The notes under the pieces: model-generated
The model's input: only the letters and a program-made list of their open reading frames with translations
Database searches by the model: none
What the model was told of the DNA's origin: nothing
Part shown: one piece after another, positions 1-47,471 of the stretch
How the letters are laid out: every line of letters starts with the position of its first letter
How positions within the stretch are numbered: the stretch's first letter is position 1
Position numbers and translations under genes: made by a program
Assembly: GCF_030552475.1 (NCBI RefSeq)
Contig: NZ_JAUPED010000021.1
Coordinates: 1 to 47,471 of the forward strand
DNA: 47,471 bases
Reading direction: 5' to 3'
Source: Mariniflexile sp. AS56
Lineage (GTDB): Bacteria > Bacteroidota > Bacteroidia > Flavobacteriales > Flavobacteriaceae

Positions 1-163
1 GTTTAACAGCCAAACAAATGGCCCTAAACTTTCTATGGAATTTTTAAATGGAGGTAATTACGACTTTGTCCCTTTTGTGCTTAAAAACCGTCGATTAACA
101 AATCATAGTCTATCTTGGCTTATATCTGACCACTACCCTTTATGGGCTGAATTTAAGATTTAA
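1..163 (+). CDS. C-terminal end of an endonuclease/exonuclease/phosphatase family protein (partial)
   Basis: An open frame enters from the left edge (first full codon at base 2) and ends at TAA 161-163. The last residues read SLSWLISDHYPLWAEFKI. The SDHyPlwaEF ending is typical of the DNase I-like endonuclease/exonuclease/phosphatase fold, where the SDH histidine is catalytic. Only about 53 residues are visible, so substrate and export cannot be judged. A strong hairpin terminator follows about 100 bases downstream. Confidence 0.6.
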   Translation, partial: FNSQTNGPKLSMEFLNGGNYDFVPFVLKNRRLTNHSLSWLISDHYPLWAEFKI

Positions 164-259
164 TTGAAGACCGTTAATCCCTTTTCAAAATACTAACAAC
201 CGACAATTCAGTCAAGTTTTAATAATTAGAAATTAAAAAACAAATATTGTTTACCATAA

Positions 260-295
260 AAAAAGCCCATGTAAACGTATTTACATGGGCTTTTT
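260..295. terminator. Bidirectional intrinsic terminator
   Basis: A 16-bp perfect stem (260-275 with 280-295, core AGCCCATGTAAA) encloses the 4-base loop CGTA. The A-run on the left and T-run on the right let it work on both strands. It ends the partial nuclease gene on the plus strand and the small membrane-protein gene at 313-582 on the minus strand. Confidence 0.85.
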
Positions 296-312
296 AATAA
301 AAACAAATTGAT

Positions 313-582
313 CTAACTAACTCTTTGTTTTTCTTTCATTTTCTCTAGAAGTATTAATTCACGATGAATTTCTTCTTTTCGTGCATTGAATCTTCTAACT
401 CTTTCGTTAATAACTTCTTGTTTTCTTAGGCGTTCTTGAAGTCTTAATTCTTCTTTTTCTATATCGCTTTTCCTATTTTTCAGTCCTTTAATTTTTTCTA
501 CAACAACTGAAAAATAAGCATATCCATACATACTTAAAAATAATAAGGCAATAATTCCTAGTATTACGTAACCGTTTTGCAT
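313..582 (-). CDS. Small membrane-anchored coiled-coil protein, function unknown
   Basis: This 89-residue protein is not a family I recognise. Residues 5-27 form one hydrophobic membrane segment (VILGIIALLFLSMYGYAYF). The rest, about 30-89, is a highly charged Glu/Lys/Arg helix with heptad-like spacing, predicted to be a cytoplasmic coiled coil. It is the last gene before the bidirectional terminator at 260-295 and has no tight partner; the rhodanese gene starts 500 bases upstream and ends 188 bases away. A scaffold or membrane-associated structural role is possible but is only inference. Confidence 0.6.
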   Translation of the reverse strand: MQNGYVILGIIALLFLSMYGYAYFSVVVEKIKGLKNRKSDIEKEELRLQERLRKQEVINERVRRFNARKEEIHRELILLEKMKEKQRVS

Positions 583-770
583 AATAAGTGCTATTAATTT
601 ATTAATTATTCATTACATATTAAGCCTTTAAAAACTTAACATATATAAATATAAAAAAAAGAACTCTACCCAAAAAATAAAAAAGCTAAAGTGCTCAAAA
701 ATAAGGTGAAAGGAAAATCATACACGAAAAAACGACGTTTGGACACCAAAAAATTCCTCTATTTTAAGCT

Positions 771-1088
771 TTATTTAAAATCCACAATATCGCCTTCCCA
801 GTCCAAAATACCACCCTCAAGGTTGTAAGCATTTTCAAACCCTAACTCACCCATAATTCCACAGGCTTGACCGCTTCTTTTTCCTGAACGGCAATACACG
901 TAATAGTTTTTATTTTTATCTAAAGCTTCAACTTCATCTATAAAATCTTGCCCCTTATATATGTCTATATGAATTGCATTTGGTATAACCCCTTCTGCTA
1001 CTTCTCCATCGGTTCTAACATCTAATATTACTGCGTTGGCATCTGCCGCTAATTGAGATGTCCATTCTTCTTGTGATAAATCTTCCAT
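771..1088 (-). CDS. Single-domain rhodanese-like sulfurtransferase
   Basis: The 105-residue protein is one rhodanese domain with no signal peptide, so it should be cytoplasmic. The active-site loop YCRSGKR places the sulfur-accepting cysteine at about residue 66. The N-terminal VILDVRTDGEVAEGVIPNAIHI segment is the usual rhodanese CH2A motif. The family moves sulfane sulfur from a donor such as thiosulfate or a persulfide to a thiol; the natural donor here is unknown. It is transcribed alone, downstream of the terminator that ends the thioredoxin-fold pair. A TAnnTTTG-type -7 box lies 23 bases upstream. Confidence 0.88.
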   Translation of the reverse strand: MEDLSQEEWTSQLAADANAVILDVRTDGEVAEGVIPNAIHIDIYKGQDFIDEVEALDKNKNYYVYCRSGKRSGQACGIMGELGFENAYNLEGGILDWEGDIVDFK

Positions 1089-1110
1089 TTTTATAATTAT
1101 TTGAATCCTA

Positions 1111-1118
1111 CAAATTTA
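1111..1118 (-). promoter_or_regulatory. Putative -7 box for the rhodanese gene
   Basis: On the minus strand these bases read TAAATTTG, a perfect Bacteroidota TAnnTTTG element, 23 bases before the rhodanese start. No clear TTG -33 element sits at the usual spacing, so the promoter is only partly supported. Confidence 0.4.
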
Positions 1119-1140
1119 ATCATCTAAAATTTATAGACGA

Positions 1141-1175
1141 AAAAAAATCTAAAGTATTATACTTTAGATTTTTTT
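1141..1175 (-). terminator. Terminator ending the TlpA-redoxin pair
   Basis: Arms 1141-1157 and 1159-1175 are perfect complements (core ATCTAAAGTAT) flanked by seven A and seven T. The hairpin lies 23 bases beyond the stop of the redoxin gene on the minus strand and separates it from the rhodanese gene. Confidence 0.8.
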
Positions 1176-1197
1176 AAAACATTCATTAAACTATGAA

Positions 1198-1818
1198 TTA
1201 CACTTTAATTCCGCAACCAATAGCTTTTGTTTCAGTTTGCTCAACTTCTTGACCTTGTAACAAGGCGTCTACTGCTTTTTCAACGTATTTTGTACTCACA
1301 GATGCCGCATCCTTATAATTATCGTCAATAGCACCTATGTATTTAACAACATGGCCTTTCTTTGTTTTTTGTAGTACAAACATGTGCGGCGTTTTAGTAG
1401 CTCCAAACTTTGGAAATACGTTTTGTTCTTTATCAATTAAATAAGGAAATGTAAAGCCTTTTTCGTTGGCGCGTTGCTTCATGGCATCTAAATTGTCATC
1501 TGGTTTAACCGATACATTATTTGGCATAATTGCGATTACAGGATAGCCTTTAGAAGCATACTTTTTATCTAAAGCAATAATTCTGTCTTCATAAGCCACA
1601 GCAAACGGACAGGTGTTGCAAGTAAATGTTATTATAAATCCTTTTGCATTTTTGTAATCGGCCAGAGAGACCATTTTCCCATCAATATTTTTAAGGGAGA
1701 AATCTTCGGCAACATCCCCAATTTTATAGCCCTCACTCAACGTGGTTTTAGCTACTGTAAATGCGCTAATACATAACACCACGACAGCTGCAGAAATTAA
1801 TTTAATCATCTTATTCAT
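1198..1818 (-). CDS. Exported redoxin (AhpC/TSA-like thioredoxin-fold protein)
   Basis: The 206-residue protein has an N-terminal signal peptide (hydrophobic residues about 5-23) followed by a redoxin domain. The motif FTCNTCPFAVAYE puts a CxxC pair at about residues 67 and 70, which suits a periplasmic thiol-disulfide or peroxiredoxin-like enzyme. The cis-Pro region reads TKTPHMFVL. It lies 6 bases downstream of the TlpA-like gene in the same direction, so the two are probably co-transcribed and act on related envelope thiols. The exact substrate cannot be told; the CNTCPF family is often annotated simply as a thioredoxin family protein. Confidence 0.85.
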   Translation of the reverse strand: MNKMIKLISAAVVVLCISAFTVAKTTLSEGYKIGDVAEDFSLKNIDGKMVSLADYKNAKGFIITFTCNTCPFAVAYEDRIIALDKKYASKGYPVIAIMPNNVSVKPDDNLDAMKQRANEKGFTFPYLIDKEQNVFPKFGATKTPHMFVLQKTKKGHVVKYIGAIDDNYKDAASVSTKYVEKAVDALLQGQEVEQTETKAIGCGIKV

Positions 1819-1824
1819 AGTATT

Positions 1825-2364
1825 CTATTTTAAAAATTGTTTTACTTCCGTTTCTAATTCTTCAAATGTAAATGATTGTTCAAAAAATTTGCGTTCATCA
1901 TTTTTATATATAATGGTTGCAGGTATTGAGCCCGACCATGATGCATCTATTTTGGGTATCCACGTATTCATATCCACATCATCTAAAGCAATCACTTTCG
2001 ATTTTAGTTTTTTATCCTTTATGAAAGGTTTTAACTTAGACTCATATAAATGCGGAAAGTCTAAGCTCACCAACAATACCTCTACATTTTTATTCGCATA
2101 TTCGGCATTCAACTTTTCAAAATGTGGCAATTCTTTTATACAAGGTGCACACCATGTTGCCCAAAAATTAATAACATATATCTTATCGTCTTTTTTATGA
2201 AGAAACTTCTTAAAACCAGCAAAATCATACACTTCTAAATCAATAGAATTTGAACTAATTTTGGTTTCAACTGCCTGTTCTTTATGACTTACAACTTCTG
2301 TTTTTTTTGAATTATTACAGCCTACTAATACAAGTGCAAAAATAAATAGTACTTTAAATTTCAT
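1825..2364 (-). CDS. TlpA-like thiol-disulfide oxidoreductase, lipoprotein
   Basis: The 179-residue protein begins with a lipoprotein signal ending in LVGC (Cys at 16), so it should be anchored in the envelope. The thioredoxin-fold active site is WATWCAPCIKELP, with the CxxC at residues 72 and 75. The WCxPC form is typical of TlpA/ResA proteins that keep cysteines of exported proteins or apocytochromes reduced. It is the first gene of a pair with the redoxin 6 bases downstream. The region upstream is shared with the divergent trp operon promoter. Confidence 0.9.
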   Translation of the reverse strand: MKFKVLFIFALVLVGCNNSKKTEVVSHKEQAVETKISSNSIDLEVYDFAGFKKFLHKKDDKIYVINFWATWCAPCIKELPHFEKLNAEYANKNVEVLLVSLDFPHLYESKLKPFIKDKKLKSKVIALDDVDMNTWIPKIDASWSGSIPATIIYKNDERKFFEQSFTFEELETEVKQFLK

Positions 2365-2486
2365 TATATTTTTTGATATTTAACAAACTCACCTTGAAAA
2401 AAATTCAATAGAAGTATAAAAATAATTAATAGTTAATACTTATAGTATAGTTTAACATACATTTATATAAAAAACGCCCTAAAGTA

Positions 2487-2517
2487 TTGTGTAATTATAT
2501 TTTCATTTCTATATTTG
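2487..2517 (+). promoter_or_regulatory. trp operon promoter (Bacteroidota type)
   Basis: TTG at 2487-2489 and TATATTTG at 2510-2517 are separated by 20 bases. This fits the Bacteroidota consensus TTG-N(19-21)-TAnnTTTG read by the primary sigma factor. Transcription would start near 2523, about 14 bases before the leader-peptide ATG. Confidence 0.75.
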
Positions 2518-2536
2518 AACTCGTTAAAACAAACAA

Positions 2537-2599
2537 ATGAAATCAATTTTAAATAATACTTGGTGGTGGAGCTTTCTAAACTTACGTTTCGTGAAGTAA
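2537..2599 (+). CDS. trpL: trp leader peptide
   Basis: A 20-codon frame starts at ATG 2537 and stops at TAA 2597. It begins MKSILNNT, continues with three tryptophan codons in a row (2561-2569), and ends SFLNLRFVK. It sits about 14 bases after the expected transcription start and just before a hairpin terminator, the usual arrangement for ribosome-mediated attenuation. When charged tRNA-Trp is scarce the ribosome should stall on the three TGG codons; otherwise it reaches the stop. The peptide itself is not expected to have another role. Confidence 0.88.
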   Translation: MKSILNNTWWWSFLNLRFVK

Positions 2600-2663
2600 A
2601 ACCCTAGTATATTTAAAAATTAAAATATCCAAAAGGCTTGTCATTCACGACAAGCCTTTTTTT
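2589..2663 (+). promoter_or_regulatory. trp attenuator: antiterminator and terminator
   Basis: The terminator is a 12-bp perfect stem (2631-2642 with 2649-2660, AAAAGGCTTGTC) with a 6-base loop and then more T. A 7-base segment in the leader frame, TCGTGAA 2589-2595, is complementary to TTCACGA 2644-2650, which covers the loop and the first bases of the 3' arm. A ribosome stalled at 2561-2569 would leave 2589-2595 free to pair and block the terminator. A ribosome at the stop codon 2597 would cover it, so the terminator forms. The pairing is seen in the sequence; the switching is inferred. Confidence 0.82.
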
Positions 2664-2695
2664 AATACATAAACACTGAACCAAATTCAGCATAA

Positions 2696-4099
2696 ATGAA
2701 CAAATTCAACTTATACACCCACTACAAAAAAATTCTAGCAGATACCATTACACCCGTTAGTATTTACCTAAAAATAAGAGATAAATACCCAAACAGTATT
2801 TTGTTAGAAAGTAGTGATTATCATGCAAACGATAATAGTTTTTCATACATCTGTTTTAACCCTATTGCAACTATTAAGGTTGAAAACGAAACTATTTCAC
2901 AAACGTTTCCAGATGGTAGCGAAACAAGCACTGTAATAGATAACACCACCAGTGTTACCGAAGAAATTCACCAATTCACCAAACGTTTTCAGGTAAATTC
3001 TGAAGAAGAATTCAAGTTTATAAACAACGGAATTTTTGGTTACATTGCTTATGATGCGGTTCGTTATTTTGAAGATATAAACATTTCAAAGAAAGACAAC
3101 TCCATTACCATTCCTGATATTTATTATGCGGTTTATAAAAATATCATCGCTATCAATCATCAAAAAAATGAAGCCTATATTTTCGCGCATTGCTTTGATT
3201 CAGAACCGAATATCGATGAAATAGATCACCTCATTAAGGTTAAAAACTTTGCATCGTACAATTTTAGTTCAAGCGGAGAGATGACTTCAAACTTAACGGA
3301 TAATGAGTATAAAAAACATGTCGAGTTAGCCAAGAAACATTGTGGTCGTGGCGATGTTTTTCAACTGGTACTTTCAAAAAGTTTTACACAAGAATTTAAA
3401 GGCGATGAATTTAATGTATACCGTGCTTTACGAAGCATCAACCCATCACCTTACTTGTTTTATTTTGATTATGGGGATTTCAAAATTTTTGGTAGTTCGC
3501 CCGAAGCCCAACTTATTGTTAGCGACGGAAAAGCCGAAATTCACCCTATAGCAGGAACTTTTAAACGTACTGGAAACGACATTCAAGATGCCGAATTAGC
3601 ACAAGAACTAAAGGTAGACGATAAAGAAAACGCCGAACACGTGATGCTTGTAGACCTAGCCAGAAACGATTTAAGTAGACATGGTAGCAACGTGACTGTA
3701 GATACCTATCGTGAAGTGCAGTTTTTCTCGCACGTTATTCACCTAGTTAGTAAAGTTACAGGACAAAAACACGAAGAAACCACCACCATGCAAGTGGTTG
3801 CAGATACCTTTCCTGCGGGTACATTAAGTGGCGCACCCAAACACCGCGCCATGCAACTTATTGAGCAGTACGAAAAAACCAGTCGTTCCTTTTACGGTGG
3901 CGCCATTGGTTTTATGGATTTTAATGGTAATTTTAATCACGCCATCATGATTCGTACTTTTTTGAGTAAAAACCACGAATTGCATTGGCGAGCGGGCGCA
4001 GGTATTGTATCAAAATCAATCCCCGAAAACGAATTGCAAGAAGTATATAACAAATTAGGCGCACTAACAAAAGCTATTGAATTAGCCGAAGACATATAA
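2696..4099 (+). CDS. trpE: Anthranilate synthase component I
   Basis: This 467-residue enzyme makes anthranilate from chorismate, using ammonia supplied by TrpG. The N-terminal ILLESS motif (about residue 35) is the tryptophan-binding feedback site of TrpE. The C-terminal chorismate-binding domain shows GSSPEAQL, IAGTFKRTG, DKENAEHVMLVDLARND and the PAGTLSGAPK active-site stretch, then YGGAIGF. Length is normal for the family. It is the first enzyme gene after the attenuator, so it is probably controlled both by attenuation and by feedback. PabB is a less likely reading given the LLESS motif and the trp neighbours. Confidence 0.96.
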   Translation: MNKFNLYTHYKKILADTITPVSIYLKIRDKYPNSILLESSDYHANDNSFSYICFNPIATIKVENETISQTFPDGSETSTVIDNTTSVTEEIHQFTKRFQVNSEEEFKFINNGIFGYIAYDAVRYFEDINISKKDNSITIPDIYYAVYKNIIAINHQKNEAYIFAHCFDSEPNIDEIDHLIKVKNFASYNFSSSGEMTSNLTDNEYKKHVELAKKHCGRGDVFQLVLSKSFTQEFKGDEFNVYRALRSINPSPYLFYFDYGDFKIFGSSPEAQLIVSDGKAEIHPIAGTFKRTGNDIQDAELAQELKVDDKENAEHVMLVDLARNDLSRHGSNVTVDTYREVQFFSHVIHLVSKVTGQKHEETTTMQVVADTFPAGTLSGAPKHRAMQLIEQYEKTSRSFYGGAIGFMDFNGNFNHAIMIRTFLSKNHELHWRAGAGIVSKSIPENELQEVYNKLGALTKAIELAEDI

Positions 4100-4102
4100 T
4101 TA

Positions 4103-4186
4103 GGGCGTTACCACAAGGGTCGGGCTTTTCGCTATATCTTTTTTGCTTTTAATGGCAAAAAAGGATGCCGCTACAATCCCTAACGC
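4103..4186. repeat. Dispersed repeat R1, copy a (trpE-trpG gap)
   Basis: This 84-base element starts GGGCGTTACCACAAGGGTC and ends CAATCCCTAACGC. The ends carry GCGTTA and TAACGC as inverted repeats. The middle differs between copies and here holds its own hairpin (TTTTTTGC with GCAAAAAA). Two more copies with the same conserved ends lie at 8780-8857 and 46948-47041. It encodes no protein. Confidence 0.85.
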
Positions 4187-4243
4187 AAATAAGACCTCAC
4201 AGGTTTTTAAAATATTTGAGGTTTCAAAAACAAAAACAACAAA

Positions 4244-4810
4244 ATGACAAAAGTATTAGTTATAGATAATTACGACAGTTTCACATACAATTTGGTGCAT
4301 TATTTAGAAGATCTAAACTGCGATGTTACCGTTGTTAGAAACGACAAATTAACTTTAGATGATGTGGAACCTTTTGATAAAATAGTATTATCGCCCGGTC
4401 CTGGGGTTCCAGACGAAGCTGGTTTACTAAAACCCATTATAGAACGCTATGCTTCAACAAAAAGCATTTTAGGTGTCTGCTTAGGGCAACAAGCCATTGG
4501 TGAAGTTTTTGGTGGCTCGCTGGTTAATTTAGACGATGTCTACCACGGAGTCGCTACTAAAGTTAATATCACTGTCGACGATGAACCGTTGTTTACCGGC
4601 ATGGGTAAAGAAATTGAAGTGGGCCGTTACCACTCGTGGGTTGTAAATGCCAACCTTCCAGAGTGTCTAGAAGCTACTTCTATAGATGCTAACGGACAAA
4701 TCATGTCCTTACGCCACAAAGTGTATGATGTAAAAGGGGTGCAATACCATCCAGAATCGGTTTTAACACCTAACGGAAAACAAATTTTAAAGAACTGGTT
4801 GCAAAGTTAG
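4244..4810 (+). CDS. trpG: Anthranilate synthase component II, glutamine amidotransferase
   Basis: The 188-residue class I glutamine amidotransferase releases ammonia from glutamine and passes it to TrpE. The nucleophile elbow is GVCLGQQAIGE with the catalytic cysteine at residue 79, and the His-Glu pair is in QYHPESVLTPNG near the C-terminus. The oxyanion region SPGPGVPDEAG is intact. It is separated from trpE by 144 bases that include a repeat. A shared role with folate synthesis as PabA is possible, since many bacteria use one amidotransferase for both. Confidence 0.95.
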   Translation: MTKVLVIDNYDSFTYNLVHYLEDLNCDVTVVRNDKLTLDDVEPFDKIVLSPGPGVPDEAGLLKPIIERYASTKSILGVCLGQQAIGEVFGGSLVNLDDVYHGVATKVNITVDDEPLFTGMGKEIEVGRYHSWVVNANLPECLEATSIDANGQIMSLRHKVYDVKGVQYHPESVLTPNGKQILKNWLQS

Positions 4811-4896
4811 AAATCTACACTGCAGGCAAATCAATAAAAAAAATAGAAACCATTAAAAACAGTTATGTATTTGTGGTTAAAAAACATCTTTTAAAA

Positions 4897-5889
4897 ATGA
4901 AGAATTTATTAAACAGACTTATAAACCACGAAAGCATTTCTAGCGAAGAAGCGAAACAGGTTTTGGTGAACATCTCTAAAGGTGATTATAACCAAAGTCA
5001 AATTGCTGCTTTTTTAACCGTTTACATGATGCGAAGCATTACACTTAACGAGTTACAAGGGTTTCGTGATGCTCTTTTAGAGTTATGTATTCCTATAAAT
5101 TTAAAAGAGTTTAACACAATCGATTTATGCGGAACTGGTGGCGATGGCAAAGACACTTTTAATATTTCAACCTTAGCATCATTCGTAACGGCGGGTGCAG
5201 GTGTTCATGTTGCAAAACATGGTAATTATGGAGTATCCTCTGCCTGTGGTTCTTCAAACGTTATGGAATATTTGGGTATTAAATTTTCAAGCGATGAAGG
5301 TTTCTTAAAAAACAGCATTGAAAAAGCAGGTATTTGTGTGTTGCACGCACCACTTTTCCACCCTGCCATGAAAAATGTGGCACCTATTCGTCGTGAATTG
5401 GGTGTAAAAACCTTTTTCAATATGTTGGGACCTATGGTAAACCCGGCATTTCCAAAAAACCAGATGGTAGGTGTTTTCAATTTAGAACTTCTTCGCTTGT
5501 ACGGCTATCTTTATCAAAATACTGATAAAAATTATTCCATTGTACACGCGTTAGATGGTTACGATGAAATATCTTTGACCGGAAAAGCAAAAGTGATTTC
5601 AAACCATACCGAAACTATGTTTTCACCAGAAGATTTAGGACTTTCAGAAATTACCCAAAAATCTATTTTTGGCGGTAATACGGTAGAATCATCTGCTAAA
5701 ATATTTATCGATGTCATTCAAGGAAAAGGCACCGAACAACAAAATAACGTGGTATGCGCCAATGCTGGTTTAGCTATAGCAACCACCAATAAAATAAGTC
5801 ATAAAGAAGGGTTTGAATTAGCTAAAGAATCGCTATTAAGCGGAAAAGCCAAGGCGAGTTTGAACACCTTAATCGAATTAAGTAAATAA
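4897..5889 (+). CDS. trpD: Anthranilate phosphoribosyltransferase
   Basis: The enzyme joins anthranilate to PRPP to give phosphoribosyl-anthranilate. The PRPP-binding motif CGTGGDGKDTFNIST and the glycine loop KHGNYGVSSACGSSN are intact. I place the start at ATG 4897 (MKNLLNRLINHES), giving 330 residues. An in-frame GTG at 4873 would only add eight residues that do not look like the family N-terminus. The last codons and stop are followed directly by a repeat R2 copy, and 18 bases around the stop are identical to those at the end of trpC. Confidence 0.95.
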   Translation: MKNLLNRLINHESISSEEAKQVLVNISKGDYNQSQIAAFLTVYMMRSITLNELQGFRDALLELCIPINLKEFNTIDLCGTGGDGKDTFNISTLASFVTAGAGVHVAKHGNYGVSSACGSSNVMEYLGIKFSSDEGFLKNSIEKAGICVLHAPLFHPAMKNVAPIRRELGVKTFFNMLGPMVNPAFPKNQMVGVFNLELLRLYGYLYQNTDKNYSIVHALDGYDEISLTGKAKVISNHTETMFSPEDLGLSEITQKSIFGGNTVESSAKIFIDVIQGKGTEQQNNVVCANAGLAIATTNKISHKEGFELAKESLLSGKAKASLNTLIELSK

Positions 5890-5971
5890 CGTCATTACGA
5901 GGAGGAAACGACGAAGTAATCTCATCAATAGGGACAGATTGCTTCGACTTAAAAAAAGTCTCGCAATGACG
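5890..5971. repeat. Palindromic repeat R2, copy a (trpD-trpC gap)
   Basis: This 82-base element starts CGTCATTACGAG and ends CTCGCAATGACG, 12-base terminal inverted repeats with one mismatch. Inner parts GACGAAGTAATCT and AGATTGCTTCG are also nearly complementary, so the whole element can fold into one long hairpin. It fills most of the gap between trpD and trpC. Confidence 0.88.
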
Positions 5972-5984
5972 AATCAGAATAAAA

Positions 5985-6770
5985 ATGAACATACTAGATA
6001 AAATTGTAGCCGATAAGCGCGTTGAAGTCGATTTAAGAAAATCGTTAATTCCTGTGAATCAATTGGAACAATCGGTTTTATTTGAAAGACAAACCATTTC
6101 ATTAGCAACCCAACTACGCAATAGCCAAACAGGTATTATTGCGGAACATAAACGTAGATCGCCTTCAAAATCGGTTATCAATCAAAGCTTAAATGTATTT
6201 GATGTTGCCAAAGGATATGAAGATGCAGGCGTTTGTGGCATGTCCGTTTTAACCGATGGTAAATACTTTGGTGGCTCGTTAGACGATTTATTAACCGCGA
6301 GAGCCAGTTGTAACCTACCGCTTTTACGCAAGGAATTTATTATAGACGAATACCAATTACTAGAAGCCAAAGCATATGGAGCAGACGTTATTCTATTAAT
6401 TGCGGCTATTTTAACTAGAGATGAGATTAAGCAATTTTCAGAATTTGCAAAAAGTTTAAGTCTGGATGTGCTATTGGAAGTGCATAACGAAGAAGAGTTA
6501 CATAAATCCATCATGCCAAGTTTAGACATGTTGGGTGTAAACAACCGAAATTTAAAAACCTTCGATGTAAGTTTAGAAACTAGTAAAAGTCTAAGTACAC
6601 TTATACCTAACGATTTTGTAAAAGTATCTGAAAGCGGTATTAGTAACATAGAAGCCATTAAAGAATTACAATCTTACGGCTACCAAGGTTTTTTAATTGG
6701 TGAAAATTTTATGAAAACCGATAATGCTAGCGAAAGTGCTAAACAATTTATTAAAGAATTAAGTAAATAA
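5985..6770 (+). CDS. trpC: Indole-3-glycerol phosphate synthase
   Basis: The 261-residue TIM-barrel enzyme closes the indole ring of carboxyphenylamino-deoxyribulose phosphate. Family signatures are IIAEHKRRSPSKS (catalytic Lys in the first strand), LLRKEFIIDEYQL, DVILLIAAIL, GVNNRNLKTF and VSESGI. It is monofunctional and separate from trpF. It lies between two R2 repeats, 96 bases after trpD and 70 bases before trpF. Confidence 0.96.
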   Translation: MNILDKIVADKRVEVDLRKSLIPVNQLEQSVLFERQTISLATQLRNSQTGIIAEHKRRSPSKSVINQSLNVFDVAKGYEDAGVCGMSVLTDGKYFGGSLDDLLTARASCNLPLLRKEFIIDEYQLLEAKAYGADVILLIAAILTRDEIKQFSEFAKSLSLDVLLEVHNEEELHKSIMPSLDMLGVNNRNLKTFDVSLETSKSLSTLIPNDFVKVSESGISNIEAIKELQSYGYQGFLIGENFMKTDNASESAKQFIKELSK

Positions 6771-6826
6771 CGTGATTACGAGGAAGAAACAAATATAGCT
6801 TCGACTTAAAATATCTCGCAATAACG
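6771..6826. repeat. Palindromic repeat R2, copy b (trpC-trpF gap), shortened
   Basis: A 56-base copy starts CGTGATTACGAGGA and ends ATCTCGCAATAACG. The ends match copy a with a few changes and the centre is shorter. It starts in the same relation to the stop codon as copy a does after trpD: both begin one base after TAA. Confidence 0.78.
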
Positions 6827-6840
6827 GTAAATAAAAGACC

Positions 6841-7533
6841 ATGAAACTAAAAGTCTGCGGAATGAAATATCAAGACAACATAGAACAAGTTGCAGCTTTG
6901 CAACCAGACTATCTTGGCTTTATATTTTACGACAAATCTGCAAGAAGTTTTGATTCTAAAAACATGCCCGATTTACCAAAATCAATAAAAAAAACAGGCG
7001 TTTTTGTTAATGAAGATTTGGATACTGTTATTGAAAAAATAAATACCCACCAACTCCAAGCTGTACAACTTCATGGCGAAGAATCTCCTGAATATTGTTT
7101 AGAATTGAAACGTCATTACCAGGAGAAAAACAACAAAGTAATTGCTTCAAAAAAAACAGATGGTTTTGAGTTAGAAATCATCAAAGTGTTTTCCATTAAA
7201 AACGAATTCAACTTTAATGTTTTAAAACCCTATGAAGCGGTCTGTGATTATTTCCTATTCGATACCAAAGGGCAGTTACCTGGCGGCAACGGTTTCACCT
7301 TCAATTGGGATGTATTAAGCCATTACCCTTCAACCAAACCCTTCTTTTTAAGCGGTGGCATTGGTGTTGATGAAATAGAAAATTTAAAACAATTTCAACA
7401 AAGTAAAGCTTCAAAATATTGTTATGCTATTGATGTTAATAGCAAATTTGAAATAGAAGCTGGATTAAAGAATATAGATTTATTAAGAAATTTTAAAGAC
7501 ACCGTCATTACGAAAGAGGAACAACTAAAGTAA
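6841..7533 (+). CDS. trpF: Phosphoribosylanthranilate isomerase with repeat-derived segments
   Basis: The enzyme converts phosphoribosylanthranilate to the 1-deoxyribulose form. MKLKVCGMK has the catalytic cysteine at residue 6. The catalytic aspartate is in FDTKGQLPGGNG, and PFFLSGGIG is the phosphate site. At 230 residues it is longer than the roughly 205-215 I expect. The extra length falls at residues 91-109, whose codons start with a recognisable R2 repeat (7111-7148), and at the last nine codons (7504-7530), which are the left arm of another R2 copy. Active-site residues lie outside both segments, so the gene is probably functional. Confidence 0.93.
   Translation: MKLKVCGMKYQDNIEQVAALQPDYLGFIFYDKSARSFDSKNMPDLPKSIKKTGVFVNEDLDTVIEKINTHQLQAVQLHGEESPEYCLELKRHYQEKNNKVIASKKTDGFELEIIKVFSIKNEFNFNVLKPYEAVCDYFLFDTKGQLPGGNGFTFNWDVLSHYPSTKPFFLSGGIGVDEIENLKQFQQSKASKYCYAIDVNSKFEIEAGLKNIDLLRNFKDTVITKEEQLK
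7111..7148 (+). repeat. Palindromic repeat R2, partial copy inside trpF
   Basis: Bases CGTCATTACCAGGAG onward follow the left arm of copy a (CGTCATTACGAGGAG) with few changes as far as AAAGTAA. They then join directly to TTGCTTC and an A-run, as in the right half of copy a, with the centre deleted. The element is read in frame as residues 91-103 (RHYQEKNNKVIAS). Confidence 0.72.
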
Positions 7534-7578
7534 TCTTCTTTATAACAAACAAATTGCTTCACCCCGTTCGCAATGACG
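7503..7578. repeat. Palindromic repeat R2, copy d across the trpF stop
   Basis: This 76-base copy runs from CGTCATTACGA to CGCAATGACG, with terminal inverted repeats. Its left part supplies the last nine codons of trpF and the TAA at 7531-7533; the rest fills the gap before trpB. Confidence 0.82.
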
Positions 7579-7592
7579 CTAATAGAAATACT

Positions 7593-8774
7593 ATGAATTA
7601 CAACGTAAACGAAAAAGGCTACTATGGAGAATTTGGAGGTGCCTTTATACCAGAAATGCTGTATCCAAATGTAGAAGAGTTGCGCCAAAACTATTTAAAA
7701 GTCATGGCAGAACCTGAGTTTCAAAAAGAGTTCAACCAACTATTAAAAGATTATGTAGGGCGCCCTTCCCCTCTTTATTTAGCAAAACGTCTTTCAGAAA
7801 AATACAATACCAAAATTTATTTAAAGCGTGAAGATTTAAACCACACAGGGGCACACAAAATAAATAATACTGTTGGGCAAATACTCATGGCAAAACGTTT
7901 GGGTAAAACCCGTATTATTGCCGAAACTGGCGCAGGTCAACATGGTGTGGCTACTGCCACCGTTTGTGCTTTAATGGGCTTAGAATGCATTGTTTATATG
8001 GGCGAAATTGATATTGCACGACAAGCACCAAATGTGGCTCGAATGAAAATGTTGGGTGCGACCGTTGTTCCTGCATTATCGGGAAGTCGCACCTTAAAAG
8101 ATGCTACCAACGAGGCGATTCGTGATTGGATTAACAACCCCGTAAATACACATTATATAATTGGTTCGGCTATTGGCCCACACCCCTATCCAGATATGGT
8201 AACCCGTTTTCAAGCCATCATTTCAGAAGAAATAAAATGGCAATTAAAAGAACACGAAGGGCGTGAAAACCCAGATTACGTTGTTGCCTGTATTGGTGGC
8301 GGTAGTAATGCTGCAGGTACTTATTATCACTATTTACATGAACCAGACGTAAACATTATAGCGGTTGAAGCTGCTGGTTTGGGTGTCGATTCTGGTGAAA
8401 GTGCAGCTACTTCCGTATTAGGGAAAGAGGGTGTTATACATGGTTGTAAAACCCTTTTAATGCAAACTCCAGATGGTCAAATTACAGAGCCTTATTCTAT
8501 TTCAGCAGGTTTAGACTACCCTGGTGTTGGCCCTATGCACGCGCATTTAGCGAAAACAGGTCGTGCTGAATTCATGTCTATTACAGACGATCAAGCTATG
8601 AAAGCAGGTTTGGAATTATGCAAGTTAGAAGGCATCATTCCTGCGATAGAAAGTTCGCATGCTCTGGCCATTTTTGAACAAAAAACATTTAAACCAAACG
8701 ATGTGGTGGTAGTAAGTTTATCTGGTCGTGGTGATAAAGATTTACAAAATTATATCGAATATTTTAAAATATAA
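7593..8774 (+). CDS. trpB: Tryptophan synthase beta chain
   Basis: The 393-residue PLP enzyme joins indole and serine to make tryptophan. NHTGAHKINNTVGQ carries the PLP lysine, AETGAGQHG the catalytic glutamate, and GGGSNAAG the phosphate-binding loop. I place the start at ATG 7593 (MNYNVNEKGYYGEFGG), which matches the family. An upstream in-frame start at 7554 would translate part of repeat R2 and is not credible. TrpA is the next gene, 137 bases away, with a repeat R1 copy in the gap. Confidence 0.96.
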   Translation: MNYNVNEKGYYGEFGGAFIPEMLYPNVEELRQNYLKVMAEPEFQKEFNQLLKDYVGRPSPLYLAKRLSEKYNTKIYLKREDLNHTGAHKINNTVGQILMAKRLGKTRIIAETGAGQHGVATATVCALMGLECIVYMGEIDIARQAPNVARMKMLGATVVPALSGSRTLKDATNEAIRDWINNPVNTHYIIGSAIGPHPYPDMVTRFQAIISEEIKWQLKEHEGRENPDYVVACIGGGSNAAGTYYHYLHEPDVNIIAVEAAGLGVDSGESAATSVLGKEGVIHGCKTLLMQTPDGQITEPYSISAGLDYPGVGPMHAHLAKTGRAEFMSITDDQAMKAGLELCKLEGIIPAIESSHALAIFEQKTFKPNDVVVVSLSGRGDKDLQNYIEYFKI

Positions 8775-8779
8775 ATTTT

Positions 8780-8857
8780 GGGCGTTACCACAAGGGTCGG
8801 GCTTTCGCAAGTCGCTCTCAAAAAGAGGAGCTCCAACAATTGCTCAATCCCTAACGC
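8780..8857. repeat. Dispersed repeat R1, copy b (trpB-trpA gap)
   Basis: This 78-base copy has the same ends as copy a: GGGCGTTACCACAAGGGTC at the left and CAATCCCTAACGC at the right. The centre is unrelated to copy a and holds a short inverted stretch (CTCTCAAAAAGAGGAG). Confidence 0.85.
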
Positions 8858-8911
8858 ACATTCAGATTCTAAGAAAATTATTCGTGAATTAGTGGCAATA
8901 AATATTACAAA

Positions 8912-9676
8912 ATGAACAGAATAAATAAAAAACTACAAGAAGACAAAAAGTTATTATCTATATACTTTACCGCAGGGTACCCTACTTTAAATGATACTGT
9001 TTCCGTTATTCAAAACCTTGAAAAGAGCGGTGTAGATATGATTGAAATTGGATTGCCTTTTAGCGACCCATTAGCCGACGGACCAACCATTCAAGCCAGT
9101 TCAACACAAGCTTTAAAGAATGGTATGACTACTGAAGTGCTTTTCAATCAATTAAAAGATATCAGACAATCTGTTTCTATTCCATTAATCATCATGGGTT
9201 ACTTCAACCCAATGCTTCAATATGGTGTTGAAGCTTTCTGTAAAAAATGTCAAGAAATAGGTGTCGATGGTTTAATTATCCCCGATTTACCCGTGGATGT
9301 TTACAATGAAGAATACAAAGCGACCTTTGAAAAATACGGACTTATAAACGTCTTTTTAATTACCCCACAAACATCTGTAGAACGCATCAACTTTATAGAC
9401 TCTATTTCAAACGGGTTTATTTATATGGTTAGTAGTGCCAGCGTTACGGGATCGCAATCTGGTTTTGGAGACGAACAAACCAAGTACTTTAAACGAATTG
9501 CAGACATGAATTTAAAAAACCCACAAGTCATTGGGTTTGGTATTTCAGACAACACCACTTTTACACAAGCAACACAATACGCTAAAGGCGCCATAATTGG
9601 TAGTGCCTTTATCAAACATTTATCAACTAAACCAGTCCATTCTATAAACGACTTTGTAAACTTTATAGTAAAATAA
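8912..9676 (+). CDS. trpA: Tryptophan synthase alpha chain
   Basis: The 254-residue TIM-barrel subunit cleaves indole-3-glycerol phosphate and channels indole to TrpB. The catalytic glutamate is in MIEIGLPFSDPLADGPTIQ and the catalytic aspartate in the IIPDLPVD stretch. SSASVTGS and GFGIS form the phosphate site. It closes the trp operon. The NADH dehydrogenase gene starts only 7 bases after its stop, so read-through is likely. Confidence 0.96.
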   Translation: MNRINKKLQEDKKLLSIYFTAGYPTLNDTVSVIQNLEKSGVDMIEIGLPFSDPLADGPTIQASSTQALKNGMTTEVLFNQLKDIRQSVSIPLIIMGYFNPMLQYGVEAFCKKCQEIGVDGLIIPDLPVDVYNEEYKATFEKYGLINVFLITPQTSVERINFIDSISNGFIYMVSSASVTGSQSGFGDEQTKYFKRIADMNLKNPQVIGFGISDNTTFTQATQYAKGAIIGSAFIKHLSTKPVHSINDFVNFIVK

Positions 9677-9683
9677 AAACACC

Positions 9684-10973
9684 ATGGCTAACGTACAAAA
9701 AATAGTAATTGTAGGCGCAGGATTTGCCGGATTACAACTAGCTCAAGAGTTAATTAACCACCCTAATTATGAAATTTATTTAATAGATAAACATAATTTT
9801 CATCAATTTCAGCCACTAATGTATCAGGTGGCAACTGCACGACTAGAACCTGCAAGTATTTCTTTTCCTTTGCGAAAAGTGTTTCAAAAAGCGAAAAATG
9901 TACGTATTAGAATTGCGAAAGTGCGCGAAATAGATCACGAAGGCAAATCAGTCAGAACCTCTATTGGCAATTTTGAATATGACCATTTGGTACTTGCTAT
10001 TGGCTGTACAACCAATTATTTTGGGAACGCAAACCTAAAGGATTATGCCTACCCAATGAAAACCATTCCAGAGGCGATTCAGCTTAGAAACCGTATTTTA
10101 CAAACTTTTGAAGATGCTCTAAATACAACAGACCCAAATAAACTTCAGGCATTATTAAATTTTGTAATTGTTGGTGGTGGCCCTACTGGCGTAGAATTAT
10201 CTGGCGCTTTAGCCGAAATGAAACGTAACATTCTCCCAAAAGATTATCCTGATAAAGATTTCTCTAAACTTACTATTTATTTGTTAGAAGGTACGCCACA
10301 TACCTTGAGCCCTATGAGTGAAGGGTCTCAAAAAATGTCGCAAAAGTATTTAGAAGAATTAGGCGTTGTTGTTAAAACAAGTACCATTGTTAACGATTAC
10401 GATGGGCTTACTGTAACATTAAACAACGGTGAAAAAATAGAATCTAAAAACGTTATTTGGGCAGCCGGTGTTACTGGAAATATAATTAAAGGACTTCCTA
10501 GTGAGTGCTCTACTAGAGGTAACAGGCTTGTAGTAAATCGTTTTAACGAGGTTAAAAATTTAGACAATGTCTATGCCCTAGGTGATATTGCTTTTATGGA
10601 AACACCTAACAACCCACACGGTCATGCACAGGTAGCGAGTGTAGCACAACAGCAGGCTGCGCTATTAGCTAAAAACTTTAAAAACGTGAGTGCTAACAAA
10701 CCTAAAAAAGAGTTTGAATATGCCGATAAAGGCTCTATGGCAACCATTGGAAAACGTAAAGCAGTAGTCGATTTACCAAAATTTAGCTTTCAAGGGCGTT
10801 TGGCTTGGTTCACTTGGATGTTTATACACTTAATGCTTATTTTAAGTGTTAAAAACAAACTACTCATTTTCATGAACTGGTTTATTAGTTATTTTAATAA
10901 CGATAGTACCTTGCGAATTATAATGAAACCAGCAGCTGTAAAAGTAAAAACAAAGAAGGATTATACTAATTAG
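9684..10973 (+). CDS. Type II NADH dehydrogenase (NAD(P)/FAD-dependent oxidoreductase)
   Basis: The 429-residue flavoprotein has an N-terminal FAD-binding motif VIVGAGFAGLQLAQEL and a second dinucleotide-binding motif FVIVGGGPTGVELSGALAE. DKHNFHQFQPLMYQVA and YALGDIAFM are typical of NDH-2 enzymes, which pass electrons from NADH to menaquinone without pumping protons. A hydrophobic C-terminal stretch (WFTWMFIHLMLILSV) probably holds it to the inner membrane. It lies 7 bases after trpA but has no known part in tryptophan synthesis. Its last five codons lie inside a 30-base perfect palindrome. Confidence 0.9.
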   Translation: MANVQKIVIVGAGFAGLQLAQELINHPNYEIYLIDKHNFHQFQPLMYQVATARLEPASISFPLRKVFQKAKNVRIRIAKVREIDHEGKSVRTSIGNFEYDHLVLAIGCTTNYFGNANLKDYAYPMKTIPEAIQLRNRILQTFEDALNTTDPNKLQALLNFVIVGGGPTGVELSGALAEMKRNILPKDYPDKDFSKLTIYLLEGTPHTLSPMSEGSQKMSQKYLEELGVVVKTSTIVNDYDGLTVTLNNGEKIESKNVIWAAGVTGNIIKGLPSECSTRGNRLVVNRFNEVKNLDNVYALGDIAFMETPNNPHGHAQVASVAQQQAALLAKNFKNVSANKPKKEFEYADKGSMATIGKRKAVVDLPKFSFQGRLAWFTWMFIHLMLILSVKNKLLIFMNWFISYFNNDSTLRIIMKPAAVKVKTKKDYTN

Positions 10974-10984
10974 TATAATCCTTC
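10955..10984. terminator. Perfect palindrome, shared terminator of convergent genes
   Basis: The 30 bases from GAAGGATTATACTAA to TTAGTATAATCCTTC are a perfect palindrome. They include the stop codon of the NADH dehydrogenase. On the minus strand the hairpin is followed by a T-rich run, so it can also end the DUF4331-type gene pair that comes from the right. Confidence 0.7.
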
Positions 10985-11014
10985 AAAAAAATTAATTAAA
11001 ACTATAGGGTTATT

Positions 11015-11629
11015 TTACCACGGAGATGCTAAGTATGGAAATGAGCTTAAAAAAGCCTTATCATTTGCGTCTACATGATCATCAGAAAATTGTGGAAACT
11101 CGGGGTTAGATAATCCTTCTTCACCTCCAAAAATCAAAATAAGTTCTACCGTAATAACATCATCGGCCAGGGCTCTTCCTGTTAGCACATTGGTGCCATC
11201 AAAAAAGGTAGTCGGTTTAATCATAGATACGGTTAAGACATCTGTAGCTAAGGCTGTTGTAAAGTCTTTAGCTGTAAAACCCAATGCATTCTTATCTGTA
11301 TCCAATTTAAAAGCAGGACTTAAACCCATTAAGTTGTTTTGAAACATAGGTTGAAATAAGGCACCTTGTTCTGACGGGATGGTCACATTAAAAGCATCTT
11401 TACTTCCTTTAGAAACGAAAACCGTATTAATGGCAGGTCTGCCCATTTGGTCTTCTTGCATCCATGTGGCATCTAAAAACGGATTTTCTTTATCCTTTGT
11501 TTTTTTTGAAAAGGACTCTTGATTTAGCGCTAATAAATCCGCAGTATCTTCTGTATAATTTTCTTTTTCACAACTTAGAAATGCTATAGCTACTACAACA
11601 ATTCCTAACATATATTTTATTGTTTTCAT
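11015..11629 (-). CDS. DUF4331-type protein, C-terminal half (copy 1), lipoprotein
   Basis: This 204-residue protein starts with a lipoprotein signal (IAFLSC, Cys about 20). It contains QEDQMGRPAINTVF and the ending DANDKAFLSSFPYLASPW, which correspond to the C-terminal part of DUF4331 proteins. The N-terminal part is a separate gene 19 bases upstream (11649-12308). Close relative: 25141-25710, with nearly the same motifs. Function is unknown; the pair should act together at the envelope. Confidence 0.72.
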   Translation of the reverse strand: MKTIKYMLGIVVVAIAFLSCEKENYTEDTADLLALNQESFSKKTKDKENPFLDATWMQEDQMGRPAINTVFVSKGSKDAFNVTIPSEQGALFQPMFQNNLMGLSPAFKLDTDKNALGFTAKDFTTALATDVLTVSMIKPTTFFDGTNVLTGRALADDVITVELILIFGGEEGLSNPEFPQFSDDHVDANDKAFLSSFPYLASPW

Positions 11630-11648
11630 GATTATTCTTTTTAGTAAA

Positions 11649-12308
11649 TTATTGTTTTCTTTTAGTTTCTACCCATGCATTTATAGAATCTGAATTCCCT
11701 AATAATGCTTTAGGCACTTCTACAACAACAGATAGTACATTGGTTCCAGCAAACGTATCTACACCTGTTTCAAGAAAACCATTCGCTTTACCATCAAGAA
11801 TTGCCGAATATTGAGCAAAATCAAAAAAGAAAGGATCGTCTCTTGGGCCCGCAAAATATGTAATTCCGTTTGCAGAAGTTTCTACTTGAGGGTTTTGATT
11901 GTAATTGGTAATTTTTACCGAATTCACTTCTGTACTAGAATTGGAGTTAGGTTTGCTTATCAATCCTGTTTGACTAGGCACAATAGGTCCTAAAAAGTAC
12001 ATGCGCTTGTTTTTGGGCGCTGCCTGAATAACTAAATCTTCAACACCATCACCATTTGTATCGATGTTAAATTCGATCATAATGTTCTCATTAAATTGGG
12101 CTTTTTTAGTAGCTGAGGGGCTTAATAAACCTTGAACATTCGCAACAAACACCAGGTTATCTGTGTTTTCACCTTGAAAGGCATAGAAGTCTGTGATGTC
12201 ACTTTCACCTCCTGCCACGGCTGGAGCATCAATGTGATCTGCGGCAATAATAAAAAGACCTGCAAACACAACTGCACCAATTGTTACATACTTTTTTAAA
12301 TTTTTCAT
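11649..12308 (-). CDS. DUF4331-type protein, N-terminal half (copy 1), secreted
   Basis: The 219-residue protein has a signal peptide (about 1-22) followed by AADHIDAPAVAGGESDITDFYAFQGEN, the usual opening of DUF4331 domains. It also has GPRDDPFFFDFAQYSAI. It ends at about 220 residues, where a full-length DUF4331 would continue; the remainder is encoded by the next gene. Its paralogue at 25739-26395 shares these motifs. No catalytic residues are recognisable. The duplicate pair here lacks the TPR and TonB-receptor genes found next to the other copy. Confidence 0.78.
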   Translation of the reverse strand: MKNLKKYVTIGAVVFAGLFIIAADHIDAPAVAGGESDITDFYAFQGENTDNLVFVANVQGLLSPSATKKAQFNENIMIEFNIDTNGDGVEDLVIQAAPKNKRMYFLGPIVPSQTGLISKPNSNSSTEVNSVKITNYNQNPQVETSANGITYFAGPRDDPFFFDFAQYSAILDGKANGFLETGVDTFAGTNVLSVVVEVPKALLGNSDSINAWVETKRKQ

Positions 12309-12704
12309 TGGATTAATTTTTAATTATTAAGTAATATTACTTAATAACGCTTACGTAAAAATTAAGATTCCGGTTTTACATATTTGAATATATTTTATTT
12401 TTTATGTTAAAACATTGTGTTTTTATCAGAAAAACCTACTTTAATTGAATGAATTTACAATTAAATTCAATTAAGAATAGAAATAAAAGCCAACCTGTAG
12501 TTTTAACGTCAATAACTTAAACATGGCATTTTTATTGATACTACACTTGAAAGGAACCGGATTTTAGAAAATCGATTGGGTTGTTTGCTTAAGAACATCC
12601 TTCCTATTCGTTATTTTATAAGTTTTTTAATTATATCCGTTAAATTTTCAGTTTAGAACTATTAACAAGAACAATTCAAATACTATTTTTAAAACCATTA
12701 TAAC
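12309..12704. other. Intergenic region between divergent genes
   Basis: This 396-base AT-rich region separates the divergent DUF4331 pair and the SIMPL gene and should hold both promoters. I see one imperfectly spaced inverted repeat, TTAATTGAAT 12441-12450 with ATTCAATTAA 12465-12474, and no coding frame. No TAnnTTTG box is convincing on either strand. Confidence 0.5.
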
Positions 12705-13436
12705 ATGAAAAAAAATTTAAATGCCATTGTGTTTGCGATCGCCATTATTGGGGCTTCCATTATTTTAGGGAATGCTGTTATTAACAGAAACAAACAAGTA
12801 GGCACTATTTCTGTAACAGGTTTAGGGCAAACCAACTTTACGTCAGATTTAATAGTTTGGGAAGCCAAATTTTCACAAGTGAATAGTGATTTAAAACAAG
12901 CCTATTCCGACCTTAAAAAGGATAAAGAAACCATCACGCTGTATTTAAAATCTAAAGGCTTAAGTGATGATGTTATTGTTTATAAAGCCGTTGAAACTAA
13001 TAAGGAATTTAAGCAAAACTACACAAAAGATGGTAATTATATAGGACAAGAGTTTATTGGATATACCTTAAGTCAAACCGTTCAAATAAATTCTAAGGAG
13101 GTTGAAAAGGTCGAAAAAATTTCACGAGAAGTGACGGAATTATTAAATAAAGGAATCCAATTATATTCTATCGCCCCGAGATACTACTACACAAAACTGG
13201 AAGACTTAAAAATTGAAATGGTGGCACAGGCTACCGATAATGCGCATGTAAGAGCTGAAAGTATTGCAGAAAATTCAGGAACCAAACTGGGTGAACTATC
13301 ACTTGCCCAAATGGGAATTTTTCAAATAACGGGCCAAAATTCAAACGAAGATTACTCTTGGGGTGGAGCCTATAACACTTCATCCAAAGAAAAAACGGCG
13401 TCTATTACCATGAAACTTACGTACCGAGTAAAATAG
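12705..13436 (+). CDS. SIMPL domain-containing envelope protein (DUF541)
   Basis: The 243-residue protein has an N-terminal membrane segment or uncleaved signal (residues 7-25). A SIMPL domain opens with GTISVTGLGQTNFTSDLIVWEAKF and continues to KTASITMKLTYRVK at the end. SIMPL proteins are periplasmic or membrane-anchored oligomers of unclear function. It stands alone, with 107 bases to the lyase-like gene downstream, and has no obvious partner. Confidence 0.85.
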   Translation: MKKNLNAIVFAIAIIGASIILGNAVINRNKQVGTISVTGLGQTNFTSDLIVWEAKFSQVNSDLKQAYSDLKKDKETITLYLKSKGLSDDVIVYKAVETNKEFKQNYTKDGNYIGQEFIGYTLSQTVQINSKEVEKVEKISREVTELLNKGIQLYSIAPRYYYTKLEDLKIEMVAQATDNAHVRAESIAENSGTKLGELSLAQMGIFQITGQNSNEDYSWGGAYNTSSKEKTASITMKLTYRVK

Positions 13437-13500
13437 GAGAATACAATCTATTTACATTAAATAAGCTCAAGATTAAAATAAATTAATAAATCCCTTTTTT

Positions 13501-13541
13501 TAGTATATTTAGTAAACCAAACTGGCTTACTAAATATACTA
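13501..13541. promoter_or_regulatory. 41-bp palindrome with operator-like core, just before the lyase start
   Basis: TAGTATATTTAGTAA (13501-13515) and TTACTAAATATACTA (13527-13541) are perfect complements. The core ACCAAACTGGC extends the symmetry (CCA with TGG). It ends three bases before the ATG at 13545. The core closely matches ACCAATCTGGT at 14749-14759 upstream of the PL6-like gene. It includes TATATTTA, one base from a -7 box. Confidence 0.7.
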
Positions 13542-13544
13542 CTA

Positions 13545-14609
13545 ATGAAACACATACGTATTTTTTCATATATCCTGTTTTTACTAACACAACACGCGAC
13601 TGCTCAAGTTATTCTAAACGCAGATGGTATCGGGAACACCTACGAATTAATAAACTCCGTTTTAGCGCCAGGAAATAATGTTATAGAAGCACCAGATTGC
13701 AGTCATACTCCTTTTGGAAGACACATTGATGAAATTTTTGACGCTGAATTGAACACCAATGTATTTCGTTTTCACATCCATGCGACAGAAGATGACGACC
13801 GCTGCATTAATACGGATAGACAACGTAATGAAATAAAAGTTTACGATAAATCTCCAGATAACCTGAAGGCTATTGAAAGCGAAACAGTTATATATAAATG
13901 GAAGTTTAAAATAGATGCAGGCTTTCAATCAACACCCAATTTTACACATATACACCAATTAAAATCGGTTGGTGGGCTTTATGAAGCGACCCCTATGTAT
14001 ACCTTAACAACCCGTAAAGGAACACCTGATAAACTAGAACTACGTTACGCCGAAACCTCTTCGCAAGTAACCTTAAAACAAACCGATTTAACAGTCTTTA
14101 AAGGGATATGGGTGGATGTTACCGAAACTATAAAATACGGCGTATCTGGCACTTATTCCTTAGAAATGAATAAAGTAAGTGACGGAACCTCCTTGTTTAG
14201 TTACGCTAATAATGCCATAGTTAATTGGCAAACTGGTGCCGATTTTGTAAGACCCAAATGGGGTATTTATAGAAGTTTAATTAGCGTATCAGATTTAAGA
14301 GATGAAACCATGTTGTTTAACAACTTTAGTATCGAAGAGGTTGCGCCGCTTTCCATAGACCACATACATGCGGATGAAGCCCGTATTAAAATTTCACCCA
14401 ACCCGGTAAATGGGACTTATATTTCAATACACGCTTTACCATATAGTTATAATGCTATTCGTATTTACGATCATTTGGGAAAACTTATGAATCACATACA
14501 CACAACTTCAAACACATTAGACGTTTCAAGCTTAAAATCAGGCACTTATTTTATGATTTTAAAAAAGGATAAGAATACAGTGTCTAGCAAAAAACTAATC
14601 ATCAAATAA
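13545..14609 (+). CDS. Secreted polysaccharide-lyase-like protein with T9SS sorting domain
   Basis: The 354-residue protein has a signal peptide (about 1-20, ending ATAQ). It continues with a domain of about 250 residues likely to be a concanavalin-like jelly roll. RQRNEIKVYD, FTHIHQLKS and RPKWGIYRS resemble the Arg/Glu, Gln/His and Tyr active-site strands of jelly-roll lyases (heparin-lyase-I-like, PL7/PL13/PL20 type). Family assignment is uncertain. Residues about 280-354 are a Por-type sorting domain (ISPNPVNGTYIS to the end), so it should leave the cell by type IX secretion. The PL6-like enzyme follows and shares an operator-like site, which suggests a uronate-rich polysaccharide such as alginate. 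Confidence 0.6.
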   Translation: MKHIRIFSYILFLLTQHATAQVILNADGIGNTYELINSVLAPGNNVIEAPDCSHTPFGRHIDEIFDAELNTNVFRFHIHATEDDDRCINTDRQRNEIKVYDKSPDNLKAIESETVIYKWKFKIDAGFQSTPNFTHIHQLKSVGGLYEATPMYTLTTRKGTPDKLELRYAETSSQVTLKQTDLTVFKGIWVDVTETIKYGVSGTYSLEMNKVSDGTSLFSYANNAIVNWQTGADFVRPKWGIYRSLISVSDLRDETMLFNNFSIEEVAPLSIDHIHADEARIKISPNPVNGTYISIHALPYSYNAIRIYDHLGKLMNHIHTTSNTLDVSSLKSGTYFMILKKDKNTVSSKKLIIK

Positions 14610-14714
14610 AACACCCCCTTGACAGAAATTACACTTAATCGATGAAATAATCACTTTCAACCAAAAACCTATAACAACCTAATAGACAGACCGTAACATT
14701 TACATAAAAAAAAG

Positions 14715-14744
14715 TTGTGTAATTTTAAAAAAGATTTATATTTG
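14715..14744 (+). promoter_or_regulatory. Promoter of the PL6-like lyase gene
   Basis: TTG at 14715-14717 and TATATTTG at 14737-14744 are 19 bases apart, a full match to the Bacteroidota consensus. The start codon is 51 bases downstream of the -7 box. Confidence 0.75.
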
Positions 14745-14766
14745 GAAAACCAATCTGGTAAACCAA
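14742..14766. promoter_or_regulatory. Operator-like palindrome overlapping the PL6 promoter
   Basis: The site reads TTGG-aaa-ACCA-ATC-TGGT-aaa-CCAA: eight of eleven positions per arm are symmetric. It overlaps the end of the -7 box and the expected transcription start, the place for a repressor. Its core is shared with the palindrome at 13501-13541. A GntR- or LacI-type regulator is plausible; none is encoded nearby. Confidence 0.62.
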
Positions 14767-14794
14767 TTTAAATTATTCACTAAATGCTACAAAA

Positions 14795-17386
14795 ATGACA
14801 TTAAAAACTACACTAAATCATTGGGCTTTATTAAATCGCCTTTTCTTCAACACTTGCATTTTTACATTCATTATTTTATGTAATTATAATGGGTTTTCTC
14901 AAACCACTTATAATATTACAAGCCCTAGTCAACTTACTGCGGCTTTTTCACTAACACTTGCTCCAGGAGACACGGTTATTTTTGCAGATGGAACTTATAC
15001 TGCAAGTGCAACCATGAGATTTAATGGTGTAGGTACAGCAGCCAATCCTATTACATTGAAGGCGGCTACTCCTGGTGGCGTTAAATTTACCAACGGCCAA
15101 ACATTGAAAATTGGTGGAGAGTATTGTATTATTGATGGTTTTCACTGGAAAGGTGGTAATGGCGCTAGTAATTTTATTGAATTTAGAGACAGCTCTAATT
15201 ACGCTAACAATAGCATCCTTCAAAATTGTGTAGTTGATGGTTTACTCGGCACTAGCACTTCAACAGCGAGTATAAAACATAATTGGGTGGTGCTATACGG
15301 AACTTATAATACTGTAATTAACTGTTCATTTTTGAATAAAATGACCTCAGGAAATATGATTCTAGCTGAATATCAATTCAATGCATCTCCTGATGGCACG
15401 GGTACTCCAAATACACGTTGCGATGTAGTTGGCCATACCATTAGTAATAATTACTTCTATAACTATTCAAAAATTGACTCTAACTTAACTAATTCTGGTG
15501 ATAGTGAAACTATACGTATAGGTACAAGTGAATATCAAAACGTAAATAGTAACGCCATGGTTAGCAACAATTATTTTGTTCAAGCTGATGGTGAAAATGA
15601 AATTATCACAAATAAAAGTAAAGGTAACAGCTATATTAATAACACCTTTAGACGATGTAGAGGTTCTTTAGTGCTTCGTCATGGTTCACACACCACGGTT
15701 GATGGCAATTACTTTTTAGGTGAAGACGTTGATGGTACAGGAGGTATTAGAATTGTGGATAGCTACCAAACCGTTACTAATAATTATATTCAAGATTGTA
15801 TCACTGTTGGCGATAATGCTATATGGAATAACGGTATTACTTTTTTAGGAGGAAACGATAGCAGTGCGGTAGTTTGTACTTCGACAAGCATGTCTAATGG
15901 CTATCAAAAAGTGACAGACCTCAACCTATCTAATAATACAATTGTAAATACCAATGCCCCTTTATTCTTTAATATTAATACAGGTACAACCAAACCTCTT
16001 GGAACCGTTTCTAACAACCTAATTTATTTTGTTGATAGCGATCCAAATACAACTGCCGTTATTACAGGTAATACAACCTCTCCTATACCAATGGGTACAG
16101 CATTAACCTATGCTGCTAATATTTACAAAGGAACCACTTTAGGTGAAACAACTTACCCTGGGTTCTCTTTAGAAGCAGGTATTACCGCAACACAATCTGG
16201 TGAAATTTATACCCTCACAGGTACATCAGGTAAAGGTGCTAATATGAATAGTTACACACCAACAACAGATGCTATGGTTGGTCACGCAATTGGTGCTTGT
16301 TTTGTAGATAATTTAGGTGCTAACATTACTAATGGAGATTGTACTATTGTAATACCTGAAACTTTAGTTGTTGGTACTGTACCAGACTTTACAAACCTTG
16401 CTGGTAGCCAAAATGCTTCAGTGACTGCTAATGTAAGTTGGACTGCGCTATCAAACGATTCTTGGATCACTATTACCCCTACTTCAGGAACTGGTGATGC
16501 CACGGTTTCAGTAACAGTTACTGAGAATACAGGAACAGAAAGTAGAACGGGTACGGTTACTTTTTCACAAAACCCAGGAGGTGATAATATTGTTAGAACT
16601 TTAAATATATCACAAGATGCACCAGCACCACCAGATCCAAGAGATGGTTTAAACCTAATAAACAAGACTGCTGCAGATGCTGCTGTAAGTTATGTTTCTA
16701 ATGAAGAGGTAAATAGTACTAAGTTTAATTATGCCGTAAATAGCTTAGATAAAGATTTTAACACTCAATGGGCTGGAAATGGCGCATTAGATCCTGGAGG
16801 AAGCAACAATGCTATCATAATTTATGATTTAAAAGGCGCTTTTGATTTAGAATTGGTTGATATCGCTACCACCAGCGGAAAAACTTATAATTTACAAATT
16901 TGGGTATCTTCAACTGGTACTGCTGATACTGATTTTTCAAATCCATTTCCTGCTGGAGACCTTGCAAGTAACTCAGATGCATCATTCAAATCTTTTGTGC
17001 TTCCTTCTGCAGCAATCGGAACAAAATATGTTAAAATTATTGGTAATGGGCAAGTTGGAAGTACCAGTAGATTTACAACCTTACATGAAGTAGAATTTTA
17101 TAGCACATCAAACAGCCTTTCAATAGACGATAAAGGTTTAGCGAATCAAATAATCATGTTTCCAAACCCTGCTAAAGATTTTATAACACTTAAAAACATA
17201 AGAAATAATGTGAGTTTAATTCAAGTTTTCAGTCTTGATGGCCGAAAAGTGTTGGAGAAAGCTGTGAAATCTTCCGAATCTGAAATTAAATTAGATGTGT
17301 CATCTATTTCAAATGGTGCGTATCTTTTGAACACTTCAAATGCGGGTGTAACTAAACAATCTAAAATGATTATTGTTTCACATTAA
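14795..17386 (+). CDS. PL6-family (alginate lyase / chondroitinase B-like) secreted lyase with accessory domains
   Basis: The 863-residue protein has a signal peptide (to about residue 36). A right-handed beta-helix lyase domain (about 38-510) follows. NKSKGN (Lys 274) and LVLRHGSHTTVDGNYF (Arg 295) match the catalytic Lys and Arg of PL6 enzymes, with the usual spacing of 21. Next come a BACON-like Ig domain (about 523-608, SWITITPTSGTGDATVSVTV), a discoidin/F5-8-type carbohydrate-binding-like domain (about 615-770) and a Por sorting domain (about 785-863, MFPNPAKDFITL). It should be exported by type IX secretion and cleave alginate or a related uronate polymer. No SusC/SusD pair lies nearby. 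Confidence 0.88.
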   Translation: MTLKTTLNHWALLNRLFFNTCIFTFIILCNYNGFSQTTYNITSPSQLTAAFSLTLAPGDTVIFADGTYTASATMRFNGVGTAANPITLKAATPGGVKFTNGQTLKIGGEYCIIDGFHWKGGNGASNFIEFRDSSNYANNSILQNCVVDGLLGTSTSTASIKHNWVVLYGTYNTVINCSFLNKMTSGNMILAEYQFNASPDGTGTPNTRCDVVGHTISNNYFYNYSKIDSNLTNSGDSETIRIGTSEYQNVNSNAMVSNNYFVQADGENEIITNKSKGNSYINNTFRRCRGSLVLRHGSHTTVDGNYFLGEDVDGTGGIRIVDSYQTVTNNYIQDCITVGDNAIWNNGITFLGGNDSSAVVCTSTSMSNGYQKVTDLNLSNNTIVNTNAPLFFNINTGTTKPLGTVSNNLIYFVDSDPNTTAVITGNTTSPIPMGTALTYAANIYKGTTLGETTYPGFSLEAGITATQSGEIYTLTGTSGKGANMNSYTPTTDAMVGHAIGACFVDNLGANITNGDCTIVIPETLVVGTVPDFTNLAGSQNASVTANVSWTALSNDSWITITPTSGTGDATVSVTVTENTGTESRTGTVTFSQNPGGDNIVRTLNISQDAPAPPDPRDGLNLINKTAADAAVSYVSNEEVNSTKFNYAVNSLDKDFNTQWAGNGALDPGGSNNAIIIYDLKGAFDLELVDIATTSGKTYNLQIWVSSTGTADTDFSNPFPAGDLASNSDASFKSFVLPSAAIGTKYVKIIGNGQVGSTSRFTTLHEVEFYSTSNSLSIDDKGLANQIIMFPNPAKDFITLKNIRNNVSLIQVFSLDGRKVLEKAVKSSESEIKLDVSSISNGAYLLNTSNAGVTKQSKMIIVSH

Positions 17387-17404
17387 TCATCAAAATTAAG
17401 TTTT

Positions 17405-17460
17405 AAAAGTTTCATTTTATTTAAATATGATATCTTCGTATTAAATAAAATGAAACTTTT
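17405..17460 (+). terminator. 20-bp stem terminator abutting trmL
   Basis: Arms 17405-17424 and 17441-17460 are perfect complements (AAAAGTTTCATTTTATTTAA) around a 16-base loop, followed by three more T and then the trmL ATG at 17464. It should end the lyase transcript. The loop contains TATCTTCG, close to a -7 box, which could serve trmL. Confidence 0.8.
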
Positions 17461-17463
17461 TTT

Positions 17464-17913
17464 ATGCCCTTAAATATCGTACTTATAGAGCCCGAAATAC
17501 CAAATAACACAGGTAACATTGGCCGTTTGGCTTTAGCTTCTGGTTCTACGCTGCACTTAGTTAAACCCTTTGGATTTAAAATAGATGACACCCGTTTAAA
17601 ACGTGCTGGTTTGGATTATTGGAAACATGTCGATATTATTTATTACGAAAATATGGATGCGTTTTTCACTAAAAACAAGGGGCAAAATATGGCGTTTCTT
17701 TCCAGTCATGGTAGCAAAAACCACTGGGATATTCCTTTTGAAGATAATTTGTTTTTAATATTCGGTAAAGAATCGGTTGGCTTGCCTAAATCCATTATTG
17801 AAACACAGTCAAATCACTTATATAAAATACCCATTTATAGTGACCAAGTTCGAAGTTTGAATTTGGCAAATGCCGTTGCCATAGTTGTTTATGAAGGTTT
17901 AAAACATTTATAA
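17464..17913 (+). CDS. trmL: tRNA (cytidine(34)-2'-O)-methyltransferase
   Basis: The 149-residue SPOUT-fold enzyme methylates the wobble ribose of tRNA-Leu isoacceptors. The family opening LNIVLIEPEIPNNTGNIGRL, the LVKPFGF and LDYWKHVDI segments, and the knot motif LIFGKESVGLPKSII with IPIYSDQVRSLNLANAVAI are all present. Length is normal for the single-domain TrmL. It stands alone, directly behind the lyase terminator. Confidence 0.94.
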   Translation: MPLNIVLIEPEIPNNTGNIGRLALASGSTLHLVKPFGFKIDDTRLKRAGLDYWKHVDIIYYENMDAFFTKNKGQNMAFLSSHGSKNHWDIPFEDNLFLIFGKESVGLPKSIIETQSNHLYKIPIYSDQVRSLNLANAVAIVVYEGLKHL

Positions 17914-17991
17914 CAAAAAAAATAACGGCCATTAAACCTTTTTTAAATTTAATAGTCCAAGTGCTAATTAACAGTTTAATAATTTAAAAAA

Positions 17992-18306
17992 ATGAAAACA
18001 ACAATCTTAAAATTCGGTGTATTAACACTAGCCTTATTCGCTTTTTCTCAAGTAAACGCTCAAGACAAAAAGCAACCAGATCCTGAAAAAATGTTTGCTT
18101 CTTATGATGCTAATGAAGATAAGGTGATTTCTTTAGATGAATTTAAATCTAAAAAAAGAAAAAATGAAATGAAGCCTGAAGCTCTTGAAAAAAGATACGC
18201 AGCTATGGATGCAAATTCTGATGGTTCTGTAACTTTTGAAGAGTTTAAAACGTCTATGGCCAAAGGCAGAGGCGGAAAAGAAGGCGGAAAGAAAAAACAA
18301 GGATAG
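17992..18306 (+). CDS. Small exported EF-hand protein
   Basis: The 104-residue protein has a signal peptide (about 1-23, ending VNAQ) and two EF-hand loops. The first is DANEDKVISLDE and the second DANSDGSVTFEE, both with acidic ligands at the usual positions, so it should bind calcium in the envelope. The tail is rich in Lys and Gly. No partner is evident from neighbours. Confidence 0.88.
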   Translation: MKTTILKFGVLTLALFAFSQVNAQDKKQPDPEKMFASYDANEDKVISLDEFKSKKRKNEMKPEALEKRYAAMDANSDGSVTFEEFKTSMAKGRGGKEGGKKKQG

Positions 18307-18327
18307 TTAGTTGTTTATCACATATAG

Positions 18328-18361
18328 AAAAAGGTTCAAGTTAATTACTTGAACCTTTTTT
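18328..18361. terminator. Bidirectional terminator between EF-hand gene and VF530 gene
   Basis: A 14-bp stem (AAAAAGGTTCAAGT 18328-18341 with its complement from 18347) encloses a 5-base loop and is followed by a T-run. A-runs and T-runs on both sides allow use by both convergent genes. It overlaps the last codons of the minus-strand gene ending at 18341. Confidence 0.85.
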
Positions 18362-18586
18362 ATTATCATTCTTTTTAAGCATGTTTAGATACATGGTTTC
18401 CACTTTCGTTCTTGCCCAGGGCGTACGCCTTAAAAACTTCAAACTCGATTTTACCGTTGGGTTATCATTAAAACAATTAATTTTAATGGTATAGCCCATA
18501 TATTCCCAACCATAATGTGCCACCAAATCATTAATAATTTGTTCTAGCTTTATGCCATGAAGGGGGTTATTGGGTTGTGATTCCAT
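18341..18586 (-). CDS. VF530 family (DUF2132) small DNA-binding-like protein
   Basis: The 81-residue protein shows the family pattern [43 protein letters not shown] and KVETMYL. VF530 proteins are small and conserved, with a proposed DNA-binding fold but no settled role. Its start overlaps the end of the upstream gene by 20 bases, so it is translated from the helicase operon. Confidence 0.88.
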
Positions 18587-18791
18587 TTACTAAATCTCTT
18601 ATTTTTACAGCCTTTTCAAAATGGTCTAACTTATGGTCTTTAATCCACCACGTGGCGGCTTCCATTAACAAGTCTGGATTGTTATTTTTATTCTCAAAAA
18701 ACGCATAAAAAGACACACCAACTAGCGTGCCTTTTTTGGCTATTTTTTCATTACAAATTTTAATAATTTTAGCTTTTAAAGGAGCTGTCAT
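18567..18791 (-). CDS. Small conserved protein, probably DUF6500 family
   Basis: The 74-residue protein has no signal or membrane segment. Features are a basic N-terminal helix ([17 protein letters not shown]), [25 protein letters not shown] and [14 protein letters not shown] recall this pattern from proteins labelled DUF6500, but with limited certainty. It starts 5 bases after the helicase stop and overlaps the next gene, so it belongs to the helicase operon. Function unknown. Confidence 0.6.
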
Positions 18792-18796
18792 TATAT

Positions 18797-20092
18797 TTAA
18801 TTGCTTCTATCGTTTCTTCGTCTGTCGTTATTACGTTTTGGACGACGGCTACTATCATTCTTTTTAGTATTCGAATTGGCAGAGCGCTCGTTGTTTCTAG
18901 AGCGGTTTCCACCTCCACCACCACGTTGTTGGCGCTTTTCTGGTTGGGTTGAGGCATTTGGGTCGGGTTCAAAACCTTCTACTATTTCAACAGGAATTTT
19001 AATACCTACTAATTTTTCAATATCACGTAAATACACAGTTTCATCGGCACTAACCAATGAAAGTGCTTCACCACTAGCTCCTGCTCTACCTGTTCTACCA
19101 ATACGGTGCACATAATCTTCAGAGATATTAGGCAACTCAAAATTAATAACGTGTGGTAATAATGGAATATCCAAACCACGAGCAGCAATATCTGTTGCTA
19201 CTAAAACACTTACGCTACCATTTTTAAAACCACCTAAAGCCTTGGTACGTGCGCCTTGACTTTTGTTTCCATGTATAGCGGCGGCTTTAATACCTGCCTT
19301 AGCCATTTTTTCACATAGTTTATTGGCGCCATGTTTGGTACGTGTAAATACCAATACTTGTTTCCAGTTACCATCTGAAATTAACTTAATAATCAAATCG
19401 GTTTTTAAGCCTTTGGCAACACGATATACTTTTTGGGTAATAGCATCAACCGTTGTGTTTTCTGGAGTCGCTTCTACTTGCACTGGGTTGCTTAAAATAC
19501 CATGTGCTAGTTTCTTTATATCTGGAGAAAAAGTCGCCGAAAACATCAGGTTTTGACGTTTTGCTGGCATCATTTTAATAACACGTTCTATATCACGTAA
19601 AAATCCCATATCTAACATACGGTCGGCTTCATCTAAAACCAAAATCTCAACACGCTTTAAGGATATGTGATTCTGATTTATTAAATCTAGTAAACGTCCT
19701 GGAGTTGCTACCAAGATATCAACACCTTGACGAATGGTGGCGACTTGTGGATTTTGATTCACACCACCAAAAATAACGGCGCTGCGTAATTCTAAAAATT
19801 CACTATACTCTCTTACGTTAGCATATACCTGTGCTGCTAATTCACGCGTAGGCGTTAAAATTAAGGCACGAATGGGTCTGTATTTTTCTTTCGGATTTTC
19901 TGATAGAATATGTAAAAGCGGTAATGTAAAACCTGCTGTTTTACCCGTTCCTGTTTGAGCACTTGCCAATACATCTTTACCTTGTAATATGTGTGGAATT
20001 GCTTTTTGTTGAATAGGACTTGGAGTAGTGTATCCCTTTTTGCTAATAGCTTTTAGCAAGGCTTGAGATAAGCCTAATGAGTTAAATTGCAT
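18797..20092 (-). CDS. DEAD-box ATP-dependent RNA helicase, RhlE-like
   Basis: The 431-residue protein has the full DEAD-box core: Q motif ([12 protein letters not shown]), motif [28 protein letters not shown], motif [11 protein letters not shown], motif III FSATFS, the second-domain [18 protein letters not shown] and motif [12 protein letters not shown]. The C-terminal tail (about 375-431) is a low-complexity Arg/Asn/Gly/Ser region that probably binds RNA. It likely remodels ribosome precursors or structured mRNA. An 83-base gap lies between the start codon and an upstream TATCTTTG box, a long leader as in cold-induced helicases. Confidence 0.93.
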
Positions 20093-20520
20093 ATAAATTG
20101 TTTGGTAGCCCTTAGTTGGGCATTTTGAGATGACAATCTATAAACTAAATATCACCTCTATTTTTAATTAAGCAACAAAGATACTGTTATTTATTTAGAT
20201 TGTTAGAAAGGGCTTTATATTGATTGTTTAATGGAAATGGTCAATTATCAAAATAATGCCTTACTTAGAACAAAACCGTTTCACAATGCAATTTGATGAA
20301 TACAAATTATAAAGTCCTAATAATGAGTTACATTCAAAGAATAATCATTACATTAGGTTATATAAAACACTCTCATTCAACAATTTACTATCTAATCAAT
20401 AGAGAAAAAATAAATACTTCGGATTGGCCAACCTAAATGGCTACATAATAATATACAGACTCTCCCTAGATCTAGTCGCTATAATTGAATTATAACATTA
20501 CGAATCTAAACAAGTACATT
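20093..20520. other. Intergenic region with helicase -7 box
   Basis: This 428-base region separates the helicase and the decayed methyltransferase gene. On the minus strand 20176-20183 reads TATCTTTG, a good -7 box for the helicase, but no TTG lies at the usual distance. The remainder is AT-rich with no coding frame or clear repeat. Confidence 0.5.
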
Positions 20521-21180
20521 ATGAATCCAACGAATGAAAATCAAATAAATCCTTCCAAAATATTACAAATTGGAATGGGATTTTGGGTCTCTAAAACCCT
20601 TCTAACAGCTGTTAACCTAGGCTTATTTACACACCTAGCCAAAGGCGCCTTATCGGGTCAATCTATTCAAAATAAATTAGGTCTAAACCGTAGGTCGCTC
20701 TTCGATTTTCTAGATACCTTAGTCGCATTAGGCTTTCTTCAACGCACAGGTTTAAAAGAAACAGCTATTTATACTAATGCGAACGATTGTAACTTATTTT
20801 TAGACAAAACCAAGCTACATAAGTGGCATATTAGAAATGTCTAATAATAGATTATTTTCTTTTTGGAATGATTTGGAAACCTGCCTAAAAACAGGCCTAC
20901 CAGAAAACGAGACAAAAAATGGAGGGCCGTCGCTGTTTGAGGCTATTTATGCCAAGGAAGACCGCCTTCGTGAGTTTATACATGGTATGGGCGGTATACA
21001 AACTTCATGAAACTATCCCATGATTTTGATTTTTCCAAATATAAAACACTTTGCGATGTTGGCGGATCTGGAGCAAACCTGTCCATGCATATCGCCAAAA
21101 ACAACAGCCATATGCAGTGTACTTCTTTCGATCTACCAGCAGTAGCTCCCATAGCTAAAGAAAATGTCTTCAAAAAAAAA
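20521..21180 (+). pseudogene. Decayed O-methyltransferase (two frameshifts, truncated)
   Basis: Reading starts at ATG 20521 (MNPTNENQINPSKILQIGMG) with the dimerisation and winged-helix region of a small-molecule O-methyltransferase. Near 20812 the frame is lost; the following text continues in the next frame (GILEMSNNRLFSFWNDLE) to about 20995. It then returns to the first frame (NFMKLSHDFDFSKYKTLCDVGGSGANL), which holds the SAM-binding motif. The catalytic C-terminal third is missing; the sequence runs into a terminator hairpin at 21178. It is almost certainly inactive. A TTG at 20485 could extend the start but is unlikely. Confidence 0.82.
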
Positions 21181-21214
21181 GCGCCCAATTATATCGCTAT
21201 AATTGGGGCGCTTT
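21178..21214 (-). terminator. Terminator of the DUF4331-TPR-TonB receptor transcript
   Basis: Arms AAAGCGCCCAATTATA (21178-21193) and its complement (21198-21214, one bulged base) enclose TCGC. On the minus strand the hairpin is followed by nine T, so it most likely ends the receptor transcript, about 127 bases beyond the stop. It overlaps the broken end of the methyltransferase remnant. Confidence 0.75.
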
Positions 21215-21340
21215 CACTAACAAAAAAACCAAAAACCAAACTCTTCAAAAGGTTTTTAAAACCACTATTTTTTTATTTATTAATATCTTATTTTTTTCTT
21301 CTAATGAATCCCTCAATTAAAAGTATGACTCTTTTATATT

Positions 21341-23566
21341 TTAAAATGTATAGGTTATACTTCCTTTAATAGAAAATGGTGTTCCTGGTGTAAAGTGAAT
21401 TTCCTCAACGGATTGAGCTTCATTTTGAAGTCTCGATTCAGTAGCGAACTGAGTTTCATTCCATTCAGTATTAAATAAATTTTCAATAACCAATCCTAAA
21501 GTGATGTTACTAAATTTGTAATTGGCATTAAAATCGGTTACAAAATAACCATTTGCTACAATGCTATTATCTTCATTTGCCGGTCTGTCGTCCACATATC
21601 TGTAATTCATACTGCCTGAGAAACCTTGCAAATCATTAATAGACAAGCCTCCTGCCATGGTAAAATCAGGTGCCAACGGAATATAATTTTGTCCGCTTAC
21701 CTCTTCAATACTGCGAGCATGTGTATAAGTGGCATCGGTATCAAAAAACAACCATTTATTTAATTGGAATCGTACACCTAAATCACCTCCATAACGCGCC
21801 GTTTTTCCGCTAGGTTCTACAATACCCGCATCTCCTACATACACAAACTCCTGTTCTAAAAACAAATACCATAATGCTGAATTAACAATAAGTTTAGGTG
21901 CAGGTTTCCAGGTAGTTCCTAAATCCAAACCATACGATCGTGGCAACACTTCTTTACCTTGTTGACTAACAACCACACGAGTATCGTTTGAATGAAAGCC
22001 TATACCAGATTTTAAGTACAGTTGCAAATTGGATGCAGCATCAAGATAGAAGTTAAGTTTCGGACTTAAAATAGTTTTTGTTTCAGCTTGAGATGTATAG
22101 TTGGCTTGCAACTTATCATGATACTGAAACTTAAAATAATCTAAACGTAATGCTGGGGCTATTTTAAATTTACCAAAATTAAACTGCATATTAGAAAACG
22201 CACTTAGATTGGTTTGGTTTAAATCACCTAATTGAATTTGTTCTAAAATAGTACTACGGTTTAAAGTATGAGATAACTCAATATCATTAATAATATCATG
22301 CCTTAAGCTAATACCCGATGTGGTTGTAAGCTCGGTAGTTCCTAAACGCAATTCATTAGTTACAGATGTATTAAAACCTAATATACTTCGGTCTTCTTTT
22401 TGTTTAATTTGATCGCCATTAGCAGCATCTTCTAAAAAAAACGTGAAATTTGAATATAGCTCAAATCCATAATGCGAATAAAACACATTGGTTTTTAAGA
22501 TTGAATTATCTGAAATGTATTTATTAAATTCTACATTGAAATTGGTGCGTTCTGTGTTACCTCCTTCGGTATCATCAATAGATCCAAAACGGGTAATATT
22601 TCCGTTATCAACCTCACGCTGTGGAATTTGTCCAGAAGCATCCCACCTACTTGTAAAATGTGAAAAGCTTAATGATAGCTTATCGTTATTAGGCGAAAAA
22701 CTTACATATTTCCCAAATAGATTCAGCCTATTAAAGTTTTGAGGAGACTCATAAGGACCATCATTAGCAATATACTCCGTTGCTAAATAAGCATTTTGAT
22801 TTTTAGTAGTTTCCAACAAGTTAAACAAACCTAAGGTCCGAACACTATTAAATTGACCTACAGATAAAGACACTGAACTTTCTTTTAAATAATCTTTAGT
22901 TGCAAAATCAACATAGCCAGCAGTGGCAAAATCGCCATGATTAGCATAGTACGACCCTTTACCAAAGTCTATTTTATTAACCGTTTCTGGTATTACAAAA
23001 TGTAAGTCGCTATACCCTTGCCCATGTGCATGCGATACCATATTTATAGGCATCCCATCAACAGATAGTGAGATATCAGTACCATGGTCTATATCAAAAC
23101 CTCTTAAAAAAATTTGTTCTGCTTTACCTCCCCCTGCATGTTGACCGATTATTAAACCAGGTACTTTTCGCAATATTTCTTGAGAAGAATTCACGGGATT
23201 ATTTTTTATATCCAACCTAGTAATACTACTTACTGGATTTAAGGTTTCAGTAATAACCAATTCCTCTAATTGAAACGACTTTTCTTTTAAAGAAACAATT
23301 AACTTACTATTAAAATTTGAAGCATTCAAAGCAATGCTTTTATTTTGAAAACCTAAAAGCCCAAATCTTATTGAATCTCCCACAGTATTATTATCTAAAA
23401 CAAACACACCGTTTTCAGAAGAATGGGCATGACTTTTTGAGTTTAAATTATAAACATATGCAGCTTCTAAAGGTTGATTAGCTTCATTAACTATTACACC
23501 TTTTATTTGTTGCGCGCTTGAAACAGTTACAATTGCTAATAAAAAAACAAGTAGACTTAATTTCAT
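21341..23566 (-). CDS. TonB-dependent outer-membrane receptor with histidine-rich plug
   Basis: The 741-residue protein has a signal peptide (1-19) and a carboxypeptidase-like regulatory domain (about 20-95). The plug (about 110-225) includes IFLRGFDIDHGTDISLSVDG and then SHAHGQGYSDLHF, with histidines at about 161, 179, 181 and 189. The rest is a beta-barrel ending in an aromatic residue (ITYTF). It is the last gene of a run with the TPR lipoprotein (9 bases upstream) and the split DUF4331 pair. The substrate is unknown. The His cluster could suggest a metal or metal complex, but that is speculation. Confidence 0.9.
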   Translation of the reverse strand: MKLSLLVFLLAIVTVSSAQQIKGVIVNEANQPLEAAYVYNLNSKSHAHSSENGVFVLDNNTVGDSIRFGLLGFQNKSIALNASNFNSKLIVSLKEKSFQLEELVITETLNPVSSITRLDIKNNPVNSSQEILRKVPGLIIGQHAGGGKAEQIFLRGFDIDHGTDISLSVDGMPINMVSHAHGQGYSDLHFVIPETVNKIDFGKGSYYANHGDFATAGYVDFATKDYLKESSVSLSVGQFNSVRTLGLFNLLETTKNQNAYLATEYIANDGPYESPQNFNRLNLFGKYVSFSPNNDKLSLSFSHFTSRWDASGQIPQREVDNGNITRFGSIDDTEGGNTERTNFNVEFNKYISDNSILKTNVFYSHYGFELYSNFTFFLEDAANGDQIKQKEDRSILGFNTSVTNELRLGTTELTTTSGISLRHDIINDIELSHTLNRSTILEQIQLGDLNQTNLSAFSNMQFNFGKFKIAPALRLDYFKFQYHDKLQANYTSQAETKTILSPKLNFYLDAASNLQLYLKSGIGFHSNDTRVVVSQQGKEVLPRSYGLDLGTTWKPAPKLIVNSALWYLFLEQEFVYVGDAGIVEPSGKTARYGGDLGVRFQLNKWLFFDTDATYTHARSIEEVSGQNYIPLAPDFTMAGGLSINDLQGFSGSMNYRYVDDRPANEDNSIVANGYFVTDFNANYKFSNITLGLVIENLFNTEWNETQFATESRLQNEAQSVEEIHFTPGTPFSIKGSITYTF

Positions 23567-23575
23567 GAGGTTTCT

Positions 23576-24865
23576 TTAAATTTTATTGATTTCAACTTCC
23601 ATTAATGGACCAAGTTCGTAAATACTTTCTAATAAATCTGCTTTCAAATTTTCAGCCTGCTTTAATTTTCCATTAGCTTTATAAACTTCCGCTAAATGAT
23701 ATAAGGCTTTAGGCTCTGATGTTTTTCCAGAAACATGTTGCTCCATAATTTCTAAAGCTTGTTGTGTTTGACCTTTTTTATGGTAAGTCCATGCTAACAA
23801 ATCATAAGATAAAGGTGTTGGTCTATTACTAATTTCTGTTTGAGCAATCGCTAAAGCTTCATCTAAATTTTCTGAAGTATTCGCATATAACACCACATTG
23901 TAAGCATTATACATATCGCCATACATGGCGTTTTTAACAGCTGTTTTATAAAGTGCCAACTGTTCATTTTTCATAGTTTCATCACCTTTATACTCAGCTA
24001 TTTCAGCTTTTAACAAATAGTAATCGGGTGCATTATAGGTTTTAGTTACGGTATTTAATATGCGTAAAGCTTCGTCTGGGTTTTTCTCGTGTGCATACAC
24101 AATCCATGCGATGCCTTTCTTAGCGTACGCATCATTAGGGAATAACTCTAAAGCTTTCATAAAATGATTGTAAGACGCTTCAATATCACCATGATGCCCA
24201 TAAAAATCACCTAAATTGGTATAAACCCATTGCTTTGTACTTGGCACGTTTGAAAACTCTGCATTGTCTCTAGCTTTTTCTAAATACTTGATGGCTGCAT
24301 CTAAGTTACCTCTGTGATCACTCCATTTGGCCACACGTATTAAATAATCAAAATCTCTATCATCGCTAAAAGCATCTAAATAGCCTTTTGCTAATTCATA
24401 ATTACCTAATTCTAAATGCACATCGAATAGCATTTTTTGAGTACCCTCTAATTTATCGCCATTAGCTTCTGCTTTATTTAATAAAACTAAGGCTTCCTTA
24501 AATTTATGTTGTGAGATATAGTTTGCTGCAAGTCCCTTTAAGAACCCTGAATTATTTTGGTTTGTAATGTCGTTAAGCTCTAAATAAGAAGCTTCGGCAT
24601 TTATAAGGTATTTGATATCTCCTGTTATAGCGAATAATTGGCTATAAGCACTGGCTATTTTAGCTAAATATGGAAATTGATTGGGTTGCTTATCTAACTT
24701 TTGTTGCCAGAAGTTAAGTTCTGCATGTGCGTTTTCCAACGCTGTAGTATCTGAAGATTCTAAGTAAACATTATAGGCTTCACTATTGGTTATTTGTTTT
24801 GAAGATGTTGTACAACTTAACGCGGACGCAAGTACACAAAACATCATTATAACTTGTAATTTCAT
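23576..24865 (-). CDS. TPR-repeat lipoprotein linked to DUF4331 and TonB receptor
   Basis: I start at ATG 24865 (MKLQVIMMFCVLASALSC), which gives a good lipobox with Cys at 18 and 429 residues. An in-frame start at 24922 would put 19 mostly basic and polar residues in front of the signal. At least six TPR-like units follow, for example WVYTNLGDFYGHHGDIEASYNHFMKALELFP and KALYHLAEVYKANGKLKQAENL. The protein should be an envelope scaffold. It is translated 9 bases before the receptor start and lies after the DUF4331 pair with a 275-base gap that includes a strong inverted repeat. Confidence 0.82.
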   Translation of the reverse strand: MKLQVIMMFCVLASALSCTTSSKQITNSEAYNVYLESSDTTALENAHAELNFWQQKLDKQPNQFPYLAKIASAYSQLFAITGDIKYLINAEASYLELNDITNQNNSGFLKGLAANYISQHKFKEALVLLNKAEANGDKLEGTQKMLFDVHLELGNYELAKGYLDAFSDDRDFDYLIRVAKWSDHRGNLDAAIKYLEKARDNAEFSNVPSTKQWVYTNLGDFYGHHGDIEASYNHFMKALELFPNDAYAKKGIAWIVYAHEKNPDEALRILNTVTKTYNAPDYYLLKAEIAEYKGDETMKNEQLALYKTAVKNAMYGDMYNAYNVVLYANTSENLDEALAIAQTEISNRPTPLSYDLLAWTYHKKGQTQQALEIMEQHVSGKTSEPKALYHLAEVYKANGKLKQAENLKADLLESIYELGPLMEVEINKI

Positions 24866-24910
24866 GGTCTTTGTTTTTTCGGTTTTTGTTTTTTGTTTTT
24901 GTTTGATAAA

Positions 24911-24954
24911 ATTCTGGAACAAGGAGAGATATAGGTATTTACTTGTTCCAGAAT
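24911..24954. promoter_or_regulatory. 13-bp perfect inverted repeat ahead of the TPR gene
   Basis: ATTCTGGAACAAG (24911-24923) and CTTGTTCCAGAAT (24942-24954) enclose 18 bases. On the minus strand it lies between the DUF4331 pair and the TPR start and is followed by TTTT. It may be an intercistronic terminator, an attenuator, or an operator. Confidence 0.6.
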
Positions 24955-25140
24955 GGTATTAACCAGATGCGTTTTAAAGCATCATGTAATTTGGATGTCA
25001 TTTCGAGTAATCCCAATTTTATCAGGATGGTATTGAGAACTGGTTTTTATTGCTCTCTTTACTAATTTCTCTATTTATCATTCGTGAAACGCACTCGAAC
25101 TGACTAGATTTGGCCAAATAACAGTTGGATTATTTAGATT

Positions 25141-25710
25141 CTACCAAGGAGAAGCTAAATAAGGAAATGAGGCAAGAAAAGGTTTATCGTTTGCGTCTAC
25201 GTTATCGTTAGAGAATTGTGGGTATTCAGTAAAATCTTCTCCACCAAAAATAAGTAGTAATTCAACTGTAATAACGTCATCAGCTAATGCTCTACCTGAA
25301 AGTGTGTTTTCTGCAACACCATCAAAAAATGTAGTTTTACCATCTAAAGACACATTTAACACATCTGTAGATAAGAAACCTGTAAATTCTGCTGCTGTTA
25401 AATTTAAAGCATTTTTATCGGTATCGTTAGCAAAAGCAGGGCTTAAAGCTTGTAAATTTGCTTGAAACATACTTTGAAACGCTGCGTTTTGTTCTGAAGG
25501 TATTGTTACATTAAACATATCTTTACTTGCAGCAGATGTAAACACAGTATTAACTGCTGGTCTACCCATTTGATCTTGTTGTGCATAGGTTCCAGAAAAA
25601 TCTGGTGCCATCATGCTTGTAGTTTCTTCTTCTTTATCAGAGCAGTTAAATGCCAGTAATGAAACTGCAAATGCGACTGCTAATACTTGTATTCTTTTAA
25701 TATTTTTCAT
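25141..25710 (-). CDS. DUF4331-type protein, C-terminal half (copy 2), lipoprotein
   Basis: The 189-residue protein has a signal peptide with a LLAFNC lipobox-like end (Cys 23). It matches the C-terminal half of DUF4331: YAQQDQMGRPAVNTVF, PSEQNAAFQSMFQ, ADDVITVELLLIFGGED and DANDKPFLASFPYLASPW. It is a close paralogue of 11015-11629. It starts 28 bases after the gene for the N-terminal half. The pair, the TPR lipoprotein and the TonB receptor probably form one envelope system of unknown purpose. Confidence 0.75.
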   Translation of the reverse strand: MKNIKRIQVLAVAFAVSLLAFNCSDKEEETTSMMAPDFSGTYAQQDQMGRPAVNTVFTSAASKDMFNVTIPSEQNAAFQSMFQANLQALSPAFANDTDKNALNLTAAEFTGFLSTDVLNVSLDGKTTFFDGVAENTLSGRALADDVITVELLLIFGGEDFTEYPQFSNDNVDANDKPFLASFPYLASPW

Positions 25711-25738
25711 AATTCTAATATTTTAAATGGTTTTTTTA

Positions 25739-26395
25739 TTATTTTCTTTTAGATTCTACCCAAGTGTTAATTTTACCGCTTCCACCAATCATAGATTTAG
25801 GCACTTCAACTACTATAGATAATACATTCGATCCTGCAAACGTATCAGACGCTTCTCCTTGTGGTAAAAAGCCTGATGCTTCTCCTGCAATAATCGCAGA
25901 GTACTGTGCAAAGTCAAAAAAGAAAGGATCGTCTCTTGGTCCTGCAAAAAAGGTCATACCGCCGTTACTTGCTATTTTAGCACTGCTACCGTAAGCTGTA
26001 ATGTCTACCATACCACCTGCAGTTGCAGTCGATTTAATAGTACTGTTAAGTCCAGCTTGTCCTGGAGCAACAGGTCCGAAGAAATACATTTTACCATTTC
26101 TAGGAATTGCTTGAATTACTAAGTCTTCAATATTGTCGCCAGTGTTATCGATGTTAAATTCAATTAATACATCTTCTTCAAACATAGCACCACTCGTTGC
26201 TGTTGGGCTTAATAAGCCTTGTACGTTAGCAACAAATACTAAGTTACTTGTGTTTTCACCTTGAAAGGCATAAAAATCGGTAATATCACTACTACCACCC
26301 TTTACTGCTGGCGCATCGATATGATCGGCCGCAATTACGAAGAAACTAGCTACTGCTAAAACTCCAATTCCAAATACTGTTTTTAAATTTTTCAT
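25739..26395 (-). CDS. DUF4331-type protein, N-terminal half (copy 2), secreted
   Basis: The 218-residue protein opens with a signal peptide (about 1-22) then AADHIDAPAVKGGSSDITDFYAF, and contains GPRDDPFFFDFAQYSAI, as in copy 1 at 11649-12308. It is the first gene of the four-gene run that ends with the receptor at 21341. Its promoter should lie in the 153 bases shared with the divergent LETM1-related gene. No enzymatic motif is visible. Confidence 0.8.
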   Translation of the reverse strand: MKNLKTVFGIGVLAVASFFVIAADHIDAPAVKGGSSDITDFYAFQGENTSNLVFVANVQGLLSPTATSGAMFEEDVLIEFNIDNTGDNIEDLVIQAIPRNGKMYFFGPVAPGQAGLNSTIKSTATAGGMVDITAYGSSAKIASNGGMTFFAGPRDDPFFFDFAQYSAIIAGEASGFLPQGEASDTFAGSNVLSIVVEVPKSMIGGSGKINTWVESKRK

Positions 26396-26496
26396 GTTTT
26401 TTGAGATTTTATTATTAGTTATTTATTTGACTCTCACACATACCTACGAAGAAACTCTAGAAGCGGTTTTGTTAAAATTATGTTAACGTAAAATAT

Positions 26497-26528
26497 TTGC
26501 TAGTAATACGCCTAAAACATTACTTTTG
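26497..26528 (+). promoter_or_regulatory. Promoter of the LETM1-related gene
   Basis: TTG 26497-26499 and TACTTTTG 26521-26528 are 21 bases apart, a good Bacteroidota-type promoter. The start codon is 20 bases downstream of the -7 box. Confidence 0.65.
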
Positions 26529-26548
26529 CAGCTACAAATAATCGCGTT

Positions 26549-27721
26549 ATGAACCCATCAGCTAACGGCTGGATAAAAAAATTACTTAAGGAAGTGACTA
26601 AGAACACTTCTTTTTTAAACGTTGAAAGTGAAACATTCTATAACGCTTTAAGAGATTGCGGCTTTATTTATGGAAGTAACTTTGATATTGTTTGTAATGT
26701 TATTTCTAATAATGATTTCACAGATGAAGAGCTTTCTAAGACTAATTTATGCTTAGCTCTCCTATATACACATACCAACTCGCGAAGTGAAATTCCTTTT
26801 GTTGATAGTGTTATTAACTTCTATACCGAGATAAACGAACTTAAAACCTCCTTCTTTTTAGGGTTTCTTGGCGGAAAGAAGTCTAGTGAACAATTAGAAA
26901 AAATAATACACAAGCGTATTCAAATAGATGATAACTTCATTACTAAGAACTTTAATTACTTTATAATTAATGCCCTATTATATGTAGATGTATTGGCTTA
27001 TGAAGAATTTTTAAAGCTAGAATCGATATCTATTGATTATATAAAGACTTTAGAATCATCTATTGAAGCCATTTCTTTAGGTGCTTTAAATTCAAAAGCA
27101 TCAAAAAATAAATATGATGATGGTTTAATTAAATTGTTTGAATCGTCTTTGCGCTTCCACGACAGTACACCTATTGTTTATTCCGAAGCCATAAAAAACA
27201 TTAAAACCAATCTAGAAAAATATTATATTTTAGATTTAGCATGTATGGCAACTTGGAGTGATAAAACCATTGATAAGAAGGAACAACAATTTTTACTTCA
27301 ATTAAGTGCTGCTTTATATGTAGATGCTGTCCATATAAAACAATCGATGCAAACCGTTAATACCTTTTATAGTGTACATAGAGACGATATTGCCTTGCTA
27401 GGGTCTAGCAACATGGCTAAAAGTTTTTATAACAACTCTAGTAAAATGGTTAAGAAACTAATTACTAGAAATAGCAAACGCCTGTATCAAGAGTTAAAAG
27501 ACAGTAAAGAGCTTATGGTACTGCTTACACAATCTACCCAACGGGATTTAACGAGTATAGAACAGAAAAAAGTACAAGAGCAATTACTCGATATTTTCAA
27601 GTCTATTCCCAGTCTTGCTATCTTTCTACTTCCTGGTGGTGCCCTACTATTACCTTTGGTTGTTAAATTCATCCCCAAACTATTACCTTCTGCTTTTGAT
27701 GAAAACAGAATTGAGGAATAA
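26549..27721 (+). CDS. LETM1-related protein
   Basis: The 390-residue protein has a long helical N-terminal region without a signal peptide. It ends with a LETM1-like segment, IPSLAIFLLPGGALLLPLVV then KFIPKLLPSAFDENR, which contains the single hydrophobic stretch (about 362-378). Such proteins in Flavobacteriaceae are labelled LETM1-related biofilm-associated protein. The label comes from family naming; a role in biofilm or ion balance cannot be read from the sequence. It is followed by lpxD 69 bases downstream. Confidence 0.75.
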   Translation: MNPSANGWIKKLLKEVTKNTSFLNVESETFYNALRDCGFIYGSNFDIVCNVISNNDFTDEELSKTNLCLALLYTHTNSRSEIPFVDSVINFYTEINELKTSFFLGFLGGKKSSEQLEKIIHKRIQIDDNFITKNFNYFIINALLYVDVLAYEEFLKLESISIDYIKTLESSIEAISLGALNSKASKNKYDDGLIKLFESSLRFHDSTPIVYSEAIKNIKTNLEKYYILDLACMATWSDKTIDKKEQQFLLQLSAALYVDAVHIKQSMQTVNTFYSVHRDDIALLGSSNMAKSFYNNSSKMVKKLITRNSKRLYQELKDSKELMVLLTQSTQRDLTSIEQKKVQEQLLDIFKSIPSLAIFLLPGGALLLPLVVKFIPKLLPSAFDENRIEE

Positions 27722-27790
27722 TCATTTATAGTCTCAATTTTTTCATTAAATTTACCAATACTTCGTTAAACCTAAAATCCATTTTAAATT

Positions 27791-28789
27791 TTGAAGACAT
27801 CCTATTCCGTTGCGGAAATTAACAGCATTTTAAACGGCGAGTTAGTTGGAAACACCACACAAACCATTGAAGGCCCAGAGCAATTACAAAATGCCAATAC
27901 CAACCATATTACTTTTATAGGAAGTAAAAAATATGTGAAACATTGGGCCGACTCTAAAGCGTGTGCTGCTGTAATAAATGATAATTTAGACATAGAACCA
28001 GGTGATAACAGAGCATTAATTAAGGTGAAAAACGCCGATTTAGCCATGGCTAAAATCTTAGAACTTTTCAACCCAGCACCACCTGTATTCGATACCGATA
28101 TTCACCCAACCGCAGTGATACATGAATCTGCAAAAATAGGTTCTGGCTGCAAAATTGGAGCCAACTGCTATGTTGGTAAAGATGTGGAATTAGGCGATGG
28201 GGTTATTTTATACCCAAACGTATGCGTGTTTGACGAAACTATTATTGGTAACAACACCGTTGTTTGGTCTGGAACCGTTATTAGAGAACGTTGTATTATT
28301 GGAAGCCACTGTATTTTCCACACGAATGTAAGTATTGGGGCCGATGGTTTTGGATACAGACCAAGTGATGATGGACGAGGCTTAGTTAAAATACCACAAA
28401 TAGGTAATGTTATTATTGGGCATTATGTAGAAATTGGTGCCAACTCCTGTGTAGATCGTGCTAAGTTTAGTTCGACTATTATTGGCGATGGCTGTAAAAT
28501 AGATAACTTAGTACAAATAGCACACAACAGTATTATGGGACGCTCTTGTATTATGGCGGGCCATAGCGGACTTGCAGGTTCGGTTACCCTAGGTGATGGC
28601 GTTATTATTGGCGGTAGCGCTTCTATTAAAGACCATGCCACCATTCATTCTGGTGCCACCGTTGGTGCAGGCTCTGGCGTTGTGAGCGATGTGGCTGCAG
28701 GTAAAACTGTTTTAGGCTACCCCGCACAAGATGCACGAGACATGCTAAAACAATGGGTTGCCATTAGGCAGTTTATGAAAAAACAATAA
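27791..28789 (+). CDS. lpxD: UDP-3-O-(3-hydroxyacyl)glucosamine N-acyltransferase (LpxD), TTG start
   Basis: The 332-residue enzyme adds the N-linked acyl chain in lipid A synthesis. An N-terminal uridine-binding domain (about 1-105) is followed by hexapeptide repeats of a left-handed beta-helix. NLVQIAHNSIMG carries the catalytic histidine, and NVSIGADGFGYR the acyl-pocket region. The start must be TTG 27791 (MKTSYSVAEINSILNGEL): no ATG occurs in frame until about residue 80, well inside the domain. Flavobacteria often carry a second LpxD-like paralogue, and this single gene could be either. Confidence 0.88.
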   Translation: MKTSYSVAEINSILNGELVGNTTQTIEGPEQLQNANTNHITFIGSKKYVKHWADSKACAAVINDNLDIEPGDNRALIKVKNADLAMAKILELFNPAPPVFDTDIHPTAVIHESAKIGSGCKIGANCYVGKDVELGDGVILYPNVCVFDETIIGNNTVVWSGTVIRERCIIGSHCIFHTNVSIGADGFGYRPSDDGRGLVKIPQIGNVIIGHYVEIGANSCVDRAKFSSTIIGDGCKIDNLVQIAHNSIMGRSCIMAGHSGLAGSVTLGDGVIIGGSASIKDHATIHSGATVGAGSGVVSDVAAGKTVLGYPAQDARDMLKQWVAIRQFMKKQ

Positions 28790-28831
28790 TTTTATTATAC
28801 AACGCATTCACAATTACCCAATAAAAGGCTT

Positions 28832-30355
28832 ATGATACGAAATATTGAAAATATAGAATTAGAGTATTTAAAACTTGAAGACTACGACGAACTAAAAGAG
28901 GTTATGATTGAAGCTTACGCTACGATGCCTGGGTCGTACTGGAAAAAGCACCATATAGAATCTTTAATTAATAAATTCCCTGACGGCCAAGTTATTATTA
29001 AGGTGAATAACCAATTAGCAGGTTGTGCCTTATCTATTATATTAGATTATGATAATTTTGACCACAACCATACCTACGAAGAAATTACAGGAAATTTCAG
29101 CTTCAAAACCCACAATAATGATGGCGATGTACTTTATGGGATTGACGTTTTTGTGAAATCGGACTATAGAGGCCTACGCCTAGGGAGACGTTTATACGAC
29201 TATAGAAAAGAACTAGCAGAAAAATTAAACCTAAGAGGTATTGCCTTTGGAGGTCGAATTCCAAATTACCACAAATATGCGGCCCAATTAAGCCCTAAAG
29301 AATATATAGACAGTGTGCGACGAAAAGAAATTCACGATCCCGTGTTGAATTTTCAAATTTCGAACGACTTTCACCCATCAAAAATTTTAAAAGGCTATTT
29401 GGAAGGCGATAAAGCGTCCAATGAATTTGCTGTGCTTTTAGAATGGGATAACATTTATTACGAAAAGAAAACCACCAAAGCACATATCAAGAAAAAAGTG
29501 GTGCGTCTTGGCTTAATACAATGGCAAATGCGTTTGTATAAAGACATGGAAGAACTTATGCAACAAGCCGAATTTTTCATAGACTCGGTATCTGCCTATC
29601 GCTCTGACTTTGCGTTGTTTCCTGAGTTTTTTAACGCGCCCTTAATGGCAGATCACAATCACATGTCCGAAAGTCAAGCCATTCGGGAACTTGCCAAACA
29701 CACGCCTACCATTGTACAAAAGTTCTCAGAATTTGCTATTTCATACAACATAAATATCATTACAGGTAGTATGCCCGAGTTACGTGGCGACCTTCTATAC
29801 AATGTAGGTTACCTATGCAAGCGCGATGGAACTACCGAGCGTTATGAAAAACTACACGTAACCCCCGATGAAGCTAAAGTTTGGGGTATGCAAGGCGGAA
29901 ATGAATTAAGAACCTATGATACCGACTGTGGCAAAATTGGTATTCTTATTTGTTACGATTCTGAATTTCCAGAATTAAGCAGAATTCTAGCCGATGAAGG
30001 CATGGATATTTTATTCGTTCCCTTTTTAACCGATACTCAAAACGGCTATTCGAGAGTACGCCATTGCGCCCAAGCCCGCGCCATAGAGAACGAATGCTAT
30101 GTTGCCATTGCTGGTAGTGTTGGTAATTTACCTAAAGTACATAATATGGATATTCAGTTTGCACAATCTATGGTATTTACACCCTGCGATTTTGCCTTTC
30201 CTGCAAACGGTATTAAAGCCGAAGCAACAACCAATACCGAAATGATTTTAATTGCCGACGTCGATATTGATATGCTACGTGAATTAAACCAATTTGGTAG
30301 CGTTAGAAACTTACGAGATAGACGAAAAGATTTATTTGAGTTAAGAAAGAAATAA
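28832..30355 (+). CDS. GNAT acetyltransferase fused to carbon-nitrogen hydrolase
   Basis: The 507-residue protein joins two enzymes. Residues about 1-215 are a GNAT domain (VFVKSDYRGLRLGRRLYDYR is the acetyl-CoA loop). Residues about 222-505 are a nitrilase-superfamily amidase. Its triad residues are Glu in FALFPEFFNAPL, Lys in RYEKLHVTP and Cys in IGILICYDSEFPELSR. The fusion is a known bacterial architecture, but the substrate is not known to me. It follows lpxD by 42 bases and may share its transcript. A terminator lies just after it. Confidence 0.9.
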   Translation: MIRNIENIELEYLKLEDYDELKEVMIEAYATMPGSYWKKHHIESLINKFPDGQVIIKVNNQLAGCALSIILDYDNFDHNHTYEEITGNFSFKTHNNDGDVLYGIDVFVKSDYRGLRLGRRLYDYRKELAEKLNLRGIAFGGRIPNYHKYAAQLSPKEYIDSVRRKEIHDPVLNFQISNDFHPSKILKGYLEGDKASNEFAVLLEWDNIYYEKKTTKAHIKKKVVRLGLIQWQMRLYKDMEELMQQAEFFIDSVSAYRSDFALFPEFFNAPLMADHNHMSESQAIRELAKHTPTIVQKFSEFAISYNINIITGSMPELRGDLLYNVGYLCKRDGTTERYEKLHVTPDEAKVWGMQGGNELRTYDTDCGKIGILICYDSEFPELSRILADEGMDILFVPFLTDTQNGYSRVRHCAQARAIENECYVAIAGSVGNLPKVHNMDIQFAQSMVFTPCDFAFPANGIKAEATTNTEMILIADVDIDMLRELNQFGSVRNLRDRRKDLFELRKK

Positions 30356-30380
30356 ATTTAGTTATAAAGTTTAAATGTAA

Positions 30381-30411
30381 ATCCTGATAGCAACCTATCA
30401 GGATTTTTTTG
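30381..30411 (+). terminator. Terminator after the GNAT-nitrilase gene
   Basis: ATCCTGATAG (30381-30390) pairs perfectly with CTATCAGGAT (30395-30404) around CAAC and is followed by seven T. The following stretch to 30688 (about 280 bases) is AT-rich, with no further gene or clear promoter. Confidence 0.85.
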
Positions 30412-30688
30412 TTTTACGTAGGAAAAAGTAATTATATTTACGACGCAACAGAAATAACAAACTTGGTATATCCTTACTTATTGGTGGGATATGGGGTGTG
30501 ATGGTTATTTATTATATGCTGCCAACATTATAAACTAAACCGCTTCGTTAGAGAAATCTGAACTGAAATAACTCTGCTTTCTCGATTTATTCTTCCTTTG
30601 TTTGCTTATAAATAAACCCACAATTTGATAAGTTAATTCTTATCTTTAGAGCTTTTTACAAAATGCAATGATTATATCTTTTAAATAA

Positions 30689-31564
30689 ATGGCAGGAATA
30701 GTAACAAGCGTAGAGGACCAAATGAAAAAACTTCGTAAAAGAGGTATGGATTTGGATTTAGAAGAAGATAAAATAAAAGAAATACTGTTAGATATTGGGT
30801 ACTATCGTTTAGGATTTTACTGGCATCCTTTTGAAGTTGATGTAAAACATAATTTTGCAGAAGGAACTAAATTCTCAACTGTAATTGACCTCTATTATTT
30901 AGATGTAGATTTAAGATACTTATTGATTAAGTATATAAACAGGTTAGAATTAAATTTTAGAACTAACCTTATTTATTGGGCTTCTACGCATTATAACGAT
31001 AATGCAATTTGGTACACAGATACCGCAATAATGGCAGAAGAATATTTGAAAGATATAAAATCACATTACAATAAGAATTTTAAAACGAAGAATATTCAAA
31101 TTAGTAAGCATCACGCTAAATATCCCGATGATAAGTATGCACCTTGTTGGAAGACTTTTGAATATTATACATTTGGTTCAATAGTGAAAGTATTTCAACA
31201 TATTATCGACCAAGATGTTAGGAAAGTAATTTCATTACAGTATGCAATTAAGAAACCTGATAGGCTTCAAAACTTTTTAGATACTTTGGTCTTTGTTCGT
31301 AACAGTTGTGCGCATAGTGGCGTGATATTTGATTTACATATAGACGAAGGTGTCAGTGGAGTACCAGACGTGCCTTTTAACAATGATTACAGCCATAGTT
31401 TAGATGCAGCAATTAAAGCCCTGCTTTTTTTAATGGATAATATTTCGAGCAATAGAAAGAATGATTTAGAAGAAAAATTAGTTAAATTATTCAATAAATT
31501 TGCAGACAATGTTGTGATAAAAAATATCATCGAAAGTAAATTAGGATATTATTATAATACGTAA
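30689..31564 (+). CDS. Abi family protein (AbiD/AbiF-like, HEPN ribonuclease)
   Basis: The 291-residue protein matches the Abi_2 pattern. KKLRKRGMDLD and IGYYRLGFYWHPF lie near the N-terminus, LDVDLRYLLIKYINRLELNF is in the middle, and FVRNSCAHSGVIFD has the RxxxxH motif (Arg 204, His 209) of HEPN ribonucleases. Relatives abort phage infection, probably by RNA cleavage, or act as toxins. No antitoxin or second defence gene is next to it. It lies in a poorly coding patch with a decayed gene downstream, as expected for accessory DNA. The assignment is firm at the family level only. Confidence 0.88.
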   Translation: MAGIVTSVEDQMKKLRKRGMDLDLEEDKIKEILLDIGYYRLGFYWHPFEVDVKHNFAEGTKFSTVIDLYYLDVDLRYLLIKYINRLELNFRTNLIYWASTHYNDNAIWYTDTAIMAEEYLKDIKSHYNKNFKTKNIQISKHHAKYPDDKYAPCWKTFEYYTFGSIVKVFQHIIDQDVRKVISLQYAIKKPDRLQNFLDTLVFVRNSCAHSGVIFDLHIDEGVSGVPDVPFNNDYSHSLDAAIKALLFLMDNISSNRKNDLEEKLVKLFNKFADNVVIKNIIESKLGYYYNT

Positions 31565-31579
31565 TTTAAAAAATATTTG

Positions 31580-31675
31580 TATATTTGTACTTCAAAAGTG
31601 TCCCATTAGTCATTTGCATTCGTGGTGCACTCAAAAAAAATAAACAACCTCAGATACTATCTGAGGTTTTTTTAT
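31580..31675 (+). ncRNA. Candidate small RNA: -7 box, hairpin and terminator
   Basis: TATATTTG at 31580-31587 is a perfect -7 box, and a terminator lies at 31646-31668 (AACCTCAGAT, loop ACT, then T-run). Between them an imperfect hairpin can form (AGTGTCCCA with TGGTGCACT, a two-base internal loop) and no start codon opens a useful frame. No TTG -33 element is visible. A short RNA of about 80 bases is possible, but this may simply be the terminator of the Abi gene. Confidence 0.35.
31646..31673 (+). terminator. Terminator downstream of the Abi gene
   Basis: A 10-bp perfect stem AACCTCAGAT 31646-31655 / 31659-31668 with a 3-base loop is followed by more T. It ends the Abi transcript and any small RNA from 31580. 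Confidence 0.85.
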
Positions 31676-31911
31676 GCTCTAATTTCACTTCCGAATATTA
31701 GTAATTTGACATCCTTAAAATAAAATTTTGAACTGATTTATATCTAATTTAATAGAAATCAAACTTAAGACATATAAAAGCGCTTATTTTCAACTTAAAC
31801 AATGTTAGTTGCTTTGTTAATTCGCTTATTGTTTTATTCAAAAACCCTTAGAACCAAATACCTTATTATTTATACACCCAAACCATACACCACCTTTTAA
31901 TGAATAACTGA

Positions 31912-32323
31912 AATGAAATAACAGAGTCTTTTAAATTCTTAAATGATTTTAATTTCAAAGGACCTATTATTTACCCTAATGGCGTTGAAACCAATTTTGA
32001 TTATATATCAAAGTATTCCGTTATAAATATAACTTATGAACCTAACTATGAATTCTTAACCAAACTTATAAAGTTTAAAACGGAGTTAAATACTTCTGAA
32101 CTTGAAAAAATGAGATGGAGAAAACTAAAAAAATCTGAGTATAAAGTTTACGAAATCGGGCTTTTTTTAGACCCAAAAAATAAGAGATAGTATTCATATT
32201 GAAAACCAAGGAGACAAAAACAGAGCATACTTTGCTACCCTGCTGAAATCAAACCAAAGTGTATTAGAACATAATTTTAATGATTTCAGAATTAGTAACT
32301 TGATTTTAAAATGGCTGCATTAA
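31912..32323 (+). pseudogene. Remnant of an unrecognised gene (in-frame stop and frameshift)
   Basis: A coding-like frame reads NEITESFKFLNDFNFKGPII and on to LFLDPKNKR, ending at TAG 32188. It lacks a usable start: ATG 31900 is followed by TGA at 31909. Just before the stop a frameshift would let the reading continue (RDSIHIENQGDKNRAYFATL) to TAA 32321. Composition and codon use look protein-coding. I do not recognise the family. Most likely a gene broken at both ends, in the same accessory patch as the Abi gene. The remaining gaps, 31676-31899 and 32324-32447, show nothing I can name. Confidence 0.55.
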
Positions 32324-32447
32324 AAATCGCAGCGTACACATAGACCTTATAACCAACAGCAACTCCTGAAAATTCTAGATGTAAAATCGCACGTATTAAA
32401 AAAATTCGTAACTTGTGAAAAGCTATTAATCAGTAAAACAACTAGTT

Positions 32448-32966
32448 ATGAAAAGAAAATTCACATGTGCAATGATTATTATTTTTGGAATATTAATTAT
32501 GGGATGCAAACCAAAAGAAGAAAAAGTTGAAGTTGAAGAAATTAAAATTGATTTAGTAAACGATGAGTTTCCAGAGGCCAAACAAGAAGTAATGGAAACC
32601 TTTGGTGGTATTGCCCAAAGCATTAAAGATGGTGATTTAGACAAACTAATCTCCTACCATGCCTATGGTCCGAAATTCACCGAATTTAAAAATGGAGAAC
32701 CAAGAAATGGCGGCGAAGCCAATGAAGCCCATGAACGAAATGTTTTTGGCTCTGTAACTGAAGTATTAAAATTTGATGCTAAAGATTTACAAATTGCCGT
32801 TTATGGCGATGTCGCGAACCTAACCTTTCATTCCGATTTTCATTTAAAATTTGGAGAAGATGTAGTGGTAGTGAACGACCAAATAACACTTTTGTTTGTA
32901 AAAACAGATCAAGGTTGGAAAATGGTTCATGAACATCATTCCCCTTTAGCTAAAGAAGATAGTTAA
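32448..32966 (+). CDS. NTF2-like (SnoaL/DUF4440-type) lipoprotein
   Basis: The 172-residue protein has a lipoprotein signal ending ILIMGC (Cys 20). The NTF2-like domain follows: a helical start (AKQEVMETFGGIAQSIKDGDLDKLISYH), the typical beta strands (VYGDVANLTFHSDFHLKF) and the ending GWKMVHEHHSPL. Such domains can bind small ligands or act as enzymes; the ligand cannot be inferred. It is transcribed alone with a terminator at 33000-33051, so it is separate from the TetR cassette. Confidence 0.8.
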   Translation: MKRKFTCAMIIIFGILIMGCKPKEEKVEVEEIKIDLVNDEFPEAKQEVMETFGGIAQSIKDGDLDKLISYHAYGPKFTEFKNGEPRNGGEANEAHERNVFGSVTEVLKFDAKDLQIAVYGDVANLTFHSDFHLKFGEDVVVVNDQITLLFVKTDQGWKMVHEHHSPLAKEDS

Positions 32967-32999
32967 AAACACAGCACAATCCCAAAAAAGATAACTCAA

Positions 33000-33051
33000 G
33001 ACTCCTTAAAGCAAGTTTTTTCACAAATAGAAAGCTTAGTTTTAAGGAGTC
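33000..33051 (+). terminator. Terminator after the NTF2-like gene
   Basis: GACTCCTTAAA (33000-33010) pairs with TTTAAGGAGTC (33041-33051) around a 30-base region that can form an inner AAGC/GCTT stem, and is followed by CTTATTTTTAT. Confidence 0.6.
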
Positions 33052-33160
33052 CTTATTTTTATACAGCACTAATTTTAAATAAAAAAGTAAAGCCATACCC
33101 ACATATTAACACCTACTTTAACCTCCAAATAATAAATAAATGTTAAAACCTTTTCCTATT

Positions 33161-33182
33161 ACTAACCGATTGTTTAGTTTTG
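33161..33182 (+). promoter_or_regulatory. tetR promoter and operator (site A)
   Basis: The 19 bases ACTAACCGATTGTTTAGTT (33161-33179) form an imperfect palindrome and overlap the -7 box TAGTTTTG at 33175-33182. The same 19 bases recur at 33782-33800 before the next gene. Binding here would block RNA polymerase, so the regulator very likely represses its own gene. Confidence 0.78.
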
Positions 33183-33199
33183 TCCTGTAATTAAAAGTA

Positions 33200-33763
33200 A
33201 TGGCTCGAAAAAAAGCATATATAGAAGAAGAGGTTATTGAAAAAGCGATGGGCCTATTTTGGCGCAACGGCTACGAATCTACTTCTATGCAAATGCTTGA
33301 AAAAGAAATGGGCATTAATAAGTTTTCCATTTACTCTAGTTTTGGAAGTAAACAGGGTGTATTTCTGGAAAGCTTAAAAAATTATAACAAGAAAATACAC
33401 GTTATTTTCGACAAATTTAAAAACGCCAACAATGGCGTTCAAGACATTAAAGATTTTTTCTATGATTCTGTACATATTAGTAATCTAGAAGGCAATCATA
33501 AAGGTTGCTTGGTTACAAATACTTACAATGAATTTTCTGAAAGTGACGATCCGTTAATATCAAATCAAATGGCAGCATTCATGGATAATGTTAAAACATT
33601 ATTTATAGAAAAATTAAGCATGGACGGAACTAAAGATGAAGAAACCATAAAGAAACAAGCTAATTTTTTACTATTAGCCAAACATGGTTTAGCCGCAGCA
33701 ACACGTGTTAATACACAAAAAGAAATTGAAGATTATATAGAAATGACCTTCATGAATATATAA
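33200..33763 (+). CDS. TetR/AcrR family transcriptional regulator
   Basis: The 187-residue regulator has an N-terminal helix-turn-helix (YIEEEVIEKAMGLFWRNGYE, TSMQMLEKEMGINKFSIYSSFGSK) and a ligand-binding C-terminal region (about 50-187). The opening resembles the YxaF/LmrA-type TetR group (NGYESTSMQ). It is preceded and followed by identical 19-bp sites, which make it the likely repressor of itself and of the downstream genes at 33839-36191. The inducer is unknown; the neighbours suggest a reactive small molecule. Confidence 0.92.
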   Translation: MARKKAYIEEEVIEKAMGLFWRNGYESTSMQMLEKEMGINKFSIYSSFGSKQGVFLESLKNYNKKIHVIFDKFKNANNGVQDIKDFFYDSVHISNLEGNHKGCLVTNTYNEFSESDDPLISNQMAAFMDNVKTLFIEKLSMDGTKDEETIKKQANFLLLAKHGLAAATRVNTQKEIEDYIEMTFMNI

Positions 33764-33779
33764 ACATTTTTTTACCTAA

Positions 33780-33801
33780 TAACTAACCGATTGTTTAGTT
33801 A
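33780..33801 (+). promoter_or_regulatory. TetR operator (site B) before the CMD-family gene
   Basis: TAACTAACCGATTG, then TTTAGTTA, gives 22 bases with TAACTAA at one end and TTTAGTTA at the other. The central 19 bases are identical to site A at 33161-33179. It ends 37 bases before the start codon of the gene at 33839. Confidence 0.78.
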
Positions 33802-33838
33802 TTTAATACTAATTACAAATTTTAAAATAGAATAGATT

Positions 33839-34402
33839 ATGACAACATTAAAAATTCACAACATCGAATCGGCTCCAGAAGCTAGCAAACCATTATTAGA
33901 AAAATCTCAAAAAGCATACGGAATGATACCTGGCTTACACGGTGTACTAGCAGGTGCTCCAGGCGCACTAGATGCTTACCAAATAATACATGAGTTATTT
34001 GTTAACTCATCATTTAATGAAGAAGAATTAACCGTAGTTTGGCAATCTATAAACGTTGAACACGCGTGTCATTATTGTGTACCTGCACATACTGGCATTG
34101 CAAAAATGATGAAGGTTGATGAAGCCATTACCGCTGCATTACGTAACGAAACACCTCTTGAAAACCCAAAATTAGAAGCTTTACGTACTATGACTTTAAC
34201 GATTGTTCGTAATCGTGGTAATGTAACAGCACAAGATTTAGAAGCTTTCTATGCTGCAGGTTACGAAGAAAGACAAGTTTTAGAAATCATTTTAGGAGTA
34301 TCTCAAAAAGTGATTAGTAACTATACAAACCATATAGCAAATACGCCCGTAGACGCAGCTTTTAAAAGCTTTGCATGGGAAAAAGGGAATGTGGCAAAAT
34401 AA
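33839..34402 (+). CDS. Carboxymuconolactone decarboxylase family (AhpD-like) protein
   Basis: The 187-residue all-helical protein carries NVEHACHYCVPAHTG, with Glu 74, Cys 77, Cys 80 and His 84. This is the CxxC-x3-H centre of AhpD-like peroxidase or disulfide reductase members. It is therefore more likely a thiol-based antioxidant or detoxifying enzyme than a true decarboxylase. It is the first gene under operator B and is followed by EthD and DsbA-like genes. Confidence 0.88.
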   Translation: MTTLKIHNIESAPEASKPLLEKSQKAYGMIPGLHGVLAGAPGALDAYQIIHELFVNSSFNEEELTVVWQSINVEHACHYCVPAHTGIAKMMKVDEAITAALRNETPLENPKLEALRTMTLTIVRNRGNVTAQDLEAFYAAGYEERQVLEIILGVSQKVISNYTNHIANTPVDAAFKSFAWEKGNVAK

Positions 34403-34420
34403 AACCACAGATTGATAGCC

Positions 34421-34455
34421 ATAAACCTTCCGCTGTTTTTTAGGCGGGAGGTTTA
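34421..34455 (+). terminator. Hairpin between CMD-family and EthD genes
   Basis: ATAAACCTTCCGC (34421-34433) pairs with GCGGGAGGTTTAT (34443-34455) with one G-U pair. The T-run after it is short. It may reduce rather than stop transcription into the EthD gene. Confidence 0.55.
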
Positions 34456-34471
34456 TTTATAACTAAAAAAC

Positions 34472-34780
34472 ATGATTAAACTAACAGTAATGTATCCAAA
34501 TACCCCAGATACAACGTTCAATAAAACCTATTACACAAACCAACACAGTCAATTACTGTCTGATTTGTTGGGTGACGCCATCCTATCTTCCGATATTAAT
34601 TTCGGGTTAACAGGAGCTTCACCAGAATTACCAGCTCCTTATGTGATTATTTCAAACCTCGTTTTTGAATCTTTGGAGTCATTTCAACAATCTTTTGGCG
34701 CTCATACTGAAGTTATTTTAGCAGATCTTCCTAACTTTACGAACGTGCAACCGCAAGTTCAAATTAGCGAAATCTTATAA
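34472..34780 (+). CDS. EthD domain-containing protein
   Basis: The 102-residue protein is a single dimeric alpha-beta barrel EthD domain: VMYPNTPDTTFNKTYYTNQH near the start and FESLESFQQSFGAH near the end. No signal peptide is present. EthD-like proteins are involved in breakdown of ethers or other xenobiotics in some operons, but catalytic details are unclear. It belongs with the TetR cassette by position. Confidence 0.85.
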   Translation: MIKLTVMYPNTPDTTFNKTYYTNQHSQLLSDLLGDAILSSDINFGLTGASPELPAPYVIISNLVFESLESFQQSFGAHTEVILADLPNFTNVQPQVQISEIL

Positions 34781-34807
34781 AATAGGTTTCACTCTAAATA
34801 CGATATT

Positions 34808-35455
34808 ATGAAAGAAAAATTAAAAATAGACATCGTTTCAGATGTGGTGTGCCCTTGGTGCACCATTGGCTATAAACGCTTAGAAAAAGCCATTTCAGAA
34901 TTAGGCCTTCAAGACCAAGTAGAGATTGAATGGCAACCTTTTGAGTTGAACCCACACATGCCTGCAGAAGGTCAAAATGTACAAGAACATATTGCAGAAA
35001 AATATGGTTCTACCTTAGAACAGCAAAAAGAATCTCAAGAACACATGGCAGAAGCTGGTGCTGAACTTGGTTTTACCTTTGACTATTTTGACGACATGCG
35101 CATGTCCAACACATTAGAAGCTCATATTTTATTAGAATATGCCAAAGCTTTTGGGAAGCAAACCGAGTTAAAAATGCGTTTAACAACAGCTTTTTTCAGT
35201 GAAAGAAAAGATGTATCAAAAAGAGACGTCTTAAAGGAAGCTTTACTGGATATTGGTTTAAATGCAGAAGAAGCATTAGCTAAGTTAGATAGTGACGATG
35301 CACGCTATGAAGTAAAAACGAAAGAAGCTTACTGGCAAAATATGGGTGTAAAATCGGTACCAACCATTGTTTTTAACAGAAAAAGTGCTGTAACTGGTGC
35401 ACAACCAGTGGATGTATTCAAACAAGTATTGTCTGAACTTACAGCTGAAGCCTAA
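34808..35455 (+). CDS. DsbA family oxidoreductase, FrnE-like
   Basis: The 215-residue protein has a thioredoxin fold with an inserted helical domain. The active site is SDVVCPWCTIGYKRL (Cys 15 and 18), and the cis-Pro loop is VKSVPTIVFN. No signal peptide is present, so it acts in the cytoplasm, like FrnE and related polyketide or glutathione-linked isomerases. It lies 27 bases after EthD and 28 before the HAD gene and probably shares their transcript. Confidence 0.9.
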   Translation: MKEKLKIDIVSDVVCPWCTIGYKRLEKAISELGLQDQVEIEWQPFELNPHMPAEGQNVQEHIAEKYGSTLEQQKESQEHMAEAGAELGFTFDYFDDMRMSNTLEAHILLEYAKAFGKQTELKMRLTTAFFSERKDVSKRDVLKEALLDIGLNAEEALAKLDSDDARYEVKTKEAYWQNMGVKSVPTIVFNRKSAVTGAQPVDVFKQVLSELTAEA

Positions 35456-35483
35456 AAACCAAACCCTTATAAAAATAAGACCC

Positions 35484-36191
35484 ATGGAACCTACAGGAAA
35501 CCATAAAGAATTACAACGCCCAAAAGTGTTGTTTTTTGATGTAAATGAAACACTTTTAGATCTTACCAACATGAAAAAAAAGGTTGGTGACGCTTTAGGC
35601 GGAAGAGAGGATTTGTTATCATTATGGTTTACCACCATGTTGCACTATTCTTTAGTAACATCGGCTAGTGGACAGTATGAACATTTCGGTCATATTGGTG
35701 CTGCAACCCTGCAAATGGTTGCCGCCAATAATAACATCGTGATTTCTGAAGATGAAGCCCGAAAAACAGTTACCGAAGGTTTACAAGGTTTACCTGCGCA
35801 CCCCGAAGTAAAAGCGGCTTTAACACAATTAAAAAATGCTGGTTACAAATTAGTTTCTTTTACCAATTCATCCAATGAGGGCGTAAAAAAACAATTTGAA
35901 AGTGCTGGTTTAACCGATTATTTTGACGCACGCTTAAGCATTGAATCTGTTGGAAAATTCAAACCCTTTACAAACACTTACGCATGGGCCGCCGAACAAA
36001 TGGGCGAAAAACCAGAAGCATGCATGCTCATTGCAGCACATGGTTGGGATGTTGCCGGAGCCCTCTGGGCAGGTTGGCGTGCTGCCTTTGTAAGCAGACC
36101 TGGGCAACAACTTTTTCCTTTGGCGCCTAAAACAGAAATTGTAGCTTCCAATTTAAAAAAGGTTGCCGATATTCTTATAACTTACAAATAG
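35484..36191 (+). CDS. HAD superfamily hydrolase, haloacid dehalogenase type II-like
   Basis: I start at ATG 35484 (MEPTGNHKELQRPKVLFFDV), giving 235 residues. An upstream start at 35397 overlaps the DsbA-like gene and adds no family-like sequence. HAD motif I is FFDVNETLLDL (nucleophile Asp 19), motif II VSFTNSSNEG, motif III KFKP and motif IV AAHGWDVAGA. The type II pattern (FDVNETLLDL, SIESVGKFKP) resembles 2-haloacid dehalogenases, but the substrate is not proven. It is the last gene of the cassette under the TetR operator. Confidence 0.88.
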   Translation: MEPTGNHKELQRPKVLFFDVNETLLDLTNMKKKVGDALGGREDLLSLWFTTMLHYSLVTSASGQYEHFGHIGAATLQMVAANNNIVISEDEARKTVTEGLQGLPAHPEVKAALTQLKNAGYKLVSFTNSSNEGVKKQFESAGLTDYFDARLSIESVGKFKPFTNTYAWAAEQMGEKPEACMLIAAHGWDVAGALWAGWRAAFVSRPGQQLFPLAPKTEIVASNLKKVADILITYK

Positions 36192-36224
36192 TATATAATA
36201 CCCTTTTCCGCTTCGTAATTTAGC

Positions 36225-36232
36225 TACTTTTG
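36225..36232 (+). promoter_or_regulatory. Putative -7 box for the MBL hydrolase gene
   Basis: TACTTTTG fits the TAnnTTTG consensus and lies about 77 bases before the start codon. The -33 region is only T-rich, with no clear TTG. No copy of the 19-bp TetR site is present here. Confidence 0.45.
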
Positions 36233-36308
36233 CGTTCTCGTAATGAACCCATAAGTGACTAAGGCTGCATTTTTCATGAAATGATGAGGTCTGAATTCAA
36301 ATAACCAC

Positions 36309-37442
36309 ATGATAAAAAAAGTTGTAAAAATGACGACCATCACCATATTAGCATTCGTAGGCTTCTTAGTAATAGCCTATATCCTTTTTACAAACTTCTA
36401 CCCTAGTTTTGGTGGTAAAATATCGAAAGAGCGCCACGTTATTTATGTTCAATCGGAACAATTTAGAGATGGAAAATTCAACAATACTCGTCCTGTTCCT
36501 AAAGATTTAAGTTTTACTGAAACTTTAAAACTTGCCTATACCTTTTTCACAACTAAAGTTCCTAACGGTCGCCCTAAACAAAACTTAGATGTAAAAAAAC
36601 TGGATTCCACCCGGGTTGCAAATTACAGCAATAAGGCCAGAATGGTTTGGTTTGGACATTCGTCATTTCTCCTTCAAATGGAACATAAAAATATTTTAAT
36701 AGACCCTATGTTTGGGAAAGTGGCGGCACCTCACCCCCTTTTAGGCGCTAACAGATTTAATACAGAGTTTCCCTTAGAAGTAGATAAGTTACCACAAATT
36801 GATGCTGTTATTTTTTCGCATGACCATTACGACCATTTAGACTATGAAACCGTTCTGAAAATAAAAGACAAAACTGGGCATTTCTTTGTTCCGCTTGGCG
36901 TCGGTGCCCATTTAGAAGCTTGGGGTGTTCCTAAAACTAAAATCACCGAATTAGACTGGTGGCAAGAAACTACTTTTGGAGACTTAACCTTTGCATGTAC
37001 ACCTGCACAGCATTTTTCAGGTAGAAGTTTTAATAATGCACAAAGCACCTTATGGTGTTCGTGGGTGATACAGTCTAAAACTGAAAACATTTATTTTAGC
37101 GGAGACAGCGGTTATGCGCCACACTTTAAAGAAATTGGCGACAAATACGGTCCTTTTGATTTAGCTTTAATGGAATGTGGGCAGTACAATAATATGTGGG
37201 CAGATATCCATATGATGCCCGAAGAAACAGCACAAGCAGGCTTAGATGTAAAAGCTAAAAAAATAATGCCTATTCACTGGGGCGGATTTAAATTAGCATT
37301 GCATGATTGGACAGATCCTATAAAACGGGTACAAGCCAAAGCCAACGAATTAAACCTGATGCTTATTACCCCAGAAATTGGTGAAGACATTCGTGTTAGT
37401 GATTTAGATAACCCTTATACAAATTGGTGGGAAGGAAAGTAA
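36309..37442 (+). CDS. Membrane-anchored MBL-fold metallo-hydrolase (NAPE-PLD/UlaG-like)
   Basis: The 377-residue protein has an N-terminal membrane anchor (about 10-30). The metallo-beta-lactamase domain has the metal motif FSHDHYDHLDY (His 171, Asp 172, His 173, Asp 175, His 176), with MVWFGHSSFLLQ and ILIDPMF before it and YFSGDSGYAP and IMPIHWGGFKLALHDW after. This layout is that of the NAPE-PLD / UlaG-like group, often acting on phosphoesters or lactones. It is convergent with the response-regulator gene, seven bases away. Confidence 0.87.
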   Translation: MIKKVVKMTTITILAFVGFLVIAYILFTNFYPSFGGKISKERHVIYVQSEQFRDGKFNNTRPVPKDLSFTETLKLAYTFFTTKVPNGRPKQNLDVKKLDSTRVANYSNKARMVWFGHSSFLLQMEHKNILIDPMFGKVAAPHPLLGANRFNTEFPLEVDKLPQIDAVIFSHDHYDHLDYETVLKIKDKTGHFFVPLGVGAHLEAWGVPKTKITELDWWQETTFGDLTFACTPAQHFSGRSFNNAQSTLWCSWVIQSKTENIYFSGDSGYAPHFKEIGDKYGPFDLALMECGQYNNMWADIHMMPEETAQAGLDVKAKKIMPIHWGGFKLALHDWTDPIKRVQAKANELNLMLITPEIGEDIRVSDLDNPYTNWWEGK

Positions 37443-37449
37443 TAACATA

Positions 37450-38205
37450 TTACTCCAACCACGTCTTGAAATCCTTAACCCGTTCGCGAGCAACAATAAC
37501 ATCTTCTTCATTATAAGAGTTTAGCTTTATTTGTAAACGCGAATTGGTATAGCTCACCATATCTTTAATGGCATTAATGTTTACAAAGAATTTTCTATTA
37601 ATACGGAAAAAGGTTTGTGGCTCTAGTTCGTTTTCCAATAATTCTAAAGTAGTGTCTAATAAATAATTCCTACCTTCTGTGGTGTGCAAATACGTGCCTT
37701 TATTTTCACTGTAAAAACATTCAATCTCGTCTATATTTACAAGTTTTAAATGCTGACCAACCTTTACCGAAAAGCGCTTTTTATACTCCCGGTCTATGGG
37801 GTTAACGAGTAGTTTCTTGATATCATTAAAATCTAAAGTAACGGCTTGTTTTTGCGGTAAGCGTTCCTGGTATTTTTTAACGGCATTTTCTAAATCGTAA
37901 TCATCAATGGGTTTCAGTAAATAGTCTATACTGTTTAGTTTGAAAGCCCGCAACGCATATTCATCATAAGCTGTCGTGAAAATAACGGCCGATTTTATTT
38001 CAATAGCTTCAAAAATTTCAAACGAAAGTCCGTCGCTTAATTGAATATCAAGAAAAATTAAATCGGGATGTGGGTTATTATTAAACCATTCAATCGCTTC
38101 TTCTACGGAATGCAACATGGTTTCTGCTTCTATGTTTAAAACACTCAGCATGCGCTGTAAACGTCTTGCTGATGGTTTTTCGTCTTCTATAATGATGGTT
38201 TTCAT
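37450..38205 (-). CDS. LytTR response regulator
   Basis: The 251-residue protein has a receiver domain (1-120; IIIEDEKPSARRL, phosphoacceptor Asp 53 in LIFLDIQLSDG). A C-terminal LytTR DNA-binding domain follows (about 145-250; FRINRKFFVNINAIKDMV). It is encoded next to the 2TM proteins and the histidine kinase and is very probably their partner. The target genes are unknown. Confidence 0.94.
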   Translation of the reverse strand: MKTIIIEDEKPSARRLQRMLSVLNIEAETMLHSVEEAIEWFNNNPHPDLIFLDIQLSDGLSFEIFEAIEIKSAVIFTTAYDEYALRAFKLNSIDYLLKPIDDYDLENAVKKYQERLPQKQAVTLDFNDIKKLLVNPIDREYKKRFSVKVGQHLKLVNIDEIECFYSENKGTYLHTTEGRNYLLDTTLELLENELEPQTFFRINRKFFVNINAIKDMVSYTNSRLQIKLNSYNEEDVIVARERVKDFKTWLE

Positions 38206-38280
38206 GCGTTGGTGTTAATTTGTTTTTTTTTCAAAGTTGTAAAAGAATAAGGTTTTAAAGTTACAAAGTCTCAAATCGTT

Positions 38281-38341
38281 ACTGAATACTGAAACTGCTT
38301 ACTGCCACTGAACACTGCGACTCAATACTGCAACTGTTCAC
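38281..38341. repeat. Degenerate short tandem repeat (ACTG-rich)
   Basis: A run of imperfect units such as TACTGAATACTGAAACTGC, CACTGAACACTGCGACT and CAATACTGCAACTGTTCACT, about 10-20 bases each. It sits between the 2TM gene and the response regulator, in the probable leader of the latter. It encodes nothing. Confidence 0.65.
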
Positions 38342-38348
38342 TAAAACC

Positions 38349-38660
38349 TCACTTCCAAGGTTTCTTATCCTTTTCCATAAGTTCTTTAATTTTACGTTCT
38401 TCCCAGTCCTTACCCAACATATAATTCGGCACAAAAACAGATACACCATGCGCCACTAAACCAATGCCCCAAAAAAACAAGGTTGTAAAATTATGCCATT
38501 GAAAATAGCTTTCCCCAGCATCTAAATTTTGAATATTAACAACCACTATCATCATATTAATAACTACGTACACTATCGCATGGGAGTAGAAACCTCTAAT
38601 ACGTTTTACGCGTTTTGCAGCACGCTCATAACGGTCTTTATCTATATAATTGCTTTCCAT
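38349..38660 (-). CDS. 2TM domain-containing membrane protein
   Basis: The 103-residue protein is one 2TM domain: a basic start (RYERAAKRVKRIRGFYSHAI), two membrane helices (about 24-46 and 60-82) and the ending MLGKDWEERKIKELM. It is a paralogue of the last 100 residues of the kinase directly upstream. Its ATG overlaps the kinase stop by one base (TAATG), which suggests coupled translation. It probably helps sensing or kinase localisation. Confidence 0.88.
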   Translation of the reverse strand: MESNYIDKDRYERAAKRVKRIRGFYSHAIVYVVINMMIVVVNIQNLDAGESYFQWHNFTTLFFWGIGLVAHGVSVFVPNYMLGKDWEERKIKELMEKDKKPWK

Positions 38661-39997
38661 TATTTCCAGGTTTTATGATTTGACGATTCTTCTTTTTCTA
38701 AAATTTCTTGAATTTTACGTTCTTCCCACGATTTTCCGTATCCAAAAATACCAAAGGCGTGAAACGTTAAACCCATGCCCCACCCTAACATCGGGAACCA
38801 AAACCATTGATAACCCCACGAGGTCCTGTAGTTTATAAATATTAAAAAAGGGATGACGATGCAATAGGATAGTAAATTTGAATAAAAGCCTTTAATTTCT
38901 TGTACGCGTTTTTTGGCTTTGTAATAAGCATCTTGTTCGTTGTAATTTTGATTGGTTTCCATGTTGTAAATTTGTTTAGTAAGCATTGGTATGGCTACAG
39001 AGAACCGGTTTGCTTCTTTGTTAATATCTATTTTTTTTGTGGTTAATAAGTCGTAACGCTGCATGATGTTATTTAAACCTACACCACTACTTTTTTTAAC
39101 TATTTGTTTAATTTGTAAATTATTTTCAACCACCAAACGGTCACCGGCTTCGTAAATTTTAATGTGCAATGGCTTGCTTGATGTGACAATGTTGTGCTTT
39201 ACTGCATTTTCTAAAAGCAGTTGTAAGGATAACGGAACTACTTTGCTTTCTGGGTTGTTTGCGTTTTCAGGAATATCGAAAATAATACTGTCTTCAAATC
39301 GCATTTTTAATAGTGACATGTAGGTTTTAGCAAATTCCAATTCCTCGTCAACAGATACCAACTCCTTATTTTTTTGTTCTAAAACATAGCGGTATACTTT
39401 AGAGAGTGACGTTGTAAACTTTTGGGCGTTTACCGGATTCTCTTCAATTAAACTCGTTAGTACATTCAAACTATTAAACAGAAAATGCGGATCTAACTGG
39501 TTTTTTAAAGCATCGAACTTGGCACTTGCCGTACCAGCAATAACCTTTTGTTCCTTTATTTTGTTTTGTTGATACCTGTTATAGAAATACACAAAGTGAA
39601 AAATAATAACAATGGTTAAGGTGATCCACAATCCAAACTGGTAGTATGCGAATTTTTCATGCGCTATAAATTCTTGAAACGAACCGCCATAAAACACAAT
39701 GGATGTAAACCCTCTAAGAAAAAACAAGCCTAATAAAGTTAATACTGTAGATCCCGCAATACCAATAACAATCCGTTTAATCCGGTCTGTTTTATCCCAT
39801 TGGCGACATTCCAAATAATCGAAAAAAGACATATTACCAAAGCCCAAAACAAAACTGTATAATTGGTAAAGTGAAAAATTGATTAAAAATTCGTTTACAC
39901 TTTCAAAATTAAAGCCACCAGACAAGGCGTTGCCAATTACAAAAACAGCACAACCTATTATAAAACTTAAAATAATTGATTTTTTTATTTTTTTCAT
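38660..39997 (-). CDS. LytS/YehU-type histidine kinase with C-terminal 2TM domain
   Basis: I start at ATG 39997 (MKKIKKSIILSFII), 445 residues; an ATG at 40030 would add 11 polar residues. About four membrane helices (8-140) precede a His_kinase domain with DPHFLFNSLN (His 171) and ATP-binding motifs LLLENAVKHN and GVGLNNIMQRY. The kinase part ends near VAIPML. It then continues through a short linker into a complete 2TM domain starting METNQNYNEQDAYY (ATG at 38962). That internal ATG could also give a separate 100-residue protein. Partner: the LytTR regulator at 37450. Confidence 0.9.
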   Translation of the reverse strand: MKKIKKSIILSFIIGCAVFVIGNALSGGFNFESVNEFLINFSLYQLYSFVLGFGNMSFFDYLECRQWDKTDRIKRIVIGIAGSTVLTLLGLFFLRGFTSIVFYGGSFQEFIAHEKFAYYQFGLWITLTIVIIFHFVYFYNRYQQNKIKEQKVIAGTASAKFDALKNQLDPHFLFNSLNVLTSLIEENPVNAQKFTTSLSKVYRYVLEQKNKELVSVDEELEFAKTYMSLLKMRFEDSIIFDIPENANNPESKVVPLSLQLLLENAVKHNIVTSSKPLHIKIYEAGDRLVVENNLQIKQIVKKSSGVGLNNIMQRYDLLTTKKIDINKEANRFSVAIPMLTKQIYNMETNQNYNEQDAYYKAKKRVQEIKGFYSNLLSYCIVIPFLIFINYRTSWGYQWFWFPMLGWGMGLTFHAFGIFGYGKSWEERKIQEILEKEESSNHKTWK

Positions 39998-40100
39998 CTG
40001 GTTATATTCTTTGCTTTTAATTGGAAACATTTAGCTTCCTTTTAATCAATTCTTTGGGCATCGAGAACTCGTTATATATGGTTCCTAACTTTGTTTTAAA

Positions 40101-40721
40101 CTATTTACACGATTCTAATAACATAACAACACGATCTTTTCCCCAATTTGGACTAAACGGTGTTTCAGGTTTAAAGTTAGCAAAAAGTTCTAAAGCGCGT
40201 TCTAAATCCTTACAGAATGGCTTCGTATCTTGTCCAAAATACTTAGCACTCCCCATGTTCCACTCCGCTTTACTGTAAACAACTCGTGGGTTTTCTGGTG
40301 CTATCATTTCTGCTTTTGTGTATAATTCTACAACTTTGCCTGACAACGTCATTCCATACGTTGCCCCATCAAAAGACACCCAAGCGGTATGCAATAAGGC
40401 TTGAAGCACTAAAATTTCCGGATTGTTTTTAGAGATCGCTGTGGCATCGTTCAAAAAATCTTGAGCCTTTTTAAGTTGAGCCGTTAATTTTTCCTCATTC
40501 GTTTCCCCAAAACTACTAACAATATTAATTTGGGCAGCGTAATATGAGGGCAACCAATTATCGGGTTCTGCTTTTGCGATGCGTTCAAACAAATTAGATG
40601 CTTCGGTTGGGTTGTTGCTTCCCCAAAGTTCAAAGGCTTTTTGCATACCTTGTTCGTAATTAGTTTGTGCTGTTGTTATGGCTGAAACTAGAATTGCTGT
40701 GATGATGATTAAATTTTTCAT
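40101..40721 (-). CDS. Secreted TPR-like protein, function unknown
   Basis: The 206-residue protein has a signal peptide (1-18, ending ITTAQ) and helical repeat-like segments. The pattern AFELWGSNNPTEASNLFERI and KAEMIAPENPRVVYSKAEW resembles TPR units, which bind partner proteins. It should be exported to the periplasm. It lies 10 bases downstream of the DUF2141 gene, so the two are probably one transcript. The specific role is not known. Confidence 0.72.
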   Translation of the reverse strand: MKNLIIITAILVSAITTAQTNYEQGMQKAFELWGSNNPTEASNLFERIAKAEPDNWLPSYYAAQINIVSSFGETNEEKLTAQLKKAQDFLNDATAISKNNPEILVLQALLHTAWVSFDGATYGMTLSGKVVELYTKAEMIAPENPRVVYSKAEWNMGSAKYFGQDTKPFCKDLERALELFANFKPETPFSPNWGKDRVVMLLESCK

Positions 40722-40731
40722 GAGTTTATAT

Positions 40732-41157
40732 TTAAAGTCTTATTTGTTGAATAATTGATTCATTATTTATTTGAAATTTGGCATCTTCCCATTTTGGAGG
40801 TCCCATAAAACCTTTTGCATTGTTGGAACAACCGTAATCTTCTTTAGGAATTCCGAAAATTATCGTATCAAATTTTCGGTTATCATTTTCATCATGAAAC
40901 ATAGAAACCGCATAAGTACCATTTGGAACATCTTTAAAGGTTATGGTACAACTATTGTTCTCAATTTTTTTAATGCCACTTTTAATGCCTTTAGCTAAAA
41001 AGGTGGATTTTGAATTGTAAAGTGCCACAAACACTTTTCCGTTGTTACTATCTAAATTTGAAATAACGACAGTCACATCGTTTTGTTTTGATTCCTGAGC
41101 GCTTAAGGCAATAACACTGAAAAGCGATAAAAAAATTATTTTAATTAGATTTTTCAT
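40732..41157 (-). CDS. DUF2141 domain-containing exported protein
   Basis: The 141-residue protein has a signal peptide (1-20) and a DUF2141 domain: VVISNLDSNNGKVFVALYNS, FKDVPNGTYAVSMFHDENDN and the ending KWEDAKFQI. The domain has an Ig-like beta fold of unknown function. It is the first gene of a pair with the TPR-like protein and is divergent from the Crp/Fnr-like regulator. Confidence 0.88.
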   Translation of the reverse strand: MKNLIKIIFLSLFSVIALSAQESKQNDVTVVISNLDSNNGKVFVALYNSKSTFLAKGIKSGIKKIENNSCTITFKDVPNGTYAVSMFHDENDNRKFDTIIFGIPKEDYGCSNNAKGFMGPPKWEDAKFQINNESIIQQIRL

Positions 41158-41382
41158 GATGGCGTAGTTTTAAGTTCTGATACAAATATCTAACAGCATC
41201 ACTGATTTTTAAAAAGCGACTTACCCAATTGTAATTTTTCGGGGATGAAATGTGCAAACCGCTTCATTTCACAAAAACCCCGAGTTGATTTAATAGAATA
41301 AAGCAACTATATTCGTTTTACCTTCGATAAAAAAAGCATTTTTCATAAATTGACAGGTATTGAAAACAAGCACCAAGATAAA

Positions 41383-41976
41383 ATGAGCTCCGGGAAATTT
41401 TTAACATACATCGCTTCACATTTAAATAGAGATGAAGCTGAAATTTCGAGCATCGTTGCCAGTTGTTCATTTAAAAATGTAAAAAAGGGCAGCTATCTTT
41501 TACAAGCGAATGAACATTGTAACCATGGCTTTTTTGTTGAAACAGGCCTTTTAAGACAATATTCTATTGATAAAAAAGGAAAGGAACACACCATCTCGTT
41601 CGTTCCTGAAGATTGGTTTGTAACCGATAGGGACAGTGTGTTTTTCAACAGGCCATCAAAATATTTTATACAAGCACAAGAAGATAGCCAAGTGGTGTTG
41701 ATAGACCAGAATTATGAAAAATTAATGTCTGAGAAAATCCCCAATTTTGCCGAGTTCAACAACAGGTTACTACATAACCACATTAGCCAACTGCAAGAAC
41801 GCATCGACCTCCTTTTAGGCGCTACGGCAAAAGAACGGTATTTACATTTCATAAAAATGTACCCAGATATTTTACTGCGTGTACCACAAACCATGGTGGC
41901 TTCTTATTTAGGTATAACCCCCGAAGGTTTAAGTCGGGTTCGGAAAGATTTAGCTCTAAAAAACTTCAAAAAATAG
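41383..41976 (+). CDS. Crp/Fnr family transcriptional regulator
   Basis: I start at ATG 41383 (MSSGKFLTYIASHLNRDEAE), 197 residues; a TTG at 41350 adds only polar residues. A cyclic-nucleotide-binding-type fold (about 20-125; KKGSYLLQANEHCNHGFFVETG) is followed by a winged helix (RVPQTMVASYLGITPEGLSRVRK). Effector residues of true CRP are not conserved, as in many Bacteroidota members. Its neighbour downstream is pirin, and a link is possible. Confidence 0.9.
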   Translation: MSSGKFLTYIASHLNRDEAEISSIVASCSFKNVKKGSYLLQANEHCNHGFFVETGLLRQYSIDKKGKEHTISFVPEDWFVTDRDSVFFNRPSKYFIQAQEDSQVVLIDQNYEKLMSEKIPNFAEFNNRLLHNHISQLQERIDLLLGATAKERYLHFIKMYPDILLRVPQTMVASYLGITPEGLSRVRKDLALKNFKK

Positions 41977-42016
41977 TTTCTTAACATAGATCAATGCACA
42001 ACCGTTTTAATGGCTC

Positions 42017-42024
42017 TAACTTTG
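42017..42024 (+). promoter_or_regulatory. Putative -7 box of the pirin gene
   Basis: TAACTTTG matches TAnnTTTG and lies about 104 bases upstream of the pirin start. No TTG -33 element lies at the usual distance. An activator such as the adjacent Crp/Fnr regulator could compensate, but no clear palindrome is seen. Confidence 0.45.
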
Positions 42025-42127
42025 TATTATTAAAATTTAGAACCATGAAACTTCTGAAACAAACTCTTGAATATTAAGAGAATGATGCTAAGAAAGTAAC
42101 ATGTGTTCACTAAAAAATTATAAACAC

Positions 42128-43006
42128 ATGAAAACAAAAACTGTAGAATTAGTAGCCGCACCACCATCACCACATTTTGTAGGCGATGGTTTTAGAGTAC
42201 ACAATTTTATACCTGGCGGCTTTCGAATGGATATGAAACGAATGGATCCGTTTATTATGATGGATTATAATTCTAAATATGTATTTCCACCCGCAACCAA
42301 ACCCAAAGGCGTTGGGGTACACCCACACCGAGGTTTTGAAACAGTTACTATTGCCTACAAAGGCAGAGTGGCTCACCACGATAGTGGCGGCGGTGGCGGT
42401 GTTATTGGTGAAGGCGATATCCAATGGATGACGGCTGCAAGTGGCGTACTCCATAAAGAATACCACGAGGAGGCATGGAGTAAAAAAGGAGGCGAATTTC
42501 AAATGGTACAACTTTGGGTAAACCTTCCTAAAAAGGACAAAATGAGTCCGCCAAAATACCAAGCCATTAAATACGACACCATTAACCGCGTCGCATTAGA
42601 AAATAATGCAGGCACTATCGAAGTTATTGCAGGCGAATACCAAGGCACATTAGGTGTTGCTTCCACTTTTTCTCCTGTAAACATGATGAATGCCAAATTG
42701 AAAAAAGGAGGTAAAGCGAGTTTCCAGTTTCCTGCAAACTTCAACACCGTATTATTAGCTATTGAAGGAAGTTTTATAATAAATGGAACCGAACAAGTAC
42801 CTACCGACCATTTAGCTTTAATGGCCAATGATGGCGACCAATTTGAAGTAGAAGCTAGTGAAGACTCGGTAATATTGGTACTTAGTGGAGAACCGTTAAA
42901 CGAACCTATTGCTGCACAAGGACCTTTTGTTATGAATACCAGAGAAGAGATTGCTGAAGCTATAGACGATTACAATCTTGGTAAATTTGGGCATTTGGAA
43001 GATTAA
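42128..43006 (+). CDS. Pirin family protein
   Basis: I start at ATG 42128 (MKTKTVELVAAPPSPHFVGD), 292 residues; an earlier start at 42101 adds nine atypical residues. The cupin metal site is HPHRGFETVTI with a second set in HHDSGGGGGVIGEGDIQWMTA and GVLHKEYH. Pirins bind iron; some oxidise flavonols such as quercetin, others regulate. The N-terminal cupin is typical, the C-terminal one (GAEQ-like, about 200-290) more divergent. A terminator follows at 43081-43115. Confidence 0.93.
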   Translation: MKTKTVELVAAPPSPHFVGDGFRVHNFIPGGFRMDMKRMDPFIMMDYNSKYVFPPATKPKGVGVHPHRGFETVTIAYKGRVAHHDSGGGGGVIGEGDIQWMTAASGVLHKEYHEEAWSKKGGEFQMVQLWVNLPKKDKMSPPKYQAIKYDTINRVALENNAGTIEVIAGEYQGTLGVASTFSPVNMMNAKLKKGGKASFQFPANFNTVLLAIEGSFIINGTEQVPTDHLALMANDGDQFEVEASEDSVILVLSGEPLNEPIAAQGPFVMNTREEIAEAIDDYNLGKFGHLED

Positions 43007-43080
43007 GTCCTAAAGCAATCGTGTGACACCTTCATAACACAATCGTACTTGAATGTGTGAAAATTAGAATTAAATTAGAA

Positions 43081-43119
43081 ACTTGGAGTACACTTATAAT
43101 TTGGTGTACCCAAGTTTTT
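43081..43119. terminator. Terminator between pirin and TonB receptor
   Basis: ACTTGGAGTACAC (43081-43093) pairs with GTGTACCCAAGT (43104-43115) with one bulge and is followed by TTTT. It lies between convergent genes and serves pirin on the plus strand. Confidence 0.72.
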
Positions 43120-43157
43120 GAGTTTAAAAAGGAGCTTCATTAGGAAACAATACCTGG

Positions 43158-45311
43158 CTACAAATTATCCAATTGGTTGCTCTTTTTATCTTCACTGATA
43201 GTCCAAAAGAAACCTACAAAAAAGAATTGATCGGCAGCGGGTTGTAAAGCACGTCGGTTAAAATGCCCATTCCCATCGGGCGTATTCGCATATTGGTAGC
43301 CATTAATATTTTTAAAACCCAACACGTTATTTACTGAAGCATATAGAATTTTTTGCGGACTAATTAAATACGCCCAATTCACACTCAAGCTATTATAAGC
43401 TTTTGTTTTTTGGTTCAAAAATCCCGTTTCGTTGGGGTTGGTATACGTTCTACCCGATGCCAAAGCGTAACTAAAACCTACTTGACTGCGCCAATCATTA
43501 ATCCAATATTTCCCAACAACTGATAAGTTATGTGTATTTGCGAAATTGGGCTGTGCCTTTGTTGGGTAGTTTTTATAATCGCGCTCGGTATCTAAAAACG
43601 AATAACTCAACCAATAATCAATATTTTTAATGCTTTTACTATCGCGGTAAAAGAAGTCGACACCCCGTGCAAACCCAAACCCCTTGTTGTTATAGTTGCT
43701 GTTGAAATTGGCAAAATCGCTATCATATTTTACCAAATTATTATAGTTTTTATAATAAGCTTCTGCTCTAAATAGTTTTCTATCGGCATTATATTGATAA
43801 TTCACTATAAAATGCGAGGTATTTTGTGCTTTTAAATCTTGATTGAATTTTAAAATATCACGCGATGGGTTTTGATAAAAGTTACCATAAGCCAGCGATA
43901 CTTGGCTTTTACCAGATGTTTTGTAGGCCAAAGACAGTCGCGGTGCTATGCTAAACGCTTCAAACAACTGGCTATATTCTGCACGTACACCTGTTTTAAA
44001 CGCGAGCTTTTTAGAAATAAAGATATCAGCTTCTGTAAACGCCGCCACCAGATTAGAATCATACCCGTAGTTAGCGTTATTTATAGAACCATTGCTGTAG
44101 TTTTCCTTGAAATTGGTAGCGAAGTATTCCGCGCCAAAATAAAGCTTAAAACGATTGCTTATTCGGTTTTTGAATTTTAGTTTGGTATGTACCGAGTTTT
44201 CTTCATCTGCAATAGTACTATCAACGATGCCTAAATCATTATTCCCATGAGTAAAACTGATGCCTCCAAAATAGGACCAATTAGCATTTATACTCCCTTC
44301 ATACGAACTATTCAAATAGAAATTTTTATTCTTCAATTTAAAATGAACACCCGCTTCTTCATTTATATCTTCTTGAGTTAATTCAAACTGAGTCACATCA
44401 AAAGCACCATACAATTTAAACAACCCGCTACTTGTTTTTTTTCGAAACACGGTTTCACCAGATAGCGTTTCGAAAGGTTTCAACCAATCATTCCGACTCG
44501 TAAACACAGCATTATAAGGTGCCAAGTTGATATAAGACACATTAAAACTCAACGAACTTTTGTCCCATTTATGGGTATTCCCCAAACTTCCACCTACACT
44601 CATTACGCCAATATCCGTTTTCTCTTGATCGGGTTCATCAATGGTATTTAAAAGCAATACACTGGAAAGCGCTTGACCAAATTCAGCCGAATACCCACCT
44701 GTCGAGAAGGTAATACCATCGAACAAAAATGGGGAATAGCGTCCACGGGTTGGTGCATTATTGGTGGTGGGCGTATAAGGCGTAAACACCCGAATGCCAT
44801 CAATAAAAATTTGTGTTTCGTCGGCATCACCACCACGCACAAACAATCTGCCATCTTCGGCAACCGTGGTCGTTCCTGGTAAGGTTTGCAAAGCCCCCAC
44901 AAAATCGCCCAAAGCACTAGCGGTTGTTACCACATCCATAGGTTTCAATACTGTTACTTTACTGGTATCGCCTGCCGAAAAGGTTCTTGCCGATAGTACC
45001 ACAGCGTCCAAAGCATTCACATCTTCACGCAGCTTCACATGTACATTTTGCATATAAGAAATAGCTCCTAGCATGGTAAATGTTTCAAAAGACATAAAAG
45101 AAACAATTAATGTTTGCGTTCCTGTTTGTGTTGTTATAAATGAAAATGTGCCATTCTCACCACTCGTGCTCCCATCATAAGTGCCTTCCAAATAAATATT
45201 TGCACCAGGTATGGGCATGCCTTTTGCATCGGTCACTTTTCCGTTAATGGTTGTTTGTGCGCTTAAATTCAAACTCAATAAAATAACAAGACTTGTAATT
45301 AGTTTTTGCAT
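43158..45311 (-). CDS. TonB-dependent outer-membrane receptor
   Basis: I start at ATG 45311 (MQKLITSLVILLSLNLSAQT), 717 residues; an ATG at 45341 would place ten basic residues before the signal. Domains: signal peptide (1-18), carboxypeptidase-like regulatory domain (about 20-95; INGKVTDAKGMPIPGANIYL), plug (about 105-240; DGRLFVRGGDADETQIFIDG) and a beta-barrel. No SusD-like partner is adjacent, so it is more likely for a small ligand or siderophore than a glycan. The ligand cannot be inferred. Confidence 0.9.
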   Translation of the reverse strand: MQKLITSLVILLSLNLSAQTTINGKVTDAKGMPIPGANIYLEGTYDGSTSGENGTFSFITTQTGTQTLIVSFMSFETFTMLGAISYMQNVHVKLREDVNALDAVVLSARTFSAGDTSKVTVLKPMDVVTTASALGDFVGALQTLPGTTTVAEDGRLFVRGGDADETQIFIDGIRVFTPYTPTTNNAPTRGRYSPFLFDGITFSTGGYSAEFGQALSSVLLLNTIDEPDQEKTDIGVMSVGGSLGNTHKWDKSSLSFNVSYINLAPYNAVFTSRNDWLKPFETLSGETVFRKKTSSGLFKLYGAFDVTQFELTQEDINEEAGVHFKLKNKNFYLNSSYEGSINANWSYFGGISFTHGNNDLGIVDSTIADEENSVHTKLKFKNRISNRFKLYFGAEYFATNFKENYSNGSINNANYGYDSNLVAAFTEADIFISKKLAFKTGVRAEYSQLFEAFSIAPRLSLAYKTSGKSQVSLAYGNFYQNPSRDILKFNQDLKAQNTSHFIVNYQYNADRKLFRAEAYYKNYNNLVKYDSDFANFNSNYNNKGFGFARGVDFFYRDSKSIKNIDYWLSYSFLDTERDYKNYPTKAQPNFANTHNLSVVGKYWINDWRSQVGFSYALASGRTYTNPNETGFLNQKTKAYNSLSVNWAYLISPQKILYASVNNVLGFKNINGYQYANTPDGNGHFNRRALQPAADQFFFVGFFWTISEDKKSNQLDNL

Positions 45312-45341
45312 GATTTTGGTTCTTCGGTTTCTTCCATACAA

Positions 45342-45803
45342 ATTTGAAACAAAAGGAATGGCTTTAAAATTTTAGATAACCGAACTGTTAAATTAGGAGG
45401 ACGAACAGTTATTTTAATGAAACCATACATAAAAAATGAAGCCAGTTTACAGATTATTTCCTACCTCCTTTCCGTCTCCTTTTCACTTAATATATTTTTC
45501 CTATATTAGCCTATCTAAATACCGTATTTTTAATAAAAACGCCGTCATAGATTTTATCTATACCAATACATTAAACAAATACTATCCAAATAGTTAAATA
45601 ACTCAACTAAAGTTTTTATTTAACCTCAACACAAAACAGACAAAACCATAAAACGACTACTATACCGTTCATTTAGACTTCTAAAAAAGTAAAAAAAAGC
45701 CTCTTAATTTAGCGCCATTTTAAATCACTTTTTAAAATTCTTCACACCCTACTGTAACATTTCAAAACTTTAAGCTACTTATAATAATAACTAATCCACC
45801 GAT
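45342..45803. other. Intergenic region between the receptor and the sigma factor
   Basis: This 462-base AT-rich stretch separates divergent genes. I see no coding frame, no strong hairpin and no clear TAnnTTTG box on either strand. The promoter of the sigma gene should lie here; an ECF-type promoter could escape a motif search by eye. Confidence 0.5.
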
Positions 45804-46298
45804 TTGAATAAAGAACTAGAACATAGTTTTGTTGAATTGCTTGAAGCGCATCAAAACATCATACATAAAGTATGTCGTTTGTACACCAATAATTACGATG
45901 CACATAACGATTTGTTTCAAGAAATAACCATACAACTTTGGAAAGCGTACCCAAAGTTTCGTGGCGATGCCAAGTTTAGTACTTGGATGTATCGAGTAGG
46001 ATTAAATACCGCCATAACGCTTTACCGAAAATCGAAACGTAGCATAAACACACAAGATTTTCAAGGTGTAGAATTTAAAATATCCGTAGAAGCTTATGAC
46101 GACACAGAAGAACAACAACTTAAAGTATTATATAAAGCAGTACATCAACTCAACGATATAGAAAAAGCCCTGGTGTTTCTATATCTAGAAGACAAAAATT
46201 ACAGTGAAATTAGTGAGACCATGGGTATTAGCGAAGTCAATGCCAGAGTGAAAATGAACCGAATTAAAAACAAGCTAAAAACCATTCTAAATCCCTAA
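45804..46298 (+). CDS. RNA polymerase sigma factor, ECF-type (TTG start)
   Basis: The 164-residue protein has region 2 (about 15-80; LFQEITIQLWKAYPKFRGDAKFSTWMYRVGLNTAI) and region 4 (about 110-160; KALVFLYLEDKNYSEISETMGISEVNARVKMNRIKNKLK) with no N-terminal extension. This is the ECF sigma layout. The start must be TTG 45804, as no ATG occurs nearby in frame. The next gene starts 4 bases after its stop and is the probable anti-sigma or membrane partner. Confidence 0.9.
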   Translation: MNKELEHSFVELLEAHQNIIHKVCRLYTNNYDAHNDLFQEITIQLWKAYPKFRGDAKFSTWMYRVGLNTAITLYRKSKRSINTQDFQGVEFKISVEAYDDTEEQQLKVLYKAVHQLNDIEKALVFLYLEDKNYSEISETMGISEVNARVKMNRIKNKLKTILNP

Positions 46299-46302
46299 GG
46301 CA

Positions 46303-46938
46303 ATGGACGAATTAGACATCTTAAAAAAAGACTGGAACAAAGAAAAGCCAGAACATAAAAAATTATCTACCCAAGATATATACCCCATGTTACATAAAAA
46401 ATCGTCCTCCATTGCGAAGACCCTTTTTTACATTAGCATTGCCGAATTGGTGTTTTGGATTTTAATAAGCATCATCCCTTATTTCACATCCAATAGCTAC
46501 AAAGAACGCTTAGACGCCATTTACACCAACGATTACGTGTTTGGAGCACTAACCGTATTTAGCTACACCATCATTCTGTTATTTATCTACCTACTGTTTA
46601 AATCGCATCAAGCCATTTCTGTAACAGATAATGCTAAAAAACTCATGGAAAGTATTTTAAAAACCCGAAAGGTTATAAAATACTATGTTATCTATAATTT
46701 AGCGATGGCCTTTGTTTCTATGGTATTAGGCACCTATTTCGCCATCATACACAGCCCAGAATTAACCGACACCATCTCGCATTTCAGTGATAAACAAAAA
46801 CTAGTTGCTTTTGCTATAATTACAGGCTGTACCGCGGTATTTATATTCGTAATCTGGTTGTTTTACAAACTCCTTTATGGCTTTCTACTTAAACGCCTAA
46901 ACCGAAATTATAAAGAATTAAAAAAGCTGGAAGTTTAA
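46303..46938 (+). CDS. Four-helix membrane protein, possible anti-sigma partner
   Basis: The 211-residue protein has a short cytoplasmic N-terminus (DELDILKKDWNKEKPEHKKL) and four membrane helices (about 40-65, 80-102, 126-148 and 163-188). The ending is basic (FLLKRLNRNYKELKKLEV). It is coupled to the sigma gene by a 4-base gap, so a regulatory role is likely. No ZAS or Asp-rich anti-sigma motif is visible. Repeats begin 10 bases after its stop. Confidence 0.6.
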   Translation: MDELDILKKDWNKEKPEHKKLSTQDIYPMLHKKSSSIAKTLFYISIAELVFWILISIIPYFTSNSYKERLDAIYTNDYVFGALTVFSYTIILLFIYLLFKSHQAISVTDNAKKLMESILKTRKVIKYYVIYNLAMAFVSMVLGTYFAIIHSPELTDTISHFSDKQKLVAFAIITGCTAVFIFVIWLFYKLLYGFLLKRLNRNYKELKKLEV

Positions 46939-46947
46939 TTAGGAGTT

Positions 46948-47041
46948 GGGCGTTACCACAAGGGTCGGGCTTTCCGCTACAAGTCCGCGCTCCCCCAAAA
47001 AAGCGGGGTCGCTGTGGGCTTTCCGCTGCAATCCCTAACGC
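46948..47041. repeat. Dispersed repeat R1, copy c
   Basis: The ends match copies a and b: GGGCGTTACCACAAGGGTC at the left and CAATCCCTAACGC at the right. The centre (94 bases in all) repeats part of its own left arm (GGGCTTTCCGCT twice) and carries a CCCC/GGGG hairpin. Confidence 0.85.
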
Positions 47042-47072
47042 ATAAAGAAGGTAACTAAAACGTTTTTCAGAA

Positions 47073-47471
47073 CGTTATAACGAAGCACGAAGCCATCTCA
47101 TCATATTTATTCAAAATATAATATTAACTCAAAATAAACAGATTGCTTCAGTCGTGCCTCCTTCACAATGACCTGAAGTTTGACACGCAACGTCATGGCG
47201 AGGCACGAAGCCATCTCATGATATTCCGTTCAAAATAAATAAGCAACTCAAAATAAATAGATTGCTTCATTCGTACCTCCTTCGCAATGACCTGAAGTTC
47301 GATGCGCAACGTCATGGCGAGGCACGAAGCCATCTCATGATATTCAGTTCAAAGTAAATAAGCAACTCAAAATAAACAGATTGCTTCAGTCGTGCCTCCT
47401 TCGCAATGACCTGAAGTTCGATGCGCAACGTCATGGCGAGGCACGAAGCCATCTCATGATATTCAGTTCAA
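47073..47471. repeat. 119-bp tandem array of R2-like palindromic units (continues past the window)
   Basis: Units begin at 47073 (diverged, 118 bases), 47191, 47310 and 47429. The last three start CGTCATGGCGAGGCACGAAG and repeat every 119 bases. Each unit has a second part (TTGCTTCAGTCGTGCCTCCTT then GCAATGAC) that is nearly complementary to its start, so it can fold into a long hairpin. The termini relate to R2 in the trp operon (CGTCATT-GAGG and GCAATGACG). The fourth unit is cut by the window end. No start codon frame is credible. Confidence 0.88.

Follow-up and report, generated by a model that had tools for sequence, protein, structure and literature searches.

In-frame palindromes of several families in one loop of the tryptophan enzyme TrpF in Mariniflexile and other Flavobacteriaceae

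Palindromic elements lying inside genes of Rickettsia—the Rickettsia palindromic elements, or RPE—were reportedly described by Ogata in 2000 and 2002. In the accessible parts of two sources, these elements form several palindrome families that stand in frame in metabolic and other genes, so that proteins normal in other respects gain peptides; RPE-4 and RPE-6 are CGTC-tagged (PMC10969869, PMC3733652). The accessible part of one of these sources describes CGTC-tagged REPs as head-to-head pairs that have no dedicated transposase and are mostly intergenic near gene 3′ ends and sometimes give codons or stop codons; it also places intragenic copies in several phyla, many of them in repair genes, records different REPs at about one recB site in two Xanthomonas species and suggests flexible linkers or loops as harmless sites (PMC3733652). 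The enterobacterial RU-1 to RU-3 are, in the portion of their source available, small repeats that look mobile and whose open frames are fused into annotated genes (PMC2759123). In-gene palindromes are already known, from Rickettsia and from other bacteria.

Here, we analysed a stretch of 47,471 nucleotides (the window) from a Mariniflexile genome that we label G000. It contains a trp operon arranged as E, G, D, C, F, B, A (genes named by inference from their Pfam domains together with their order), with copies of a palindromic repeat, R2, between and within its genes (Table 1). The nearest relatives of its TrpF, among the named matches listed, belong to Flavobacteriaceae such as Algibacter, Flavivirga and Winogradskyella. 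No earlier description of palindromes in TrpF was found in a search of titles and abstract beginnings, with subscription literature mostly outside its reach; new, as far as the literature was searched, are the host group, the use of sites in TrpF, Mfd and GHMP kinase, and how extensively one loop is occupied by unrelated palindromes.

Table 1 Location of the window, of trpF and of the R2 copies in the trp operon.
Feature	Position	Strand	Evidence
Window: Mariniflexile sp. AS56, assembly GCF_030552475.1, contig NZ_JAUPED010000021.1	1–47,471	+	
trpF, phosphoribosylanthranilate isomerase, 230 aa	6841–7533	+	ORF and translation; Pfam PRAI PF00697, E 8.4e-32; predicted fold nearest solved TrpF structures
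In-frame R2 remnant in trpF, residues 91–109 (RHYQEKNNKVIASKKTDGF)	7111–7167	+	Alignment to complete in-gene R2 of G002, G004 and G005 and to the intergenic copy at 5890–5971
Complete R2, trpD–trpC gap, 1 base past trpD stop	5890–5971	+	77.9 bits; RNA fold z −4.95
Shortened R2, trpC–trpF gap, 1 base past trpC stop	6771–6827	+	35.2 bits
R2 spanning the end of trpF and running on into the trpF–trpB gap	7503–7578	+	Model R1, 64.0 bits; repeat family D1

The original prediction had likened the trpF insert to RPE, and the likeness stands for behaviour, in that palindromes lie in frame inside genes; sequence membership forms no part of it. Measured against the accessible parts of the RPE papers, insertion is likewise in frame and into conserved genes, here those for TrpF, Mfd and GHMP kinase, whereas the hosts are free-living Flavobacteriaceae rather than obligate intracellular Rickettsia, the sequences presumably differ and one enzyme loop takes unrelated families across many genera, a common landing loop not being described for RPE in those parts. 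As far as the available text on CGTC-tagged REPs extends, R2 resembles them in lying mostly between genes and near gene 3′ ends, where it can furnish codons or a stop codon, in being intragenic in a repair gene (Mfd is the repair factor here), in starting, when complete, with CGTC and ending with GACG (near-consensus in a 15-copy alignment) and in having halves of the form CGTC-ATTRC...GYAAT set head to head, the stem opening, on inspection, with two positions of complementary AT. Unlike those REPs as that text gives them, with a stem of 8–9 bp, a loop of 4–5 bases and an unpaired tail that is mostly CCA, single R2 halves fold with ATTRC/GYAAT ends of about 5 bp or in other pairings, and have CT plus variable bases after GYAAT. 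Because these stem, loop and tail sizes do not agree, we describe R2 as CGTC-like and do not count it among the CGTC-tagged REPs. The recB case in the same text concerns two species, whereas one TrpF loop is filled by several families in dozens of sampled species. RU-1 to RU-3 are longer, are other elements and occupy other hosts, and the accessible part of their source does not describe a common landing site (PMC2759123).

The stretch at 7111–7148 (CGTCATTACCAGGAGAAAAACAACAAAGTAATTGCTTC) lies in frame within trpF and gives a local score of 20 against the complete R2 of the trpD–trpC gap. Among 301 other operon windows of 82 bases the highest score is 12, and among 830 other windows of 38 bases from the operon, compared with R2, it is 11. 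Allowing up to three mismatches, the R2 start pattern occurs at three places in the window (the one in trpF with three mismatches) and at none in 100 shuffles. A profile of 15 other R2 copies scores the trpF insert at 25.5 bits, with an E value of 0.0042 in the window and 0.42 genome-wide; taken alone, this copy is a weak R2 match. Its RNA folds no better than shuffles (z −0.19 and −0.96). Over 7111–7167, the insert is identical to that of a same-genus genome, G004, at 46 of 57 bases, and its 3′ arm is about ten codons shorter than those of its relatives.

What identifies the stretch as a real R2 is the presence of complete R2 elements at the same trpF codons in the same-genus genomes G002, G004 and G005, where they encode RHYEERND...KKSRND; the element in G004 extends from CGTCATTACGAGGAG to TCTCGCAATGAC and shows 90% identity to the window's trpD–trpC copy over 89 aligned bases. 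Alignment with these complete in-gene elements assigns residues 91–109 to R2. The original prediction of an R2 fragment encoding residues 91–103, with further copies in the neighbouring trp gaps and a frame that stays open, is thereby borne out and widened, and sequence comparison confirms the stretch as a decayed, 3′-truncated R2 palindrome read in frame. Within the genus, trpF holds R2 in G000, G002, G004 and G005, a second family (RHAEL type, below) in G001 and a composite in G003. The length of the segment at 91–109 in relatives had been proposed as a check on chance similarity: the loop segment is longer in all five same-genus relatives (36–43 aa against 33), yet three of these carry complete R2 and two other palindromes, so the R2 likeness is not due to chance.

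The R2 copy that spans the end of trpF codes for the final ten residues of TrpF (TVITKEEQLK) and the stop codon, and recurs in eight relatives, 25–52 bases from the gene end and in identical phase. In several relatives (L040, L041, L044 and others), trpF and trpB form one fused reading frame, with TrpF frames of 606–646 aa. A second repeat (GGGCGTTACCACAAGGGTCGGGCTTT..., with CCCTAACGC at its end) lies at 4103–4187 and 8780–8862, directly after trpE and trpB. Elsewhere in the window, a perfect inverted repeat with arms of 20 bases set 16 bases apart (17405–17460), directly after a long reading frame (14795–17386), is perhaps a terminator. R2-like tandem copies spaced about 119 or 187 bases apart occupy contig ends, at 47073–47471 of the window and on contigs C1, C26, C30, C34 and C45 of the same genome, where the arrays probably broke the assembly.

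We compared the loop segment, defined as the residues between QLHG and the IIKVFSI strand, in 110 TrpF sequences: 80 from named loci and 30 from a genome search (60 genomes, 43 with a match, 30 loci used). Forty-four further loci (L198–L241) were left out of every rate because 20 were chosen chiefly for the length of their TrpF spans and several duplicate species among the 110; L213, wrongly parsed (137 aa), was ignored. The segment is 12–73 residues long (median 24), with a short loop of about 16 aa in several other genera, for example KESPEYCITLKSQNIE in L072. Besides R2, the loop holds a family with the element GCTGAACTTGTTTCAG / CATGCTGAACTTGTTTCAGCATCTCA, read as RHAELVSASH (the RHAEL type), another with TTTCGAGCGCAGTCGAGAA, read as FRAQSRN and in its other arm as EVSTPLDLT, and, in some relatives, rarer palindromes. 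Partial or nested R2 occurs in L061, L062, L063, L089, L097 and others, and some loops hold two palindromes: the FRAQSRN type lies within R2 in L062 and L229, R2 is followed by the RHAEL type in L063, and a CGAGCGGAGTCGAG palindrome is followed by R2 in L089. A recognised motif is present in 37 of the 70 segments of at least 22 residues and in none of the 40 shorter ones; the other 33 long segments lack one. The family assigned to decayed inserts such as L070 and L084 is doubtful. From family to family the entry point shifts by a few codons, a spread that suits tolerance better than a single exact target.

These inserts are repeats in their own genomes. The G004 insert has 8 matches in G000, 5 in G002, 4 in G003, 19 in G004 and 7 in G005, trpF copies included, and none in the remaining one of the six genus genomes, G001, whose trpF holds another family. 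When ten inserts of other kinds or species were searched against their own genomes, at least eight had further copies (a single partial one in G008), whereas those of L097 and L117 had none among the matches listed. Of six matches to the RHAEL-type element in G000, one is strong and falls within a GHMP kinase gene, and the other five have E values of at least 0.27; one of the weak matches (E 0.5; L321, contig C49 of G000, 173348–173370) lies at the end of a 351-residue frame (…KPRPHAELV, stop) and is possibly a palindrome-made C terminus, judging from the translation. Genes for Y1_Tnp occur in five of the six genus genomes; no Y1 transposase was found in G004, the genome with most R2 matches. 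Across the 110 loci, motif density is 4.54/kb in the TrpF loop (40 matches), 0.124/kb in the rest of trpF (8 matches, all of them the C-terminal R2 near the gene end), 0.002/kb in other genes (1 match in 465.5 kb) and 0.80/kb in noncoding DNA (75 matches), a comparison that is partly circular because the motif families were chosen by eye from TrpF inserts, and in which palindromes may count twice via both arms or strands.

A search of the window's genome for other in-gene R2 copies, which had been proposed as a check, found none: of 22 dispersed R2 places, none lies inside an ORF of at least 120 aa. When 23 places were compared with frames running from stop to stop over 90 aa or more, frames touched L001, L004, L006, L007, L018, L021, L022, L026 and L027; only L026 and L027, matches of 17 and 19 bases with E values of 2–4, lay wholly inside a long frame. 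Among 20 R2 regions of G002–G005, chosen from the match list of the G004 insert, 14 overlap no ORF of at least 120 aa, three just touch a frame, one forms the C terminus of a frame (presumably ThiF/MoeB-like, by its appearance) and two lie wholly inside a long frame, in the genes for the transcription-repair coupling factor Mfd (G004; L246) and a GYDIA family GHMP kinase (G005). The predicted capacity of R2 to yield protein sequence thus extends, in frame, to two further genes. At the Mfd site, R2 was found in G004 and G005 by motif scan and in G002 by eye, a TCGAGCACAGTCGAGA palindrome (TCGAG type) in G003 by eye and RHAEL-type elements in G011 and G012 by motif scan, with only a short loop in G000 and G001; across 22 Mfd frames, the motif matches, which pass the scan in G004, G005, G011 and G012, fall at that one site only. 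At the GHMP kinase site (L292–L298), G003 and G005 carry half an R2, and the genomes G000, G001 and G011 carry half of a RHAEL-type element; in L298, the RHAEL type is matched again near codon 172. From these translations, one Mfd site and one GYDIA GHMP kinase site act like the TrpF loop, taking different palindromes in frame across genera.

The loops that join a helix to the next strand in this barrel fold face away from the active site, and the active-site residues of TrpF presumably lie outside the insert. The predicted structure of the window's TrpF (mean pLDDT 89.5) has solved TrpF structures as its nearest match and, as had been anticipated for a loop, places the insert between α3 and β4. 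Helix α3 is predicted to extend to residue 102, taking in the first part of the insert, strand β4 to begin at 112, and residues 103–106 fall below a pLDDT of 50. In L097, which has a complete R2, the insert is also predicted with low confidence (block means 49–64). The insert is thus predicted to form a longer helix α3 and a disordered stretch.

A quick tree of 110 rows was built from TrpF without its loop and TrpB, 26 of its 107 inner branches being starred. The starred branches force at least nine changes of the RHAEL label, four of R2 and two of the FRAQSRN type, and all ten labels together require 47 changes against 59.6 in shuffles; each change may be either a gain or a loss, and inserts of mixed type carried separate labels. 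Eight R2 inserts of equal length differ by a pS of 0.238 and a pN of 0.198 (pN/pS 0.83), whereas in the same comparison the rest of TrpF is under strong constraint (pS 0.61, pN 0.136, pN/pS 0.22). Silent and replacement differences are nearly even in the inserts, and the peptide therefore seems to be under little selection. Plain neutral decay of an old insert does not account for silent divergence this low (0.24, compared with 0.61): either these copies are recent, or they undergo exchange with others, or constraint acts on their DNA. For constraint through base pairing we found no support in the R2 inserts, where one of 19 pairs shows a double change.

We consider it highly probable that palindrome families spread through these genomes and persist in the tolerant TrpF loop where the frame stays open, later to decay, shrink, or be overwritten or joined by others. 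Multicopy palindromes with CGTC or TGTC ends—R2 and at least two further families without visible likeness beyond those ends—would spread through Flavobacteriaceae genomes, presumably landing anywhere, with selection following. Copies entering the α3–β4 loop in open frame would survive, we propose because this loop, which faces away from the active site, can accommodate additional residues, and copies elsewhere in most genes would be purged. The insert would extend helix α3 and add a disordered stretch to a longer enzyme that would be made and would work; it would then mutate, shrink in multiples of three bases, or be overwritten or joined by another palindrome, probably by insertion rather than by conversion between palindromes.

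Inheritance from a single ancient insertion, since diverged into apparent families, would suit a site that many genera have in common and R2 inserts of exactly equal length in eight species, and the 90% identity between the trpD–trpC copy and the G004 in-gene copy suggests that some operon R2 may be old. Such descent is nevertheless improbable for the loop as a whole, as the inserts match different repeat families present in many copies in the respective genomes, G001 has no R2 match and carries another family, labels switch repeatedly across the tree and the silent divergence of R2 inserts is well under that of the flanking gene; it is possible for part of the R2 clade. Retention as RNA hairpins in the trp messenger, serving stability, processing or coupling with coding as a by-product, draws on this same low silent divergence, on the R2-like and other repeats in the window's trp gaps and on 34 of 106 loop segments that fold better than codon shuffles (z < −2). 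Here too the probability is low: among control windows from these genes, 11 of 101 also reach z < −2, which leaves a real but modest excess, only one of the 19 pairs has a double change and the covariation term is unfavourable, the window's own copy folds no better than shuffles and many species have a short loop.

That the loop is filled in many genera with the frame always kept might instead mean that selection favoured the peptides for giving TrpF a new function, for example a surface for binding or regulation. We regard this as very improbable, since a working enzyme needs an intact frame anyway, the peptides are unrelated between families, the pN/pS within R2 inserts is 0.83 and most of the insert is disordered in prediction. 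An ordinary loop resembling R2 by chance would agree with the weak genome-wide score of the window's copy, but scores far over the controls and the lack of matches in shuffles reduce its probability almost to nil, and it was rejected on the complete R2 elements of G002, G004 and G005. More speculatively, and at rather less than even odds, the loops of TrpF (α3–β4), Mfd and GHMP kinase may be standing exchange sites at which an old palindrome draws the next and unrelated ones replace it or nest within it with the frame kept; if so, they would give a free-living bacterial family a steady supply of new protein loops.

On our preferred reading of spread, tolerance and decay, repeat DNA seems, from sequence comparison, to have been turned into protein again and again in the TrpF loop. 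The best-known cases of palindromes translated into protein come from Rickettsia; this loop of a well-studied enzyme appears to record many arrivals of different palindromes, from complete to faded, in free-living bacteria. It would allow measurement of the passage from repeat DNA to protein, of the speed of decay and of whether one palindrome replaces another, in an enzyme for which both assay and selection are simple.
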